64,000 nt of DNA from Brachyspira pilosicoli P43/6/78 (lineage in GTDB: Bacteria; Spirochaetota; Brachyspiria; Brachyspirales; Brachyspiraceae): positions 1,736,001 to 1,800,000 of the forward strand of contig NC_019908.1 of the NCBI RefSeq assembly GCF_000325665.1. The letters are read 5' to 3'. The translations under genes and the position numbers were made by a program. Below are positions 1 through 64,000 of the stretch, piece by piece. The notes beneath the pieces are model-generated. The model was not told the DNA's origin and ran no database searches. It saw only the letters and a program-made list of their open reading frames with translations. How positions within the stretch are numbered: position 1 is the first letter of the stretch; each line of letters starts with the position of its first letter.

Positions 1-2
1 CA

Positions 3-1271
3 GATTTAGCAAGCTTCGGTATTATAGGTGTAATATCTACTTTAATAAGTGCTAGTTTAATACTTCATAATATTCAAAAATCACTCATTAAAATTTGGCG
101 TGTAAAAATAAGAACTTCTATACCAAGGGTAGCTGTAAACTATATTGCTCTTTTAATATTAATTCCTGTTTCTATTGGTATATCTTTTACTTTAATAACT
201 TATTCTTCTATAGCTTTATATTATTTGCCTGCTATTGTAAGAATATTAATATCTTGGGTTACACCTGTTATTGCTATGAGTTTGCTTGTATTATTTTCTT
301 ATGTATTAGTACCGCAAACTAAAGTTAATTGGTCTAATGCTTTAATATCTTCTGTGCTTGTGGCTATTGCTATTATCACTTTATTTAGTGTATATTTTAA
401 ATTAAATATAAACGTAAAAAATTATAAACAAATATTTGACAGCGATAAATATAAAACTGAATATATTGTAAGAGAAGTAAATCTTTTAAATAATAAAAAT
501 GAATTAGCAGACATAAAATTAGATAGAATAAGTTATAGGATAATAGAAGATGAAGGAACTGGAATATCTGCTGCTACATATGAAAGAGAAGTAATATCCA
601 GCAATGCTTTATTTTTTACAAACTTTGCTCCTAATATATATGAACAGGTGAGAAAATATAATTTCCAATTAGATGATATAGTAACTATCACAAGCGAAAA
701 CTCTCTTCTAACAAGCATAGAACCTGCAGAGTTATCATCAGCAAGTGCATTTGCTCAAATACCAGTGCTTTTACTATTGCTTTATATTGTATGGATAATT
801 ATATTATTTGGTGCAGAGTTAACTTATTCGCTTCAATATTTCAGGTCTTATGGAGTAGATGTAACAAACATAAAATTATCTTTTGCAGAAAAAGAAATGA
901 TAGCTTTAGAGTTTATGCATACAATAGCCTACAGATTTATAAATAATAAAAAATGCATGTCTATGTATGATTTGGCAAGAGATTTAAGAGTTGCCCCTTC
1001 TGTATTAAACGATATAGCAGATTCTTTAGAAGAAGCTCAATATATAGTAAAAATAGTAAATGGCTCTACAACTTCATATACATTAGCATGCCCTCCAGAA
1101 CATATAACTATTGGAGATATTTTATATAAACTAAAAATGACAGGCGGTTTTAGAGCTAAACACTTTAACAGAAATGATAAATACAAAAATATTATATATC
1201 AAAATAAAGCAATATCTGCTAAAGATTATAACACAACACTTTTAGCATTAGTTGAAAGCAAGAAGAAATAA
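3..1271 (+). CDS. YihY/BrkB family inner membrane protein (5' end outside window)
   Basis: The reading frame is open from the first bases of the window, so the N-terminus is missing and the internal ATG at 225 is not the real start. What remains shows several hydrophobic membrane segments in the first third, a soluble insert, another membrane segment near the motif LLLLLYIVWIIILFGAEL, and a C-terminal soluble region of about 120 residues (from FAEKEMIAL onward) that looks like a winged-helix domain. This order of a BrkB membrane core with a cytoplasmic winged-helix tail is common in YihY/BrkB proteins, once called RNase BN. The molecular function of the family is unclear. The family call rests on recalled sequence pattern. 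Confidence 0.75.
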   Translation, partial: DLASFGIIGVISTLISASLILHNIQKSLIKIWRVKIRTSIPRVAVNYIALLILIPVSIGISFTLITYSSIALYYLPAIVRILISWVTPVIAMSLLVLFSYVLVPQTKVNWSNALISSVLVAIAIITLFSVYFKLNINVKNYKQIFDSDKYKTEYIVREVNLLNNKNELADIKLDRISYRIIEDEGTGISAATYEREVISSNALFFTNFAPNIYEQVRKYNFQLDDIVTITSENSLLTSIEPAELSSASAFAQIPVLLLLLYIVWIIILFGAELTYSLQYFRSYGVDVTNIKLSFAEKEMIALEFMHTIAYRFINNKKCMSMYDLARDLRVAPSVLNDIADSLEEAQYIVKIVNGSTTSYTLACPPEHITIGDILYKLKMTGGFRAKHFNRNDKYKNIIYQNKAISAKDYNTTLLALVESKKK

Positions 1272-1273
1272 TA

Positions 1274-1888
1274 TTATTTATGAATTATTAATTTATTATC
1301 TAAACAGAATTTAATAAATTCATGCATATTTGAAATATTTTTGACTTTTAAAAGTTTTTGATAGAATTCTTCTATTTGAATAGTATCACTTTTAGTATAT
1401 TTATCATCTGTAGGAAATATCTTTATATAATCCTTTTTATCTCTTTTATTTTTTATAGTATTTTTATTAATAACTTCAGACTTAACTAATACATCTTCTA
1501 AATTTGTAATGTTATATATTGGTACTATATACTTATGAGCCCAATAATTTTTAAACATATTCTTATTGATAAAATTATTTTTTTCTTCTTCTTTACAGTC
1601 ATCTGTATCCATTATTATAAAAATTCTAAAATCTTTATCTATTATTATTTTATTATCTTTAATTTCTAAATCATCTTTATATGTATTCTTAAAATTATCT
1701 AATGTATCAATATCTTTACCCTTTAATCTTTTCATTATACTTGATATTTGTATAGAATTTGCACCTTTGTTTTTTGATACTATCTCAATTTTTAGTTTTA
1801 ACTTTCTTTTTATAAAATCACACATTTGAAACTCAGATTTACCATGAACAATAACTATTGCTTTTAGATAATTTCCTTTATAAAACAT
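1274..1888 (-). CDS. TOPRIM-like protein, partner of AAA ATPase (putative defence nuclease)
   Basis: This 204-residue protein has a glycine/glutamate motif VHGKSE near the N-terminus (Glu19) and an acidic DTDD motif at residues 94-97 after a hydrophobic strand (FRIFIIM). A Glu followed by DxD is the layout of TOPRIM metal-binding folds, as in OLD-family, RloB and PARIS AriB (DUF4435) proteins. The start is supported by a GAGGAA ribosome site inside the end of the upstream ATPase gene; only 5 bases separate the two genes, so they are almost certainly co-translated. A nuclease or tRNA-attacking effector role in phage defence is inferred from the fold motif and partner. It could also be a TOPRIM protein of other function, and no family name is claimed. 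Confidence 0.6.
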   Translation of the reverse strand: MFYKGNYLKAIVIVHGKSEFQMCDFIKRKLKLKIEIVSKNKGANSIQISSIMKRLKGKDIDTLDNFKNTYKDDLEIKDNKIIIDKDFRIFIIMDTDDCKEEEKNNFINKNMFKNYWAHKYIVPIYNITNLEDVLVKSEVINKNTIKNKRDKKDYIKIFPTDDKYTKSDTIQIEEFYQKLLKVKNISNMHEFIKFCLDNKLIIHK

Positions 1889-1893
1889 AGTTA

Positions 1894-3234
1894 TTATTCC
1901 TCTAATATATCTGTAAAATCTAAACTTGAAACGATTGGAATTCCATAGTAAATACCTTTCAAATATCTTTTTCTAAAATTAATATTTGGATGTTCTTTTT
2001 CATAATCTGTTATAGGAACTAGTATTTTTTTTCCGTTACTATCTATATTAAATATATATATACATTCTTTTTTTATATCAGATTCTAAAATAGTAGTATT
2101 GTGAGTAGTCAATATAAATTGTCCTTTAATGTTATTAAATAATGATTCCAATATTGATGCTGTTAAAATATCATGTATTCCGCTATCTAATTCGTCTATT
2201 GCAACTACATTATTTTTTTTAAAAGATGATAACATTAATGGGAATAATCTAAGTAATTTTTGTGTGCCTGTTGATTCTAATTGAAAATCTAAATCTATAA
2301 TTTTTTCATATATTTGTTTTTTTATAAATAGAGTGTAATTGAGTTTATCATCCTTTCTTTCTTTTTTATAATAAACCTGTTTTATATCACTATAGATAGA
2401 TGTGAAAAAATTATTTAATATTTTTTCTGTGTAATTTAACTTTTCTTCTTCATTTATTTTAATAGATCCATTATACATTTTAGGAATAAATTTTTTATCA
2501 ACACTTACTTTTCCTTTTTCTGTATTGCTACTATTTTTTATATAAATAGACATTGATAAAAAATATTTAATGACATCAAATATATTATTATTTATATTTT
2601 TTGATATATATTGTTTATTTTTATCTTGCTGTTCAAATAATAGGATAGATAAAAAAGAATGCTTACCCCAAAATTTATCTGCTAAATCTTTTATTTCATT
2701 TAAATATTTATCAGATTTAAATAATGAAGGATTTATATAATTATTTTTATTATTAGTAGATAATTCAAAATATTTTGTTTTATTTTTATCTAAAACATAT
2801 TCTAATTTTTCTTTTACAATACTTTCACTATCAGTTTCAAGATAATATACTCCATTTTTACCATTTACTTTAAAACCAAATTCTAAAACCATATTATCTT
2901 TAGAACCAATTGTTTTGGTTTCTTCTATTATATCACTTATATTATCCAATATTTTTAAATCTTCTTTGACCATTTTATTAACTAATAATTCTAATTCTTC
3001 TTCATCTTCTTTATTTTTAATTTTCTCTAATATAAATTTATCTAAAGCTTTTTTATATATTTTAGTACTTAATGTATCAAATAATGTAAAAAAGGCATTT
3101 ATAAAATTTGTCTTACCAGCTCCATTTTCACCATAAATTATAATCATTTTTTTGGGATTATTCTTTGATGATGTTAAATCTACTTCAAAATCAACTAATG
3201 ATTTATAATTTTTAAGTTTTACATAAGTAAACAT
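1894..3234 (-). CDS. AAA_15/AAA_21-type ATPase (COG1106-like), first gene of a two-gene module
   Basis: This 446-residue P-loop ATPase has Walker A GENGAGKT at residues 35-42, an ABC-like signature region (ESTGTQKLLRLFP), Walker B with catalytic acid (VVAIDELDSGIHD, near residue 345) and a switch histidine in TTHNT. The long lysine-rich middle fits a coiled-coil or SMC-like insertion. Ribosome site AAAGG precedes the ATG. ATPases of this class are often paired with TOPRIM nucleases in defence modules (OLD/Gabija, RloA-RloB, PARIS AriA-AriB), and here a TOPRIM-like gene follows within 5 bases. The ATPase assignment is firm. The defence role is inference from architecture and pairing. Confidence 0.8.
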   Translation of the reverse strand: MFTYVKLKNYKSLVDFEVDLTSSKNNPKKMIIIYGENGAGKTNFINAFFTLFDTLSTKIYKKALDKFILEKIKNKEDEEELELLVNKMVKEDLKILDNISDIIEETKTIGSKDNMVLEFGFKVNGKNGVYYLETDSESIVKEKLEYVLDKNKTKYFELSTNNKNNYINPSLFKSDKYLNEIKDLADKFWGKHSFLSILLFEQQDKNKQYISKNINNNIFDVIKYFLSMSIYIKNSSNTEKGKVSVDKKFIPKMYNGSIKINEEEKLNYTEKILNNFFTSIYSDIKQVYYKKERKDDKLNYTLFIKKQIYEKIIDLDFQLESTGTQKLLRLFPLMLSSFKKNNVVAIDELDSGIHDILTASILESLFNNIKGQFILTTHNTTILESDIKKECIYIFNIDSNGKKILVPITDYEKEHPNINFRKRYLKGIYYGIPIVSSLDFTDILEE

Positions 3235-3379
3235 TCTATTTTAACCTTTATTTTTTAATTTTTATGACATTTTATCATAAAATTAAGAAAAATCAACTAA
3301 AAATAATTATTACTCTTTACAATAGTGCCTTTTATATTATAATGTTTTCATTAAAAACTATATTTTATGGAGATTGTTT

Positions 3380-4909
3380 ATGATTAAAAGGGCATTGATA
3401 TCTGTATTTTACAAAGACGGAATATTAGACTTTGCTAAATTTCTAACTTCTAAAAATGTGGAAATTGTTTCTACAGGCGGAACCTATAAATATTTAAAAG
3501 AAAATAATATACCTGTAATAGAGGTTGCTGAAGTTACAGGAGCTAAAGAAATGCTTGACGGAAGAGTAAAAACTTTAGACCCTAAAATACATGGTGCAAT
3601 ACTTGCTATAAGAGATAACCCTACTCATATGGAAACTATTAAAGAGAGGGGAATCACTCCTATTGATATGGTAATAGTTAATCTTTATCCTTTCTTTGAA
3701 AAGGTGCAAGATGATAATTTGAAATTTGAAGAGAAAATAGAGTTTATTGATATAGGCGGACCTACTATGCTTCGTTCTGCTGCTAAATCTTTTAAAGATG
3801 TTGTTGTTATAAGCGATGTTAAAGATTATGATTTGGTAAAAAGCGAAATGGAAAAAGGCGAAGTGAGTTTTGAGACAAAAAAATATTTAGCTTCTAAAGT
3901 GTTCAATTTAACTTCTGCTTATGATGCTGCAGTGTCTGAGTTTATGTTTAACTCATTAGAAAACAAGGAAGATAAAAAACTTAATTATTTGAATATGTCT
4001 TATGCATTACAAGAGAAATTAAGATACGGAGAAAATCCTCATCAAGGTGCAAGCTATTATGTATCAACTACAGATAAAGGCTCTATGAAAGATTTTGAAC
4101 AGTTAAACGGAAAAGAGCTTTCATTTAATAATATTAGAGATATGGATATAGCTTTAAAAATAGTGTTGGAGTTTGATGAATCTAAAAAAGAATATGCATG
4201 CTCTGCTATAAAACACTCTACTCCTTGCGGTGCAGCTTTGGGAAGCAATGTATTTGAGGCTTATAATAGAACTTATAACTGCGACCCTACTTCTATATTT
4301 GGAGGAATTGTGGCATTTAATAGCACTGTAGATGAGAATACAGCAAAAGAACTTATTAAAATATTTTTAGAGATTGTTATTGCTAAAGACTTTACTCCTG
4401 AAGCTTTGGCAGTATTAAAAACTAAAAATAATTTGAGAGTTATAAAATATAAAACTAACACTAATGATAAAATAAATGTTGTTAAAGTTGACGGCGGATT
4501 ACTTGTACAAGATGAAGATACTACTTTAATAGAAGATTATAAAGTTGTAACAGAGAAAAAGCCTACAGAAGAAGAGATGAAAAACTTAATATTTGGAATG
4601 AAGGTTGTAAAATATGCTAAATCAAATGCTATAGTAGTAATAAAAGACTTTATGGCTAAGGGTATAGGAAGCGGACAAACTAATAGAATATGGGCTTGTG
4701 AAGATGCTTTGGAGCGTGCTGGTGACGGAGTTGTGATGGCATCTGATGCTTTCTTCCCATTTAGAGATGTAGTTGATGCTTGTGCTAAATACAATATTAA
4801 AGCTATAATTCAGCCAGGAGGCTCTATAAGAGACCAAGAGTCAATTGATGCTTGTAATGAACATGGCATTGCTATGGTATTTACTGGAATAAGGCATTTT
4901 AAACATTAA
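3380..4909 (+). CDS. purH: Bifunctional AICAR formyltransferase / IMP cyclohydrolase
   Basis: PurH catalyses the last two steps of de novo IMP synthesis: formylation of AICAR with 10-formyl-THF, then ring closure. The N-terminal IMP cyclohydrolase domain shows STGGT and the [14 protein letters not shown] block; the C-terminal AICAR transformylase domain has KHSTPCG, where the usual motif is KHxNPCG. Near 509 residues, the length is normal for the family. ATG 3380 is preferred over TTG 3374 because a GGAG site at 3369-3372 lies 7 bases upstream of it. It appears monocistronic; another purine gene, purB, lies about 43 kb away in this window. No purine riboswitch was recognised upstream. Confidence 0.96.
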
Positions 4910-5023
4910 AAAATATATATATTTTTTAGTAATTTTTACTAATTTGTACAGTTTTTTACTTGACAAAATTTATTATTTACTGTATTGTTAGAGTATACAA
5001 ACATAAATAAAAGGAGTTTTATA

Positions 5024-5587
5024 ATGAGTTTAATCAATAAAAAACTTATAGATTTCAAGGTTGATGCTTATCAAAACGGAGAGTTTAAAGAGGTTAGTAC
5101 AAAAGATGTATTAGGTAAATGGAGTGTATTCTTCTTCTATCCTGCAGACTTTACTTTTGTATGTCCTACAGAATTAGAAGATTTAGGTACTGTTTATGAT
5201 GAACTTAAAAAAATTAATTGTGAAGTATATTCAGTATCTGCAGATACACATTTCGTACATAAAGCTTGGGCAGACGCTTCAGCAACTATTAAAAACTTAA
5301 AATATACTATGCTTGGAGACCCAACAGGAATACTAGGAAGATTCTTTGAAGTATTTGTAGAAGAAGTTGGACAAGATTTACGCGGAAGCTTTATTGTAAA
5401 CCCTGAAGGTTTAATTAAAGCTTATGAAGTACATGATATGGGCATTGGTAGAGATGCTAATGAATTAGTACGTAAAGTACAAGCTGCTCAATATGTTGCT
5501 GAACATGGCGGCGAAGTTTGTCCTGCTAAATGGAAACCAGGTGCTAAAACTTTGAAACCAGGAATTGATTTGGTTGGAAAAATCTAA
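5024..5587 (+). CDS. ahpC: Typical 2-Cys peroxiredoxin (AhpC)
   Basis: This peroxiredoxin reduces hydrogen peroxide and organic peroxides in the cytoplasm. It is 187 residues long, the standard AhpC length. The peroxidatic Cys47 lies in FVCPTE and the resolving Cys166 in GEVCPAKW, both at the positions usual for AhpC. The start at 5024 follows AAGGAG by a normal spacing, so the in-frame upstream start at 4985 is rejected. No ahpF follows; the gene stands alone and is closed by a strong terminator shared with convergent fabD. In an anaerobic gut spirochaete it would be an oxygen-defence enzyme. A PerR- or OxyR-type operator was not identified. Confidence 0.95.
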   Translation: MSLINKKLIDFKVDAYQNGEFKEVSTKDVLGKWSVFFFYPADFTFVCPTELEDLGTVYDELKKINCEVYSVSADTHFVHKAWADASATIKNLKYTMLGDPTGILGRFFEVFVEEVGQDLRGSFIVNPEGLIKAYEVHDMGIGRDANELVRKVQAAQYVAEHGGEVCPAKWKPGAKTLKPGIDLVGKI

Positions 5588-5611
5588 TTATTTAAACCTT
5601 TAAAATATAGT

Positions 5612-5643
5612 AAAAAAGGGGGCTTTTTTAAGCCTCCTTTTTA
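5612..5643. terminator. Bidirectional intrinsic terminator between ahpC and fabD
   Basis: A G/C-rich inverted repeat (AAGGGGGCTT / AAGCCTCCTT, one unpaired base) with A-runs on one side and T-runs on the other lies between the convergent ahpC and fabD genes. It can end transcription from both strands. Confidence 0.85.
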
Positions 5644-5668
5644 TTTATAAAAATTAAAAAATTATTTT

Positions 5669-6577
5669 TTATTGTACTGAGTTTAGAGAGTCATTATCAA
5701 ATACGCAAACAGCCTCTATTTCTGGAGCTATCTTTTTAGACATACCAACTAAAACCTTACCAGGTCCGCATTCATATATTTTATTAACGCCTTTACTTTG
5801 AAGATTAATCATGCTGTCATACCATCTTACAGTAGAGAACATTTGTTTGTAAAGGTTATCTTTTATATTATCGAAGCTATGTACATCTGCCGTAACATTT
5901 GATAATACTTTATTACCGCTATTATTAAATTGAACATTATCTAAGAATTTTTTAAGTTCATCAGCGGCAGGCTTCATAAATGGTGAGTGGAAAGCACCGG
6001 AAACTTTCAAAGGCATAACCCTCTTAGCACCAGCCTCTTGAAGTTTAGGAGTAACAGCTTCTATAGCACTAAGCAATCCAGATATAACAATTTGGTCTTT
6101 TAAGTTATAATTAGCAGCAACTACTTCTTTGCTTTCAGGCATGCATTTAGAAACAGTATCATAATCCAAACCAAGTACAGCAGCCATACCATAAGGAGCA
6201 TCGGCACCAGCTTTTGCCATAAGAAGTCCCCTAGTTCTAGCAATCTTTACGGCATCTTCAAAAGAAATATATCCAGCAGCAGAAAGAGCAGTAATCTCTC
6301 CTAAACTGTGACCTGCAAAATAGTCTCCCTTTATTCCTTTAGCTTTTAAAGCCTCATAAACAGCCATACCAACAGTAACCAAAGCAGGCTGAGTGTTTTC
6401 TGTTTTCTTTAAATCTTCTTCAGTTCCTTCAAAACATAATGCCTTGATATCTACATCATCTAATATATTAGCAGCTTTATCAAATATCGCCTTAGACTCT
6501 GCTACATTGTCGTATAAAGATTTACCCATTCCAACAGTTTGAGAACCTTGTCCTGGAAATAAAAATGCTATTGACAT
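5669..6577 (-). CDS. fabD: Malonyl-CoA:ACP transacylase
   Basis: FabD moves malonyl groups from CoA to acyl carrier protein for type II fatty acid synthesis. The 302-residue protein begins with the FPGQGSQ motif, carries the nucleophile Ser91 in GHSLGE, and has the catalytic His in SGAFHSPFM near residue 199. Start: GGAG site a few bases upstream of the ATG at 6577. It is not in a fab operon here; the only other fatty-acid gene in the window is the frameshifted fabH at 40967. Upstream lies a long repeat-containing intergenic region. Confidence 0.96.
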   Translation of the reverse strand: MSIAFLFPGQGSQTVGMGKSLYDNVAESKAIFDKAANILDDVDIKALCFEGTEEDLKKTENTQPALVTVGMAVYEALKAKGIKGDYFAGHSLGEITALSAAGYISFEDAVKIARTRGLLMAKAGADAPYGMAAVLGLDYDTVSKCMPESKEVVAANYNLKDQIVISGLLSAIEAVTPKLQEAGAKRVMPLKVSGAFHSPFMKPAADELKKFLDNVQFNNSGNKVLSNVTADVHSFDNIKDNLYKQMFSTVRWYDSMINLQSKGVNKIYECGPGKVLVGMSKKIAPEIEAVCVFDNDSLNSVQ

Positions 6578-6770
6578 AAGTATTATTCTCCTTTTTTATA
6601 AATTTATTTAAAGTTTATATATTCAGAAATAAATTATATTCAAGATATTAACAATAAATTAGAGTTTTATCAAGTGAGTTTTTATTAATAGAGCCATTTA
6701 TATTTTATCTTAAATTTGTAATGTATATATATAAATCATAATTACTATGGTTTGGTATCGTTTTTTTATT

Positions 6771-7137
6771 TGCACTTTTTGGTTCTTTGACGAAGTCCAC
6801 ACCGTGTAGCGGCGGGAAAAAGAACAACAAAAAATTGATAGAAAATTATTGTTTTAATATATACTGAAAATTTTTAAGTTTGTAAAAAATATTTTTAAGT
6901 TTTTTATTTGTTGTGGCTTTGCCCCCTGCGAAGCGTGCCCTTGGGGTACACACCCCTACTTCTTTTATTGGTATAAAAGAAGCAAAAAAACTGCATTTTT
7001 ATTATAAATTTTATAATTTAATTGTACATTAAAAGGCACTCCACCGCACAACTAAGAAGTTATAATTAAAGCATAGCATTACCGTGCGGCAAGGTGGTAC
7101 AGCTCGTACGCGGGAAAAGAACAACAAAAAATTGATA
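6771..7137. repeat. Mosaic intergenic repeat, copy A
   Basis: The 670-base gap between fabD and the DUF4340 gene holds no credible gene. It contains blocks much richer in G+C than their surroundings that recur in inverted orientation at 42431-42682 and 57476-57820. Block 1 (6785-6810) shares the TTTGACGAAGTCCACACCGT segment with copy B; block 2 (6907-6995) is nearly identical to copy B in reverse; block 3 (about 7000-7130) matches copy C in reverse. A 27-28 base direct repeat (CGGGAAAA(A)GAACAACAAA plus 9 more bases) brackets most of the copy at 6813-6840 and 7111-7137. A 10-bp perfect hairpin (CTTCTTTTAT / ATAAAAGAAG) lies at 6959-6982. Confidence 0.8.
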
Positions 7138-7247
7138 ACTTAAAATGTTTAGTATTTATTCAAATATATGTTTTATTTATAAATGCTTTACAATTTTGTT
7201 TATTTTTGTATAATAAATTTTAAATTTAAAAAATGGAGAATAATTTG

Positions 7248-8162
7248 ATGGCAAACATTCAAAAGAAATATATAATACTCTCTTCTATAGTTGTAGTTCT
7301 AGCAGTAATTTTAATACTCACAGTTACATTAAAAAATAAGGGATACTCTCTGCCTCAATTTAAAACTATTAACACTCAATTAAGCGAAATCACTATCACA
7401 AGAAATGGAAACGAAACAATTACAATAAAATTTAATGATAATAAATGGACAGTAAATGATAAATATAATGCTGATGCTAATGCAGTAGAGTCAATAACAA
7501 ATGCATTTAATAATATACAGCCGGTAGAATTATTATCCAGAGGAAGCGATGAAATATTAGATAAATACAGCCTTACAGATAATGAAGCTTTAATTGTAAA
7601 AGCAAAAGATTCTTCATCTAAAGAAGTGAGAAATATAAAATTTGGTATGAAAGCTAATTTTGGTAATTTGGTATATGCACAAATTAATAATGATAAAAAT
7701 GTTTATTTGATTGGAAATACACCAATTAACCCTAAAGATATTTTTGATAAAACTGAAGATGACTTAATAAATAAAACTATATCATCTGTAAAAATTGATG
7801 ATATAAACAAAATAGCTATATCATATAATAATAATTCATACACTATAGAAAAAACTGACTCTACTAATTGGACTAAAACTTGGAATAATAAAAATATTGA
7901 CCAAAATGATATATATAGTTCTTTATATTCTATTGCTAACCTTGAAGCAGATGGTCTTATAAAAGATAATACTCAAACAAAATCTAATTTATTATACAAA
8001 GTAGAAATATATACTTCAGATAATAAAACTGTAAGTTATAATATATATTCTAAAACAGATAATTATGAAATAGAATTAGTAAATGATAATAATAGATACT
8101 ATTTATTAGAATCTAGTTTTCAAAACTTAGAAGAAAAAATAAATGATATAATAAAAAATTAA
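7248..8162 (+). CDS. DUF4340 domain-containing membrane-anchored protein
   Basis: This protein of about 304 residues has one N-terminal hydrophobic segment (IILSSIVVVLAVILILTV) followed by a soluble extracytoplasmic region with repeated beta-rich units, including a WTVND-type strand and KYSLTD, the pattern of DUF4340 proteins. In other bacteria DUF4340 genes often sit beside gliding or ABC-exporter genes (GldG-like), but nothing of that kind is adjacent here. ATG 7248 is chosen because GGAG at 7235-7238 lies 9 bases upstream; the in-frame ATG at 7233 would place this site inside the gene. Its stop overlaps that of the convergent membrane protein. Function unknown. Confidence 0.75.
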   Translation: MANIQKKYIILSSIVVVLAVILILTVTLKNKGYSLPQFKTINTQLSEITITRNGNETITIKFNDNKWTVNDKYNADANAVESITNAFNNIQPVELLSRGSDEILDKYSLTDNEALIVKAKDSSSKEVRNIKFGMKANFGNLVYAQINNDKNVYLIGNTPINPKDIFDKTEDDLINKTISSVKIDDINKIAISYNNNSYTIEKTDSTNWTKTWNNKNIDQNDIYSSLYSIANLEADGLIKDNTQTKSNLLYKVEIYTSDNKTVSYNIYSKTDNYEIELVNDNNRYYLLESSFQNLEEKINDIIKN

Positions 8163-8929
8163 ATATCCTCATCTAATGAAGCACTAGTAACAAAATCTCT
8201 ATTTAAGAAATATAATGAGATTAATACTTTAAAATAAGTATCAAAGAAATATAGTATTATCATAGATAAAAAATAATATAATACTCCCTCTCTTGTATCC
8301 ATTGGTGCAGATGGGAAAGTAATTATAAATGCATTTTGAAATAATGCTATAAAAGCAAGTATTGATAATGACTTAAAAAACTTAGGCTTCACCAAAGAAA
8401 AAGAATATTTAATAGCATCTATACCCCAAGTATGTCTTAAAGCACATATATTCGTAGTGAACATAAATAAAATCATAAGTATTATGCCTGGAAATACAAA
8501 GAAAGAAAGTCCAAAGAAATATATAATTATTGTGATGATAGAAGTTACTAATATTGGAATTATCATTTGAAAAGTTTTAATTATTGCATATGATGCAGTT
8601 CTAATCTTATCGTAAATTAATCCTTCTACTAATAATGCAATTGATACTGTAGCAATAATATCCAAAAACCAAGATAAAAATAAATTAATATAAAAACCTT
8701 CATTAACTTCATTTTGAAACCAATTTACAACATCTTGAACAGTCTGTATTTTTGTAAGGTCAAACATAGAAGGCGGAAAATATATAGTTGTAATTATTGT
8801 TGGCATTGCACATAAAAATCCAACTAATAAAAAATTAACAAAATTATGTCTAAAAATTGAAAACGATAAAGTAAACAAATCTACTACTTCAAAATCTTTT
8901 TTCTCTAATGCTTTTCTTAATGACAGCAT
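8159..8929 (-). CDS. Polytopic membrane protein of unknown function
   Basis: The 256-residue protein has about six predicted membrane segments, including NFLLVGFLCAMPTIITTIYF, an ISIALLVEG region, IIPILVTSIITIIIYFFGL and a C-terminal segment, and a short acidic C-terminus (SLDEDI). The general pattern resembles glycerophosphodiester phosphodiesterase-type membrane domain or YciC-like proteins, but I do not recognise a specific family. ATG 8929 follows AAGGA. It converges on the DUF4340 gene with a 4-base stop overlap, so both transcripts must read into the opposite gene or end at unseen sites. Confidence 0.65.
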   Translation of the reverse strand: MLSLRKALEKKDFEVVDLFTLSFSIFRHNFVNFLLVGFLCAMPTIITTIYFPPSMFDLTKIQTVQDVVNWFQNEVNEGFYINLFLSWFLDIIATVSIALLVEGLIYDKIRTASYAIIKTFQMIIPILVTSIITIIIYFFGLSFFVFPGIILMILFMFTTNICALRHTWGIDAIKYSFSLVKPKFFKSLSILAFIALFQNAFIITFPSAPMDTREGVLYYFLSMIILYFFDTYFKVLISLYFLNRDFVTSASLDEDI

Positions 8930-8986
8930 AATAATCCTTAAATAAAATATACTACATTATATATTATAAAAAATTAAATACAATTT

Positions 8987-10222
8987 TTATTCTAAGCCAT
9001 ATATTTTTAAAAACTCATTTAATATGGTATGCATTATTATTCTTTTTTTATCATAATCCAAATTACGGGTAAGCTCTATTCCATATGCATCTATTCCTTT
9101 TTCTGTGGCATAATATGTTATTGTTGTTGGCATTGGATAATACATTTGCTTAAATTTAAACTTCATAGGCTCTATTCTTGAATTGATATTATCAAGTACT
9201 TTTTTAACATTATCATCTAACTTTCTAGTGTCATATATAATAGAGTCCCCAAAAAACTCCTTAAATCCATTACCCTCATGAAGTGTAAGTACAACATCTA
9301 TATCATACTCATCAAGCATTTCCATATATTTTTGTGCTAATTTATCTGTATCTGTTCTATTAATCTTTTTATCAAAGAATCTGTTATTAATATCTTGTCC
9401 TTCTATAGCACGAGTATTTAATCTATAAGCCTCAGGAACTGCTATAGGTATTATAGTTAAACTTCCTTGTTTTATAGGCATATTGAGTCTCTCTATTGCC
9501 ACATCTGTACCCACTCTCTCGCTTCCATGCGGAACAATTAAAAATACATTAGGTCCTTTTTTTGGGTGAACTATTCTGTATATTGTAGTTTCATTTTTAC
9601 TGCCTTCTAATATAGTAAAGTTATATCTCTCTATTCCCTCGTTTAAATGGTCATTCATCTCTATTTCTAATTGTCTAGATACATTTTCTAATAAAGTTTT
9701 CTCATTTTCATTAATGTTATATGGACCATTCATAGAAGAGTTTATCAATGTTTTATTAAAAGGCTCTAAATAATATGATATGCCTAGAGACTGAACAGGC
9801 TCTATTTTTACAGCATTATTATGGCTTAATATTGTCATATCATTATCATAAGAAATTATAGCAAATGATTTTCCTTTGAAACTGTATGCTTTATCATCTT
9901 TGGTTAATGTTATTTTTACCTCATCATTATGTTTGCTTTTTATGTATATATATCCAGAATGAAGGGTAAATTGATTGTCTTGAAATGTTAATTTAGACTG
10001 CGGCATTAATATTATAGATTTTTCGCCATTATCTATTACCATATATGAAGATTCTTTTGTAGATATTGAAAAATAATCATCAGGAAAACTTTTTTTTATA
10101 TCTATATCAGAATGCTCCTTATTGACAATAACAGAAGCTTCTCCCTGTCTTGATATCACCTTAAAATTATTAGCAAATAGTGAATTAATAGTAATAAAAA
10201 GTATTATGATTATTTTTTTCAT
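8987..10222 (-). CDS. Secreted FecR-like domain fused to M14/AstE-type zinc carboxypeptidase or deacylase
   Basis: A signal peptide (MKKIIIILFITINSLFA) precedes a beta-rich region of about 120 residues resembling a FecR domain, then a C-terminal zinc hydrolase. Catalytic signatures in order are PHGSE (zinc His and Glu, near residue 230), the substrate-binding DINNRFF (equivalent to DLNRxF), LHEGNG (third zinc ligand, near 311) and IELTRN (general-base Glu, near 382). This arrangement fits the M14 carboxypeptidase / succinylglutamate desuccinylase superfamily. Secreted members can trim peptidoglycan peptides, as Csd4 and Pgp1 do in helical Epsilonproteobacteria. A cell-wall role in a spirochaete is inference. 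No strong ribosome site is visible. Confidence 0.7.
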   Translation of the reverse strand: MKKIIIILFITINSLFANNFKVISRQGEASVIVNKEHSDIDIKKSFPDDYFSISTKESSYMVIDNGEKSIILMPQSKLTFQDNQFTLHSGYIYIKSKHNDEVKITLTKDDKAYSFKGKSFAIISYDNDMTILSHNNAVKIEPVQSLGISYYLEPFNKTLINSSMNGPYNINENEKTLLENVSRQLEIEMNDHLNEGIERYNFTILEGSKNETTIYRIVHPKKGPNVFLIVPHGSERVGTDVAIERLNMPIKQGSLTIIPIAVPEAYRLNTRAIEGQDINNRFFDKKINRTDTDKLAQKYMEMLDEYDIDVVLTLHEGNGFKEFFGDSIIYDTRKLDDNVKKVLDNINSRIEPMKFKFKQMYYPMPTTITYYATEKGIDAYGIELTRNLDYDKKRIIMHTILNEFLKIYGLE

Positions 10223-10279
10223 TTATTTTACGCCAATTTTTAATTTACTCTATCTTTTTTATTGTCGTTTAAAAATAAA

Positions 10280-10314
10280 AATGCTTTAAATAAAAAGTTT
10301 TTATTTAAAGCATT
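10280..10314 (-). terminator. Intrinsic terminator of the 10.3-kb lipoprotein gene
   Basis: A perfect 12-bp inverted repeat (AATGCTTTAAAT / ATTTAAAGCATT) lies just beyond the stop of the minus-strand lipoprotein gene and is followed on that strand by a T-rich run (TTTTTATTTTT). Confidence 0.75.
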
Positions 10315-10338
10315 GTTTTATATATGATATTTTAGTGA

Positions 10339-11223
10339 TTATTGTCTAGTGTATGTTAAATTATCAGGTGATATAGTAGTTGTTTTTTTATTGTATTTAG
10401 CAGAGATAGGAGTTCCGTCTTCTTTTAATTGTATTTCCAATTTATTATTATAATCTACATAAATAAAAATTAATTCATTTACAGGATCAGAAATTTTAGT
10501 ATTATGAGTATTAATAAATACTCCGCTATATAATGGACCATAAAATACAGTATAACCTAAATAATTTTTATCATCTCTTGAAAGTTCAAAAAAAGATGCT
10601 GGAATTTTTACTTTCACTTGACTATCTTCATAATATGTCATAAATACTCTTTCTATTTTTAGAGTTCTATTACCAGATTTATATTCACCTTGAAAAGAAG
10701 TTTCAAAAATATCTTTAGGTCCAGGTGCTTTATCTATCATTCCAATTATTATTTCTGAAGTGTTTTTATTAGTTACATAAACATAACCTACTGTCTCATC
10801 ATCATAAGTAGGAAAATGTATCTCTCCAACCCAAGTACCATCGCTTATTATATAACCAAAATATCTATCATAATATTGATTTTCTTCAGGTGTTGGTGTG
10901 CTGTAAATATGCTCTTTTGTAAAACTTACTGCATTTTGTGATTGACCATTTGATATTACTAAACCGCTTACTCCCCCATCTTTTATGGTAATATCAACAG
11001 GTATATTGCCTTTATCATCAGCATTAAAAAATTTCCAACTTCCGTTATATTTTTCATCTATACCATGAATTGTATAAGATGTTGTAATAATTTTTGCATT
11101 ATTACCATTATTATCATTTAAATTAGCATTACTAATAGGATTTGTTATATCATTATTCTTTGAACTACAAGCTACAATAGTAAAAATAAGAATACAAACC
11201 AGCAAATATTGTAAGTTTTTCAT
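10339..11223 (-). CDS. Hypothetical lipoprotein
   Basis: The start at 11223 is chosen because AAAGGAAA lies just upstream and the resulting N-terminus is a lipoprotein signal with the lipobox TIVAC (mature Cys at about residue 19). The longer in-frame start at 11313 would add an unrelated 30-residue leader. The mature protein of about 275 residues begins with a low-complexity Asn-rich linker, then a beta-rich region with repeated glycine/tyrosine/tryptophan strands (GSWKFFNADDKG, SDGTWVGEIHF), resembling a lipocalin-like or beta-sandwich fold. Not recognised as a known family. Presumably exported and lipidated by the Lgt-Lsp-Lnt pathway; lnt is in this window. Confidence 0.7.
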   Translation of the reverse strand: MKNLQYLLVCILIFTIVACSSKNNDITNPISNANLNDNNGNNAKIITTSYTIHGIDEKYNGSWKFFNADDKGNIPVDITIKDGGVSGLVISNGQSQNAVSFTKEHIYSTPTPEENQYYDRYFGYIISDGTWVGEIHFPTYDDETVGYVYVTNKNTSEIIIGMIDKAPGPKDIFETSFQGEYKSGNRTLKIERVFMTYYEDSQVKVKIPASFFELSRDDKNYLGYTVFYGPLYSGVFINTHNTKISDPVNELIFIYVDYNNKLEIQLKEDGTPISAKYNKKTTTISPDNLTYTRQ

Positions 11224-11440
11224 TATTTTGTTTCCTTTTAGGTAAATTATATTTACAATATAGTTACATATTGTGCCGAGATTATACATTATTATTATAA
11301 AAATAGCCAGCACTTTTTTACATTCCCCCGCCCTTTATAATTATTGCATAAATAAAATATAAAAGTTATATTATACTTAATTACTCAATTAGAAATTATA
11401 AACGCCCACCCAAGATTTTTTTAAATTTTAAACCTCTTTA

Positions 11441-11523
11441 ACCGCACGTAAAAAAAACTAAAAAATATAATAAAATTTTTATTCTAATATTATTAATATA
11501 CCTTGTTTTGTTAAACGTGCGGT
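11441..11523. repeat. Short inverted-repeat element with ACCGCACGT ends
   Basis: ACCGCACGT at 11441-11449 and its exact reverse complement at 11515-11523 enclose 65 bases of AT-rich DNA. Related ACCGCAC/GTGCGGT pairs occur at 16151-16233 and inside repeat copies A and C. It lies between the lipoprotein promoter region and the flaB promoter. Confidence 0.65.
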
Positions 11524-11572
11524 AAATTATTTTGTTTAATAAAAAAATTTTTTAAAAAAATAAAAAAAATAC

Positions 11573-11600
11573 TAAACTAAATTTAAGTTTATGCCGATAG
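11573..11600 (+). promoter_or_regulatory. Sigma-28 (FliA)-type promoter of flaB
   Basis: TAAA at 11573-11576 and GCCGATAG at 11593-11600 are separated by 16 bases, close to the flagellar sigma-28 consensus (TAAA, about 15 bases, GCCGATAA). The predicted start of transcription near 11608 gives a leader of roughly 238 bases before flaB. Confidence 0.75.
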
Positions 11601-11620
11601 TGCCGAGAATTAATACATAG

Positions 11621-11671
11621 AAAAACGAAGGTCCAAAGATTTGGCGGTCTCGAACCTTTCGTTTTTATTAT
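11621..11671 (+). terminator. Terminator-like hairpin in the flaB leader (hairpin 1)
   Basis: AAAAACGAAGGT pairs with ACCTTTCGTTTTT (one bulged base), with an inner CCAA/TTGG stem in the loop, followed directly by TTTTTATTATT. It starts about 13 bases after the predicted sigma-28 transcription start, so it lies in the flaB leader and not downstream of any gene on this strand. Confidence 0.6.
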
Positions 11672-11715
11672 TAATTGATAAACCATATTTAGGTATTTTT
11701 ATTTGCAGATAAAAA

Positions 11716-11820
11716 TGCCTTGAGAATTTATGACTTACCAAAACCTCAATTTGTTTAAAATCTCGGAAAGTCATAAATTCTCTTTAATATTTTTTGCCAA
11801 TTAGGCACGGATGCCTTTTT
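11716..11820 (+). promoter_or_regulatory. Structured flaB leader with two further hairpins, possible attenuator
   Basis: A perfect 15-bp stem (GAGAATTTATGACTT at 11722-11736 with its complement at 11768-11782) is followed by a short AGGCA-CGGA-TGCCT hairpin (11803-11816) and a T-run, 15 bases before the flaB ribosome site. The AGGCA arm could instead pair with an earlier TGCCT at 11716-11720 next to the 15-bp stem, which would undo the terminator-like hairpin. These pairings are seen in the sequence; a switching role is inferred. Confidence 0.5.
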
Positions 11821-11845
11821 GAATAAATTATCAGGGAGGATGACA

Positions 11846-12706
11846 ATGATCATCAATAATAATATCAGTGCAGTAAATGCACAACGTACTTTAAAATTTA
11901 GAAATGTAGACCTTTCTAAAGATATGGCTTCTTTAGCTTCTGGTATGAGAATCAACAGAGCTGGAGACGATGCTTCTGGATTAGCAGTATCTGAAAAAAT
12001 GCGTACACAAATCCGCGGTTTACGTCAAGCTGAAAGAAACACTCAAGATGGTATATCTTTCATTCAAACTACTGAAGGATACCTTCAAGAGAGCCAAGAC
12101 ATCTTACAAAGAATTCGTGAATTAGCTGTACAATCTGCTAACGGTATATATACTGATGATGACAGAATGCTTATTCAAGTTGAAGTTTCTCAATTAGTAG
12201 ATGAAGTTAACCGTATTGCTAGCCAAGCTCAATTCAATACTCTTAACATGCTTACTGGTAGATTTGCTGACCCTAATGCCGGCGGTGCTCCTGCTGCAAG
12301 TATGTGGTTTCACATGGGTGCAAACATGGACGAAAGAAGAAGAGTTTATATAGGAACTATGACTGCTGCTGCTTTAGGTTTACAAAACACTGCTGATGGT
12401 ACTACTCTTTCTATTTCTTCTATAGACAAAGCTAACAGTGCTATAGGTTTAGTTGATGAAGCTTTAATGAAAGTTTCTAAACAAAGATCTAATCTTGGTG
12501 CTTATCAAAACAGATTAGAGCTTACTGCTCAAGGTTTAATGATAGGTTATGAAAACACTATGGCTTCTGAAAGCAGAATAAGAGATACTGATATGGCTGA
12601 AGCTTCTGTTAAATTTGCTAAAGACCAAATACTTAGTCAAACTAACTTAGCTATGCTTGCTCAAGCTAACACTATGACTCAAGGTGTATTACGCTTAGTT
12701 CAGTGA
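11846..12706 (+). CDS. flaB: Flagellar filament core protein FlaB (flagellin)
   Basis: This 286-residue flagellin forms the core of periplasmic flagella. The N-terminal D0/D1 region begins [14 protein letters not shown] and includes the [20 protein letters not shown] block; the C-terminal region ends with [14 protein letters not shown] and the alanine/glutamine-rich helix that closes flagellins. The short central part without a D2/D3 domain fits spirochaete FlaB. The start is fixed by GGGAGGA 5-6 bases upstream of ATG 11846. A sigma-28-like promoter and a long structured leader precede it and a strong terminator follows, so it is monocistronic. Spirochaetes often carry several flaB paralogues; which one this is cannot be told here. 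Confidence 0.96.
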
Positions 12707-12737
12707 TGATTTTTATTGATTGATTGAAAAGTTAAAA

Positions 12738-12775
12738 AAAAGCTGCTTTCAAAATGAGAGCAGCTTTTTTATTAA
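12738..12775. terminator. Terminator of flaB, bidirectional with the convergent transporter gene
   Basis: AAAAAAGCTGCT and AGCAGCTTTTTT form a strong stem with flanking A and T runs between the convergent flaB and queuosine-precursor transporter genes. Confidence 0.88.
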
Positions 12776-12801
12776 TATATATGTTTTTTATAATTTTTTA
12801 T

Positions 12802-13428
12802 TTACTCTTTATTTTCTTTTACCAAATATATCATAGGTACGCTTACAATAGTTACTGCATATTTTACAAAGAAGTTAAAAATAAATATACCTAAAAGTGC
12901 ATCAAAAGGCAAAGCACCATAAAAAGCTATCACTACAAACAATAAATTATCAACCGGTATACTAAAAGCATTGCTAATTAATACTCTAAGCCATTGATAT
13001 CTTTTAGTAATTTTTGTTACAAAGAAATGATATATCTCTGTATCAACCAATTCTGCTACTGTAGAGCCTACTATAGAAGCTATTGCTATTCTAAGTACTG
13101 GGCTTAATGTTAATTGAAAAGCTTCATTAAATTGCCAACTGCTGTCTGCTGGTATATTTGACACTATATAAAAATAAACAGGACTAAATATATTTATTAT
13201 AGCTGATACTATTATCAATTTTTGTGTATTTTTTTTACCTATTGTTTTATGAGCCATGTCTCTTATTGTAAAAGCTAATGGATAAAGAAATGTACCTCCG
13301 TCTACTGCTAAACTTAATACATTTGCTATCTTTACACTAGCTATATTTGATATCATCTGGCAAGCTATGTAAGAACCTATAATAATGATACTAATAAATG
13401 AAAGTTTGTATTCGTAGTTTTTTTCCAT
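12802..13428 (-). CDS. Queuosine precursor transporter (YhhQ/VUT family)
   Basis: The 208-residue membrane protein has about six hydrophobic segments and family features such as an early NIASVKI motif, an acidic VDGGTFLYPLAFTIRD segment, and the VGSTVAELVDTEIY block typical of COG1738 (YhhQ, vitamin-uptake-like) transporters. These import 7-cyano- or 7-aminomethyl-7-deazaguanine for queuosine modification of tRNA. Ribosome site AAGGGA lies upstream of ATG 13428. I looked for a preQ1 riboswitch in the 110 bases upstream and saw none. Family assignment is strong; the exact substrate is inferred from family knowledge. Confidence 0.85.
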   Translation of the reverse strand: MEKNYEYKLSFISIIIIGSYIACQMISNIASVKIANVLSLAVDGGTFLYPLAFTIRDMAHKTIGKKNTQKLIIVSAIINIFSPVYFYIVSNIPADSSWQFNEAFQLTLSPVLRIAIASIVGSTVAELVDTEIYHFFVTKITKRYQWLRVLISNAFSIPVDNLLFVVIAFYGALPFDALLGIFIFNFFVKYAVTIVSVPMIYLVKENKE

Positions 13429-13537
13429 AAAATTTTTTTCCCTTTTTATTATAATAAAATGAACTTTATTATATATTTTTCATAAAATTTTAGAAGATAA
13501 AAATTTTTTTAATTGTGAATTTTTTATATATTTTTTA

Positions 13538-13852
13538 TTATTCTTTTAAGGTTACTTCATCTATAAGCTTAATAAGTTCATTAGACCTTGACACTATGCT
13601 CTCTTTAAAAGCAGATAAAGTATCCTCTCCAGCTTTTGTATTTTTTAATTCTCTTTTAAAAGCATCAGCAATATTAAGGCAAGCAAGTATAGCTATAACA
13701 TCTCTTGGCTGCTTATCTCCATAAATCTCTGAAATCTCTTTCATACTTTCATTAACAAATGCTGCCAACTCTTTTAAATATTCAACATTCTCTTCATCAT
13801 ATTTAATGCTTAAATTTCTTCCAAATATATTAACTTCTAAATTACTTCCCAT
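13538..13852 (-). CDS. zapA: Cell division protein ZapA-like
   Basis: The 104-residue protein has the ZapA layout: a short N-terminal beta domain (LEVNIFGRNLSIKYDEE) followed by a long helix with the conserved DVIAILACLNIADAF region and a C-terminal coiled-coil helix. ZapA cross-links FtsZ filaments at the division site. AGGAAA lies ahead of the ATG. It is downstream of and 18 bases from a long coiled-coil gene in the same orientation, so the two probably form an operon and may act together. Confidence 0.85.
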   Translation of the reverse strand: MGSNLEVNIFGRNLSIKYDEENVEYLKELAAFVNESMKEISEIYGDKQPRDVIAILACLNIADAFKRELKNTKAGEDTLSAFKESIVSRSNELIKLIDEVTLKE

Positions 13853-13870
13853 AATATTTCCTAATTATTA

Positions 13871-14866
13871 TTATTTAGAGTCATCATCAAAGAAGAAATC
13901 TTCCTCATCATCATCGCCAAACATATACTGATCTTCTTCATTAACATCAAAATCATAAGAATTATTATTATCATCTTGCTGGTGACTTACTTCTTTATAC
14001 TCTTCTTCAATACTTTCTATATTATCATTATTATTATCTTCTATATCAGAATCCCAACTTGTATCATAAGCACTAGAAAAAGGGTCTTCATCTTCATTAA
14101 CTTTCACATTAGCAACACTATTATAACTTTTATTATTATTATTATATTCTTCTTTTTTAGTAGTATCTGCCTGAATATTAGTATTATCTGACACTTCGCT
14201 AATAATACTTTCTTCAATAATATTTGATTTTAATTCTTCTAACTCTGACTCTTTATCTATAGCATTTTCTGTATTATAGTTATTTTCAATATTTTCTATG
14301 TTTTCTTTAATTTTCTTAATATCTAAATTAGTAATATTGTTATCTGCATTTATTAACTTATCAGAAATATTATCATCTATCATAGCCTTATCTATTTTAC
14401 TAATTAAACTAAATACACTGCTTTGAACTTCTTCATTTTCTTTTTTGATGTTATCTATATTACTGCTTATTGTTTGAATCTCTTTTTTAAGGTTATCATT
14501 TTCTTCCATAAGAGACAAACAATCTTTTTCAAATCTTTCTACATTTGTTTTAAGGGTGTCTCTTTCTATTTTTGCAGCTTCTAATTCTTTTAATAAATTT
14601 TCTTTTTCTCTTAAAATATTATCTCTTTCCTCTTTTAGAGAATTATAATTATCATTAATATTTCTTTTATCTGTTTCTAATATAGTTTTATCTTCTTTTA
14701 TTGACTGCAATTGAGATTGTAATTCATTTATGCTATTTTGAAGATTTTCTTTTTCTAATATAAGGTCATTGATATTTTTACGTAAAACATTTTTTTCTGA
14801 GGAAAGAATTTTCCATTCTTCTAATAATTCTTTTACTTTATTTTCTAATACACTAAACTCTTTCAA
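13871..14866 (-). CDS. Coiled-coil protein with acidic tail, co-transcribed with zapA
   Basis: The 331-residue protein starts with TTG at 14866, 7 bases after a GGGGGAA ribosome site; no better ATG is present. Residues 1-160 form a continuous Lys/Glu/Leu/Asn-rich coiled coil; the middle is helical and polar; the last 100 residues are very acidic and Asn-rich, ending GDDDEEDFFFDDDSK. No known domain is recognised. The position directly upstream of zapA suggests a division-site partner comparable in role to ZapB, but that is inference from context. No signal peptide or membrane segment is present, so it is cytoplasmic. Confidence 0.7.
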   Translation of the reverse strand: MKEFSVLENKVKELLEEWKILSSEKNVLRKNINDLILEKENLQNSINELQSQLQSIKEDKTILETDKRNINDNYNSLKEERDNILREKENLLKELEAAKIERDTLKTNVERFEKDCLSLMEENDNLKKEIQTISSNIDNIKKENEEVQSSVFSLISKIDKAMIDDNISDKLINADNNITNLDIKKIKENIENIENNYNTENAIDKESELEELKSNIIEESIISEVSDNTNIQADTTKKEEYNNNNKSYNSVANVKVNEDEDPFSSAYDTSWDSDIEDNNNDNIESIEEEYKEVSHQQDDNNNSYDFDVNEEDQYMFGDDDEEDFFFDDDSK

Positions 14867-14980
14867 TTTTTTCCCCCAAAACCATAGTATAAAAAATTAT
14901 ATCACATATAATGCAATTGTCAATTTTTTATTTATATGATAGAATTGAACAAATAAAATAAAAATTAAAAAACGTATATA

Positions 14981-16129
14981 ATGAAAAAACTAATATTTAT
15001 TCTTATTCTTAATTGTTTAGCACTCTTCGCACAATCACCATATTCTGAGAAAGAACAGAGATTATTGAAAGGTGTAATAGATGTTTGGCCGTATATAGGT
15101 TTAGAGCCTATTAGACCTACTACATCATATATACCTTATGACTACATACATGAAAGCTATAAGAGAGATAATCCTGATCCTAGAATTTTCTCTTCAAGAT
15201 TATTGTATGAATTATCAACCATTGAGCTTCATATGAATACTGTTATAGGAGTGGATTTAAAAAACGGAAACTTTTCTATGCCTAACATGTATTTTTCTGT
15301 GGGTAAAAGTTTTCATTATGATTGGATATTTTCTGCAACTCCTTTTGTAACACTTTCAAGCAAATTAAATGTATTTAGTGAAAATGGAAAAGTAAAAGCA
15401 AGCGGAAATATAGAAGTTTATGATGCTGGTATAGAAACAGTAACATTAACAAGGCTTTTATTATCTTTTAGAATGAAGGCTGTTAATGATATTAATGAAT
15501 CTACTTTTATGCTTTTACCTTCTGTAGTTGATAGCTCTACTGAAAACTTTGAAGATGTTCCTCATTGGTATTTGCCAAGAATAAATAATGCTCTTGGGTT
15601 TAGAACAGGACTTATTGGGCATTATTATGAGCTTTCTTATTCGCAAGGATTTACTGAAAACTCTTCTCCTTTGGCTGCTGTTTTTAAAATTAATGGAGAC
15701 TATTTCAAAGTACAATTTTTGTATCAGTACAATAAAAAATCTTCTCTCTCTCCGGAAGCTTTTGATAAAAACAATATTAATTATTCTAATGATTATACTC
15801 ATCATATAATACAGCTTTATGCTATGGGAAGAGTACCTTTCTTGGATAATCAGCTTTGGCTTAATATGCTTGGAGAATATACTTGGAGAGACAATGATGC
15901 TCATTATTTAAGATTTGAATTAGGGCTTGAGTGGAAAATGCTTAATATTGCTATACGTCCTTTATTTTATATACCTATTGAACATAATGATAATATAAAT
16001 AGATTTGATAAAAGTAAAGATTTATTTTGTTTAGAATATAGTGCTTATGTAAAATTTGACCCTGTTTACTTTGGTTTTCAAGGCTCAACAGATGGAAGAT
16101 ACTATATTGCTATGAAGGCTTTATTTTAG
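14981..16129 (+). CDS. Putative outer-membrane beta-barrel protein
   Basis: A signal peptide (MKKLIFILILNCLALFAQ) precedes 360 residues rich in alternating aromatic and polar strands (FSVGKSFHYDWIFSATPFV, YFKVQFLYQYNKK, LWLNMLGEYTWRD), and the chain ends with phenylalanine (MKALF), the classical C-terminal mark of outer-membrane barrel proteins recognised by BamA. I do not recognise a specific family. It is divergent from the coiled-coil/zapA pair and no clear ribosome site is seen before ATG 14981, although the coding frame is strong. Confidence 0.7.
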   Translation: MKKLIFILILNCLALFAQSPYSEKEQRLLKGVIDVWPYIGLEPIRPTTSYIPYDYIHESYKRDNPDPRIFSSRLLYELSTIELHMNTVIGVDLKNGNFSMPNMYFSVGKSFHYDWIFSATPFVTLSSKLNVFSENGKVKASGNIEVYDAGIETVTLTRLLLSFRMKAVNDINESTFMLLPSVVDSSTENFEDVPHWYLPRINNALGFRTGLIGHYYELSYSQGFTENSSPLAAVFKINGDYFKVQFLYQYNKKSSLSPEAFDKNNINYSNDYTHHIIQLYAMGRVPFLDNQLWLNMLGEYTWRDNDAHYLRFELGLEWKMLNIAIRPLFYIPIEHNDNINRFDKSKDLFCLEYSAYVKFDPVYFGFQGSTDGRYYIAMKALF

Positions 16130-16150
16130 TTTCTAAATTTACAAAAGAGC

Positions 16151-16233
16151 TTACCGCACGGTAAATAAAATTTTGTCCGTAAATTAATTAGCAATTCAAA
16201 TTTAATTAAAAAACAAAATCCGCTTACCGTGCG
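16151..16233. repeat. Short inverted-repeat element with CGCACGGTAA ends
   Basis: TTACCGCACGGTAA at 16151-16164 is itself palindromic, and CGCACGGTAA (16155-16164) is repeated in inverted orientation as TTACCGTGCG at 16224-16233. Inner TTTTGTCCG and CAAAATCCG segments add partial symmetry. The element fills most of the gap between the barrel protein gene and trmB and resembles the one at 11441-11523. Confidence 0.6.
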
Positions 16234-16319
16234 TTATAATGCTTATTTAATTCTTTATATATATTGACATAAAGATTAATTAATATATCATTCAAATAAA
16301 ATTACTAGGAGTTTATAGT

Positions 16320-16964
16320 TTGAGAAGTTTAAACCTAAATCAAGAAATACTTAATTTTTATTTGATAGATGATTTTAATACAGAAGATAAAAATATTATA
16401 GTAAAAGAATTAGAAAACAGATTATCAAACATCAAAAACTTGGAGCTTGAAATAGGAAGCGGAAACGGTAAATTTATAGTAGAGCTTGCTATGAATAATA
16501 AAGATAAATATTTTGTAGGAATAGAATATTCTTTTAAAGCAGCCAAAAAAGCAATATCTAAAGCTTATAAAAGAGATATAAAAAACCTTACTATTATATT
16601 CGGCGAAGCTAATAATGTAATAGATAATTATATTAAAAATAAATACTATTTTGATAAAATATACTTAAACTTTCCAGACCCTTGGCCAAAGAAAAAACAT
16701 GCACATAGAAGAATATTTAATAAAGAATTTTTAAGTAAAATGCATCCGCTTTTAAAAGATGATGGTATATTTTATTCTGTTACAGATGATGATAATTATG
16801 CACTTGAAATAATGAACCCTATATACAAGGAAGATAGTAATTTCAAAAATATTCTAAATGAAGATTATGTTCATAGTTTAGAAGGATACGGCGTTACACT
16901 CTATGAAGAAAAAATGAGGGCTATAGGGCATAATATATATTTTTTCGCACATAAAAAGTCTTGA
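16320..16964 (+). CDS. trmB: tRNA (guanine-N7-)-methyltransferase
   Basis: TrmB methylates G46 in the variable loop of many tRNAs using S-adenosylmethionine. The 214-residue protein has the SAM-binding motif EIGSGNGKF, the following acidic end of strand 2 (VGIEYS), and the family hallmark NFPDPWPKKKHAHRR that binds tRNA. It starts with TTG at 16320: AGGAG lies 8 bases upstream and the next in-frame ATG would remove the SAM motif. It is a single gene; a cation transporter follows after 88 bases. Confidence 0.94.
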   Translation: MRSLNLNQEILNFYLIDDFNTEDKNIIVKELENRLSNIKNLELEIGSGNGKFIVELAMNNKDKYFVGIEYSFKAAKKAISKAYKRDIKNLTIIFGEANNVIDNYIKNKYYFDKIYLNFPDPWPKKKHAHRRIFNKEFLSKMHPLLKDDGIFYSVTDDDNYALEIMNPIYKEDSNFKNILNEDYVHSLEGYGVTLYEEKMRAIGHNIYFFAHKKS

Positions 16965-17052
16965 TATATAATTTTTATTGATATTTTTATTTAAATTCAT
17001 TATATTTAAAATAGTTTAAAAAATTAATGAACAAATAAATGAAGGTAAAATA

Positions 17053-17934
17053 ATGAATATAAGCAATGAAAAAAAATCTAAATATATGATAATAGAAGGA
17101 ATAGTATCTGTAATTATAAATGTATTATTATTTGCATTTAAATATATAGTAGGAATGCTTACAGGTTCACTTTCTATAATGGCAGATGCATGGCATTCAT
17201 TAAGCGATTGCATAAGCAGTATTATAGTTATTATAGGCGGAGTATTTTCTAAAAAACCGGCAGACAAAGAACACCCTTTCGGTCATGGCAGAATAGAGCT
17301 TATAACTAGTTTTATTGTTGGTATTATGCTTGTATTTATAGGATATAGTTTCTTTTCTGAGGCTATAAAAAATATACTAAATAAAAAAACTGCTTCTTTT
17401 ACAATTATAGCTATTGTTGCAATGATAGTTTCTATTGTAGTTAAAGAGCTATTAGCACAGTATTCACTTTGGGGGTATAGAAAATCTGGCTCAAAGTCAT
17501 TGTATGCCGATGCTTGGCACCATAGAAGCGATAGCATTACTTCTATAATTATATTGGTTGGTATATTGGTAGGAAAAAACTTATGGTGGATGGATAGTGT
17601 TTTAAGTATATTAGTTTCACTTGTAATTTTTTATGCCGCTTTCGATGTTATAAAATCAAGTATAGAACCTTTAATAGGAGAATACCCTTCAGAAGATATT
17701 ATTAAAGATATTAACAGCATTGCTAATGAACTTAATATAAATAATGATAATTCAAATCTTCATCATTTTCATATACATACATACGGAGACCATACAGAAA
17801 TAACATTCCATATGCGTTTTCCAAAAGATATGACAGTAGAAGAGGCTCATGATAAAGTAAGCGTTTTAGAGAAATCTATAAGAGATAAAATGAATATGGA
17901 ATCTACCATACATATAGAATGCTACAAGAATTAA
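17053..17934 (+). CDS. Cation diffusion facilitator family metal transporter
   Basis: The 293-residue protein has the CDF layout: six membrane segments, the metal-site motif MADAWHSLSD (His/Asp) in segment 2 and YADAWHHRSD in segment 5, a histidine/glycine cytoplasmic loop (HPFGHGR), and a cytoplasmic C-terminal domain with HHFHIHTYGDHTEITFH. Such exporters swap Zn, Mn or Fe for protons. The Asp/His pairs are compatible with Zn or Mn; the substrate cannot be decided from sequence. GAAGG lies upstream of the ATG. Confidence 0.92.
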   Translation: MNISNEKKSKYMIIEGIVSVIINVLLFAFKYIVGMLTGSLSIMADAWHSLSDCISSIIVIIGGVFSKKPADKEHPFGHGRIELITSFIVGIMLVFIGYSFFSEAIKNILNKKTASFTIIAIVAMIVSIVVKELLAQYSLWGYRKSGSKSLYADAWHHRSDSITSIIILVGILVGKNLWWMDSVLSILVSLVIFYAAFDVIKSSIEPLIGEYPSEDIIKDINSIANELNINNDNSNLHHFHIHTYGDHTEITFHMRFPKDMTVEEAHDKVSVLEKSIRDKMNMESTIHIECYKN

Positions 17935-18162
17935 ATATATTAAAATATAATTTTATCTTTGTTTTTTATTATATTTTATAAGAAACAGCATTTATAAATC
18001 GCTAAATATCATATTTGAAACATTTTAAGCATATCTATTTAACATAATATATAGTTATTATGTTACCTTAAGCTACAATAATGATAAAAAAAACTAATTA
18101 AAAATTAAAAACTTACGATAAGTAAAGTATTAGTAGTAAACTATTTTTTAAGGAGCATAATA

Positions 18163-20076
18163 ATGTCAACAAGCTCATTTTTTGGCATAGAATTAGGTAA
18201 AAGATCCCTTCAAAACTTCAAAACAGCATTAGAAGTAACAGGACATAATATAAATAACGTAGCCACTAAAGGATACAGCAGACAAAGAGTAGTAATGCGT
18301 ACATTCGACAAACCTCTAGAAGAGCCTAGTTTGAACAGAGCAGAACGTGCCGGACAAATAGGTCAAGGTGCTGAAATAACTACAATAGAAAGATTAAGAG
18401 ATAAATTTATAGATTCAAAAATAATGGTAGAACTTGGAAGCGATGGATATTGGAAAACAAAAAACAATTATTTACAGCAATTAGAGGCTATATATAATGA
18501 GCCTGGTGATTATAACTTGAGAAATGATTTGGATGCATTCTGGGACGCTTGGCAGGAAATGAGTGTTAACCCTGCTGAAAGAGGCACAAGAATGACATTA
18601 GTAGAGAGAGCTGATAGAATAAATAACTCATTCAATCAAATGTATAATCAAATGGATTCAATGAGAAATAATTTAAACTCTCTTGTAGAAAATAAAGTTA
18701 ATAGAATTAATGATATAGCTAACTCTATTAGAAGTTTAAATACTGCTATAGTAAAACAAGAAGCATTGGGTCAGAGTCCTAATGATTTATTAGACAAAAG
18801 AGATTTATTATTAGACGAGTTATCATCTTTGGCTAATGTTGATATAAAATCTATTGACCCTGATGAGACAATGATTTATATAGGAAGCCGTTCATTAATA
18901 CAGGGAAATGTTGTAAATAAATTAAGTTTAGAGAGAAGTGCTATTAATGAAGGCATGTTTGATGTTTATTGGGAAAATGACCATGTACAGCTTAATTTAG
19001 ATGGCGGAGAATTAAAGGCTTTATTAGAACTTAGAGACGTAGATACTGTTGATGCTATAAATGATTTAGATACTTTAGCTATGAATTTGGCTGACAGCGT
19101 AAATGAAATACATAGAAGCGGTTTTGGTTTAAATCAAGAAACAGGAGTTGATTTCTTCACTATGAATAAACAAACTCCTTCTGTAATAGGAAACTATGAT
19201 TTAAACAACGACGGCACTGAAGATTCTACTATAATGTTTAAGGTAAGCGGTGTAAATAGTGTTGATATTAATGCTAGTATAGGAAGCTCTGGAACATTGG
19301 TATTTGGAAGCAAAACTAGAGAGGGTGCTGATGTTGCCATAGATTATACTGCACAAATGAAAGTTGGTGAGTTAATAGATAAAATAAACTCAAGTGATGC
19401 TAATGTATCAGCTTATTTAGATGATAATAATAGACTTGTATTAAAGGCTAAAGGTTTTGATGATTATATTAAGCCTTCATACTTCATTAAGCATATAGAA
19501 GATTCCGGAGACTTTTTGGTTGGAATATCTGGTTTGTTGAATCAATCTGGAGCTAATGGTGCTTACAATTGGCAGACTACAAATCAGGTTAATCAATTGG
19601 CTGGAGATTTTAGAAACTTTACTGTAACACCAGAAAAACACCCTGCTGCTGCAATTAGTGTAAACGATATTATAAGAAATGATATTAACTACATAGCAGC
19701 TTCAAAAGGTATAGACACTACTGGTAATGGCTTTAATGATAAATGGAATGGTGTTGGTGATGGTTCTAATGCTTTGGCTATAGCTAATTTGAAAAATAAA
19801 GAAATAATGGTAGACAGCAAATCTACATTTAATGATTTCTACACTGGAAGTATTTCTCAAATAGCTTCAAGAACAGAAACAGCAAATTCTGAAAGTGAAA
19901 AACAAACTATTGTTATGGAATATCTTGAAAAATTAAGACAGTCTGTTTCTGGAGTTAATTTAGATGAAGAAGTAGCGCAAATGGCAATGTATCAGCATGG
20001 ATATAATGCTTCTGCGAGAGTTGTTAGTGTTATGGACCAGCTTCTTGATGTGGTAATAAACAGAATGGGTGTATAA
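18163..20076 (+). CDS. flgK: Flagellar hook-associated protein 1
   Basis: FlgK joins the hook to the filament. The 637-residue protein has the N-terminal rod motif around TGHNINNVATKGYSRQR, a long variable middle, and the C-terminal helix with SGVNLDEEVAQMAMYQHGYNASARV shared by FlgK and hook/rod proteins. AAGGAG precedes ATG 18163. It is followed by its own terminator and not by flgL, which is the usual neighbour elsewhere. A FlgN-like chaperone candidate lies far away at 59 kb. Confidence 0.95.
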   Translation: MSTSSFFGIELGKRSLQNFKTALEVTGHNINNVATKGYSRQRVVMRTFDKPLEEPSLNRAERAGQIGQGAEITTIERLRDKFIDSKIMVELGSDGYWKTKNNYLQQLEAIYNEPGDYNLRNDLDAFWDAWQEMSVNPAERGTRMTLVERADRINNSFNQMYNQMDSMRNNLNSLVENKVNRINDIANSIRSLNTAIVKQEALGQSPNDLLDKRDLLLDELSSLANVDIKSIDPDETMIYIGSRSLIQGNVVNKLSLERSAINEGMFDVYWENDHVQLNLDGGELKALLELRDVDTVDAINDLDTLAMNLADSVNEIHRSGFGLNQETGVDFFTMNKQTPSVIGNYDLNNDGTEDSTIMFKVSGVNSVDINASIGSSGTLVFGSKTREGADVAIDYTAQMKVGELIDKINSSDANVSAYLDDNNRLVLKAKGFDDYIKPSYFIKHIEDSGDFLVGISGLLNQSGANGAYNWQTTNQVNQLAGDFRNFTVTPEKHPAAAISVNDIIRNDINYIAASKGIDTTGNGFNDKWNGVGDGSNALAIANLKNKEIMVDSKSTFNDFYTGSISQIASRTETANSESEKQTIVMEYLEKLRQSVSGVNLDEEVAQMAMYQHGYNASARVVSVMDQLLDVVINRMGV

Positions 20077-20100
20077 TACATCTTTAAAAATATAATAAAT

Positions 20101-20136
20101 AAAGCGGTATCTATATTTATAGATATCGCTTTTTTA
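20101..20136 (+). terminator. Intrinsic terminator of flgK
   Basis: AAAGCGGTATCTATA pairs with TAGATATCGCTTTTTT (one mismatch region) and ends in six T residues, 25 bases after the flgK stop. Confidence 0.85.
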
Positions 20137-20172
20137 ATTTAAGTATTGTATAATTAAATATTAGTATAATAC

Positions 20173-20200
20173 TAAACAATATGCCTAGTTATTCCGAGAT
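20173..20200 (+). promoter_or_regulatory. Sigma-28-like promoter upstream of the chemoreceptor gene
   Basis: TAAAC at 20173 and TCCGAGAT at 20193-20200 have the same 16-base spacing as the flaB promoter (TAAAC, GCCGATAG). The -10 element is a weaker match. It lies 31 bases before the MCP start codon. Confidence 0.5.
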
Positions 20201-20231
20201 TAGTAGTAATATAGTAGGAGCATTTTAAAAA

Positions 20232-23033
20232 ATGAGTATAAGACTTCGTATCACTTTAATGATATTTGCTGTAATGGCTTTTGTTGCTATTAGTTCTAAT
20301 TTCTTAAGCAGCAACCTTAATATAGAAACTTTTTATAAAGTTATTGATGATAATATGAATAATAATTTCAAAATTATAGCTAATAGTTTTGAGAATAAGT
20401 TCTACTCATCATTAGAAGAAGTCAATAAATTATCCTATAAATCAGCTCTAACATTTAATACAATAGACAGAAGAACTGATACATATTTAACCGATAATGC
20501 CTCTAACTTCCTAATGGAAAATATTAATGAATCAAATCCATATATTAATAGAGTATTAAGTATTCTCTTTATACCGAATTATACTTTAGGTTTTAATGAG
20601 CTTCCTAAATCATATAATATAGATACAAAAACAACTAATTTTACAATTATTACTAATGATGTAAATGGTGTATGGAGCAATTTAAATACTTATTCTCCTA
20701 CAGATGTATATTATAAAACTTTCTTATCTTCTATGTTTAATAGAACATTGTTTAATATATCTAAAACTATAGTTGAAAATAATACTATTATTGGTGTTGC
20801 GAATATCGCTTTATTCTTTGACTATACTAATACCAGCGAAATAAAAAATATATTTGATATAGATTCATCTGAATTATTACTTATTAATAAAAATGATTTA
20901 ACTATTATCAATTCTAAAGATAATAGATTAAACAAAAGTAAACTTGATATTATATATCCTGTTTACTATCAATTACTTAATTCAAACCTAGCTAAAGATG
21001 AAATTGTAACAGAAAATGTAAACATATATGGTAAGGATTATAGAGTATATATAAAAAGTATATCCGATGTTTTAAATGTAGCTATGCTTATACCAAATAG
21101 TTATTATAAATCTCAAATAAGCTATATGAATAGAGCTATTGTTTATACTATTATTATGGTATTTGTTATATCTGCAATTATAATAGGATTCTTCATAAAA
21201 TTAATATTCTCATCATTAACTAGAATATCTGATATAGTTGGAGATTCTATTGATAATAAAGATTTATCTGTTGATATACCAGAATTATCTGGAGGAGATG
21301 AAGTTTCTGAAATTACAAGATGGATGGGTATATTAAGCGGTAATTTCCAAGCTACTATAGCAAACATCAAAAAAATTATATCTATATCTAAAAAGCAAAG
21401 TGATAGATTTACAAATCAAATATCTTCAAATTCTGATATAATAAATAATATAAATGAATCAATAGAAAATATTAAAACTAACATTAATGAAGAATTAAAT
21501 AACTTAGAGATAGTAGAAAACAGCAATAAAAATATTTTGGAATACATAGATATTAACTCTAACAGCATAGATGAAATAGACAGAGACACAAAAGAACTTC
21601 AAGAAAAAATAATAAAAGAAGGCGACAGCATAGAGCAAATATCTGTATCTGTTGAACAAATGTCTAAAACTATAGAAGGCATAGATAATATTATATTTAA
21701 TGCTTCCAATAAAGCAAAAGACTTGCATATAGCATCTATGAAGAGTAAAGAAAAAATGCAAGCTACATCAACAGCTACAAGCGACTTAAGAAATGCTTTA
21801 GGTTTTATATCGAATTTCGTAAGTTCAATAAGAAACATAGCACATCAAACAAACTTGCTTGCTATGAATGCTGCTATTGAGGCTGCTCATGCTGGTAAAT
21901 ATAGTTCTGGTTTTGCTGTAGTTGCTGAAGAGATAAGAAAATTATCAGAAGTTTCAAACGAACAGGCTGATAATGCAAATAAAATATTACAATCAATAGA
22001 AGAAAAAATCATAGTAACAAGTAATGATTTAACAGAGTCTACTACACAATTTGATATATTGGCTAGAGACGTACAAGAAGTTACAGAGATAATGGGAAGC
22101 GTGCACAACTCTTCTGTTGAACAATTAAAAGCTATTAATGAAATAGTTAATTCGATTACTACAATATCTACTTCAAGTGATAATATTAAAAAACAATATA
22201 TCAATGTGGCAAGCAAATTAGGAGATATAAAAAATAATATTAATACTTTAAATACTTTATCTGTTAGTGCTTCTAAATCTATGGCTAAGCTTAGAACTAC
22301 ATCAAATGCCATATATGAAAACATTGATAAAATATATTCTAACTCTAATGAGCTTTCTACTTATGCAAACACAATGACTAGATTTGCAAATGATAATAAT
22401 AAAATATTAACAGATTTAAATGATGAAATATCAAGATATACTATAAATACAAAATCATCTTCAGCAACTACAACACAAAGGGTAAGAGGAATATCTTTAA
22501 TAATATTGAAAGATTTTGTAAGAGAGAAATTTGGAGAGGACGGTTATCAAAAATGGCTTACTGCTATGGAGCCTGCTTCTTCGCTAATATTTAAAAATGA
22601 TATATCAATAAAAGAATGGTATCCTTTTATGGCTGGTTTCCACAACCCTCATAAACTTGTATGTGATTTGTTTTATGATGGAGATAATGCTGGTATAAGA
22701 GATATTGCTGAATACCACTACAACAGACTTATACCTAAATACTTTAATATAATATTGTTATTCGTACCTAGATATTACATCTTACGTTATGTAGCTGAAG
22801 TAATATTTAAAGAGATACATGACCCTGTTAGAATTGAAGTTATTAAAAGCAGAAAAAGATTATTGGTAGCTCATATGAAAAACTTTACAGGAAACCCTGA
22901 AATATTGGAGTTATCTTTAATGGCTTGGTCTTCTTTACTATTGGGTTCTATTACGCACGTTAAATCTTCTTTAGAGATAACCAAATCTATTAAAGATGGA
23001 GAGCTTTATACTGAATTTGTTTTGAAATGGTAA
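20232..23033 (+). CDS. Methyl-accepting chemotaxis protein with extra C-terminal domain
   Basis: This 933-residue receptor has a first membrane segment at residues 7-27, a periplasmic sensor of about 270 residues (Cache-like in appearance), a second segment near 300-323, a HAMP region, and a signalling domain whose hairpin tip is at about 534-575 ([25 protein letters not shown]). Unusually the chain continues for some 180 residues (from about 753) past the signalling domain with a compact soluble domain containing [14 protein letters not shown] and ISIKEWYPF. That part recalls HNOB-like/TIGR02265 domains, a tentative match. AGGAG precedes the start. It heads a co-directional group with lnt and cheB. 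Confidence 0.9.
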
Positions 23034-23106
23034 ATATTAATCTAATAAATATTTTGATATTTTTAACATTATAAACTATAATATATACAAAAAAATTAGG
23101 AAAATT

Positions 23107-25137
23107 ATGAAAGTAACTAAAGGTAATTCGTATACTTATGGAATAATTATATTAAGCATTTCTGCTGCTATGCTTTTAACTTTGGCTTTTCCGCCTCTTA
23201 ATTTCTTTCCAATAGCGTTTATAGCTTTATTTCCTTTGAATATTATTATATACAAAGCTGATAAGATTAGATATTATGTATTATCATCTTTTTTATTTGT
23301 AATAGTATTCTTCGGTTATTTGCTTGTATGGGTGGCGGCATTTATGCTTAAAGAGACAGAAGCTGCTGTTTCTTTTTTAGCTTTATTTACAATATTATTT
23401 TTGCTTACTTTACTTTTTTATTTTCCGGCAATGATAATAAGCGGATATCTTTCAAAAACTTTTCCTAATATAAGATTTTTAATAGTACCTGCAGTATTTA
23501 CTGTTATGGAATATATGAGAAATGTTGGATATTTGGGTTTTCCTTGGGGAATTATAGGTTATTCTCAATGGAACTTTATTCCATTTATACAAATAGCTGA
23601 TACAATAGGTGTGCTTGGCATAAGTTTTTTGATTTATTTATCTAATGCTGTTATCACTCATTATTTAATATTATACGTAGAAAAATCTGAAAGTATAAAA
23701 AATAACAAAAAAATATCAAACAAAAAAGTTTTTTTACCCGCTATAGCAACTGCAGCAGTATTTTTTATTGTTTTAGTATATGGTTTAATAAAAGTAAATT
23801 ATATAGAAGCTAAAAGAGTTTCTATGCCTAAAACAAAAATGGCTCTTATACAAAAATCTTTTGACCCTAACATTCCTTGGAACAGCATATACACAGGAGA
23901 GCCTTATAAAAGAAACTCACCAGGCATACAAGGACTTGCTGAAAGGTTTTTGTTAAAATCAGAAAAATTTCAAAGCGAAGAAAAACCAGACGGATACACT
24001 CAAAACAGCACTATCTCAGTAAAAAGAATATGCAAATTGGCAACAGATGCAGCATTATCAAAGCCTTCTCTAATAGTATATCCAGAATCTGTAACAATGG
24101 ATTCATACAATTATTATCTATCTCGTTATGGAGAAATGTTCCAATATGGAATGGCTTCTAATTCAACATACCCTGCAATTTTTAATACATATATTTTATA
24201 CAACACAATAAAAAATACTCAAACTCATCATTTGCTCGGTACAACAATTATAGAAGAAAATACAAATGAAAATGCATATAACCCTTATAAATATTATAAT
24301 GGAATAGAGTTTATAAATGAGCAAGGAAATATTATTGACAGCTACAAAAAAATAAAACTTGTTCCAGGAGGAGAAGCTTATCCTTTTCAAAATAATAAGT
24401 TTCTTCTTAATACTTTCCCATTTAAAAATATTATAGCTCTTATATACGAACAATTTGATAAAGCAGGAGCAAGCAGATGGGAGATAGGCGATAAAATATC
24501 AGTATTTGAACACCCAAATGGTTATAAGTTCTCTGGTATAATATGCTATGAAAGTGCTTTTGGAGATTTTGTAAGACAGTTTGCATATGACGGAGCTCAA
24601 ACTATAGCCGTTATAACTGAAGATGCTTGGTCTTACAGCGATAACTCTTTGCTTCAGCATTTTTATATGTCTGTATTTAGAGCAATAGAAAACAGAAGAG
24701 ACATAGTACATAATGGAAACTCTGGTGTAACTGGGCATATATCAAGCAGCGGTAAGGTGATATCTACTCTTCCTTTCTGGAAACCTGATTATATGATTGC
24801 TAATGTAGCTTTGAATGATAAGATTACAATATACACTAGATTTGGCGAATGGTTTGTAGTATTATGCTTTATTGGAATAGTTGCTTTATTTATAATAAAA
24901 TTAAGCAATACAATTAAAAATATTTATATAAAAATAAAAGATAAAGTATATACAAAAATAAAAAAGACTAAAACAAAAACTGATAAAAAAGATTTCAAAC
25001 ATACAGACAATGAAAAACATATTTATGATATAAAGAAAAAAGAAGAAAACAATCAAAGCATATTCGACCAAAGTACCTCAGAAATATTTAATACTTTAAA
25101 TGAAATTATAGAGGAAGATGAAAAAAATAATAAATAA
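23107..25137 (+). CDS. lnt: Apolipoprotein N-acyltransferase
   Basis: Lnt adds the third acyl chain to the N-terminal cysteine of lipoproteins in the inner membrane. About six N-terminal membrane segments precede a nitrilase-fold domain with the catalytic Glu in VYPESV (about 327), Lys in KIKLVPGGE (about 416) and Cys in IICYESAFG (about 480). After a last membrane segment there is an unusual Lys/Glu-rich tail of about 80 residues, making it 676 residues against roughly 500-540 for typical Lnt. AGGA precedes the ATG. It sits 73 bases after the chemoreceptor and 12 bases before cheB. Confidence 0.93.
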   Translation: MKVTKGNSYTYGIIILSISAAMLLTLAFPPLNFFPIAFIALFPLNIIIYKADKIRYYVLSSFLFVIVFFGYLLVWVAAFMLKETEAAVSFLALFTILFLLTLLFYFPAMIISGYLSKTFPNIRFLIVPAVFTVMEYMRNVGYLGFPWGIIGYSQWNFIPFIQIADTIGVLGISFLIYLSNAVITHYLILYVEKSESIKNNKKISNKKVFLPAIATAAVFFIVLVYGLIKVNYIEAKRVSMPKTKMALIQKSFDPNIPWNSIYTGEPYKRNSPGIQGLAERFLLKSEKFQSEEKPDGYTQNSTISVKRICKLATDAALSKPSLIVYPESVTMDSYNYYLSRYGEMFQYGMASNSTYPAIFNTYILYNTIKNTQTHHLLGTTIIEENTNENAYNPYKYYNGIEFINEQGNIIDSYKKIKLVPGGEAYPFQNNKFLLNTFPFKNIIALIYEQFDKAGASRWEIGDKISVFEHPNGYKFSGIICYESAFGDFVRQFAYDGAQTIAVITEDAWSYSDNSLLQHFYMSVFRAIENRRDIVHNGNSGVTGHISSSGKVISTLPFWKPDYMIANVALNDKITIYTRFGEWFVVLCFIGIVALFIIKLSNTIKNIYIKIKDKVYTKIKKTKTKTDKKDFKHTDNEKHIYDIKKKEENNQSIFDQSTSEIFNTLNEIIEEDEKNNK

Positions 25138-25149
25138 TTTTGGTGTATT

Positions 25150-26286
25150 ATGGGATTATTTATCAATATATTAATAGCAGAAGATTCTAAGGAAGTATCT
25201 GATAATATAAAAAAAATACTTTTGAAAAATCCTGCTGTAAAAATAGTAAATATTGTAAATAATGGTATAGATGCATACAAAACTATAATAAATAAAAAAA
25301 TAGATTTTGCATTCGTAGAATTTAACCTGCCGATGATGAGTGCTTCTGAACTCCTTAAGCAATTAAAAAAAGAGAGCATTAATACCAAAGTAATAGTATT
25401 ATCAACTACAGATAAAAATGATGATTTGAATACTAGAATACTTAATTTGGGAGCATTTAAGATTATAAATAAGAATGCTAAAATAGAATATATAGAAAAT
25501 GAAATATCAAGTATTATAATAAATAAAAATATTAAAAAAGAAGAAAATATAAGAGAAATAAAAATAGATGAAAGTATAAAAAATAATTTATTTAGAAATA
25601 CTACAATACAAAAAAACACAATAAACACTTTTCCGCACAATATAAGCAGAGTAAGTGATGTAATAAAAAAAATAAACTATTCTGATTTTAAAAATCCAAA
25701 ACTTATAGCAATAGGAATATCCACAGGAGGTCCTAAAGCATTAAGGAGTTTAATTCCATCTATACCAAAAAACTTCCCAATTCCAATACTAATAGCACAG
25801 CATATACCAAAAGATTTTTCATATTCTCTAGCAAAAGGCTTAAATGATGTATCACAAATTACAGTTAAAGAAGCAGAAGATAATGAGGAAGTAAAAGCAG
25901 GCTTTGCATATATTTGCCCAGGTGAAAATAATATGGGTATATATTTAGATAATGATAATATAAAAATAAAATTAAGACCAGATTTGAAACTAGACTTGCC
26001 ATATATGCCGTCAGTTAATCATTTATTTAATACAATTAACGATAACCTAAAAGACCAAGCAATAGCAGTAATAATGACAGGTATGGGCAATGACGGTACT
26101 GAAGGAATGATTAATTTATACAACAATAAAAATCTAACTATAGCACAAAATAAAACTACAAGTACTATATTCGGTATGCCTAAAAGTGCTATAGAAAATA
26201 ATGCTGTTCATTTTATAATATCGCTTTATGATATGGCAGAGTTTTTAGTGCAATATACAACAATAAAATTAAAAGGACTATATTAA
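25150..26286 (+). CDS. cheB: Chemotaxis methylesterase CheB with altered receiver domain
   Basis: The C-terminal esterase/deamidase domain has the full catalytic triad: Ser191 (GISTGGP), His218 (AQHIP) and Asp315 (GMGNDGTEG). It removes methyl groups from chemoreceptors. The N-terminal receiver domain keeps the acidic pair (Glu11, Asp12), the Ser/Thr after strand 4 (VLSTT) and the Lys after strand 5 (INK), but the phospho-acceptor Asp, expected four residues before the LP proline (Pro61), is Glu57. The 60-residue linker is Lys/Asn-rich. The ribosome site is weak. It is the third gene of the MCP-lnt-cheB run; no cheR is adjacent. Confidence 0.92.
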   Translation: MGLFINILIAEDSKEVSDNIKKILLKNPAVKIVNIVNNGIDAYKTIINKKIDFAFVEFNLPMMSASELLKQLKKESINTKVIVLSTTDKNDDLNTRILNLGAFKIINKNAKIEYIENEISSIIINKNIKKEENIREIKIDESIKNNLFRNTTIQKNTINTFPHNISRVSDVIKKINYSDFKNPKLIAIGISTGGPKALRSLIPSIPKNFPIPILIAQHIPKDFSYSLAKGLNDVSQITVKEAEDNEEVKAGFAYICPGENNMGIYLDNDNIKIKLRPDLKLDLPYMPSVNHLFNTINDNLKDQAIAVIMTGMGNDGTEGMINLYNNKNLTIAQNKTTSTIFGMPKSAIENNAVHFIISLYDMAEFLVQYTTIKLKGLY

Positions 26287-26287
26287 A

Positions 26288-26776
26288 ATGAATAAAAAAT
26301 TTTTACTTATTATAATGACTATTTTTATACTAGCATCTTGTAAAAAAGAGTATAAAGCAGATTCAGAATATGGTGCTTATATGTTTGAAAAGTATATATC
26401 AACATTAATATCTGCCAAAGATACTTTAGAGTTTACATCAAACATTGTTACTAATTTAGATGAAAACACTGTAAAAAAAATAAATGAGATGTATGTGTTA
26501 TATGAGCTTACAACTGCAGATATTATAGAATCTATAAAAAACAGAGCTTCTATATATCAGAGAATATTTTCAGATGATGAAGAGGCTCTTTGTAATTATT
26601 TGCCTAAAGATGGTGGGTATTATGATGTGGCTATAACATACAGAGAATATAATGATATAAAAATAGCACAGATAGAATATCCTTCTTTTAATAAAATCTC
26701 TAAAAACTCTATTGAAATTGTTGGAATATATTTAAATGATAAATGGAATATTTTAACTATAAACTTTTTTAATTAA
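26288..26776 (+). CDS. Small hypothetical lipoprotein (first of two)
   Basis: The 162-residue protein has a lipoprotein signal MNKKFLLIIMTIFILASC with lipobox ILASC and a mature helical-plus-strand domain ending in NDKWNILTINFF. It begins one base after the cheB stop with AAAAGGA inside the cheB end, so it is probably translated from the same transcript. Its C-terminal pattern (a tyrosine-rich strand pair followed by KW-x-I) is shared with the next gene, suggesting distant paralogues. No known family is recognised. Confidence 0.7.
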   Translation: MNKKFLLIIMTIFILASCKKEYKADSEYGAYMFEKYISTLISAKDTLEFTSNIVTNLDENTVKKINEMYVLYELTTADIIESIKNRASIYQRIFSDDEEALCNYLPKDGGYYDVAITYREYNDIKIAQIEYPSFNKISKNSIEIVGIYLNDKWNILTINFFN

Positions 26777-26792
26777 AAAATAATATATTTTT

Positions 26793-26812
26793 AAGGATAA
26801 CAAAGGATAACA
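26793..26812 (+). repeat. Tandem duplication of a ribosome-binding site
   Basis: The 10-base unit AAGGATAACA occurs twice in a row immediately before the ATG at 26814. The second copy has ideal Shine-Dalgarno spacing (6 bases), the first is 16 bases away. Confidence 0.7.
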
Positions 26813-26813
26813 A

Positions 26814-27221
26814 ATGAAAAAAATCATTTTAATAATAATAAGCTTATTTACTGTATCTTGTCTTGATGATGTTAATACTATAAAAAAAGAGAGTTTATTT
26901 TCTTTTTATACAGAAATGAAAAATGAAATAATAAATGAAAACATAAAATGGTTAGAAAAAAACTCTAATATAGAAGATATAAACAAAATTGAAAATATAA
27001 TACTAAAAAATAATGACTCTATTAAAAATATGCTATCATTAAATGACGGAGAATATTCTGCTACAATAAATTATATAACAGCCGAAGCTAATCAAAATGA
27101 CAGAGGAAGCTATATTATAAGAAATACAAAATTAAGCCCTACTTATTACTATATCAAACTAATATATGAATCTTCTAAATGGAAAATAGAAAGTATAGAT
27201 AAATTACCTATAAACAATTAA
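26814..27221 (+). CDS. Small hypothetical lipoprotein (second of two)
   Basis: The 135-residue protein has a short lipoprotein signal ending in lipobox TVSC (mature Cys about residue 16), then a Lys/Asn-rich helical region and a strand region ending SSKWKIESIDKLP, similar in pattern to the preceding lipoprotein's end. It follows that gene by 37 bases and is preceded by a tandemly duplicated ribosome site. Function unknown; probably a periplasmic-facing membrane-anchored protein. Confidence 0.68.
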   Translation: MKKIILIIISLFTVSCLDDVNTIKKESLFSFYTEMKNEIINENIKWLEKNSNIEDINKIENIILKNNDSIKNMLSLNDGEYSATINYITAEANQNDRGSYIIRNTKLSPTYYYIKLIYESSKWKIESIDKLPINN

Positions 27222-27263
27222 CTTTTTATTTCTGATATTTTTACTTCTTTTACTTCTTCAGTA

Positions 27264-27695
27264 TTAGAAACTTTTTTTAGTAGTCATTTTTTCTCTATCA
27301 AACTCAGCAATATAATAATTATTTCTTAAAGCTAATACTATATCTTTAGCCCCATTAATTCCGTTATTTTTTTTATAAGAATCTATCATAATCTGTAAAA
27401 GAGAAATTGTTGAAGGAAAACCAATATATGCTATTGCAACACCCAAAGAAGGAATTGTAGCTAATGATAAAACCAATACGCTTTTTCCTTTGCTTAAAGT
27501 TTTGGAAGATATAATTGCTGTTACAGCTACTACAACTCCTCCAATAAGTAATCCCCAAGCTATTTTACCTGTATTTTTGATATTAGATATTTTCTTTCCT
27601 AAAGAAGACTCTATATATATAATATCATTATCTTGCATAATAGCATCAACTATATCGCTTTCATTTTTGCATATAATAACTTCATCTCTATTCAT
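27264..27695 (-). CDS. Hypothetical protein with two membrane segments
   Basis: The 143-residue protein has an N-terminal soluble stretch of about 45 residues, two adjacent hydrophobic segments (IAWGLLIGGVVVAVTAIIS and VLVLSLATIPSLGVAIAYIG) and a soluble end with a DIVLALRNNYYI element. ATG 27695 follows GAGGAG. It stands alone between the lipoproteins (convergent) and galK (divergent). No family recognised. Confidence 0.6.
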   Translation of the reverse strand: MNRDEVIICKNESDIVDAIMQDNDIIYIESSLGKKISNIKNTGKIAWGLLIGGVVVAVTAIISSKTLSKGKSVLVLSLATIPSLGVAIAYIGFPSTISLLQIMIDSYKKNNGINGAKDIVLALRNNYYIAEFDREKMTTKKSF

Positions 27696-27831
27696 AATTT
27701 ACTCCTCTATTATTATATAATAATTTTATTAATAAACAAGATAATGAACTTTTTTTTATTAAATATCAATTTGATTTTTGATAAAAAAAATATTATTATA
27801 TATGTATAAACTTTTTTTAGGATTAATTTTT

Positions 27832-29115
27832 ATGTATAAGATATCACAATTAGAAGAACTACTAAAAAACAATAAACTTGATGAGCAATTTTCTAATATA
27901 TACGGTGCTGATGATAACACCATTAAAGAGGCTTATATAAGATTAACTTCAGTATTAAACCATTTTAAAAATATAGATAACAGTCAAGATATTCATGTAT
28001 TTAGTGCTTCAGGAAGAACTGAATTATCTGGAAATCATACAGACCATAATAATGGTTGTGTATTAACTGCTTCTATTAATTTAGACAAGCTAGCTGTGGT
28101 ATCAAAGAGAAACGATGAAAAAATAGTTATTTATACAGACTATTCTGATAATCCAAACTACATAAATATAAATGAATTAAATATAAATAAAAATGAATAT
28201 GGTAAATCTAGTGCTTTAATTAGAGGTGTATGTGCTGGTATAAAAGAAAAGGGATATAAACTAGGAGGCTTTACTGCTTCTATTACGAATAAAGTTTTAA
28301 TAGGAAGCGGACTTAGTTCTTCTGCTAGTTTTGAGTCTTTGGTTGGAGAGATAATTAATGCTCTTTATAATGAAGATAAAATATCAAAAGTAGACATCGC
28401 CAAAATAGGTCAGTTTGCCGAAAACAAATATTTTGGAAAACCTTGCGGACTTATGGATCAGATGGGCTGTTCTATTGGCGGTATTATGGCTATAGATTTT
28501 AAAGATAACAATAATCCTAAATTAGATAAAGTAGAATATGATTTTGAAAAGGCTGGATATGCTCTTATGATAGTTGATGCTAAGGGAGACCATAGTTCGC
28601 TTACTAATGAGTATGCTGCTATAAGAGAAGAGATGAATTTAGTTGCAAGATATTTCTCTAAAGAAGTATGCCGTGATATTACAAAGCAGCAATTATTAGA
28701 AAACGCTTCAAATATAAGAAAAGATATTGGAGACAGAGCATTTTTAAGAGCTTATCACTTCATCACAGAAAATGAAAGAGTAGTAGAGCAGATAAACTCA
28801 CTCAAAGAAAACAACATAAAAAAATATATAAATCTTATGAATGAATCTGGACTTTCTAGTTTCATGTATCTTCAAAACTGTTATTCCATCACAAGCACTA
28901 AAAATATGGGAGTTGCATTGGCTATTGCTATGACAAAAGATTTCCTACAAAATGATGGTGCTGTTAGAGTACATGGAGGAGGTTTTGCTGGTACTATTCA
29001 GGCTTTAATACCGTTAAACAGAGTAAAAGAATACAATGACTTTATGGACAATATATTTGGCAAAGGCTCTGCAATGAAAATTAGAGTAAGACAAAGTCCT
29101 GTTTGTGAAATTTAA
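27832..29115 (+). CDS. galK: Galactokinase (GHMP kinase)
   Basis: GalK phosphorylates galactose at C1 in the Leloir pathway. The 427-residue protein has the galactokinase signature in the variant form GRTELSGNHTDHNNG, the ATP-binding GHMP motif GSGLSSSASFE, and a C-terminal GGGFAGT motif 3. The SGNHTDH variant is common in clostridial homologues. ATG 27832 follows TTAGGA by 9 bases; the upstream in-frame ATG at 27778 would add a hydrophobic leader unlike the family. Other gal genes are absent, but a sugar-nucleotide locus begins next door in convergent orientation. Confidence 0.88.
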   Translation: MYKISQLEELLKNNKLDEQFSNIYGADDNTIKEAYIRLTSVLNHFKNIDNSQDIHVFSASGRTELSGNHTDHNNGCVLTASINLDKLAVVSKRNDEKIVIYTDYSDNPNYININELNINKNEYGKSSALIRGVCAGIKEKGYKLGGFTASITNKVLIGSGLSSSASFESLVGEIINALYNEDKISKVDIAKIGQFAENKYFGKPCGLMDQMGCSIGGIMAIDFKDNNNPKLDKVEYDFEKAGYALMIVDAKGDHSSLTNEYAAIREEMNLVARYFSKEVCRDITKQQLLENASNIRKDIGDRAFLRAYHFITENERVVEQINSLKENNIKKYINLMNESGLSSFMYLQNCYSITSTKNMGVALAIAMTKDFLQNDGAVRVHGGGFAGTIQALIPLNRVKEYNDFMDNIFGKGSAMKIRVRQSPVCEI

Positions 29116-29156
29116 AATATTTTTATAATAAAAACTAGTAAAATATATAGATAATA

Positions 29157-30095
29157 CTATTTATCAAAATTAATTCTTTTTTCTTCTACAACTAGAGGTC
29201 TATGCATTACTCTTAAATTAATATTTAAAATATATTCGCCTAAAAGACCTATAAAAAATATTTGCACAGAACCTATAAAGAAAACTCCAACCATTAATGC
29301 TGCCATACCTATTGGATAATTATTCCAATTAAGTAATTTAACAACAAATGTTATCAATCCTATAATAAATGTTATAATAGAAAATAAAAAACCAAACATT
29401 GTAGCAAGTCTTAACACAACCTTTGAATAACTAGTTATACCGAGCATAGCTACATCATATAAAGAATAAAAATTATTTTTAGTTTTTCCTGATTTTCTTT
29501 TTTGTTGTTCATAAAATATCTCTTTTCTAGTATATCCAAGCTCAGATACTATACCTCTTAAATAAGGTTCTGAATCACCTAGATTCTTAAGTACATTTAT
29601 AAAATCTCTATCGTATAGTCCAAATCCTGTAAAATGGGATATATGTTCAGTAGATGATATTTTTTTTATAAGATTATAATATAGGGTTCTTATTAAATAC
29701 ATTATAGGATTTTCCTTGCTTTTATTTTTTCTACCTATAACTATTTTATATCCATTTTCCCATTCTTTAACAAAATCTACTATCAAATCAGGAGGATCTT
29801 GGAAATCTGCACATAGTAAAATTGTACAATCACCTGAAGATTGTAAAAGTCCATAAAAAGGTGAATTTAATTGTCCAAAATTTTTGGCATTAAAAATAGC
29901 TTTTATATTTTTATTATTTGAGCACAATTCTAATAATTTATTTCTTGTACTATCTTTAGAATAATTATCTATAAAAATTATTTCATAATTGTAATTAGAT
30001 AATTTATCATTAAATATAGATATTAGTTTTTCACTTAAGGGTATAACATTACTCTCTTCATTATAAGTAGGTATAACTATACTAATTATTTTCAT
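29157..30095 (-). CDS. Family 2 glycosyltransferase, polyprenyl-phosphate type (last gene of glycan locus)
   Basis: The 312-residue enzyme has the GT2 N-terminus ISIVIPTYNEESNV, the nucleotide site IDNYSKD, the metal/acceptor motif CADFQDPP, and two C-terminal membrane segments (about 230-300). This is the pattern of DPM1/GtrB-like enzymes that charge polyprenyl phosphate with a sugar. Its start overlaps the end of the upstream reductase gene by 4 bases, so translation is coupled. It probably makes a lipid-linked sugar for lipooligosaccharide modification; the sugar is unknown. Confidence 0.85.
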   Translation of the reverse strand: MKIISIVIPTYNEESNVIPLSEKLISIFNDKLSNYNYEIIFIDNYSKDSTRNKLLELCSNNKNIKAIFNAKNFGQLNSPFYGLLQSSGDCTILLCADFQDPPDLIVDFVKEWENGYKIVIGRKNKSKENPIMYLIRTLYYNLIKKISSTEHISHFTGFGLYDRDFINVLKNLGDSEPYLRGIVSELGYTRKEIFYEQQKRKSGKTKNNFYSLYDVAMLGITSYSKVVLRLATMFGFLFSIITFIIGLITFVVKLLNWNNYPIGMAALMVGVFFIGSVQIFFIGLLGEYILNINLRVMHRPLVVEEKRINFDK

Positions 30096-31123
30096 TTTAT
30101 AACTCCATCATTATTTAATATATTCCAATCTATAGTTCTTTTAATCATATTTTCTAAAGTATAATTTTCAGACACATTTAGTTTAGAAACTATTTTATTA
30201 TTATCAGGTAAATATACAGATGGTGCTATACCAACATTCGTTTTTCCTAAAATATTAATATTCGTACTATAGGAAAATTGTTTCGTAACTAATTTGGCTA
30301 AGTCTAATATTGATATTTCATTCATAGAACCTACGTTATATATTTCATTACTATTAGATTTAAATAATGCAGCAATAATCCAAATAATTAAATCTGCTGT
30401 ATATAGATATGAACGTATTGGACTTCCATCACCTTTTATGATTATATCTTTTTTTTCAAAACAATTAAGAATAAAATTACCTATAGCATAATGTATTTGT
30501 AAATTTAAATAAGTCCCCGTAAAAGCATAACATCTTGCTATAATTGTATCTATATTACTATCTAATAAAATATTTTCTGATATATGTTTAGCCTTACCAT
30601 ATATAGAATCAGGACTACATTTAAAATCTTCTGATATATACTTTAAATTATATGGCTGCTTGCCATATACTGCTCCTGAACTAGTAAATAATATCCTTTT
30701 TACATTATAAGGTTTTATTTTTTTTAGTAAATATTTTATTCCATCAACAATAATAGAAAACATTTCATCTGGATTTTCTTTTTCTAAAATAGGATCAACT
30801 GAAGCAGCAGCATGTATTACATAATCTATATTATCAAAATCTATGTTAAAATTCCTTATATCTCCATTTATAAATTTGATGTTTTCATTAAGAAATTGAG
30901 GATAGTTAGATATAAACTTCTCATAATTTCTAGTTAGTACAGTTATTTTTATATTTGTATCTAATGTATAATTAAAAAATAAAAATGTTTCTAAAAGAAG
31001 TTTCCCAAAAAGTCCTGTGCCTCCTGTGATAAAAATATGTTTGTCTTTTAATTCATTAAAATCTATATTATATTTAAGTTTTTCTAATATAAAATTTAAA
31101 TCTTCAACTAGTACTTTATTCAT
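30092..31123 (-). CDS. NAD-dependent epimerase/dehydratase family sugar reductase
   Basis: The 343-residue extended short-chain dehydrogenase has the Rossmann glycine motif ITGGTGLFGK, a catalytic SSG element and the Tyr-x3-Lys pair in YGKAK, plus YGKQPYN downstream of SSGAV. It lies between a ThDP enzyme and a glycosyltransferase and follows rfbF-G-H, so the best guess is reduction of a CDP-linked keto-sugar: YerF-like if the ThDP enzyme adds a two-carbon branch, or an abequose/paratose synthase-type enzyme if not. The superfamily is certain; the substrate is inferred from context. Confidence 0.82.
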   Translation of the reverse strand: MNKVLVEDLNFILEKLKYNIDFNELKDKHIFITGGTGLFGKLLLETFLFFNYTLDTNIKITVLTRNYEKFISNYPQFLNENIKFINGDIRNFNIDFDNIDYVIHAAASVDPILEKENPDEMFSIIVDGIKYLLKKIKPYNVKRILFTSSGAVYGKQPYNLKYISEDFKCSPDSIYGKAKHISENILLDSNIDTIIARCYAFTGTYLNLQIHYAIGNFILNCFEKKDIIIKGDGSPIRSYLYTADLIIWIIAALFKSNSNEIYNVGSMNEISILDLAKLVTKQFSYSTNINILGKTNVGIAPSVYLPDNNKIVSKLNVSENYTLENMIKRTIDWNILNNDGVIK

Positions 31124-31135
31124 TTTTTATCAAAC

Positions 31136-32845
31136 CTATTTAGTTTTATAAGGATACATATTGTTAATATTATTACCAAATACTACCTTTGGCAATAAAT
31201 CAGCATTTTTATCAATTAATACATTTATAAGATATGGTTTTGTAGTATCATTTAAGCAAGAAAATATAGCATTATCTAATAATGAATACGAATCAACATT
31301 AATAGATTCTATTTTATAAGCATTAGCAATAGAACAAAAATCTGGAGCACTATATCCTATTACAGATGAACCATAGTATGAATTAAAATTTTCATCTTGA
31401 GACTGTCTAATTAATCCTAAAGAAGAATTATTTATAACAAATATCTTTATAGGAATTGATAATTTAGAAATAGTTTCCAATTCTTGTATATTACACTGCA
31501 TACCACCATCACCAGTTATAACTATAACATTTTCTTTAGTAGCATGATATACACCTATAGCAGCAGGTAAAGCAAACCCCATCGAAGCATATCCGCCTGA
31601 AGTTATAAATAAATCATTATCATTCAAAATTAAAGATTGAGCTGCCCATATCTGATTTTGACCTATATCTACAACATAACTTTTATCATAACTACAAATA
31701 TTAGAAATTTTACTCAAAAATATATTAGGATGTATTCCATCTAAACTTTGTTCTAATTCTATCGGATTATTATCTCTATTTTTTTTTATATAAGAAATCC
31801 AATCATTAAAATCATTAAATTTTATGTTTTGTATTTTATTATAAAAAGCGTGCAAAAAATCTTTTAAATTAGCTTCTATATTGTAATAGGATTTTATATT
31901 ATTATTTAATTCATATTTATCTATATCTACTCTAATAATTTTTTTATTACCTATTAATGCATCAATATTTTTACCTGTTTGTCTTATATCTAATCTACTT
32001 CCTAATACTATTAATAAATCAGAATTAAATAAAGCATCATTTGCTTCTCTATGTCCATAAGTTCCAATTAAACCAAACATAAAAGAATTATTTGTAGGAA
32101 GAGAGTCAATACCAACTAATGATGTAACAACAGGTATTTGTAATTTATGAACAAGTTTTCTAAAAATTTCTATTGCACCAGATTTTCTAATACCTCCTCC
32201 AGCTAATATGAGAGGTCTTTTAGATTTATTTATTAATTCTACTATATTATCTAATACATTATCTTCTATATAAAAATTATTTGTTTTTATTATATTATTA
32301 TTGAATATTAAATCAGTATCTATAAATTCTCTTTGTATATTCATAGGAATATCCATTAAAACAGGTCCATACCTACCTGATATTGTTAAATCATAAAGCT
32401 CATTTAATAAACTAGGAAGTTCTTCTTTACAATTAACAATTACAGCTTTCTTGCAAATTCCTTTAACCATATCTACAATATTATGTTCTTGAAATCCCAA
32501 CTGTCTTATGTTTTTATTATTTTTCAATTCAGATTGATTAACCTGACCAGAAATAAATAATGATGGTATACTATCATAGTAACTACTTGCTATACCACCA
32601 ATCATATTAATAGCTCCAGGACCAGATATTCCCATAGCAACAGCTGGCTTATTAGTAACACTAGAATATCCTACACAAGCAAAAGAGGCAGATTGTTCAT
32701 GTTTCATAGGTATAACTTTAATTTTTCCATTTTTATAAAATGAATTACTTAAATGTAAACTCATACCTCCAACCATTTCATAAACATATTCTATACCTTT
32801 AGAAATTAAAAAATTTGCTATATAATCTGATACTTTTATATTCAT
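31136..32845 (-). CDS. Thiamine diphosphate-dependent enzyme, acetolactate synthase-like (YerE candidate)
   Basis: The 569-residue protein has all three ThDP-enzyme domains: an N-terminal PYR domain with the catalytic Glu in KHEQSAS, a central domain (ILAGGGIRKSGA), and a C-terminal PP domain with GDGGMQCN followed by INNSS, the cofactor-binding motif. AAGGA precedes ATG 32845. In the Yersinia yersiniose pathway the ThDP/flavin enzyme YerE transfers a two-carbon unit to a CDP-3,6-dideoxy-4-keto sugar; the position 13 bases after rfbH makes this role attractive. A true acetolactate synthase would normally be beside ilv genes, which are absent. Confidence 0.8.
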   Translation of the reverse strand: MNIKVSDYIANFLISKGIEYVYEMVGGMSLHLSNSFYKNGKIKVIPMKHEQSASFACVGYSSVTNKPAVAMGISGPGAINMIGGIASSYYDSIPSLFISGQVNQSELKNNKNIRQLGFQEHNIVDMVKGICKKAVIVNCKEELPSLLNELYDLTISGRYGPVLMDIPMNIQREFIDTDLIFNNNIIKTNNFYIEDNVLDNIVELINKSKRPLILAGGGIRKSGAIEIFRKLVHKLQIPVVTSLVGIDSLPTNNSFMFGLIGTYGHREANDALFNSDLLIVLGSRLDIRQTGKNIDALIGNKKIIRVDIDKYELNNNIKSYYNIEANLKDFLHAFYNKIQNIKFNDFNDWISYIKKNRDNNPIELEQSLDGIHPNIFLSKISNICSYDKSYVVDIGQNQIWAAQSLILNDNDLFITSGGYASMGFALPAAIGVYHATKENVIVITGDGGMQCNIQELETISKLSIPIKIFVINNSSLGLIRQSQDENFNSYYGSSVIGYSAPDFCSIANAYKIESINVDSYSLLDNAIFSCLNDTTKPYLINVLIDKNADLLPKVVFGNNINNMYPYKTK

Positions 32846-32857
32846 ATATATCCTTTT

Positions 32858-34156
32858 TTAATTACTATTCAAAAAACTAAAAACAATTCTTTCTATATAG
32901 TCTATCATTTCATCATTAATACCAGGATAAACACCAATCCAAAAAGTATTATTCATAATAAAATCAGAATTTTTTAATTCTCCTACAACTCTATAATTTC
33001 TTCCTATCATATAGGGCTGTTTTGTAATATTACCAGCAAATAAAAGTCTTGTTCCTATTTTTTTATCATTTAAATATTTCACAATATCATTTCTTGTAAA
33101 TGGAGCATCTTCTTTAACACTAATAAGAAAACCAAACCAAGAAGGTTCACTATTTTCCTGAGCATTTGGCAATATAAGATATTTACCAAATTTTTGTAAT
33201 TTATCTTTTAATTTTTGAAAATTAGATTTTCTTTTTTCTATAAAATTATTCACTTTCTTTAATTGAGCAAATCCGCAAGCAGCCTGCATATCAGTAATTT
33301 TTAAATTGTATCCTAAATGAGAATAAGTATATTTATGATCATATCCCTCAGGCAAATCACCCAATTTTTGACTAAATCTTTGATTACAAGTATTATCACA
33401 ACCAGGAGGACACCAACAATCACGTCCCCAATCTCTGATACTTTCCATAGCTTTTTTTAGTACAGGATTATTAGTAAGTACTGCTCCTCCTTCTCCCATA
33501 GTTATATGATGAGCAGGGTAAAAGCTTAATGTGGCAATATCACCAAAAGTACCAACTTTTTTATTATCATAAATACTTCCAAAAGCATCACAACAATCTT
33601 CAATTAACCATAAATTATGTTTTTCACAAATTTCTTTTACTTTTCTTAAGTTAAAAGGATTTCCTAATGTATGAGCTAAAATTATAGCTTTAGTTTTATC
33701 AGTTATTGCCTTTTCTATCAAATCTACATTTACATTGTAAGTTTCTAATTCAACATCTATAAATACAGGTACTAAATTATTTTGTAATATTGGGTTTACA
33801 GTTGTTGGAAAACCAGCAGCAACTGTTATAACTTCATCTCCATCTTTTAAAGCTCTATCTTTTAGCAAATGACTTTTTAAAGAACTTACAGCAATTAAAT
33901 TTGCTGAAGAACCTGAATTACAACTTAAAGCATATTTTAATCCAAAAAAATCTTTCAATCCTTTTTCAAATTCATCATTATATCTATAAGTAGTAAGATG
34001 AAAATCTAATGCACTATCAACTAAAGTAGCAATATCATCTTCATCAAATACCCTTCCTGAAACAGGTACAGAACTTTTTCCTTCTATAAACTTTTTTTGA
34101 GAATATTCTTCTTTAGCATATTCTTTTACTAATTCTAATATTTTATTTCTATCCAT
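32858..34156 (-). CDS. rfbH: CDP-6-deoxy-L-threo-D-glycero-4-hexulose 3-dehydrase (E1)
   Basis: This 432-residue DegT-fold enzyme uses PMP and a [2Fe-2S] cluster to remove the C3 hydroxyl on the way to 3,6-dideoxyhexoses. The PLP-lysine of aminotransferases is replaced by His in SFYPAHHITMGEGG (His217), which is diagnostic. Four cysteines at 189, 247, 249 and 257 match exactly the C-x57-C-x-C-x7-C cluster pattern described for Yersinia E1. AGAAGG lies before the ATG. It directly follows rfbG. The E3 reductase needed to supply electrons is not in this locus. Confidence 0.95.
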   Translation of the reverse strand: MDRNKILELVKEYAKEEYSQKKFIEGKSSVPVSGRVFDEDDIATLVDSALDFHLTTYRYNDEFEKGLKDFFGLKYALSCNSGSSANLIAVSSLKSHLLKDRALKDGDEVITVAAGFPTTVNPILQNNLVPVFIDVELETYNVNVDLIEKAITDKTKAIILAHTLGNPFNLRKVKEICEKHNLWLIEDCCDAFGSIYDNKKVGTFGDIATLSFYPAHHITMGEGGAVLTNNPVLKKAMESIRDWGRDCWCPPGCDNTCNQRFSQKLGDLPEGYDHKYTYSHLGYNLKITDMQAACGFAQLKKVNNFIEKRKSNFQKLKDKLQKFGKYLILPNAQENSEPSWFGFLISVKEDAPFTRNDIVKYLNDKKIGTRLLFAGNITKQPYMIGRNYRVVGELKNSDFIMNNTFWIGVYPGINDEMIDYIERIVFSFLNSN

Positions 34157-34157
34157 A

Positions 34158-35222
34158 TTAACCTTCTATATAATAATTAATTTGTTTTTCTGTGATATTA
34201 TTAATATCATTTTTATTTAAATATTCGCTATACCAAATAGCTGTTTGTTTTATAGCTTCTTCAGTATTAAATTTTTCTTTCCACCCTAATTCTTTTCTTG
34301 CTAGAGATGAATCTAATCTCAACATATTCATTTCTTTTTTAGATGTTTCAGGAGAGTTTATTATATAACTTCCTTTACCTATATTATCAATAAAAGCTTT
34401 AGTAATATATTCAACTGTAAATTTGTTGCCTTCATCTATTGGAGCAAAATTATAGCTTTCTGAAATTGATTTTTTATTAGCTAAATTATAGCATACTAAT
34501 AAATATCCATAAAGCACATCAAGTACATGCTGCCAAGGTCTTACACTATTTGGATTTCTAAGTTCAACTGGAATATTTTTTTCTATAGCTCTTACTATAT
34601 CAGGTATTATTCTATTGTCAGCAAAATCTCCTCCGCCTATAACATTTCCTGCTCTCACACTAGCTATATTAACATCTTTAAAAAATGACTTCTTATAACT
34701 TTTTATGGCTATTTCAGCACATGCCTTAGAAGCAGAATAAGGGTCATGACCTCCTAAAGCATCATTTTCTCTATACCCCCATACCCACTCTTTATTATCA
34801 TAAACTTTATCTGTTGTAATCATTACAGCACATTCTAAATTACTTAATTCTCTCATAGATTCCATTAGATTAATGGTGCCAATTACATTAGTTTCAAATG
34901 TATACACTGGTCTATTATAACTATATATAACAAGAGGCTGTGCTGCTAAATGAAATATAATATCAGGATTAATTTCTTTTACTATATTTTTTATTTTTTC
35001 TAAATCTCTAATATCCTGTATATATGATTTTAATTCATTATTTAGCTTAATTAAATTACATAATGATAAATTATCTGCTTCTAAAGATATACCATAAACT
35101 TCAGCACCAAGAGTTAAAAGCAGTTTTGAAAACCAGGCTCCTTTAAATCCTGTATGACCTGTTATCAATACCTTCTTATTTTTGAAATAATTAAATATAT
35201 TTTTTATTTCCAAGTTTTCCAT
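34158..35222 (-). CDS. rfbG: CDP-glucose 4,6-dehydratase
   Basis: RfbG converts CDP-glucose to CDP-4-keto-6-deoxyglucose. The protein is an extended short-chain dehydrogenase with NAD motif ITGHTGFKGAW, catalytic MITTDKVY (Thr-Asp-Lys) and YSASKA (Tyr-x3-Lys). ATG 35222 is chosen because AAGGAAA lies 8 bases upstream; the GTG at 35243 would bury that site. It overlaps the end of rfbF by 19 bases, so the two are translationally coupled. Followed by rfbH one base after its stop. Confidence 0.93.
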   Translation of the reverse strand: MENLEIKNIFNYFKNKKVLITGHTGFKGAWFSKLLLTLGAEVYGISLEADNLSLCNLIKLNNELKSYIQDIRDLEKIKNIVKEINPDIIFHLAAQPLVIYSYNRPVYTFETNVIGTINLMESMRELSNLECAVMITTDKVYDNKEWVWGYRENDALGGHDPYSASKACAEIAIKSYKKSFFKDVNIASVRAGNVIGGGDFADNRIIPDIVRAIEKNIPVELRNPNSVRPWQHVLDVLYGYLLVCYNLANKKSISESYNFAPIDEGNKFTVEYITKAFIDNIGKGSYIINSPETSKKEMNMLRLDSSLARKELGWKEKFNTEEAIKQTAIWYSEYLNKNDINNITEKQINYYIEG

Positions 35223-35992
35223 GGGGCATTTCCTTTGTTCCACATATCCTCAAGTAAAGATTTATCTCTTTGTGTATCCATACATTGCCAAAAACCATCA
35301 TGTTTAAATGCCATAAGCTCTTTATCTTTAGCTAAATTTCTTAATGGTTCTTGTTCAAATATAGTTGAATCATCTTTTAAATAATCAAAGATTTGTCTAT
35401 TTAATATAAAAAAACCGCCATTTATATAAGCATTATCACCTTTAGGTTTTTCTATAAAATCTGTGATTATATTATTTTCATTTATACTTATAGCCCCCCA
35501 TCTTGCTGGAGGAAATACAGCTGTCATAGTTGCTATTTTTCCATGTATTTTATGGAATTTAATCTCTTCTTCTATATTTACATCTGAAACTCCATCTCCA
35601 TAAGTCAAACAGAAACTTTCTTCATCTTTTAAATATTCATAAGCTCTTTTTAGACGCCCGCCTGTCATACTATGTTCGCCTGTATCAATAAGCTCTATAG
35701 TCCAGTTTTCTTCTTCTATATTCAAACCAGATTTTAAAACTTCAGATTTATTATGTTTAAAATCTATCTTCATATCATATAAATGGCGTCTATAATTATC
35801 AAAGAACTCTTTAATCATATATCCTTTATATCCAAGAAGTATTACAAAATCATTTATTCCATAATGAGAATAATGTTTCATTATATGCCATATAATAGGT
35901 TTTCCACCTATTTCAACTAAAGGTTTGGGTCTTATAGTAGTTTCTTCGCCTAATCTTGTTCCTAATCCACCTGCTAATATAAGTACTTTCAT
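35204..35992 (-). CDS. rfbF: Glucose-1-phosphate cytidylyltransferase
   Basis: RfbF makes CDP-glucose from CTP and glucose-1-phosphate, the entry step for CDP-dideoxyhexoses. The 262-residue protein has the nucleotidyltransferase signature LAGGLGTRLGEET, the family-specific RPKPLVEIGGKPI, and the metal motif YGDGVSDVN. ATG 35992 follows AGGA; an upstream in-frame start at 36031 adds a hydrophobic leader not seen in the family. A terminator-like hairpin lies in the 41 bases between the upstream glycosyltransferase stop and this start. Confidence 0.94.
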   Translation of the reverse strand: MKVLILAGGLGTRLGEETTIRPKPLVEIGGKPIIWHIMKHYSHYGINDFVILLGYKGYMIKEFFDNYRRHLYDMKIDFKHNKSEVLKSGLNIEEENWTIELIDTGEHSMTGGRLKRAYEYLKDEESFCLTYGDGVSDVNIEEEIKFHKIHGKIATMTAVFPPARWGAISINENNIITDFIEKPKGDNAYINGGFFILNRQIFDYLKDDSTIFEQEPLRNLAKDKELMAFKHDGFWQCMDTQRDKSLLEDMWNKGNAPWKTWK

Positions 35993-36009
35993 AAAATTAT
36001 TCCTAATAA

Positions 36010-36056
36010 TAAATTTAAAATAAAAGCCCACAACTATAAATTATAGCTGTAGGCTT
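36010..36056 (-). terminator. Terminator-like hairpin between the repeat-bearing glycosyltransferase and rfbF
   Basis: On the minus strand AAGCC...CTATA pairs with TATAG...GGCTT (arms 36056-36043 and 36037-36024, with mismatches) followed by TTTTATTTT. The stop codon of the glycosyltransferase (36034-36036) lies inside the second arm, so a translating ribosome would cover the hairpin. Confidence 0.55.
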
Positions 36057-37092
36057 GAAATTTAATATATTTAATATATAATAAAGATGATTTATTCTGT
36101 TCTGTTCTGTTCTGTTCTGTTCTGTTCTGTTCTGTTCTGTTCTGTTCTGTTCTGTTCTGTTCTGTTAGAACTGTATTTAATATATACTCAGGTCTTTTCT
36201 TAGATTCATTAAAAAGATTAGCTAAATATTCGCTTATAACAGATAAAGAAATTAACTGAGCTCCACCCATAAAAAGAAGAACTATTATTGTAGAAGCCCA
36301 ACCTCTAACCAAAACACTAGGATTAAATAAATACAAATAAAAGACCCTCAAAGAAAATACTATAGCAATAAATATAGATATTAAACCTAAACACAAAGAT
36401 ATTCTTAATGGTCTTGTAGAAAATGATAGTATACCTGTAGTAGCTAATCTTAACATTTTTTTTAATGTATATTTAGTTTCTCCAGCAATTCTAGCATCTC
36501 TTCTATATTCAAAAGGTTTTTGAGCAAATCCAGTCCAGCTAATTAAACCTCTAATATACTTAGGATTTTCATAAAATTGTTTATATATATTTATAACTTT
36601 TTTATCTATCAATCTAAAATCACCAGTATCTACAGGAAATTTAACTTCAGAAAGTAAATTAATAAATCTATAAAACATTGCCGCTGTTATTTTTTTAAAA
36701 AAAGTCTCACCTTCTCTTGATATTCTTTTACCATATATAATAGGTGTTTTAGTCTTTTCGTACATCTTTATCATATCTGGTATAATTTCAGGAGGGTCTT
36801 GTAAATCAGCATCTATAATTACAGCCAAATCAGAATTACAATTATGTATACCGCAACTTACAGCAGCTTGATGACCAAAGTTTCTTGAAAAAGAAAATAA
36901 TTTTACTCTTTTATCATTGTTATTAAGTTGAATTATTATTTCTTCGGTTTTATCTTTACTTCCATCATTAATAAATATAAATTCTGTATCATAATCTTTT
37001 ATTTCCTTTGATACATTATTTAATCTATCATATAGTACAGGCAAAGATTCTTCTTCATTGTAACAAGGTATAATAAAACTAAGCTTTTTCAT
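36034..37092 (-). CDS. Family 2 glycosyltransferase with phase-variable C-terminal tail
   Basis: The 352-residue enzyme has the GT2 start LSFIIPCYNEEESLP, INDGSKD, the acidic DADLQDPP motif and two C-terminal membrane segments, like DPM1/GtrB polyprenyl-phosphate glycosyltransferases. After the last membrane segment the reading frame enters 14 copies of a 5-base repeat, giving the peptide TEQNR repeated, then a short tail ending QAYSYNL. Since 5 is not a multiple of 3, any change in copy number changes the tail frame. The catalytic part is unaffected. Its start codon overlaps the stop of the preceding methyltransferase. Confidence 0.88.
   Translation of the reverse strand: MKKLSFIIPCYNEEESLPVLYDRLNNVSKEIKDYDTEFIFINDGSKDKTEEIIIQLNNNDKRVKLFSFSRNFGHQAAVSCGIHNCNSDLAVIIDADLQDPPEIIPDMIKMYEKTKTPIIYGKRISREGETFFKKITAAMFYRFINLLSEVKFPVDTGDFRLIDKKVINIYKQFYENPKYIRGLISWTGFAQKPFEYRRDARIAGETKYTLKKMLRLATTGILSFSTRPLRISLCLGLISIFIAIVFSLRVFYLYLFNPSVLVRGWASTIIVLLFMGGAQLISLSVISEYLANLFNESKKRPEYILNTVLTEQNRTEQNRTEQNRTEQNRTEQNKSSLLYIKYIKFQAYSYNL
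36095..36164. repeat. Pentanucleotide tandem repeat (TTCTG)14 in a coding sequence
   Basis: Fourteen perfect, uninterrupted copies of TTCTG (CAGAA on the coding strand) occupy 70 bases near the 3' end of the glycosyltransferase gene. Perfect short repeats of non-triplet length in surface-glycan genes are classic slipped-strand phase-variation loci. Confidence 0.97.
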
Positions 37093-37805
37093 TATTTTTC
37101 CTTTAATTTACATAAAGCTATTAAACTAGACCCAAAAGGTAAATTAATTCTTCTAAGTAAATATTTTTCAAAATTAAATATTTTATAAAGTAATTCATTA
37201 AAAATACTCTTTTTTTCTTTTTCTATTCTTTTTAAGTTAAAAATTTTATCAACAATTCTAACAATAAAAAATGGAGGAAATAAAAAAAAATTAAAATAAC
37301 TTATTTTTACTATTTCAAAATTATTCTCCAATAATAATTTTTTCAATCTATTTTTATTATATCTTCTATAATGATGATTTATTTCATCATGATATGTAAA
37401 TAAAAATTGATATGCTGGTACAGTTAATAATATATATTTACCATTTGATAATCTCTTTATTTCATTAAGGAAATCATTTTCATTTTCAATATGCTCCATA
37501 ACATCCAATGCTGTTATTATATCAAATGAATGATCTTCAAAACCATTATCAAATATATTACATATTCTTATATTATTATACTTTTTGTGACTATATTCAT
37601 ATCCTTCTATACCAATACAATTAGGAACATATTGTAAAATACTTGATAAAAAATCTCCGCTTCCACAACCTATATCTAATAATTTTTTATATTCTAAATC
37701 ATCTACATTATTAATTATAGTATCTATTATTATATTTTTTCTAGCTCTATTCCACCAAAACCAGTCCTCAAAATTTTCTATAAGTTCATAAGCTTTTTCT
37801 TGCAT
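37092..37805 (-). CDS. Class I SAM-dependent methyltransferase
   Basis: The 237-residue protein has the SAM motif LLDIGCGSGDF, a DVMEHIENENDF motif typical of UbiG/Coq3-like methyltransferases, and a hydrophobic/aromatic region near the C-terminus (FFLFPPFFIVRI). ATG 37805 follows GGAG; the longer in-frame start at 37820 is less likely. Its stop overlaps the next glycosyltransferase start. In this locus it probably methylates a sugar or lipid-linked intermediate, or is one of the methyltransferase-like genes that often pair with GT2 enzymes; the substrate is unknown. Confidence 0.78.
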   Translation of the reverse strand: MQEKAYELIENFEDWFWWNRARKNIIIDTIINNVDDLEYKKLLDIGCGSGDFLSSILQYVPNCIGIEGYEYSHKKYNNIRICNIFDNGFEDHSFDIITALDVMEHIENENDFLNEIKRLSNGKYILLTVPAYQFLFTYHDEINHHYRRYNKNRLKKLLLENNFEIVKISYFNFFLFPPFFIVRIVDKIFNLKRIEKEKKSIFNELLYKIFNFEKYLLRRINLPFGSSLIALCKLKEK

Positions 37806-37816
37806 AAAATCTCCAA

Positions 37817-40708
37817 TCAATCATAAAATACTATTATTGGTATATATTTATTTATATAATATCTTTGCATAAATTCTGATAACATAATATTATAATGTGT
37901 ATTTGGATCATCATCATATCCATATCCTTTTTTTGGTGGCTTATAAAATATTGTTCCAAGTTTTAATCGTTCTATATCATCTTTATTAATAACTATTTCA
38001 TCAAGATTATTATTGTATGCATCTTTATATATTTGTAATACTATACTCCAATCTCTAAAAGTAGTTTTTGAATTTTCCATAATATTATCATGATATTTCA
38101 ATAAATTCAATGACATAGTAAATATTAAAAAGAAAAGTATAAAATTTGAAAGTAAAGAAAATATTATATTCTTATTATTAGTATTTTTTAAAAGTATTAT
38201 AATAAGTAAAGTGAATAATAATATTAACTGAGCATATATAGTAGGAGCATCTATAGAGTAGAAAAATAATATTAAAAATAAAGCTGTAAAAGAAATAGAA
38301 AAGTATATATAATTTTCTTTAATTATTTTCTTACTTTTTAATAAAATAAATAATAAATATACTAAATACAATATACCAAGTAATATTAATATTTTATTAA
38401 ATATTGATAAACTACTAAATTTATTAATTATACTATCCATTATAGTTGTATTTGATATTCTCTGAGATTGCCACTTACCTCTTCCGCTAAAAAATGCAGT
38501 CAATGAAAATGAAATTAATGTTAAAACTATTGTTGATAACAGAATAAATAATATATAAAAATTAGGCTTTCTATTATTATTATCAAAAAATAAATTTGTA
38601 TTTCTAATAAATAAATATAATATTATAAAAAAAGAAAAACCTGCTAAAGTTGTAGATGTAGGTTCCATACTAAAAGTTGAAAAATATAGAAACAAAAAAT
38701 ATAACATATAATGCATATTTTTATTTTTAAAAAGCAATATTTCTTTGCCATAAACAAAATAATATATCATAGGATAAAATACAAGCATAGAAAAACCAAA
38801 TCCGCCAACATAACAAGCCAATGTTACATAATAAGCAATATTAGTATAATTACAAATATATAAAGAAACTAATAAAAATATTAATTTATATTTTTTTTTA
38901 TTATTTATAGTCCATACAAATAATGACACTGAGAAAGTAGTTAGAAAAGTATAGAATACTGAAAATAATGCTTTAGATAACATAAGTGATTTAAAAGGAT
39001 CAATATTAAATATATTAATTAATATTGTACCAAAAGGACGCATGCTTAAAACTATTAACATATCTGCAAAATGTCTTCCTCTTTGCCAAAAATAACCTTT
39101 AAAATCATAAATATTATAAAAAATATCATAATTTGTAGCACACCAAAAAACATCATTGTTTGGTCCATTAACAAAATTAATAGAAAATATTATAAAAGCT
39201 AATATTATTATATATATAATAAATAAAATATTTGATATTTTATATTTTTGATAATTATCTAAAAATATTATTAAATCATCTTTATTATCAAAGTCTATGT
39301 AATTTTTTAAATTATTTGTAAATTTATTTAGTATGTTTATAATATTAGTACTAAAATACAGAATAGATAGTGATATAATGATCATAAAAACTAATATAAT
39401 AAAATATAAACTAATATTTAATTTATAATTAATACTACCTAAATCATTAATATCATTAATTTCTTTAGAAGATGTAAATACTATAGTATTACCAGATTTT
39501 AAATATAGATTATCTAATTCTTGCTCTATTTTTAGATATTTTACATTGAAAACACCTAAAGGAAATCTTAATTGTATACTTGGATGTTTTGAAATTTTAT
39601 CTTTTTTTATTTCTAACTCACTTATATATATTTTATAGTCATCTGTCATTTTATCTGTATTTGGTATATAAGTAAAATCATCCCAATAGTTTAAATCATA
39701 TTTGATAGCATAGTTTAAATTTCCACTAATTTTTTTAGCTTCTAATGTTACAATATATCTCTCACCTTTAGACAACTCCAAATTATAACCATATCCAATC
39801 CAACTAGTGGAATTTGAAACAGTAAATGTACCATTATCATTATTAAAAACAGAACCTATTCTATTATCATAGTCAGGAGCTGTAGTTAATTCTAAATTAT
39901 AGCCATATTTTATATAATCTGGCTTCTTATCAAAACTCAATTTCTTTGCATAATCATATATAAAATTATCTGAAAATAATCCACTACTAACAATTTTAGC
40001 CTGATATAGATATCCTATCTTAGTTTCAGCTACTAATTGTAAATCCTGCAAATTTGATTTATAGTTTAATTTAGTTAATATAAAGAACAATACAAATACA
40101 CAAACAATTAAAACAGAGACTATCGTATATATTCTTAATATTAATTTTTTATTTATATTGAATTTATTTATTAGTTTTTTATATACTAAAAAAATACCTA
40201 TTAAAGACACAATAATAAATATTATCCAAATATATACTTTTAATTTTAACTTATAATTTATACTATCAATTTTTTCTGTATCTATAATTTTAGTAGAAAT
40301 AAAATTACCAAAAGGACTTCCAGATTCACCAATATTTATTTCTTTAATAAAACCATTATTACTTAATATATTATCTATATTAGGATAGACTCCGTATATA
40401 TCACTATTTCTAAATACTTTGCTATAATATTTTATTCTAAAATCATAGCTATAATTTGTTATAGAGTTATTAGTAAAAATATAATTAGTAATACTAGATA
40501 CATCTAACTTATCATTTAGATCGAATAACTTTTTAGTTTCTTCTATATCTAATCCATTAATTTGTAGAGTTTTATCTATATTTAATTTAAACTCTGATAA
40601 ATACCCAATTCTTTCTTTTTTACCTAAAATATTTAATAAAACTACTGATATAAATACTATTATAATTAATATTGAATATATAGTAATAAAAAGTTTTTTA
40701 TTTTTCAT
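37817..40708 (-). CDS. Large polytopic membrane protein, putative glycan transferase (first gene of glycan locus)
   Basis: This 963-residue protein has one N-terminal membrane segment, two soluble extracytoplasmic parts (about 30-155 and 213-430) and a C-terminal half with roughly ten membrane segments. A conserved-looking loop after the fifth segment (NDVFWCATNYD and RGRHFADM) recalls the acidic catalytic loops of DUF6056/GtrII-like or other GT-C membrane glycosyltransferases that use lipid-linked sugars. I do not assign a specific family. AAGGA precedes ATG 40708. As the first gene after a 258-base divergent gap it probably carries the promoter of the locus. Confidence 0.65.
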   Translation of the reverse strand: MKNKKLFITIYSILIIIVFISVVLLNILGKKERIGYLSEFKLNIDKTLQINGLDIEETKKLFDLNDKLDVSSITNYIFTNNSITNYSYDFRIKYYSKVFRNSDIYGVYPNIDNILSNNGFIKEINIGESGSPFGNFISTKIIDTEKIDSINYKLKLKVYIWIIFIIVSLIGIFLVYKKLINKFNINKKLILRIYTIVSVLIVCVFVLFFILTKLNYKSNLQDLQLVAETKIGYLYQAKIVSSGLFSDNFIYDYAKKLSFDKKPDYIKYGYNLELTTAPDYDNRIGSVFNNDNGTFTVSNSTSWIGYGYNLELSKGERYIVTLEAKKISGNLNYAIKYDLNYWDDFTYIPNTDKMTDDYKIYISELEIKKDKISKHPSIQLRFPLGVFNVKYLKIEQELDNLYLKSGNTIVFTSSKEINDINDLGSINYKLNISLYFIILVFMIIISLSILYFSTNIINILNKFTNNLKNYIDFDNKDDLIIFLDNYQKYKISNILFIIYIIILAFIIFSINFVNGPNNDVFWCATNYDIFYNIYDFKGYFWQRGRHFADMLIVLSMRPFGTILINIFNIDPFKSLMLSKALFSVFYTFLTTFSVSLFVWTINNKKKYKLIFLLVSLYICNYTNIAYYVTLACYVGGFGFSMLVFYPMIYYFVYGKEILLFKNKNMHYMLYFLFLYFSTFSMEPTSTTLAGFSFFIILYLFIRNTNLFFDNNNRKPNFYILFILLSTIVLTLISFSLTAFFSGRGKWQSQRISNTTIMDSIINKFSSLSIFNKILILLGILYLVYLLFILLKSKKIIKENYIYFSISFTALFLILFFYSIDAPTIYAQLILLFTLLIIILLKNTNNKNIIFSLLSNFILFFLIFTMSLNLLKYHDNIMENSKTTFRDWSIVLQIYKDAYNNNLDEIVINKDDIERLKLGTIFYKPPKKGYGYDDDPNTHYNIMLSEFMQRYYINKYIPIIVFYD

Positions 40709-40966
40709 GTATTAGTCCTTGAAGAAATATATAATTCATTAAATGCAATATTTCTAATGTTGATATAAAAATTATATATATTATGAAATAAAACTTCTAA
40801 AATATTTATTTTGCATATTTCTAGCTAATTTTTACGATATTATACTACAATAAATACTATTGTCAATAAAATATTATAGTAAAAAAACTATCTTTAATTT
40901 TTATTTTAATATATAATCTTTTAATCTATTTTTGAATTTATTTATAATAAGAGGGTTAAATTATTA

Positions 40967-41948
40967 ATGAAAGCTTGTATAAAAAATTTATCTTCATATC
41001 TGCCGGAAAACATATTAACAAATTATGATTTAGAGAAGAAATTAGATACAAATAATGATTGGATAGTAACTAGAACAGGAATAGAAGAAAGAAGAATAGC
41101 AGAATAAAAATGAAAGTTCTGCCAATATGGCAATAAAAGCTGTAAAAAAATTAATAGAAAAAAATGAAAATATAAGTGATGCAGATGCTGTAATAGTAGC
41201 TACTTCAACAAAATCTTATACTTTTCCTTCTACGGCTGGACTTATACAAAAAGAATTTAATATAAAAAACTCATGCCTTGCATTTGATATATCAGCTGCT
41301 TGTTCTGGATATATATATGCACTTAATACTGCAGCTTCACTTGTAGAGAGCGGAGAATGTAAAAAGGTTTTAATTGTGGCAACAGAGAAATGCAGCGATA
41401 TAATAAATTGGGAAGACAGGTCTACTGCAATACTTTTTGGTGACGGAGTTAGTGCTGCTTTAATTGAGGCTAGAGAATATGATGAAAGCGGAGTAATAAT
41501 AGCTACAGATATAGGAAGCGAGCCTAATGATGAGATATTGATTGTTAAAGGCGGCGGAAGTGCTGAACCTATCACAGAAAAAAATGTTGAAGATAAACTT
41601 AATAGTATAAGTATGGAAGGAACTGAAGTTTTTAAGAAGGCTGTTACTACATTTGATGAAACTATAAGAAAAACTGTAAAAAGTGCAAATTTAGAATTAA
41701 GTGATTTAAATTTAATAATTACACATCAGGCTAATACTAGAATAATGAATGCTGTTGCTAAAAAATTAGGCTTAGATGATAGTAAGTTTTATGTCAATAT
41801 ACAAAAATACGGCAACACATCTGCTGCGAGCGTTGGTATAGCATTTACAGAAGCCTTTGAAAAGAATGCTATTAAAAAAGGCGATTATGTTTTACTTACT
41901 GCTTTTGGTGCCGGACTTACTTGGGGCTCTACTTTAATAAAATTTTAA
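40967..41948 (+). pseudogene. fabH: Beta-ketoacyl-ACP synthase III, interrupted by a single-base frameshift
   Basis: FabH starts fatty acid synthesis by condensing acetyl-CoA with malonyl-ACP. The N-terminal frame begins at ATG 40967 and runs 46 codons to ...[11 protein letters not shown], then stops at 41105-41107. Homology continues in another frame (NESSANMAIKAV...), which keeps the active-site Cys in ISAACSGY, His in ITHQANTR and Asn in GNTSAAS. Removing one A near 41103-41104 restores RRIADKNESS, the expected family sequence. An internal ATG at 41127 could make only a truncated protein lacking part of the core. It is either a true mutation or a sequencing indel. Confidence 0.88.
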
Positions 41949-41964
41949 AAAGTGAATTGTTATT

Positions 41965-42378
41965 ATGACTTTATACGAATATTTACATAATGGATTTGGA
42001 AAAGAAGAAGATTTAAATTGTGCAGAAAAAATGCTTTATGGTGCTAATACTGTTTATAATTTGGGAATAGATAGAAGTGATTTAAAGCTTGCTGCTGGTT
42101 TTGGAGGCGGTATGGGGTTAGGACTTACTTGCGGAATATTAACAGGAGCTATAATGGCTTTTTCTAAGGCTTTTATTATAGAGAGGGGGCATGAAAGCAC
42201 TTTTTTAAAAGAGTTGGAATTTGAGTTTGTTAGTAGATTTAAAGAATTAACTTCTCATACAGATTGCACTCCTTTGAAAGAAGAGTATAGAGACCCTATA
42301 GACGGCTGCGATTATATTATATTTGAAGCGGCAAAAATATTTGACGATATAATGCAGAGATATTACAAAAAAGATTAG
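41965..42378 (+). CDS. C_GCAxxG_C_C family protein
   Basis: The 137-residue protein has the family pattern: an N-terminal NCAEKML, the glycine-rich core GFGGGMGLGLTCGILTGAIMA and later cysteines in HTDC and GCDY. Such proteins are common in anaerobes and are thought to be redox or metal-binding, but no reaction is established. It follows fabH by 16 bases on the same strand and probably shares its transcript. Confidence 0.85.
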   Translation: MTLYEYLHNGFGKEEDLNCAEKMLYGANTVYNLGIDRSDLKLAAGFGGGMGLGLTCGILTGAIMAFSKAFIIERGHESTFLKELEFEFVSRFKELTSHTDCTPLKEEYRDPIDGCDYIIFEAAKIFDDIMQRYYKKD

Positions 42379-42430
42379 AGCTTTATTATATAGATAAACA
42401 ACTATATTTTATAAGTTTGTTTTATTCAAC

Positions 42431-42682
42431 TTTTTTCCGTCTTACACGGTGTGGACTTCGTCAAAGTTTTTGCCCTTCGGGCACGCTTCGCGAAAGTGCA
42501 AGTGTTTTAGTTTTATGGCTTTGGAATATATAAATTAAAAATAATATATATATTTTCGTCTATGCATAAAAAGCTAGACTTCATTAAATGCAGTTATTTT
42601 GCTTCTTTTATACCAATAAAAGAAGTGGGGGTGTGTACCCTATGGGCACGCTTCGCAGGGGGCAAAGCCACCACAAATAAAA
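42431..42682. repeat. Mosaic intergenic repeat, copy B
   Basis: The 340-base gap between the C_GCAxxG gene and the helicase gene has no ORF of its own. Its right half (42590-42682) is almost identical to the reverse complement of copy A (6907-6995), including the hairpin CTTCTTTTAT / ATAAAAGAAG (here 42602-42625) and a GGGCACGCTTCGCAGGGGGC block. Its left half shares ACGGTGTGGACTTCGTCAAA with copy A and TTCGTCAAA plus GGCACGCTTC with copy C. A compact GCCC-TTC-GGGC hairpin lies at 42472-42482. Confidence 0.8.
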
Positions 42683-42718
42683 AATTTAATATATTAAAAA
42701 AATTAGAGTTTTATATTT

Positions 42719-44719
42719 ATGGATAATAATAAACAAAATGATTTACTTAATGGTTTAAACGAAAATCAAAAAGAAGGTGTGCTTCATATAGATAGTCCTC
42801 TTCTTCTCTTGGCAGGTGCTGGAAGCGGTAAGACTTTAGTTATCACAAAAAAGATAGCATACCTTATAACAGAAAAACACATAAGGCCAGAAAATATAAT
42901 GGCTGTAACTTTTACAAATAAAGCAGCTAATGAAATGAAAGAAAGAGTATGCTCTATGCTTCCAGAAATAAAACCATTTAGGCTTTTTATAAGAACATTT
43001 CACTCTGCATGTTTGAGAATATTAAAAGATAATGCTCAATATTTAAATTATAGAGAAGACTTTCTTATTTTGGACGAGGGCGATAGATTAAGCGTTATAA
43101 AAAAAATAATGAAAGAAGAAAACACTCCAAAATCTATAAAGCCGAAAGATGTTTCAAGATATATATCTGCCAAAAAAAATGAAATGAGATATGATATTGG
43201 TTTTGAAGAAGAGTATTACAAAAAAGTATATGATAAATACAAAGAGTATGAAGTTAAAGAAAATGTAATGGACTTTGATGATTTAATACTCAACACAATA
43301 AAACTATTTGAAAAAGAAAAAAATATACTTGAGTTTTATCAAAAGAGATTTAAATATATTTTAGTTGATGAGTTTCAAGATACAAATTTGCAGCAATACA
43401 AATTAATAAAAATGCTTACTCAAAAAAATAATAACAAAGAAACAGATAATCAATTAACTGTTGTAGGCGATGATGACCAGAGTATATATGCCTTTAGGGG
43501 AGCAAATGTATCTAATATATTAAACTTTGAAAATGATTTTGAGAACACTAAAATAATTCGCCTTGAAGAAAATTACAGATGCCCTAAGAATGTAGTTGAA
43601 GTGGCTTTGAATGTAATAAAAAATAATAGCCATAGACACACAAAAAATGTTTTTTCAAACAAAAAAAGCGATTATAAAATAGAAAATTGGATATGCTATA
43701 CAGATTATGAAGAGGCAAAATCGGTTGCTAATGAAATTGAATTATTGTTTGATGAAGGTTTTGAAGCAAAAGATATAGTTATTTTGTTTAGAACCAACAG
43801 CCAATCAAGAGCATACGAAAAAGAACTTATGGCTCATTCTATTAATTATAAAATAGTAGGAGGCGTTGGATTTTATGAGAGAGCAGAAATTAAAGACAGC
43901 ATTTCTTTTTTGAGACTTCTTACAGGTTTTAATGATAACTTTAGCATAAGAAGAACTATCAATACACCAACAAGAGGAATAGGAGAAAAAACTTTTGCCC
44001 AATTTGAAGCATTTGCAGATAAAAAAAATCTCACACTCTATGATGCAATAGATATTATAGAAGAATCTAATATTTCAAAAAAAGCTCTTAACAATATTAA
44101 AGAATATAAAAACATATTAGAGAAATATTCAAAAAAAATAGAAGAAGACCCTAAGCATATAGAAGGAGTATTTTTTGAGTTTCTAAAGGAAATAGATTAT
44201 TTTTCAATATTTAAAAGCGAAGGCAATATAAGAATAGCAACAGCAGAAGATAATATAAAAGAGCTTTTTAATGCATACTACAGTTATTTAAATTACAATT
44301 ATGAAAACCCAGAAAGCAGTTTAAATATAAGAGGATTTTTAGAAGAGACAACACTATACAAAGACAACAGCAACGAAGATAAAGAAGATGCAATTACTCT
44401 TATGACAGTACACAATGCCAAAGGCTTAGAGTTTGAAGTTGTATTTATTACAGGGCTTGAACATGGAGTTTTTCCTCATTACTTTTCACTAGAAGAAGAA
44501 AACGGCATAGAAGAAGAGAGAAGACTTTTTTATGTAGCAATTACAAGAGCTAAACAAAAACTATACCTCACATACGCAAAAAGAAGAAGAATAAGCTCAG
44601 GCACTATGGAACAAGCTCCTTCATCATTTTTAATGGAGATACCAAAATCTTTATTATATATAAAAGAAAAGGCTAATAGCTATTATATAGAAATAGATGA
44701 AGATGCATTCGATTATTAA
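42719..44719 (+). CDS. UvrD/PcrA-type superfamily 1 DNA helicase
   Basis: The 666-residue protein has all the SF1A helicase motifs: Q-motif LNENQKEGV, Walker A AGAGSGKT, motif Ia TFTNKAANEMKERV, motif II DEFQDTN, motif III DDDQSIYAFRGA, motif IV region RLEENYRCP, motif V MTVHNAKGLEF and motif VI VAITRAKQKLYLTYA. It acts in nucleotide excision repair, mismatch repair or removal of RecA/RNA polymerase blocks. The C-terminal PcrA tail is short. Its stop overlaps the convergent CobW-family gene by 4 bases. The ribosome site is weak. PcrA, UvrD and Rep cannot be separated by eye. Confidence 0.93.
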   Translation: MDNNKQNDLLNGLNENQKEGVLHIDSPLLLLAGAGSGKTLVITKKIAYLITEKHIRPENIMAVTFTNKAANEMKERVCSMLPEIKPFRLFIRTFHSACLRILKDNAQYLNYREDFLILDEGDRLSVIKKIMKEENTPKSIKPKDVSRYISAKKNEMRYDIGFEEEYYKKVYDKYKEYEVKENVMDFDDLILNTIKLFEKEKNILEFYQKRFKYILVDEFQDTNLQQYKLIKMLTQKNNNKETDNQLTVVGDDDQSIYAFRGANVSNILNFENDFENTKIIRLEENYRCPKNVVEVALNVIKNNSHRHTKNVFSNKKSDYKIENWICYTDYEEAKSVANEIELLFDEGFEAKDIVILFRTNSQSRAYEKELMAHSINYKIVGGVGFYERAEIKDSISFLRLLTGFNDNFSIRRTINTPTRGIGEKTFAQFEAFADKKNLTLYDAIDIIEESNISKKALNNIKEYKNILEKYSKKIEEDPKHIEGVFFEFLKEIDYFSIFKSEGNIRIATAEDNIKELFNAYYSYLNYNYENPESSLNIRGFLEETTLYKDNSNEDKEDAITLMTVHNAKGLEFEVVFITGLEHGVFPHYFSLEEENGIEEERRLFYVAITRAKQKLYLTYAKRRRISSGTMEQAPSSFLMEIPKSLLYIKEKANSYYIEIDEDAFDY

Positions 44720-45765
44720 TGATGATGATTTTTCTCATCATGGTGATGACATTCTCCGTCATGGCAGCACTCTTCATCATGATGATGACAATCTTCGCTA
44801 TGATTATGCTCTTCATGATTATCGTCTTCTTTTCTTTTGATGTTCTCTCTATAAATAGGCTGAAATATTTCTCTAAGTAAACTTCTATTTAAATCTTTTC
44901 CTATAAACACTATTTCAAGTTCATCATCTTCGCTAGCACCCGTAATAGCATATCTGTCTCCAACAACATCATACCTCAAAACCGACTCACCGCACTTTAT
45001 AAACCCCTTAGAGCGAGCAACATAACCAAACCTTCCATGTATAATGTCTTCAATAAGAACTATAAACTCTCCCTCACTTCCTACACTGCAGCCTTTCATG
45101 CTTATAGAATCAGGCATATACTCTTCTGTATTTTTGTTTAAAGATTCTTTTAGAGCATACTTCTCATCTAAAAAGTTTTTTAATATAGCCTCCCAAAAAT
45201 CTTTATCCTTATTAGAATAATGCTCAGAAATTATATCAATATCTCTATCATTTTTTTTCAATATATTTTTAATCTTCTTTACAAGCTCTTCATTATCCTC
45301 TTTATCCTTACTCTCCATTTTTGATATAATAATCTTTGAAGTGTTTATAAGCTGGTCAATGTAAATATCATCATAAGAAGAAATAAAAGAATCAAAAGCA
45401 TTTCCGTCTATTATAGTGATTGGCTTTAACAATGTAATTCTGTCATATTCAATTTGTTTTATATTTTTTATAATATTACTAAGCTTTGCAACCCCAGTAG
45501 GCTCAACTATTAAATATTCAGGGTCTAAAGAATTAGCAATAGTGAGAATAGAAGAAGCAAAATCTTTTTTCATAGTACAGCATACACAACCCTCAGTAAG
45601 CTCCCATATATTCATACCCTCATCTTTAAGTACATTAGAATCAATATCCACATCACCATACTCATTTTCCATTATCACAAAATCTCTTTTAGTTTTTTTA
45701 GCCATTTCTTTAATGAGAGTAGTTTTACCAGCACCTAAAAATCCAGACACTATGAGTATTTTCAT
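44716..45765 (-). CDS. CobW/COG0523-family GTPase with histidine-rich C-terminal tail
   Basis: This 349-residue metal-chaperone GTPase has Walker A GFLGAGKT (8-15), the metal-binding CxCC motif at residues 60-63 (GCVCC), the switch motif EPTG, and a CobW C-terminal domain (about 230-315). The last 35 residues are packed with His, Cys, Asp and Glu (for example HHHDEECCHDGECHHHDEK), a probable zinc or nickel reservoir. GGAAG precedes the ATG. The metal is undecided. COG0523 members supply Zn, Co, Ni or Fe to target enzymes. Confidence 0.9.
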   Translation of the reverse strand: MKILIVSGFLGAGKTTLIKEMAKKTKRDFVIMENEYGDVDIDSNVLKDEGMNIWELTEGCVCCTMKKDFASSILTIANSLDPEYLIVEPTGVAKLSNIIKNIKQIEYDRITLLKPITIIDGNAFDSFISSYDDIYIDQLINTSKIIISKMESKDKEDNEELVKKIKNILKKNDRDIDIISEHYSNKDKDFWEAILKNFLDEKYALKESLNKNTEEYMPDSISMKGCSVGSEGEFIVLIEDIIHGRFGYVARSKGFIKCGESVLRYDVVGDRYAITGASEDDELEIVFIGKDLNRSLLREIFQPIYRENIKRKEDDNHEEHNHSEDCHHHDEECCHDGECHHHDEKNHHH

Positions 45766-45828
45766 TTTACTTCCTTACATTATATATAAATTATATAAAA
45801 ACATTATACTAAATTATTATACTAATTA

Positions 45829-45868
45829 CAAAAAAAGCTGACAAATATTAAAAAATATATGCCAGCTC
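45829..45868 (-). terminator. Intrinsic terminator of the alcohol dehydrogenase gene
   Basis: AGCTG...ATATT pairs with AATAT...CAGCT (with two mismatches) and is followed on the minus strand by a run of seven T residues, 19 bases after the dehydrogenase stop. Confidence 0.75.
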
Positions 45869-45886
45869 TTATTATTAAACTATTAT

Positions 45887-46948
45887 TTATTTTTCAATTC
45901 TTACTACAGGTTTAATTAAATCTGCAGGTTTATCTCTCATCATAAATAAAGCTTTTTCAAGATTGTCCCAACCATCAAATACATGAGAAACAAGATGATG
46001 TACATTTAATTTTCCAGAAGAAACTAAAGAACCGAGTTTTTCCATTCTAAGTCTTCCGCCAGGCATAAGTCCGCCAAGTATAGCTTTATGACCCATACCA
46101 ACACCCCATTCAACTCTAGGTATTTGTATATAATCACCTTTACCTAAATAGTTAACGTTACCAATTTTACCGCCAGCTTTTAGTGAACGAACAGCTTCAG
46201 CAAAAGTTTCAACACCGCCGCCAGCAATGATAACTTTATCAACACCTTTACCATTAGTCATTTTAAGAACTTGTTCATCTATAGGACCATTTTTATAACT
46301 AATGAACTCTTCAGCACCATATTTCTTAGCAGCCTCAACACAGTTAGGTCTAGTACCAACAGCAATAATCCTTGAAGCTCCTCTTAAAGCAGCACCAGCT
46401 ACACCCATAAGTCCAACAGGTCCAATACCTATAACAAGTACACTGTCACCATATTGTACATCAGCTAATTCTGCACCATGAAAACCAGTAGGAACCATGT
46501 CAGAAAGCATACAAGCATCTACAGGGTCAATATTGCTAGGTAAAATAGCTAAGTTACCGTCAGCATCATTAACATGGAATACTTCTCCGAATACACCGTC
46601 TTTAAAGTTAGAGAATTTCCAACCAGCAAGCATACCGCCTGAATGCATAGAATAACCAGCTTGAGCTTCTACGCTATTCCAATCAGGAGTAATAGCAGGA
46701 ATTAATACTTTATCACCAGGTTTAAAGTCTTTTACTAAACTTCCAACTTCTACAACTTCACCGCAAGCTTCATGACCTAATATCATGTTATGTCTTTCAC
46801 CTATAGCTCCTTCCCATAATGTGTGAACATCAGAAGTACATATAGCTACAGCTAAAGGTTTTACAAGTGCGTCTGTAGGTCCGCAAGCAGGTCTTTCTTT
46901 TTCAATCCAACCTGATTGACCTATTTTTAACATAGCATAACCTTTCAT
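45887..46948 (-). CDS. NADP-dependent secondary alcohol dehydrogenase (TbADH/CbADH type)
   Basis: The 353-residue zinc enzyme closely resembles secondary alcohol dehydrogenases of Thermoanaerobacter brockii and Clostridium beijerinckii, which interconvert ketones and secondary alcohols. Family blocks such as TPDW, HSGGMLAGWKFSNFKDGVFGE and GKGVDKVIIAGGG are present. Zinc ligands Cys37 (CTSD), His59 (GHEACGE) and Asp150 (LSDM) are in place; the coenzyme loop GTRP with Arg200 and Tyr218 favours NADP. Ribosome site GGAG. It stands alone with its own terminator. Similar genes occur in some anaerobic protists, so it may have moved between anaerobes. Confidence 0.9.
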   Translation of the reverse strand: MKGYAMLKIGQSGWIEKERPACGPTDALVKPLAVAICTSDVHTLWEGAIGERHNMILGHEACGEVVEVGSLVKDFKPGDKVLIPAITPDWNSVEAQAGYSMHSGGMLAGWKFSNFKDGVFGEVFHVNDADGNLAILPSNIDPVDACMLSDMVPTGFHGAELADVQYGDSVLVIGIGPVGLMGVAGAALRGASRIIAVGTRPNCVEAAKKYGAEEFISYKNGPIDEQVLKMTNGKGVDKVIIAGGGVETFAEAVRSLKAGGKIGNVNYLGKGDYIQIPRVEWGVGMGHKAILGGLMPGGRLRMEKLGSLVSSGKLNVHHLVSHVFDGWDNLEKALFMMRDKPADLIKPVVRIEK

Positions 46949-47053
46949 ATTCCTCTCCTTTATATTTAAATTATACCTAATTTATAGTATATAAATATAA
47001 TAGCAATTGTCAAAGTTAGAGTATGAAAACTTAACTATTTTACTAAATTTATA

Positions 47054-47440
47054 TTAATTAGCTTGAGAAGTTATATTATCAGTACCCATCTTTGAGTATA
47101 TGCTATTTAATTTATCTTGTATAATAGCAGCTGAAACTATACCTAAACCAACAAATGAAAGTACAAGAAGTAAAACAGAAGCATCTTCTGTATTGTCAAT
47201 ACCTACTTTTGAAGTCATATCTTTATATATTATTCTAGAATATTTATAGAACCAGTATAATTGATAGAATGGTATAAATAAACATAGTATTAATTCTAAT
47301 GTTGGATTTATTTCTGCATTATTCATAAAGTTTTTTATAGAATCTGTTGTTTTATATAACCAGTATAAATAATATATACCGCATGTTACAACACTTAATA
47401 TTACTAGCATTGGGATTGATTTAATATTTTCGTTTTTCAT
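47054..47440 (-). CDS. DUF4234 domain membrane protein
   Basis: The 128-residue protein has the DUF4234 pattern: an N-terminal segment with VTCGIYYLYWLYKTTD (the hallmark GIY-x2-YW), a second segment with LFIPFYQLYWFYKY and a third hydrophobic segment (VLLLVLSFVGLGIVSAAII). AGGAG precedes ATG 47440. Function unknown. It stands alone between the alcohol dehydrogenase gene and divergent purB. Confidence 0.8.
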   Translation of the reverse strand: MKNENIKSIPMLVILSVVTCGIYYLYWLYKTTDSIKNFMNNAEINPTLELILCLFIPFYQLYWFYKYSRIIYKDMTSKVGIDNTEDASVLLLVLSFVGLGIVSAAIIQDKLNSIYSKMGTDNITSQAN

Positions 47441-47604
47441 AAAATATCTCCTAAATAAATTAATTTGGTATAGGATAATTTATTTTTAAAAAAAGTCAAT
47501 TATAATACTATTTTTTTATATATTAGTGATAATATAAATAATATTGAAATTATAATTAAAAATTTATATAATTGCTTTAATTATTATTTTTATAGGATAT
47601 AAAT

Positions 47605-48897
47605 ATGATTAAAAGATACACTAGAAAAGAGATGGGTGAACTTTGGAGCTTACAAAATGAGTTTCAGGTTATGCTTGATGTAGAGATTGCAGCTTGCGAG
47701 GCTATGGCTGAAATTGGAGAGATACCTCAGGAAGCTGTAAAAAGAATTAAAGAAAAAGCTACTTTCACAGTTGAAAGAATTGCTGAAATAGAAAAAGAAA
47801 CTAATCATGATATTATATCATTTGTAACAGCTGTTCAAGAGAATGTTGGAGAAGGCGGACAGTATATACATAAAGGCTTAACTTCAAGCGATGTAAAAGA
47901 TACTGCATTAGCTGTAATGATGAAAAAATCAGCTGAAATTATATTAGAAGATTTAAAAAGATTATCTGAAGTATTATTAAGAAGAGCTAAAGAGCATAAA
48001 TATACTCCTTGCATAGGACGTACTCATGGTATACATGCCGAGCCTATGACATTAGGACTTAAATTCATTTTATGGTATGATGAAAACGAAAGAAATATTA
48101 AACGTGTAGAAGAAGCCAAAAAACAGGTTTCTGTTGGTAAGCTTTCTGGTGCAGTTGGAACATACAGTAACATTGACCCACGCATAGAAGAAATTGTATG
48201 TAAAAAATTAGGTATAGAAGCTGACAGAGTTTCTACTCAAATAATACAAAGAGATAGGCACGCACAGTATCTCACAACTTTAGCAATAGTTGCTAGTTCA
48301 TTAGAGAAATTTGCTACAGAAATTAGAAACCTTCAAAGAACAGATATTAGAGAAGCAGAAGAGTATTTCAGTGAAAAGCAAAAAGGCTCATCAGCTATGC
48401 CGCATAAGAGAAACCCTATCACTTGTGAGAGAATATCTGGTTTAGCTAGACTTGTAAGAGGCAATGCATTAGCTTCTTTGGAAGATATTACTCTTTGGCA
48501 TGAGAGAGATATAAGCCATTCATCAGTAGAGAGAGTTATACTTCCAGATTCTACAATAGCAGTAGACTATGCTCTTAATAAGTTTATTGATATAGTAGAC
48601 AAACTTTTAATTTACCCTGATGCTATGAAAGCTAATATTGAAAAAACAGGCGGTTTGATTTTCAGCCAAAGAATATTGATAAGCTTAGTTAATAAAGGCA
48701 TAGACAGAGATAATGCATACAGATGGGTACAGAGAAATGCAATGAAAAAATGGCTAAACAATGAAGACTTTAGAGAGAATGTTCACAAAGATGAAGATAT
48801 AACAAAATATTTAAGCTCTAAAGAAATTGATGATTGTTTTGACTATGCTTATTATTTGAGAAATATTGATGTGATAATGAAGAGATTTGGGATATAA
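47605..48897 (+). CDS. purB: Adenylosuccinate lyase
   Basis: PurB catalyses two fumarate-releasing steps in purine synthesis (SAICAR to AICAR and adenylosuccinate to AMP). The 430-residue protein shows the lyase superfamily signature SSAMPHKRNPI, the catalytic His region RTHGIHAEPMT and the TSSDVKDT block, all typical of bacterial PurB. AGGA lies 9 bases upstream of the ATG. It is not in an operon with purH. Downstream there is an imperfect terminator. Confidence 0.96.
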   Translation: MIKRYTRKEMGELWSLQNEFQVMLDVEIAACEAMAEIGEIPQEAVKRIKEKATFTVERIAEIEKETNHDIISFVTAVQENVGEGGQYIHKGLTSSDVKDTALAVMMKKSAEIILEDLKRLSEVLLRRAKEHKYTPCIGRTHGIHAEPMTLGLKFILWYDENERNIKRVEEAKKQVSVGKLSGAVGTYSNIDPRIEEIVCKKLGIEADRVSTQIIQRDRHAQYLTTLAIVASSLEKFATEIRNLQRTDIREAEEYFSEKQKGSSAMPHKRNPITCERISGLARLVRGNALASLEDITLWHERDISHSSVERVILPDSTIAVDYALNKFIDIVDKLLIYPDAMKANIEKTGGLIFSQRILISLVNKGIDRDNAYRWVQRNAMKKWLNNEDFRENVHKDEDITKYLSSKEIDDCFDYAYYLRNIDVIMKRFGI

Positions 48898-48946
48898 TTT
48901 TTTATTATACTAAAAATTTTTAACTTTTTTTATTTTAGTTATTTGT

Positions 48947-48983
48947 AGGGCTTTTTAATATTTTTAAGAAGCTCTTTTTTTTT
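48947..48983 (+). terminator. Imperfect terminator downstream of purB
   Basis: AGGGCTTTTTAA and TTAAGAAGCTCT form an imperfect stem followed by a run of T residues, 50 bases after purB. Confidence 0.6.
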
Positions 48984-49085
48984 GCATTTATTTATTAACT
49001 TTATAATTTATTTATTAATTTATGAATTTGCTAATTTCAAAAAATAGTATATAATCGTACTAATTCTATATAAGGATTAAGCTAT

Positions 49086-49653
49086 ATGATTATCAAATTA
49101 ATAGAAATGAAAAATGATTTAAACAATAAAAACACATATCATCAAATTTTTAATGACGCATTTTCCTATCGAAGAGAGATGGAACTTTGATATGATACTT
49201 CAAAATAAAAATGAATCCAGCTATAAATTTTATTCTATTTTAGATGATGATAAACCAATAGGCTTAACTATGATTTGGAGCTTCGAAGAGTTTTATTATG
49301 GAGAGTATCTTGCTATAGATAAAAACTTAAGAGGAAAAAATTACGGCTCAGAAGTATTAACTAAAATATTTGATATGCATAATGACAAATTAATCGTTAT
49401 AGAGGTAGAGCCTTATGATTTGAATGATATAGCTAAAAGAAGAATTGATTGGTATAAAAGATTTGGGCTTATATTATCAGATTATGATTATGATATGCCT
49501 TGTATAAAAGACGGCAAAAAAGACACGATGAAAATGAAAATTATGACAAACAGAGAAATAAAATCAAAAGACGAATATAATAATATAATCACAACATTAT
49601 ATAATAAAGTTTATAGTCCGAGATTGGATAATATTGATAATTGGAAAGATTAA
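49086..49653 (+). pseudogene. GNAT-family acetyltransferase with single-base frameshift
   Basis: A good start (ATG 49086, preceded by AAGGA) opens a frame reading MIIKLIEMKNDL...IFNDAF, which stops 35 codons later, while the acetyltransferase core continues in another frame (FPIEERWNFDM, then RGKNYGSEVLTKIF, the acetyl-CoA loop). One extra T in the TTTT at 49161-49164 explains the break; removing it gives the expected NDAFPIEER. The C-terminal frame could be expressed alone from ATG 49153, but this would lose the first strand of the fold. The interruption may be real or a homopolymer sequencing error. The substrate is unknown. Confidence 0.75.
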
Positions 49654-50153
49654 AAATTATTAAATAATTTAAATCTTCTTTTTGGACTAAATATTAATAT
49701 AATATGCCCTATTATATCTTTTTTGTTTATAAGGCCGAAATGTCTGCTGTCTTCACTTAAAGATATATTATCACCCAAAACAAAATATTCATCTTTGCCT
49801 ATATTATATACAGCATTATCCTCTTCGCTAAAAATATAATATTTATGCCTTATAAGCTCGTCGTTTAAATAGAGTCCTCCATCAAAAATCTCTACTTTAT
49901 CTCCCTCTTTTCCAACAACTCTCTTAACTAAATTATTAGTCCCCATTCTAAAAACAATAACATCAAAGTTTTTAATATTATTAAAAATAAAATTGTTTTT
50001 TAAAAGCAATATCTGGTCGCCCTCATAAAAAGTAGGCTCCATTGATTTATTGCTTACTATATAGGTATCAAAGAAAAATACCCTAATAAAGCCTGCCAAA
50101 AATAAAGCAAGCAAAGATGCTAATACTATCTCTAAAATCTGTCTCTTATTCAT
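49650..50153 (-). CDS. lepB: Signal peptidase I
   Basis: LepB cleaves signal peptides of exported proteins. This compact 167-residue form has one N-terminal membrane anchor, the catalytic Ser37 in NKSMEP, the Lys77 general base in NLVKRVVG, and the conserved GDNISLSEDSRHFG box. It begins 2 bases after the mutS stop and probably depends on mutS transcription. The small size fits the Gram-positive-like short signal peptidases. Its stop overlaps the end of the GNAT gene by 4 bases. Confidence 0.93.
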   Translation of the reverse strand: MNKRQILEIVLASLLALFLAGFIRVFFFDTYIVSNKSMEPTFYEGDQILLLKNNFIFNNIKNFDVIVFRMGTNNLVKRVVGKEGDKVEIFDGGLYLNDELIRHKYYIFSEEDNAVYNIGKDEYFVLGDNISLSEDSRHFGLINKKDIIGHIILIFSPKRRFKLFNNF

Positions 50154-50155
50154 TA

Positions 50156-52846
50156 TTAATTATTTAAATCTCTCTTCCATTTGTTAATTAAATTAAGTGC
50201 CTCTATTGGAGTGATGTCATTAATATTTAAATCTTTAATTTCTTTTTCTATTTCGCTTTCTATTTTTTCTTTTTCATCTACTAAATTAACATTAGAATCT
50301 GCTTTAGAATTAAAAGGAAGAATATCAGGAGATTTTTTATTATTTATCTCTATATTCTCAACCTGTATGCCAGCCTCATTTTCAAGCTTTTTTAATATCT
50401 CTGAAGCTCTCTGTATAACTTTATGCGGAGCACCTGCAATTTTTGCTGCATATATACCATAGCTAGACTCAGCAGCTCCCTCAATAACTTTTTTCATAAA
50501 TATTATTTCATCTTTATACTCTTCAACCAATACCTTATAATTTTTTACACCTTCCAAATCTTCAAGCATAGTAAGTTCATGATAATGCGTAGCAAATAAT
50601 GTTTTTGATTTTTTATTCTCTTCGTTTACTAAATATTCAACTATAGCCCAAGCAATAGAAAGCCCATCATAAGTAGAAGTACCTCTACCTATCTCGTCCA
50701 TTATAACAAGACTTCTATCAGTACAGTGATTAAGTATATAAGCAGTTTCGTTCATCTCTACCAAAAATGTACTCTCGCCCTTTGCTATATTATCGCTCGC
50801 ACCAACCCTTGTAAATATTCTATCAACTATAGATATCTTGGCACTCTTAGCAGGTACAAATGAACCAATCTGTGCAAGAAGAACTATTAAAGCAGTTTGT
50901 CTTAAATATGTACTTTTACCGCTCATGTTTGGTCCTGTAATTATTAGCAAATGCTCATTTTTATTGTCTAAATATGTGTCATTTGCTATAAAGCTTTCGT
51001 TTTTTAAATTCGCTTCAACTACAGGGTGTCTTCCTTCTTTTATGTCTATTATGCCGTCATCTGTTATAATAGGCTTTGTGTAATTTTCTTCTGCAGCCAA
51101 ACAAGCCAAAGAAGCATAAACATCTATTACTGATATTATCTTTGCCATTTTTAATATAGATGTTAAATATTCATTAACCTTATTACGAACTTCTATAAAT
51201 ATATCATATTCCAAAGCATAACTTTTTTCATTAGCTTCGTTTATAGTCTTCTCATATTCCATAAGTTTGCTTGTGGTGTATCTCTCGCTTCCTACTAATG
51301 TTTGCCTTTTTATAAAATCTTTCGGAACTAATGATATATTAGATTTTGTTATCTCTATATAATAGCCTATAACATTATTGTATCTTATTTTTAAATTATT
51401 AATTGAAGTGATTGATTTATATTCATTTTCTAATTCGCTTATCCAAGTTCTTCCTTCTCTTCTTGCCTCATTATATTTTTTTAGCTTTTCATCATAATCA
51501 TCTTTTATAATGTCGCCTTCATTTAATACAATTTTAGGGTCTTCTAGTATTGCTCTTTCAATTAAATCTGTAATAATTTTTATATCGCCTATCTCTTCAA
51601 AGTTTACATCATTAAAATTATTAAGCACAAGCTCTGTAATTATTTGCAAAGATGAAAATAAAAACCTTTTTAAAGATACCAACTCTTTTGGATTAATCCT
51701 TCCAAGTGCTAACTTTGAAGCAAGCCTCTCTATATCTCCAACATCAGAAAGCATGTCCATTATTCTATACATGAACTTCTGATTCTTATAAAAATATTCA
51801 ACATTATTAAGTCTTTTATTTATCTCATCAATATCAAGCAAAGGCTCTACTATTATTCGCTTTAAATATCTTGCTCCCATAGATGTTTTTGTTTTGTCTA
51901 TAGTGTCAAACAATGTCATTTTATTATTGTCGTTTCTTATAGTTTCCAAAATCTCTAAACTAGATATTGTGGCATAGTCTAATGTCATAGAGTCTTTTCT
52001 GTTGTAGAGTTTTATGTTTGATATATGCTCTAATGATGTTTTTGATAATTCTTGTAAATAATATATTAAAGAACCAAGAAGTGAAACTATTAAATGCTTA
52101 TCTTCTATGCCGAAGCTTTTTAATGATATTGTCTTAAAATGATTAGTTAATAGTTTATATGCATAAGAATATTCAGCTGTATAATTTGGGGTGGTGCTGA
52201 AAAATATATTTGAAAATCTGTTTTGTATTTCTTTTATTATCTTACTTTCTTTTACAGATTCTACAGTCATTATCTCTTTCGGAGAGAACCTTATAATCTC
52301 TTCGCATATCTCATCTAAAAAGTCTTTTGTATTATTATTCTCAAACTCTGTAACATACAATTCACCAGTAGATATATCGCATATAGCAATAGCAACATTA
52401 TTTTCACTTTTAGAAACTATTATAGAAGCTAAATAATTATTACTCTTTGATTCTAAATATTTATTTTCTGCAATAGTGCCTGGAGTAATTACTTGAGTAA
52501 CATCTCTTTTTACTATACCTTTTGCTGTTTTAGGGTCTTCCATTTGGTCGCATATTGCTATCTTTTTTCCAGATTTTACAAGTTTTGACAAATAATTATC
52601 TATAGCATGGTAAGGTACACCTGCCATTGGAACATTTGCCCTTTTTGTAAGAGTAAGCCCCAAAAGCTCTGAAACTATTTTAGCATCTTCAAAAAATACC
52701 TCGTAAAAATCTCCCATTCTAAACAAAAGTATACTGTCGCTATATTTATCTTTAATCTCTTTATATTGCCTCATCATCGGTGTGAGCTTTTCTTCTTTAG
52801 GTGAGTTCTCTGATGATTCTTCTAGTGAAAAAAAAGTTTCTTGCAT
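50156..52846 (-). CDS. mutS: DNA mismatch repair protein MutS
   Basis: MutS recognises mismatches and small loops and starts repair. The 896-residue protein has the mismatch-binding N-terminal domain with GDFYEVFFEDA (the Phe-x-Glu motif), the connector, lever and clamp domains, and the ABC ATPase domain with Walker A GPNMSGKST, Walker B VIMDEIGRGTSTYDG and the ATHYHEL motif. The length is normal. It is upstream of lepB with a 2-base gap. MutS status would matter for the stability of the TTCTG repeat in the glycan locus. Confidence 0.96.
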   Translation of the reverse strand: MQETFFSLEESSENSPKEEKLTPMMRQYKEIKDKYSDSILLFRMGDFYEVFFEDAKIVSELLGLTLTKRANVPMAGVPYHAIDNYLSKLVKSGKKIAICDQMEDPKTAKGIVKRDVTQVITPGTIAENKYLESKSNNYLASIIVSKSENNVAIAICDISTGELYVTEFENNNTKDFLDEICEEIIRFSPKEIMTVESVKESKIIKEIQNRFSNIFFSTTPNYTAEYSYAYKLLTNHFKTISLKSFGIEDKHLIVSLLGSLIYYLQELSKTSLEHISNIKLYNRKDSMTLDYATISSLEILETIRNDNNKMTLFDTIDKTKTSMGARYLKRIIVEPLLDIDEINKRLNNVEYFYKNQKFMYRIMDMLSDVGDIERLASKLALGRINPKELVSLKRFLFSSLQIITELVLNNFNDVNFEEIGDIKIITDLIERAILEDPKIVLNEGDIIKDDYDEKLKKYNEARREGRTWISELENEYKSITSINNLKIRYNNVIGYYIEITKSNISLVPKDFIKRQTLVGSERYTTSKLMEYEKTINEANEKSYALEYDIFIEVRNKVNEYLTSILKMAKIISVIDVYASLACLAAEENYTKPIITDDGIIDIKEGRHPVVEANLKNESFIANDTYLDNKNEHLLIITGPNMSGKSTYLRQTALIVLLAQIGSFVPAKSAKISIVDRIFTRVGASDNIAKGESTFLVEMNETAYILNHCTDRSLVIMDEIGRGTSTYDGLSIAWAIVEYLVNEENKKSKTLFATHYHELTMLEDLEGVKNYKVLVEEYKDEIIFMKKVIEGAAESSYGIYAAKIAGAPHKVIQRASEILKKLENEAGIQVENIEINNKKSPDILPFNSKADSNVNLVDEKEKIESEIEKEIKDLNINDITPIEALNLINKWKRDLNN

Positions 52847-53139
52847 ATCTTTATAAAATCCATTATCATATTTTTATTGAAAAATAGTATATTATATTTA
52901 TTTAGTTTTATCAAACCAAATATTATAAACTGTATAACTATATAGTGGTTTTATTAATTTTTTTATAATTTTTTATAAAACTATCATGTAAATACCTCTT
53001 TTAAGTTGCTTTTTTATATTAAATATTGTATTATAATATTACTTTATGTAATATTGTTTATTAAAAATAAGTATTTATTAATTGTTTTTTTTGTTAAATT
53101 AAGTATATATATAAAAACACAATATATATAAAAAATACC

Positions 53140-53182
53140 ATTATAGAGAGGATTGAGCATAACTCAGTCCTTTCGCTTTTTT
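53140..53182. terminator. Terminator in the 348-base gap downstream of the Eis-like gene
   Basis: The gap between mutS and the Eis-like gene is plain AT-rich DNA without ORFs. Its only recognisable element is this hairpin, AGAGGATTGAG / CTCAGTCCTTT, with flanking A and T runs, able to end transcription of the minus-strand Eis-like gene. Confidence 0.75.
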
Positions 53183-53194
53183 AAATTATAGTTA

Positions 53195-54451
53195 TTAAAA
53201 ATAATCAGAGAAATAAACTTGTTCTTTAGGTATGATGCTTTCTAATAATTTAATAGCATTAGCTGTTGCTTCTATTCTTCCAATTTTGTAAAGATATGAA
53301 GGACTTTTATAACTCATAAGCATAGTAGTTAAAGTTTTAATATCCATTTTTATAATATATCTATCTTTAGAGTTTCTTTTATATTCTTTTGAAATTCTTT
53401 TGCATACAGTTTGTTTATCTTCATTCCAATAAATCATAAAGCTCGCATTATTCCACTTAGCCATATCATCTTTTATTATTAAATTAATTTTTTTATTTTT
53501 TGGTTTTCTCAAGAAAGGATAATTATTAATAAACCCTTTAACATCAGTAATCCTCGCCATAATATATGGTCTTATAGTCTCTTTTATTTCGCTGTCTTCA
53601 AGAAGGAAAGCTATAGGCTCATTTGTATAATTGTATCCTTTAACTTCATCAACCATAGAGAAATGTGCAGATATATAATTCCAAAGTCCAAGCCTAGCCT
53701 CAAAATTAATATAAACCATCTCTTTTATATGAAACACATCATTTTCAATAACATAAACCAAATATCCTTCAGCTTCATTTTTGTCATTATAATATAGAGC
53801 AACTATAGTGTCATCAACTTCCCATCTCCAATACTCTTCCCACTCCAAATCGCCGCGAATTAAAGCACCATGCCTAGCATAAGAAAATTTATTATAAAGC
53901 TCTTTCAAATCATCGCTGTCTGTAGAAACTCTCTCCACTCTCCCTTTACTAGTCATAGTTTTAGGAAGCTGAGTATCTTTTATAGTAAAACTCATTTTGT
54001 CGGATATTATCTCCCACCCTTTTCTTCTGTAGAAAGGAATAGAGTAGGGATATAATACAGATATAGTCTGCCCCTCTTTTTTCATGTTTTCAATACTTTT
54101 TATCATCAAATCATTCATAAGTCCAAGATTAGAATATTCCGGATATGTAGCTACTCCTGTAACGCCTGCCATTTTGTAAATAACGCCGTGTATATTCATT
54201 TTCATAGGGTATACTGCTATTTGAGAAGCGAGTTTTTGTCCGTCAAACCAGCCTAAAACTTTTGCCTTGCTTAATACTGCAGATTTTGCCTGCTTTATTT
54301 CATCAACCTCATAACCTAAAGTAATAAGTTCATTATTGCTCACTTGAAAAGCGTATCTTAATAAATTATTGAAATCATCTAAATCTTTGAGAGTTAAATA
54401 TCTAATTTTGAATTTCTTTTTTTTCTTATTTATTAAATCTTTATCAATCAT
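53195..54451 (-). CDS. Eis-like GNAT acetyltransferase
   Basis: The 418-residue protein has the layout of Eis (COG4552): an N-terminal GNAT domain with the acetyl-CoA motif region VTGVATYPEYSNLGLM, a second GNAT-like domain in the middle, and a C-terminal sterol-carrier-like domain. It carries a basic N-terminus (NKKKKKFKIRY). Eis enzymes acetylate amines such as aminoglycosides or protein lysines; the substrate here is unknown. It is a single gene with its own terminator. Confidence 0.85.
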   Translation of the reverse strand: MIDKDLINKKKKKFKIRYLTLKDLDDFNNLLRYAFQVSNNELITLGYEVDEIKQAKSAVLSKAKVLGWFDGQKLASQIAVYPMKMNIHGVIYKMAGVTGVATYPEYSNLGLMNDLMIKSIENMKKEGQTISVLYPYSIPFYRRKGWEIISDKMSFTIKDTQLPKTMTSKGRVERVSTDSDDLKELYNKFSYARHGALIRGDLEWEEYWRWEVDDTIVALYYNDKNEAEGYLVYVIENDVFHIKEMVYINFEARLGLWNYISAHFSMVDEVKGYNYTNEPIAFLLEDSEIKETIRPYIMARITDVKGFINNYPFLRKPKNKKINLIIKDDMAKWNNASFMIYWNEDKQTVCKRISKEYKRNSKDRYIIKMDIKTLTTMLMSYKSPSYLYKIGRIEATANAIKLLESIIPKEQVYFSDYF

Positions 54452-54630
54452 ATAAAACCTAAACTTTACATAACTTATAAATAATATTAAATCAAAACTT
54501 TATAATTGTCAATTTATATACAATATATATAAGATACAAATTTACTAAAGTAATCTATTATTATATCGATAAGTTTTACTATAAATATATATTAATAGTT
54601 TTATAATTATTATCTTGTAGAGGTGTTCTT

Positions 54631-55194
54631 GTGTATAATTCTATAGTAGGCTATGCTCTTAAAATTATTAAAGGTAATATCTTATTTTCTATTATCATCT
54701 TTATAGCAATGTCGCAATTAATGACTATTACTTCTATTTTTGCTCTTATGTGGAAATATGAAATACTCCTAAACGAAAATATTCCTTTCTTTAGGGCTTT
54801 CTCTATATATTCGCTTCTTATTGTGCTATTTATAGTAGTGCTTTTAATTGCTATTGTTACTATTATATATATTTTCTCAAAAAATAGCCGTATGTTTTCT
54901 ACTTTGAGAATTTTTGGGGCTACTAAATTATCTTTAAAAAGGCTTTCTTTAGCTTTGAGCTTTTTATACCCTCTTATCTCATACATTATTTCAAGCTTGG
55001 AAATTATTATAATTTATATCAGATACCGCTCTTATATATTAACTATTATAAACACAAGCGAAGTATTGAATAACGCTTTTACTATATTTTGTGCTAATGT
55101 AATATTATTTTTAATATTTATGTTCGGTGCTTTTATTACTAATACCGTACTTCTAAACAGAGACCCTTATGAAGATTTGAGAGGAACACTATGA
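54631..55194 (+). CDS. ABC transporter permease, FtsX-like, short
   Basis: The 187-residue protein has four hydrophobic segments with a short loop that contains RIFGATKLSLKRL, the cytoplasmic signature seen in FtsX/MacB permeases. It is half the size of most permeases, so it probably acts as a dimer. It starts with GTG at 54631 behind an AGGTG site. Its end overlaps the ATP-binding gene by 4 bases (ATGA), so the two are coupled. Confidence 0.7.
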   Translation: MYNSIVGYALKIIKGNILFSIIIFIAMSQLMTITSIFALMWKYEILLNENIPFFRAFSIYSLLIVLFIVVLLIAIVTIIYIFSKNSRMFSTLRIFGATKLSLKRLSLALSFLYPLISYIISSLEIIIIYIRYRSYILTIINTSEVLNNAFTIFCANVILFLIFMFGAFITNTVLLNRDPYEDLRGTL

Positions 55195-55865
55195 ATATAA
55201 AAATTATTAACATTTCTAAAACTTTTTCTTTAGGTGTAAATAAATTAGATGCATGTCAGGATATTAGTTTAGATATTAATCAAGGAGATTATATAAGCTT
55301 TGTAGGTCATACTGGAAGCGGTAAAAGTACTCTCTTAAGCATTATAGGAGGAATACTAAAACCTACAAGCGGTTCTATATATTATGACTCATACAAAATT
55401 GATAACCCTTCAGAAGAAGTATTATCAAGCTTTAGAAGAGAATATTTTTCATATATATTTCAATACCCAGTTATTATACCAACAATTAATGTATTAGATA
55501 ATATTTTAATACCTTTAGCTTTTAAACATAAAATTACAGATGAAAAAATAAATCAAACAAAAGAAAATATAGAACTATTCGGTCTAAAAGATAAAATGCA
55601 CCTAAAAGCAGCTCATTTATCAGGCGGTGAAATGAAAAAAGTAGCTATACTAAGAGCTTTAGCCTATGGCTGTAAATGCCTAATAGCAGATGAGCCTACA
55701 AGCGATTTAGACCCAGAAACAACTACTTTACTTATGGAAATATTAACAACTCTCAACAATCAAGGAACTACAATCATTATGGTTACGCATGCTCACAATA
55801 TAGCAGCACATGCCAAAAATGTATACGAAATGTCTGAAGGCAAGATTGTTAGATGTCTTAAATAA
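55191..55865 (+). CDS. ABC transporter ATP-binding protein (LolD/MacB-like)
   Basis: The 224-residue ATPase has Walker A GHTGSGKST, Q-loop FQYPVI, signature LSGGEMKK, Walker B CLIADEPTSDLD and the switch His in VTHAHN. The length and sequence are like LolD, MacB and FtsE. With the preceding FtsX-like permease it forms an exporter; the substrate (lipoprotein, peptide or other) cannot be told. No periplasmic adaptor gene is present. Confidence 0.88.
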   Translation: MNIKIINISKTFSLGVNKLDACQDISLDINQGDYISFVGHTGSGKSTLLSIIGGILKPTSGSIYYDSYKIDNPSEEVLSSFRREYFSYIFQYPVIIPTINVLDNILIPLAFKHKITDEKINQTKENIELFGLKDKMHLKAAHLSGGEMKKVAILRALAYGCKCLIADEPTSDLDPETTTLLMEILTTLNNQGTTIIMVTHAHNIAAHAKNVYEMSEGKIVRCLK

Positions 55866-55978
55866 CTATGTAATTTTACAAAAATACGCACTTTTTTAAA
55901 AAAAATATTACTTCTTATGATAATTTTATACTATCACTATCAAATTACTATTGATAATAATATTATTTAGCTATATAA

Positions 55979-57367
<1,389 letters not shown>

Positions 57368-57387
57368 TTAATTAATAACTAAACAAA

Positions 57388-57416
57388 TAAGGGGCTTTTA
57401 AAGCCCCTTGTTTTTT
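57388..57416 (+). terminator. Intrinsic terminator of gdhA
   Basis: AAGGGGCTTTTAAAGCCCCTT is a strong hairpin followed by GTTTTTT, 20 bases after the gdhA stop. Confidence 0.9.
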
Positions 57417-57475
57417 ATATAGTAAGTTTTTTATTTGTTCTTTTTTATTGTTATTTTTACAGTAACTATATGATG

Positions 57476-57820
57476 AGTACTTCGTCAAAAAAATTTTTAC
57501 CTTTCAGGCACGCTTCACGAAAGTATAAGTATTTTTACTTTATACATTTGAAATATGTACTAGGTATAAAATAATATTTATATTTTAGACTAAACAATAC
57601 AGCCTTTTTGCTTCTTTGCGGCAGCAAAAGAAGTGGTGGTGCGGGGGCTAGTCCCCGCAAATAATAAAAAAGATGAAAATTTTATTGTTCTTTTTCCCGC
57701 GTACGAGCTGTACCACCTTGCCGCACGGTAATGCTATGCTTTTATTATAACTTCTTAGTCGTGCGGGGGAGTACATTTTTATGTACAATTAAATTATAAA
57801 ATTTATAATCAAAATGCAGT
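57476..57820. repeat. Mosaic intergenic repeat, copy C
   Basis: The 500-base gap between gdhA and selD has no gene. It has the family blocks in the order opposite to copy A: TTCGTCAAA and GGCACGCTTC at the left, a degenerate hairpin (CTTCTTT...AAAGAAG, 57611-57633), a perfect TGCGGGG / CCCCGCA hairpin (57640-57659) and, at 57688-57805, the reverse complement of copy A's CGCGGGAAAA...TACAATTAAATT block, including GCCGCACGGTAATGC. The last part also carries the ACCGCAC/GTGCGG motif pair. Confidence 0.78.
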
Positions 57821-57867
57821 TCTTCGCAAACGTATCATAAAGCTAAAAACTTATCAATATTAATTTA

Positions 57868-58932
57868 TTATTTAGTAAGGTGTATATATTCTCTATTCTT
57901 TTTAGTTACCCTTCCAACAATAGCCGCACAATCAATGCCCTCACGCCATAAATCAGCAAGCATATTCTCAGCATTAGCCTTATCTACACATATAAATAAT
58001 CCGCCAGCAGTCTGAGGGTCAAAAGTAAGCATCTTTAAGCTATAATCCACATTCTCATCAACTAAAATATTCTCACCAACATAACGCATATTTGTAAAAG
58101 CAGCCCCAGGTATACAGCCAATATCCAATACCTCATAACTCTTCTCAAACATAGGCAATGCTGATGTATTTATCTCTATAGTTACATCACTAGCCTTAGC
58201 CATCTTGTAAGCATGACCAGCAAGTCCGAAACCTGTTACATCTGTAGCACATTTTGCATTATATTTATTCATTACAGCACAAGCTTTTTTATTTAAAGTA
58301 CTCATAGCATTAAATACATCTGTAATAGCACTTTCTTTTATTAATCCCTGCCTCATAGCAGCTAAACAAGCACCTGTACCAAGAGGCTTTGTAAGTATTA
58401 TAATATCTCCGTCTTTAGCAGCAGAGTTTGTAGTAATATTATTAGGATTAGCAAAACCAATAACAGCCATACCATATTTAATTGCTGTATCTGTGATAGT
58501 ATGCCCTCCTACAACCAATACGCCTGCTTCTGTAGCTTTGTCTTGTCCGCCTTTTAATATTGTAGCAAGAGTATTAAGAGAGTTTTCTTTTGGATACATT
58601 GTAATATTTAAAGCTAATTTTGGCTCTCCTCCCATAGCATATATATCGCTTATAGAGTTACAAGCAGCAATCTCTCCAAATAAATAAGGGTCTGCAACAA
58701 CAGGAGGAAAAAAATCTACTGTAAATATAATAGCATTATCCTCTGAAATCTTATAAACTCCAGCATCATCTCCTATATCAACATCAGATAATAGATTAGA
58801 ATCTACTTTTGTTTTTAATATAGGCGATAATGTCTTTTCAAGCAAATCAGGCGGAATTTTGGCAGAACAGCCGCCCTCTAAAGCACAAGATAATAACTCA
58901 ATTTTCTCTTCTTCTTTTTTAATATCTTCCAT
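57868..58932 (-). CDS. selD: Selenide, water dikinase (selenophosphate synthase)
   Basis: SelD makes selenophosphate for selenocysteine and selenouridine. The 354-residue protein has the N-terminal active site GGCSAK with Cys22 and Lys25; in many anaerobes this Cys is selenocysteine, but here it is an ordinary Cys codon. ATP-grasp-like blocks follow: DIGDDAGVYK, VGGHTITD, KPLGTGA, ATDVTGFGLAGHA and DPQTAGGL. AAGGAA precedes the ATG at normal-to-long spacing. It indicates that the genome uses selenium; no selenoprotein gene was recognised in the window. Confidence 0.95.
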   Translation of the reverse strand: MEDIKKEEEKIELLSCALEGGCSAKIPPDLLEKTLSPILKTKVDSNLLSDVDIGDDAGVYKISEDNAIIFTVDFFPPVVADPYLFGEIAACNSISDIYAMGGEPKLALNITMYPKENSLNTLATILKGGQDKATEAGVLVVGGHTITDTAIKYGMAVIGFANPNNITTNSAAKDGDIIILTKPLGTGACLAAMRQGLIKESAITDVFNAMSTLNKKACAVMNKYNAKCATDVTGFGLAGHAYKMAKASDVTIEINTSALPMFEKSYEVLDIGCIPGAAFTNMRYVGENILVDENVDYSLKMLTFDPQTAGGLFICVDKANAENMLADLWREGIDCAAIVGRVTKKNREYIHLTK

Positions 58933-59087
58933 AAAATAAAATTCCTTAAAATAATTAGATATAATTATAATACATTTACAAAAAAATAAAACTAATAATG
59001 CTTAGTTATTACATTTATTTAAAAAAATTATGTAAAGTAATTTTCTTTAATATCGATAATTATTATATAAATTAAGGGGTGATATTT

Positions 59088-59519
59088 ATGTTTAATTTAT
59101 ACGAAGAACTTACAAAAATTGAAATAATTCTTAGCAAAGAAATAGAAGTTTATAAGATTATATTAGAAGATGAAGAGAGAAAAGTAAACTCTATCATAGA
59201 TACAAGACTTCAAGATGTGCATATGTATTGCGATCATCAAAGTGAAAAAATGAAAGAAGCTAATGAATTAAGAAAGTTAAGAGAAAATATTACAGATTTG
59301 ATAATATTAAATAAATTCCCTCATCTTTCTCAAACAGCTACTTTATCTGATATAATAAGAAAAATACCTCTAAACAAAACAGCTAAAATTTCATCACTTC
59401 GTTTGGAGCTTGTAACTTTAATGGCTAGATTAAAACATCTAAACAAATTAGCACCAAAATTGTTTGATGAAGCATTAGATTTTTTTACAGATATGAAAGA
59501 AGTATTAAATAGAAAGTAA
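59088..59519 (+). CDS. FlgN-like flagellar export chaperone candidate
   Basis: The 143-residue all-helical protein has heptad patterning throughout and the FlgN-like profile: an N-terminal EELTKIEIILSKEIEVYKII helix, a long coiled coil and a C-terminal helix with RLKHLNKLAPKLF. FlgN binds FlgK and FlgL before export. AAGGGG lies 7 bases before ATG 59088, so the ATG at 59079 is rejected. It stands alone and is far from flgK. FlgN-type proteins have weak sequence conservation, so this remains a candidate. Confidence 0.55.
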   Translation: MFNLYEELTKIEIILSKEIEVYKIILEDEERKVNSIIDTRLQDVHMYCDHQSEKMKEANELRKLRENITDLIILNKFPHLSQTATLSDIIRKIPLNKTAKISSLRLELVTLMARLKHLNKLAPKLFDEALDFFTDMKEVLNRK

Positions 59520-59618
59520 AAAAGTAGGCTACAACAACAAAGGAAAAGAACATTTGCTTAATAAAAGATTATCTGTATTAATTAATAAACAAGTGTGAAA
59601 AATATAATATAGTATATA

Positions 59619-59651
59619 TAAAAAGCTTCGTATATAAAACGAAGCTTTTTT
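59619..59651 (+). terminator. Intrinsic terminator downstream of the FlgN-like gene
   Basis: AAAAAGCTTCGT pairs with ACGAAGCTTTTTT across a 7-base loop, 100 bases after the FlgN-like stop and before the convergent DUF1858 gene; it can act in both directions. Confidence 0.85.
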
Positions 59652-59696
59652 GTTTTAACATAAATATTTATTTAAATACTTTAATTAAAAAATATA

Positions 59697-59903
59697 TTAG
59701 TTTTTAGAACATCTCTCATTTATTTCTTTAACTAAATTATCTATTTTTTCATCGTCCATTCCATGGCCTCTACAGCCTTCTTCAAGACTCTCCCAACTAG
59801 CAACATGACAGCCTACACAATGAAGACCATAGCTCATCATAATCTCTACTGAATCTGGAAATATCTGTATAATTTCCCCTATACTCATAGTTTTATTTAT
59901 CAT
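59697..59903 (-). CDS. DUF1858 domain protein
   Basis: The 68-residue protein matches the DUF1858 family: an N-terminal MSIGEIIQIFPDSVEIMMSYG followed by the two-cysteine motif HCVGCHVA. Such proteins are found in anaerobes beside hybrid-cluster or other redox proteins and are thought to handle disulfides, but no partner is adjacent here. AGAGGA precedes the ATG. Confidence 0.85.
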   Translation of the reverse strand: MINKTMSIGEIIQIFPDSVEIMMSYGLHCVGCHVASWESLEEGCRGHGMDDEKIDNLVKEINERCSKN

Positions 59904-59981
59904 AATTTATCCTCTCTTATAATTTTTTAATTCCTATATAATATATATAATATAATTTTTTGTCAAAAAGTAAAATGATAA

Positions 59982-62096
59982 TTATCTATTAAATACTATT
60001 GGATAATATTCATTATAGTTTTTTATATATTTTCTTAAATAATTTAAATTAAACTCACCTGTATTTTTTAGAGTTTCTTTTTCAATACTAGAAAGCTTTT
60101 TTACCATAGAACTATTGCCAAGCTTTTTATAAACACGCTTAAAAGTCATAATAAAAGATAAACTATTATGATATGTAATATCCTCATCAAAAACAGAAGC
60201 AGCCTTCTCTAAACTAAAACCATCTTTATTAGTAAGTGCAAAATAAGCATACAATAATAATACATAATCATGACAATTTTCGCTATAATTATCCACAGCA
60301 TCTTTTATTAATTCTAATGCCAAAGCTTCATTTTTAGTTACGCCTATACCATTATAATAGCAATGAGCTAATGCCGCTTTAGAACATGACGAATGATAAT
60401 TATTCATTTTTGCTATTTCATTAGATTTATAATATATTTCAAAAGCTTTATCTTCGTTTTTTTCTATTCCTCTTCCTAATTCGTAGGCTCTTCCCAATAT
60501 AATATGAGAAGGTTCAAATGTACTGTGTAAATCAATAGAAGTATTAGCCATTCCTATTGCGAGTTCTGGTGAGGGTGTGAGAATATTTCCATAAAATAAC
60601 TCTTTTGAATATATATAATAAGCAAAAAAGTCATTCATATTTATTGCCAATTCTAAATATTTAATGCCTTCATAATAATACTTTTGAGGTATATTGTATA
60701 TCATCACTTTTGCTATTTTTCTATATATTATTGCTTTATTTAATTCAGTACTGTTTAATGATATTTTTAAGTTTTCTATTATAGTTTCATAATCATGAGA
60801 TCTTGTTTCTATTAGAGAGAAAGCATATACATATCTTAAATGATACATCTCTTCATTGGCATAACTATTATCTAAACTACCTAATACTTCTTTTGCTGAT
60901 AATGCTGATTCTTTATAGTTTTTTAATTTATAATAAGAAAATGTTTTATATATTAAAGCTCTAATATTTTTTATTTTATCTAAATATTTAATAAGATGTT
61001 TATAGTCTTCATCTGTTTTGGCATTATAATAATAAAACTCTAATATATCATTATAAAACCATTCATTAAAATCATCATTATTTTTTAATATATCATCAAA
61101 TTCAGCTTTAGCTCTTTCAGCTTCTCCAATATAAGCATATAAATTACCTCTATAATATTTATACCTCATATATTTTTTATCTAGAGAAAAGTTTTTTATT
61201 ATTTTATCTAATAAAGAAAATGCCTCTTTAATATAATTGGTATCGCTATGATATTCGCCGCTTACAATATAATCATGCAAAGCCTCAGATTTACCAAGCA
61301 AAGCAGCTAATTTATATTTATTGTCTGTTTCAAGCAATATGTCATAGTTTTTTATAGCATTCAAATAATCCTCTTTACTAAAATACCATTCAGCTCTTTC
61401 ATAAATTGCATTATAATTTTTGTCATTAAGCTCTATAGCCCTATTTAAAAAAAGCAAAGCATCATAATAAAACTCGCTATCAACACCCTTTTTAGCCAAT
61501 GCAATAGCCTTTAAAAAATAAGCTTCATCATAAAAAGGGAAATCTTTTATAAGCTCATTAGCCTCATAATCTGCCTTAATCAGTATATTTAAATTATAAT
61601 AACAAAGACCTCTCTCAAACCTCGCTATTTTGGACTCTTCAATATCAACTCTCTCAATAAAATCATCATAATACCCAATAGCCTGATGAAAATCAGAAGC
61701 GTTCTCACCATTATTTAAATAGCTATTAGCAAGCATAAGCAAAGCATCATAAGCCTTATTATCTTTTTCAAATAAAATCTGTGCATATTCTCTCTCTTTA
61801 TCTACATTAGCTATATCTCTATTTAAATACATTAATCCCCTATAAGCATCAATTATATTAGGGTCTATCTCTATAGAATGAATAAGGTCATACTCTATAT
61901 TTGAATATATTAAAGAAAGATTTGCACTAGAATAATCATATTTGTTTTTTTGTAAATCTATAAATCTAAACTTACCTCTCATATAAAAAGCTTTGGCATT
62001 ATCAGGCTCATTATATATTAATAGATTTAATTCTTCTATAGCTCTTTTATAATCACCATCATTAATATATCTATTAATATCTTCCAAAGAATCCAT
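59982..62096 (-). CDS. Tetratricopeptide-repeat protein with Sel1-like repeats
   Basis: The 704-residue protein is built almost entirely from helical TPR units (for example AIEELNLLIYNEPDNAKAFY, YNAIYERAEWYFSKEDYLNA) and towards the C-terminus Sel1-like repeats (GRAYELGRGIEKNEDKAFE, YYNGIGVTKNEALALEL). There is no signal peptide, so it is probably a cytoplasmic protein-interaction scaffold. The gene follows yggT after 31 bases on the same strand. No catalytic domain is visible. Confidence 0.85.
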   Translation of the reverse strand: MDSLEDINRYINDGDYKRAIEELNLLIYNEPDNAKAFYMRGKFRFIDLQKNKYDYSSANLSLIYSNIEYDLIHSIEIDPNIIDAYRGLMYLNRDIANVDKEREYAQILFEKDNKAYDALLMLANSYLNNGENASDFHQAIGYYDDFIERVDIEESKIARFERGLCYYNLNILIKADYEANELIKDFPFYDEAYFLKAIALAKKGVDSEFYYDALLFLNRAIELNDKNYNAIYERAEWYFSKEDYLNAIKNYDILLETDNKYKLAALLGKSEALHDYIVSGEYHSDTNYIKEAFSLLDKIIKNFSLDKKYMRYKYYRGNLYAYIGEAERAKAEFDDILKNNDDFNEWFYNDILEFYYYNAKTDEDYKHLIKYLDKIKNIRALIYKTFSYYKLKNYKESALSAKEVLGSLDNSYANEEMYHLRYVYAFSLIETRSHDYETIIENLKISLNSTELNKAIIYRKIAKVMIYNIPQKYYYEGIKYLELAINMNDFFAYYIYSKELFYGNILTPSPELAIGMANTSIDLHSTFEPSHIILGRAYELGRGIEKNEDKAFEIYYKSNEIAKMNNYHSSCSKAALAHCYYNGIGVTKNEALALELIKDAVDNYSENCHDYVLLLYAYFALTNKDGFSLEKAASVFDEDITYHNSLSFIMTFKRVYKKLGNSSMVKKLSSIEKETLKNTGEFNLNYLRKYIKNYNEYYPIVFNR

Positions 62097-62127
62097 GAGA
62101 ATAGTTCCAATTTTTTATAATATAAAA

Positions 62128-62448
62128 TTATAATATTAAACGAATTATAAATCTATAAAGCATAGTGATTAGAGGAGGTACTACCATTTGAAGTATAAGC
62201 AAAAATACTAAAGGAGATAAATCTATTACTCCTATTATAAGCTTATCTCTGAAGTTTCCAAAAATTTTATCTATCACTCCGTCAGTAATTCTATAAAAGA
62301 AATTAACTATAGGATTGTAATAATCTAAATGTATAGCACCAAAAGCAGTAAGCCAGCTGATAATAATCCATATAAACCATATAAATGAATATAGCCTTAA
62401 AGCCTGCATTATAAGAACATATATAAAATTAATAATTTGTATTAACAT
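62128..62448 (-). CDS. YggT family membrane protein
   Basis: The 106-residue protein has the YggT layout: two hydrophobic halves, the first with YSFIWFIWIIISWL and PIVNFFYRITD, the second with a DLSPLVFLLILQMV segment. The family is linked to osmotic or division-site roles near ftsZ in many bacteria. GAGGG precedes ATG 62448 and 12 bases separate it from the STAS gene, so they are one operon. Confidence 0.85.
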   Translation of the reverse strand: MLIQIINFIYVLIMQALRLYSFIWFIWIIISWLTAFGAIHLDYYNPIVNFFYRITDGVIDKIFGNFRDKLIIGVIDLSPLVFLLILQMVVPPLITMLYRFIIRLIL

Positions 62449-62460
62449 AAACCCTCATTA

Positions 62461-62793
62461 TTACTTAATATTGCTTAAAGCCTCATTAACATCTTTGGCA
62501 GTATTTACTATAGTGAGAAATCTTGTAGCTTCAAATAAACTTGTTAATTTAGTGCTTAAAGAACAAAAATAAACCTTTCCGCCTTTTTCACCAGACACTC
62601 TTAAAGCAGAAGCTATTAATCCTAAAGCAGAAGAACATATATATTCTATATTATGAAAATCAAATACAAAATTTAAAATACCAGCATCTTTTATATAATT
62701 AAGTTTCTCTTCCAATATATCAACATTTTCAGATATAATATTCTTCTCTATATTAATAATAGCAGTTTTCCCCTCTATAACAGTACTAACCAT
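62461..62793 (-). CDS. STAS-domain anti-sigma factor antagonist
   Basis: The 110-residue single-domain STAS protein resembles SpoIIAA/RsbV, which control sigma factors or other targets by phosphorylation on serine. The motif at residues 52-58 is ICSSALG: the phospho-serine (Ser54) is present but the aspartate that usually precedes it is cysteine (Cys53). AAGGAG precedes the ATG. No partner anti-sigma kinase lies next to it. Confidence 0.88.
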   Translation of the reverse strand: MVSTVIEGKTAIINIEKNIISENVDILEEKLNYIKDAGILNFVFDFHNIEYICSSALGLIASALRVSGEKGGKVYFCSLSTKLTSLFEATRFLTIVNTAKDVNEALSNIK

Positions 62794-62884
62794 TCTTTTT
62801 ACTCCTTATATACATCTTTTAATTTTATTATATATAATGAAAAAATCAATATTATAGTTTTATGTAATTTTGATAAAAATAAAA

Positions 62885-63670
62885 TTATTTTTTATCCCAT
62901 TCAATTAATATAGGACAATGGTCGCTTCCAAGAACATCAGTTAAAATATCAGCCCTTTTAATATTGTTTGATATTTCATTATTAACAAAGAAATAATCTA
63001 TTCTCCAGCCCACATTCTTCTCTCTAGAACGAGTCTTCATATCCCACCAGCTATAATGTCCGCCTTCTTTTACAAACATTCTAAAAGTATCAGTAAAACC
63101 GCTATTTAAAAATTTTGTTATGCGTTCGCGTTCTATAGGCAAAAAACCAATACTCTTCTCATTTTCTTTAGGTCTAGCCAAATCTATAGCCTCATGAGCA
63201 ATATTCATATCTCCGCATAATATTACATTAGTTTTATCTTTTAATTTTATCATATGTTTAGTCATTTCATCATAAAAAGAAAGCTTATAATTAAAATGCT
63301 CTTCAGATTTGCCGCCATTAGGAAAATAAACATTAAATATAGTAAAATCATCAAACTCTAAAGCAAGTATTCTTCCTTCTCTATCTGTAAACTTAGAACC
63401 GAATTTATTTTTTATTTCTTTGTTTGGCTTTAACTTAGTATATATTGCAACTCCGCTGTAGCCTTTTCTTATTTCAGGGTCAGCAGGATTAATAAATAAT
63501 TGATAGCCTTCTATGTTTCTTAAATCTTCAGGAAGCTGTTCTTCAAAAGCCTTAGTCTCTTGCAGACATATTATATCAGCATCTTCTTTTTTAATAAAAT
63601 CTAATAAGCCTTTTTTGTATGCCGCTCTTATACCATTAACATTCCAAGAAATTATTTTTAGTGTACTCAT
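62885..63670 (-). CDS. Exodeoxyribonuclease III
   Basis: This 261-residue AP endonuclease/3' exonuclease acts in base-excision repair. It carries the conserved starting motif ISWNVNGIRAA, the catalytic LQETKA, GDMNIAHEAIDLA and the C-terminal SDHCPI that closes the active site. AAGGGA precedes the ATG. XthA and ExoA names are both used for the family, so no single symbol is assigned. It appears monocistronic. Confidence 0.95.
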   Translation of the reverse strand: MSTLKIISWNVNGIRAAYKKGLLDFIKKEDADIICLQETKAFEEQLPEDLRNIEGYQLFINPADPEIRKGYSGVAIYTKLKPNKEIKNKFGSKFTDREGRILALEFDDFTIFNVYFPNGGKSEEHFNYKLSFYDEMTKHMIKLKDKTNVILCGDMNIAHEAIDLARPKENEKSIGFLPIERERITKFLNSGFTDTFRMFVKEGGHYSWWDMKTRSREKNVGWRIDYFFVNNEISNNIKRADILTDVLGSDHCPILIEWDKK

Positions 63671-63826
63671 ATATTCCCTTTAATAAGTTATTTAGTATTA
63701 TACTAGTATTTTTAGTATTTGTCAAAATCAATAATTTTTATACACTAAATAATATTCAAAATGATTTAGCATAAACTTTTAATACAGATAAAATTAATAT
63801 GTTTTTTCAAATGATTTATTATAAAA

Positions 63827-64000
63827 TTATTTATTTAAAACCTTATATAAGAACTCTTTAGTTCTAGAATGTTTAGGATTATTAAAGAACTCTTCAGGTG
63901 TTTCATCTTCAAGTATAATGCCGTCATTCATAAATAGTATTCTGCTTGCAACATTTTTAGCAAAACCCATCTCATGAGTAACTATAAGCATAGTCATGCC
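63827..64000 (-). CDS. Polar amino-acid ABC transporter ATP-binding protein (5' end outside window)
   Basis: The gene enters from the right edge and only its last 57 residues are visible. They begin [19 protein letters not shown], containing the switch histidine (THEM) that follows Walker B, and include the tail [20 protein letters not shown], which is typical of GlnQ/HisP-type ATPases that drive glutamine, histidine or arginine uptake. The stop codon is at 63827-63829. Confidence 0.88.

What the first reader, a model, noticed from the sequence alone, without database searches (positions are those of the whole stretch)
11573..11845. Long, structured flaB leader with three hairpins and possible attenuation
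After a sigma-28-like promoter, the roughly 238-base leader contains a terminator-like hairpin just after the predicted start (11621-11671), a perfect 15-bp stem (11722-11782), and an AGGCA/TGCCT hairpin with T-run just before the ribosome site. A second TGCCT at 11716-11720 could pair with the same AGGCA, giving mutually exclusive folds. Flagellin leaders are usually short, so this suggests post-initiation control of flagellin output.
Basis: partly seen in the sequence, partly recalled or inferred. Interest (0 to 1): 0.6.

Follow-up and report, generated by a model that had tools for sequence, protein, structure and literature searches.

The report
CsrA-type flagellin leader with structured extension
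The long folded RNA in front of this Brachyspira flagellin gene is real and conserved: its last 45 bases look like the standard two-hairpin switch by which bacteria throttle flagellin synthesis (CsrA sites), and an extra conserved three-hairpin RNA domain of unknown role is added in front of it.

Summary
The hairpins are real. The leader aligns in 22 Brachyspira genomes, and the extra stems keep their pairing through compensatory changes. The attenuation reading fails. The hairpin "with T-run" before the ribosome site is AGGC-ACGGAT-GCCT, a textbook CsrA hexaloop (ANGGAN). The Shine-Dalgarno forms a second one (AGGGAG). The same pair, at about -38 and -13, lies before the 76%-identical paralogue with an unrelated stem sequence. 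It also occurs before flagellin genes across Spirochaetota: 34 of 64 leaders against 0.57 expected, with ANGGAG at the SD in 64 of 64. fliW and csrA are adjacent in all 26 genus members. Best explanation: CsrA represses flaB translation and FliW relieves it, as in Bacillus and Campylobacter. What is unusual is a roughly 185-nt domain in front (H1, H2, H3). It starts near the predicted 5' end, is absent from the paralogue, and is confined to Brachyspira and, more weakly, a sister genus. H1 carries a near-invariant loop, TTTGGCGGTCTCGA. Its function is only inferred: 5'-end protection or a binding site for an unknown partner. No biochemistry was done.

The parts
11583..11609 (+). sigma-28-type promoter TTAAGTTT-N11-GCCGAGAA (preferred); predicted start near 11616
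   Evidence: 14 of 16 to the consensus with N11; found at N11 in all 22 leaders with 12-14 matches. Start position inferred.
   Evidence: 12 of 16 with N12 between the octamers
11621..11666 (+). H1, stem-loop near the predicted 5' end of the transcript
   Evidence: 6 of 13 pairs with compensatory change; 96.4% of cells paired against 88.8% in shuffles; all slid registers at most 50%
11640..11653 (+). near-invariant H1 loop TTTGGCGGTCTCGA
   Evidence: Once per genome in 22 of 26 genus members with at most 1 mismatch; exact in most; related loop ATTGGCGTCTCGA in sister-genus locus L105
11691..11720 (+). H2, A+T-rich hairpin with strongly varying sequence
   Evidence: Folds as a hairpin in 22 of 22 with several pair types per position
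11722..11782 (+). H3, 15-bp stem, 31-base apical region with an invariant TCGGAA on its 3' side
   Evidence: 22 of 22, z -4.2 to -7.3; 17 compensatory cells, 99.5% paired for the tested H3+H4 pairs
11798..11821 (+). H4 = predicted CsrA site BS1; core AGGC-ACGGAT-GCCT at 11803-11816, outer CAA/UUG
   Evidence: ANGGAN hexaloop; only the N differs among 22 genomes (C, T in L020, A in L023); same kind of site in paralogue and phylum
11828..11843 (+). predicted CsrA site BS2, hairpin TTATC-AGGGAG-GATGA holding the Shine-Dalgarno
   Evidence: ANGGAG in 29 of 29 and 64 of 64 spirochaete flagellin leaders; stem of at least 3 bp in 19 of 29 against 1.9 expected
11846..12706 (+). flaB flagellin gene (286 aa)
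   Evidence: Pfam Flagellin_N and Flagellin_C; 100% identical to a B. pilosicoli protein
12737..12770 (+). terminator-like hairpin AAGCTGCT...AGCAGCTTTTTT after flaB
   Evidence: Read directly from the sequence; not listed by the scan, whose loop limit is 8

Best explanation
This is the 5' leader of a sigma-28 flagellin mRNA with two parts. (1) The last ~45 nt form two hairpins with ANGGAN loops, BS1 at -39 and BS2 at -13 on the Shine-Dalgarno. CsrA binds both and blocks ribosome entry. FliW, encoded next to csrA, removes CsrA when flagellin is exported and is itself taken up by flagellin when that accumulates, so FlaB synthesis is matched to filament assembly. (2) The preceding ~185 nt are a conserved domain of three hairpins (H1-H3) found in Brachyspira and, more weakly, in a sister genus, present on this flagellin but not on its paralogue. 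It most likely protects the 5' end and tunes the amount or ratio of this flagellin mRNA; H1's near-invariant loop may bind a specific partner. Shown by sequence: the hairpins, their conservation and covariation, the ANGGAN sites, the adjacent fliW and csrA. Inferred: CsrA binding, repression, FliW relief, and everything about what H1-H3 do.
For: Within the genus BS1 and SD are nearly invariant while the loop's N position varies C/T/A. The paralogue (76% identical) has its own sigma-28-like -10 element, a ~45-nt leader, stem TAGTTC/GGACTA around AAGGAT at -38 and ACGGAG at -13; within the genus that stem covaries while the loop stays ANGGAN. Across the phylum 21 of 28 leaders match against 0.16 expected; an overlapping larger set gives 34 of 64 against 0.57, clustered at -39 to -37 with 18 different 4-bp stems. 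The loop-closing pair is mostly C-G, as in the CsrA SELEX consensus RUACARGGAUGU, and the loop is the RsmE ANGGAN hexaloop (PMC7652899). None of the other 45 window ORFs of at least 150 aa has such a site. csrA and fliW are single-copy and adjacent in 26 of 26 genomes; CsrA has Arg44 and an extended C-terminus, order flgL-fliW-csrA. Campylobacter flaA has a 45-nt leader with two ANGGA stem-loops, the second on the ribosome site, where this mechanism is shown (PMC4894983). H1-H3; the H1 model hits flaB strongly once per genome.
Against: No binding or expression data. The BS1 stem does not vary among the 22 orthologues, so its covariation evidence comes from paralogues and other genera. About half of the 64 leaders in the larger set lack a perfect ANGGAN hairpin at -55 to -25 (variants outside the strict pattern were seen, not counted). 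In 4 of the 5 pilosicoli-clade leaders, this window included, the full-leader ensemble favours a different fold that buries BS1 and the SD (GCC-AATTA-GGC plus CCUUUUUG:CAGGGAGG, probability 0.96-0.99), though the isolated 3' end prefers BS1 in three of them. The role of H1-H3 has no direct evidence.
Confidence: 0.8

Rival explanations
1. Transcription attenuation: H1 (or H4 with its T-run) is an intrinsic terminator and alternative pairing lets polymerase through.
For: In the pilosicoli clade H1 is followed by GTTTTTATT; the consensus scan lists 11803-11816 as terminator-like.
Against: No U-run after H1 in 17 of 22 genomes. The H4 T-run pairs in an extended stem and lies within the 3' arm in sister genera (CAAAAAGC/GCTTTTTG, L117); its loop conservation is that of a CsrA site. 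The proposed TGCCT partner exists in 4 of 22 and has pairing probability 0.00.
Confidence: 0.06
2. H1-H3 form a dedicated regulatory RNA (riboswitch, protein or small-RNA receptor) whose H1 loop is recognised by a specific partner and controls this flagellin separately from its paralogue.
For: TTTGGCGGTCTCGA is almost invariant, G+C-rich in an A+T-rich genome and unique per genome, while the surrounding stem sequence turns over; a related loop in sister-genus L105; TCGGAA in H3 is invariant while its partner strand changes.
Against: No Rfam match; no second copy at another gene in the genome; no complementary sequence with at most 1 mismatch elsewhere in the genome; no FlbT homologue; no partner identified.
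Confidence: 0.35
3. H1-H3 are a passive 5' stabiliser that keeps an abundant mRNA from decay.
For: H1 starts about 5 nt from the predicted start; stems are kept while most stem sequence changes, above all in H2.
Against: Does not explain the near-invariant H1 loop or the invariant TCGGAA of H3; the paralogous sigma-28 flagellin does without it.
Confidence: 0.4
4. A local switch in the last 60 nt: GCC-AATTA-GGC plus CCUUUUUG:CAGGGAGG hides the Shine-Dalgarno, exclusive with the BS1 hairpin.
For: Predicted with probability 0.96-0.99 in the full leader of L004, L005, L006 and L008.
Against: A minority state (0.00-0.27) in the other 18 leaders; the mini-hairpin is broken by GACAA in L007 and L024; a mismatch at the SD in most species.
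Confidence: 0.15
5. A leader peptide: a short ORF overlapping H3 (24 codons, ending just before BS1) or H1 couples translation to the fold.
For: An ATG ORF of 24 codons ends at the same TAG in the window and in the most divergent genome G019.
Against: Not kept in the genomes between; different frames, lengths and starts; the H1 ORF has no evident Shine-Dalgarno and loses its ATG in the pilosicoli clade.
Confidence: 0.03

Closest known systems
Campylobacter jejuni flaA leader (CsrA-FliW; PMC4894983)
   Same: Flagellin mRNA, sigma-28, two stem-loops with ANGGA loops, second on the ribosome site, FliW present, compensatory changes in relatives
   Different: Leader is 45 nt in all; no upstream three-hairpin domain
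Bacillus subtilis hag leader (CsrA-FliW; summarised in PMC7652899)
   Same: Two CsrA sites, one over the Shine-Dalgarno; FliW antagonises CsrA
   Different: No H1-H3-like domain is described in the papers read
Borrelia burgdorferi flaB and Treponema denticola flaB1/flaB2 (CsrA; cited in PMC9481697 and PMC3757020)
   Same: Spirochaete flagellins with CsrA repression shown (Borrelia) or sites near the SD noted (Treponema)
   Different: No long structured leader reported in the papers read; the primary Borrelia paper could not be opened
Caulobacter FlbT acting on the flagellin 5' UTR (cited in PMC4894983)
   Same: Post-transcriptional control through a flagellin leader by a dedicated protein
   Different: No FlbT homologue in this genome

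Membership tests
CsrA-regulated flagellin leader (hag/flaA type) | At least two GGA sites, one overlapping the Shine-Dalgarno | tested here: met
   ACGGAT at -39 and AGGGAG at -13
CsrA-regulated flagellin leader (hag/flaA type) | GGA presented in an ANGGAN hairpin loop | tested here: met
   AGGC-ACGGAT-GCCT and TTATC-AGGGAG-GATGA; 21 of 28 and 34 of 64 relatives against 0.16 and 0.57 expected
CsrA-regulated flagellin leader (hag/flaA type) | csrA and fliW in the genome, usually adjacent | tested here: met
   26 of 26 genomes, one copy each, adjacent
CsrA-regulated flagellin leader (hag/flaA type) | CsrA binds the leader and represses translation; FliW relieves it | not testable with these tools
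   Needs binding and reporter assays
Intrinsic terminator / attenuator | G+C-rich hairpin followed directly by a conserved U-run | tested here: not met
   H1: no U-run in 17 of 22; H4: T-run is part of the stem in relatives
Intrinsic terminator / attenuator | Conserved mutually exclusive antiterminator pairing | tested here: not met
   TGCCT partner in 4 of 22; pairing probability 0.00
Known Rfam RNA family | Match at the curated score | tested here: not met
   No match at gathering scores in the window; only chance-level matches in the leader
FlbT-type flagellin leader control | FlbT protein present | tested here: not met
   No PF07378 match; control rings in Caulobacter

The most novel reading that the evidence does not exclude
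H1-H3 is an undescribed, Brachyspiraceae-specific structured RNA that senses or binds a specific partner through the H1 loop and sets the amount of one flagellin relative to its paralogue with the same CsrA module, adding a second layer to the CsrA-FliW circuit.
Probability: 0.3. Interest if true: 0.65.

Novelty: new variant of a known kind. Interest (0 to 1): 0.45.

Why it matters
It extends the two-hairpin CsrA flagellin switch to Brachyspira by sequence evidence, shows it recurring in flagellin leaders across Spirochaetota, and gives a clean paralogue pair to test: two sigma-28 flagellins with the same CsrA module, one with and one without a 185-nt structured extension. Why spirochaetes keep several flagellar filament proteins is described as a longstanding question (PMC9481697); the extension is a concrete candidate for how their ratio is set.

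Tried and rejected
Attenuation by H1 or H4 (U-runs not conserved or part of a stem). The TGCCT(11716)-AGGCA(11803) switch (4 of 22 genomes, probability 0). A local SD-hiding switch (favoured only in the pilosicoli clade). Leader peptides in H1 or H3 (not conserved). Pairing of the TTGGC motif of the H1/H2/H3 loops with GCCAA at 11797 (inspection of the alignment: no covariation; L007 and L024 carry GACAA). Known Rfam families. FlbT. H1 outside the family: weak hits at E about 0.002-0.004 in four other Spirochaetota genomes, not followed and treated as chance. One annotated-record lookup by a remembered accession failed. The Borrelia CsrA paper is not held. In one search my coordinates for the H1, H2 and mini-hairpin pair probabilities were off by one (they print 0.0); the folds in the same call and the probabilities are the ones used.

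Full report
What the window is. The window lies in a 2.56-Mb genome. Its FlaB is identical to a protein of Brachyspira pilosicoli strain T010, and the best relatives are all Brachyspira. The gene at 11846-12706 is a flagellin (Pfam Flagellin_N and _C). The genome has three FlaB-type flagellins: this one, a 76%-identical paralogue and a 62%-identical one.

Check of the observation. Folding gives four hairpins before the Shine-Dalgarno, not three: H1 11621-11666, H2 11691-11720, H3 11722-11782 and H4 11798-11821. The leader as a whole is far more stable than shuffles (z -4.9). The TGCCT at 11716-11720 is not free; it is the 3' arm of H2. The promoter is better read as TTAAGTTT-N11-GCCGAGAA (11583-11609), matching 14 of 16 consensus bases with the exact spacing. 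A match with that spacing occurs in all 22 relatives, and this puts the start near 11616, so H1 is close to the 5' end of the transcript (the consensus itself is from general knowledge).

Conservation. Of 26 genomes searched in the genus, 25 have a match and 21, counting the window's own, align over essentially the whole stretch from the promoter into the gene. In a twenty-second (G019) the match starts inside H3, but its upstream part could still be aligned. The alignment of 22 leaders is A1. H3 is a strong hairpin in every one (z -4.2 to -7.3), and H2 is a hairpin in every one with many pair types. H1 keeps 96.4% of its pairs, 6 of 13 with changes on both sides, while all slid registers stay at or below 50% (21 genomes, G019 left out). 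The inner H3 and H4 pairs keep 99.5%, with 17 compensatory cells, all in H3. Cells count sequences and not events: the 22 leaders represent about four lineages (pilosicoli clade, main clade, G001, G019), so the number of independent changes is smaller than these counts.

What H4 is. H4 is AGGC-ACGGAT-GCCT. CsrA and its relative RsmE recognise hairpins with an ANGGAN hexaloop, and the CsrA selection consensus is RUACARGGAUGU (PMC7652899). Among 22 leaders everything in the core of H4 is fixed except the N, which is C, T or A. The Shine-Dalgarno lies in a second such loop, TTATC-AGGGAG-GATGA. The positions are -39 and -13. The paralogue, whose leader is only about 45 nt from its own sigma-28-like -10 element, has TAGTTC-AAGGAT-GGACTA at -38 and ACGGAG at -13. 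In other Brachyspira that stem becomes GTGTTC/GAACAC, GTGTTC/GAATAC or GTCC/GGAC while the loop remains ANGGAN. The third flagellin has TCGGAA in a 3-bp hairpin at -46 and ATGGAG at -16, a weaker case.

Beyond the genus, 28 leaders, nearly all from sister genera and other families, were scanned with a fixed rule (ANGGAN, at least 4 bp, -50 to -28): 21 match, 0.16 expected from shuffles, and none of the other 45 long ORFs in the window does. A larger named set, overlapping with the first and not free of close relatives, gives 34 of 64 against 0.57 expected, piled up at -39 to -37, with 18 different 4-bp stems and ANGGAG at the Shine-Dalgarno in 64 of 64. The SD hairpin has at least 3 bp in 19 of 29 against 1.9 expected. 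The limits of these scans were chosen after seeing the first examples, so the counts are somewhat favourable; the margin over chance is large.

Partners. csrA and fliW are each found once in 26 of 26 genus members, with roughly 36 to 62 bases between the two family matches where I compared their coordinates. In this genome the order is flgL-fliW-csrA, and CsrA carries Arg44 and a long C-terminus. That Arg44 matters for RNA binding is general knowledge; that FliW contacts the CsrA C-terminus is from PMC7652899.

Mechanism. The shown precedent is Campylobacter flaA: a 45-nt leader with two ANGGA stem-loops, the second over the ribosome site, repressed by CsrA and relieved by FliW (PMC4894983), and Bacillus hag. 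In spirochaetes, CsrA repression of flaB translation is reported for Borrelia, and sites near the SD are noted for Treponema denticola flaB1 and flaB2 (PMC3757020, PMC9481697). The latter paper states that B. hyodysenteriae FlaB1 and FlaB2 are under sigma-28. No paper in the open library linked CsrA to Brachyspira flagellin (one search lists three papers holding the terms; subscription papers are not held). I therefore read the last 45 nt as a CsrA-FliW flagellin switch. Binding and repression in Brachyspira are inferred, not shown.

Why not attenuation. H1 has a U-run only in the pilosicoli clade (5 of 22). The T-run after H4 pairs with upstream bases in an extended stem, and in sister genera it is the 3' arm itself (CAAAAAGC-AAGGAT-GCTTTTTG in L117). 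The second TGCCT occurs in 4 of 22 and has no predicted pairing with AGGCA. A different local alternative, which hides BS1 and the SD, dominates the predicted ensemble of four pilosicoli-clade leaders but is a minority state or impossible in the rest. It cannot be the general mechanism and may be a prediction artefact; it deserves probing.

The unusual part. H1-H3 add about 185 nt. They are missing from the paralogue. The H1 model finds flaB once per genome with E below 1e-14 in 21 genomes and nothing comparable outside the genus among 198 Spirochaetota genomes. By eye, and weakly by the model (E 0.25), the sister-genus locus L105 has a related element with the loop ATTGGCGTCTCGA and TTGTCGG in a following hairpin, so the domain may be as old as the family. 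The H1 loop TTTGGCGGTCTCGA is almost invariant and, with at most one mismatch, occurs once per genome on either strand. It is rich in G+C for this genome and its stem is free to change, which suggests recognition by something. H2 conserves shape but not sequence. H3 keeps TCGGAA on one strand while its partner strand changes. A stabilising 5' structure and a specific binding site are both compatible; I put them at about 0.40 and 0.35. They are not exclusive.

Verdict. The attenuation mechanism is not supported. The core is a new example of a known kind (CsrA-FliW flagellin leader) and the three-hairpin extension makes it a new variant.

Noticed in passing
11440-11449 and 11515-11524: A 9-bp inverted repeat (ACCGCACGT / ACGTGCGGT), arms 65 bases apart, upstream of the flaB promoter; the only such pair in the window. 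Function unknown.
   Followed up: partly
11573-11609: Two overlapping sigma-28-like promoters 9-10 bases out of register.
   Followed up: partly
11730-11804: A 24-codon ORF ([24 protein letters not shown]) overlapping H3 and ending just before BS1; an ORF of equal length ends at the same stop in the most divergent genome G019, but not in those between.
   Followed up: yes
L009-L024, first 80 bases of the leader: In most non-pilosicoli genomes H1 contains an ORF MRVQVFGGLELPICLVDTI without an evident Shine-Dalgarno.
   Followed up: partly
11640-11646, H2 and H3 loops of L009-L022: TTGGC recurs in the loops of H1, H2 and H3 in most species and related TTGTCGG in H3; no meaning established.
   Followed up: no
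L107 and L120 (same order, other family): The flagellin leaders of two genomes of a related family are also long and strongly folded (-78 and -88 kcal/mol for 230 bases) and share sequence with each other, not evidently with Brachyspira H1-H3.
   Followed up: no
G005, G007, G020, G024 and others: Some Brachyspira genomes have a further FlaB-type gene about 55% identical to the paralogue.
   Followed up: no
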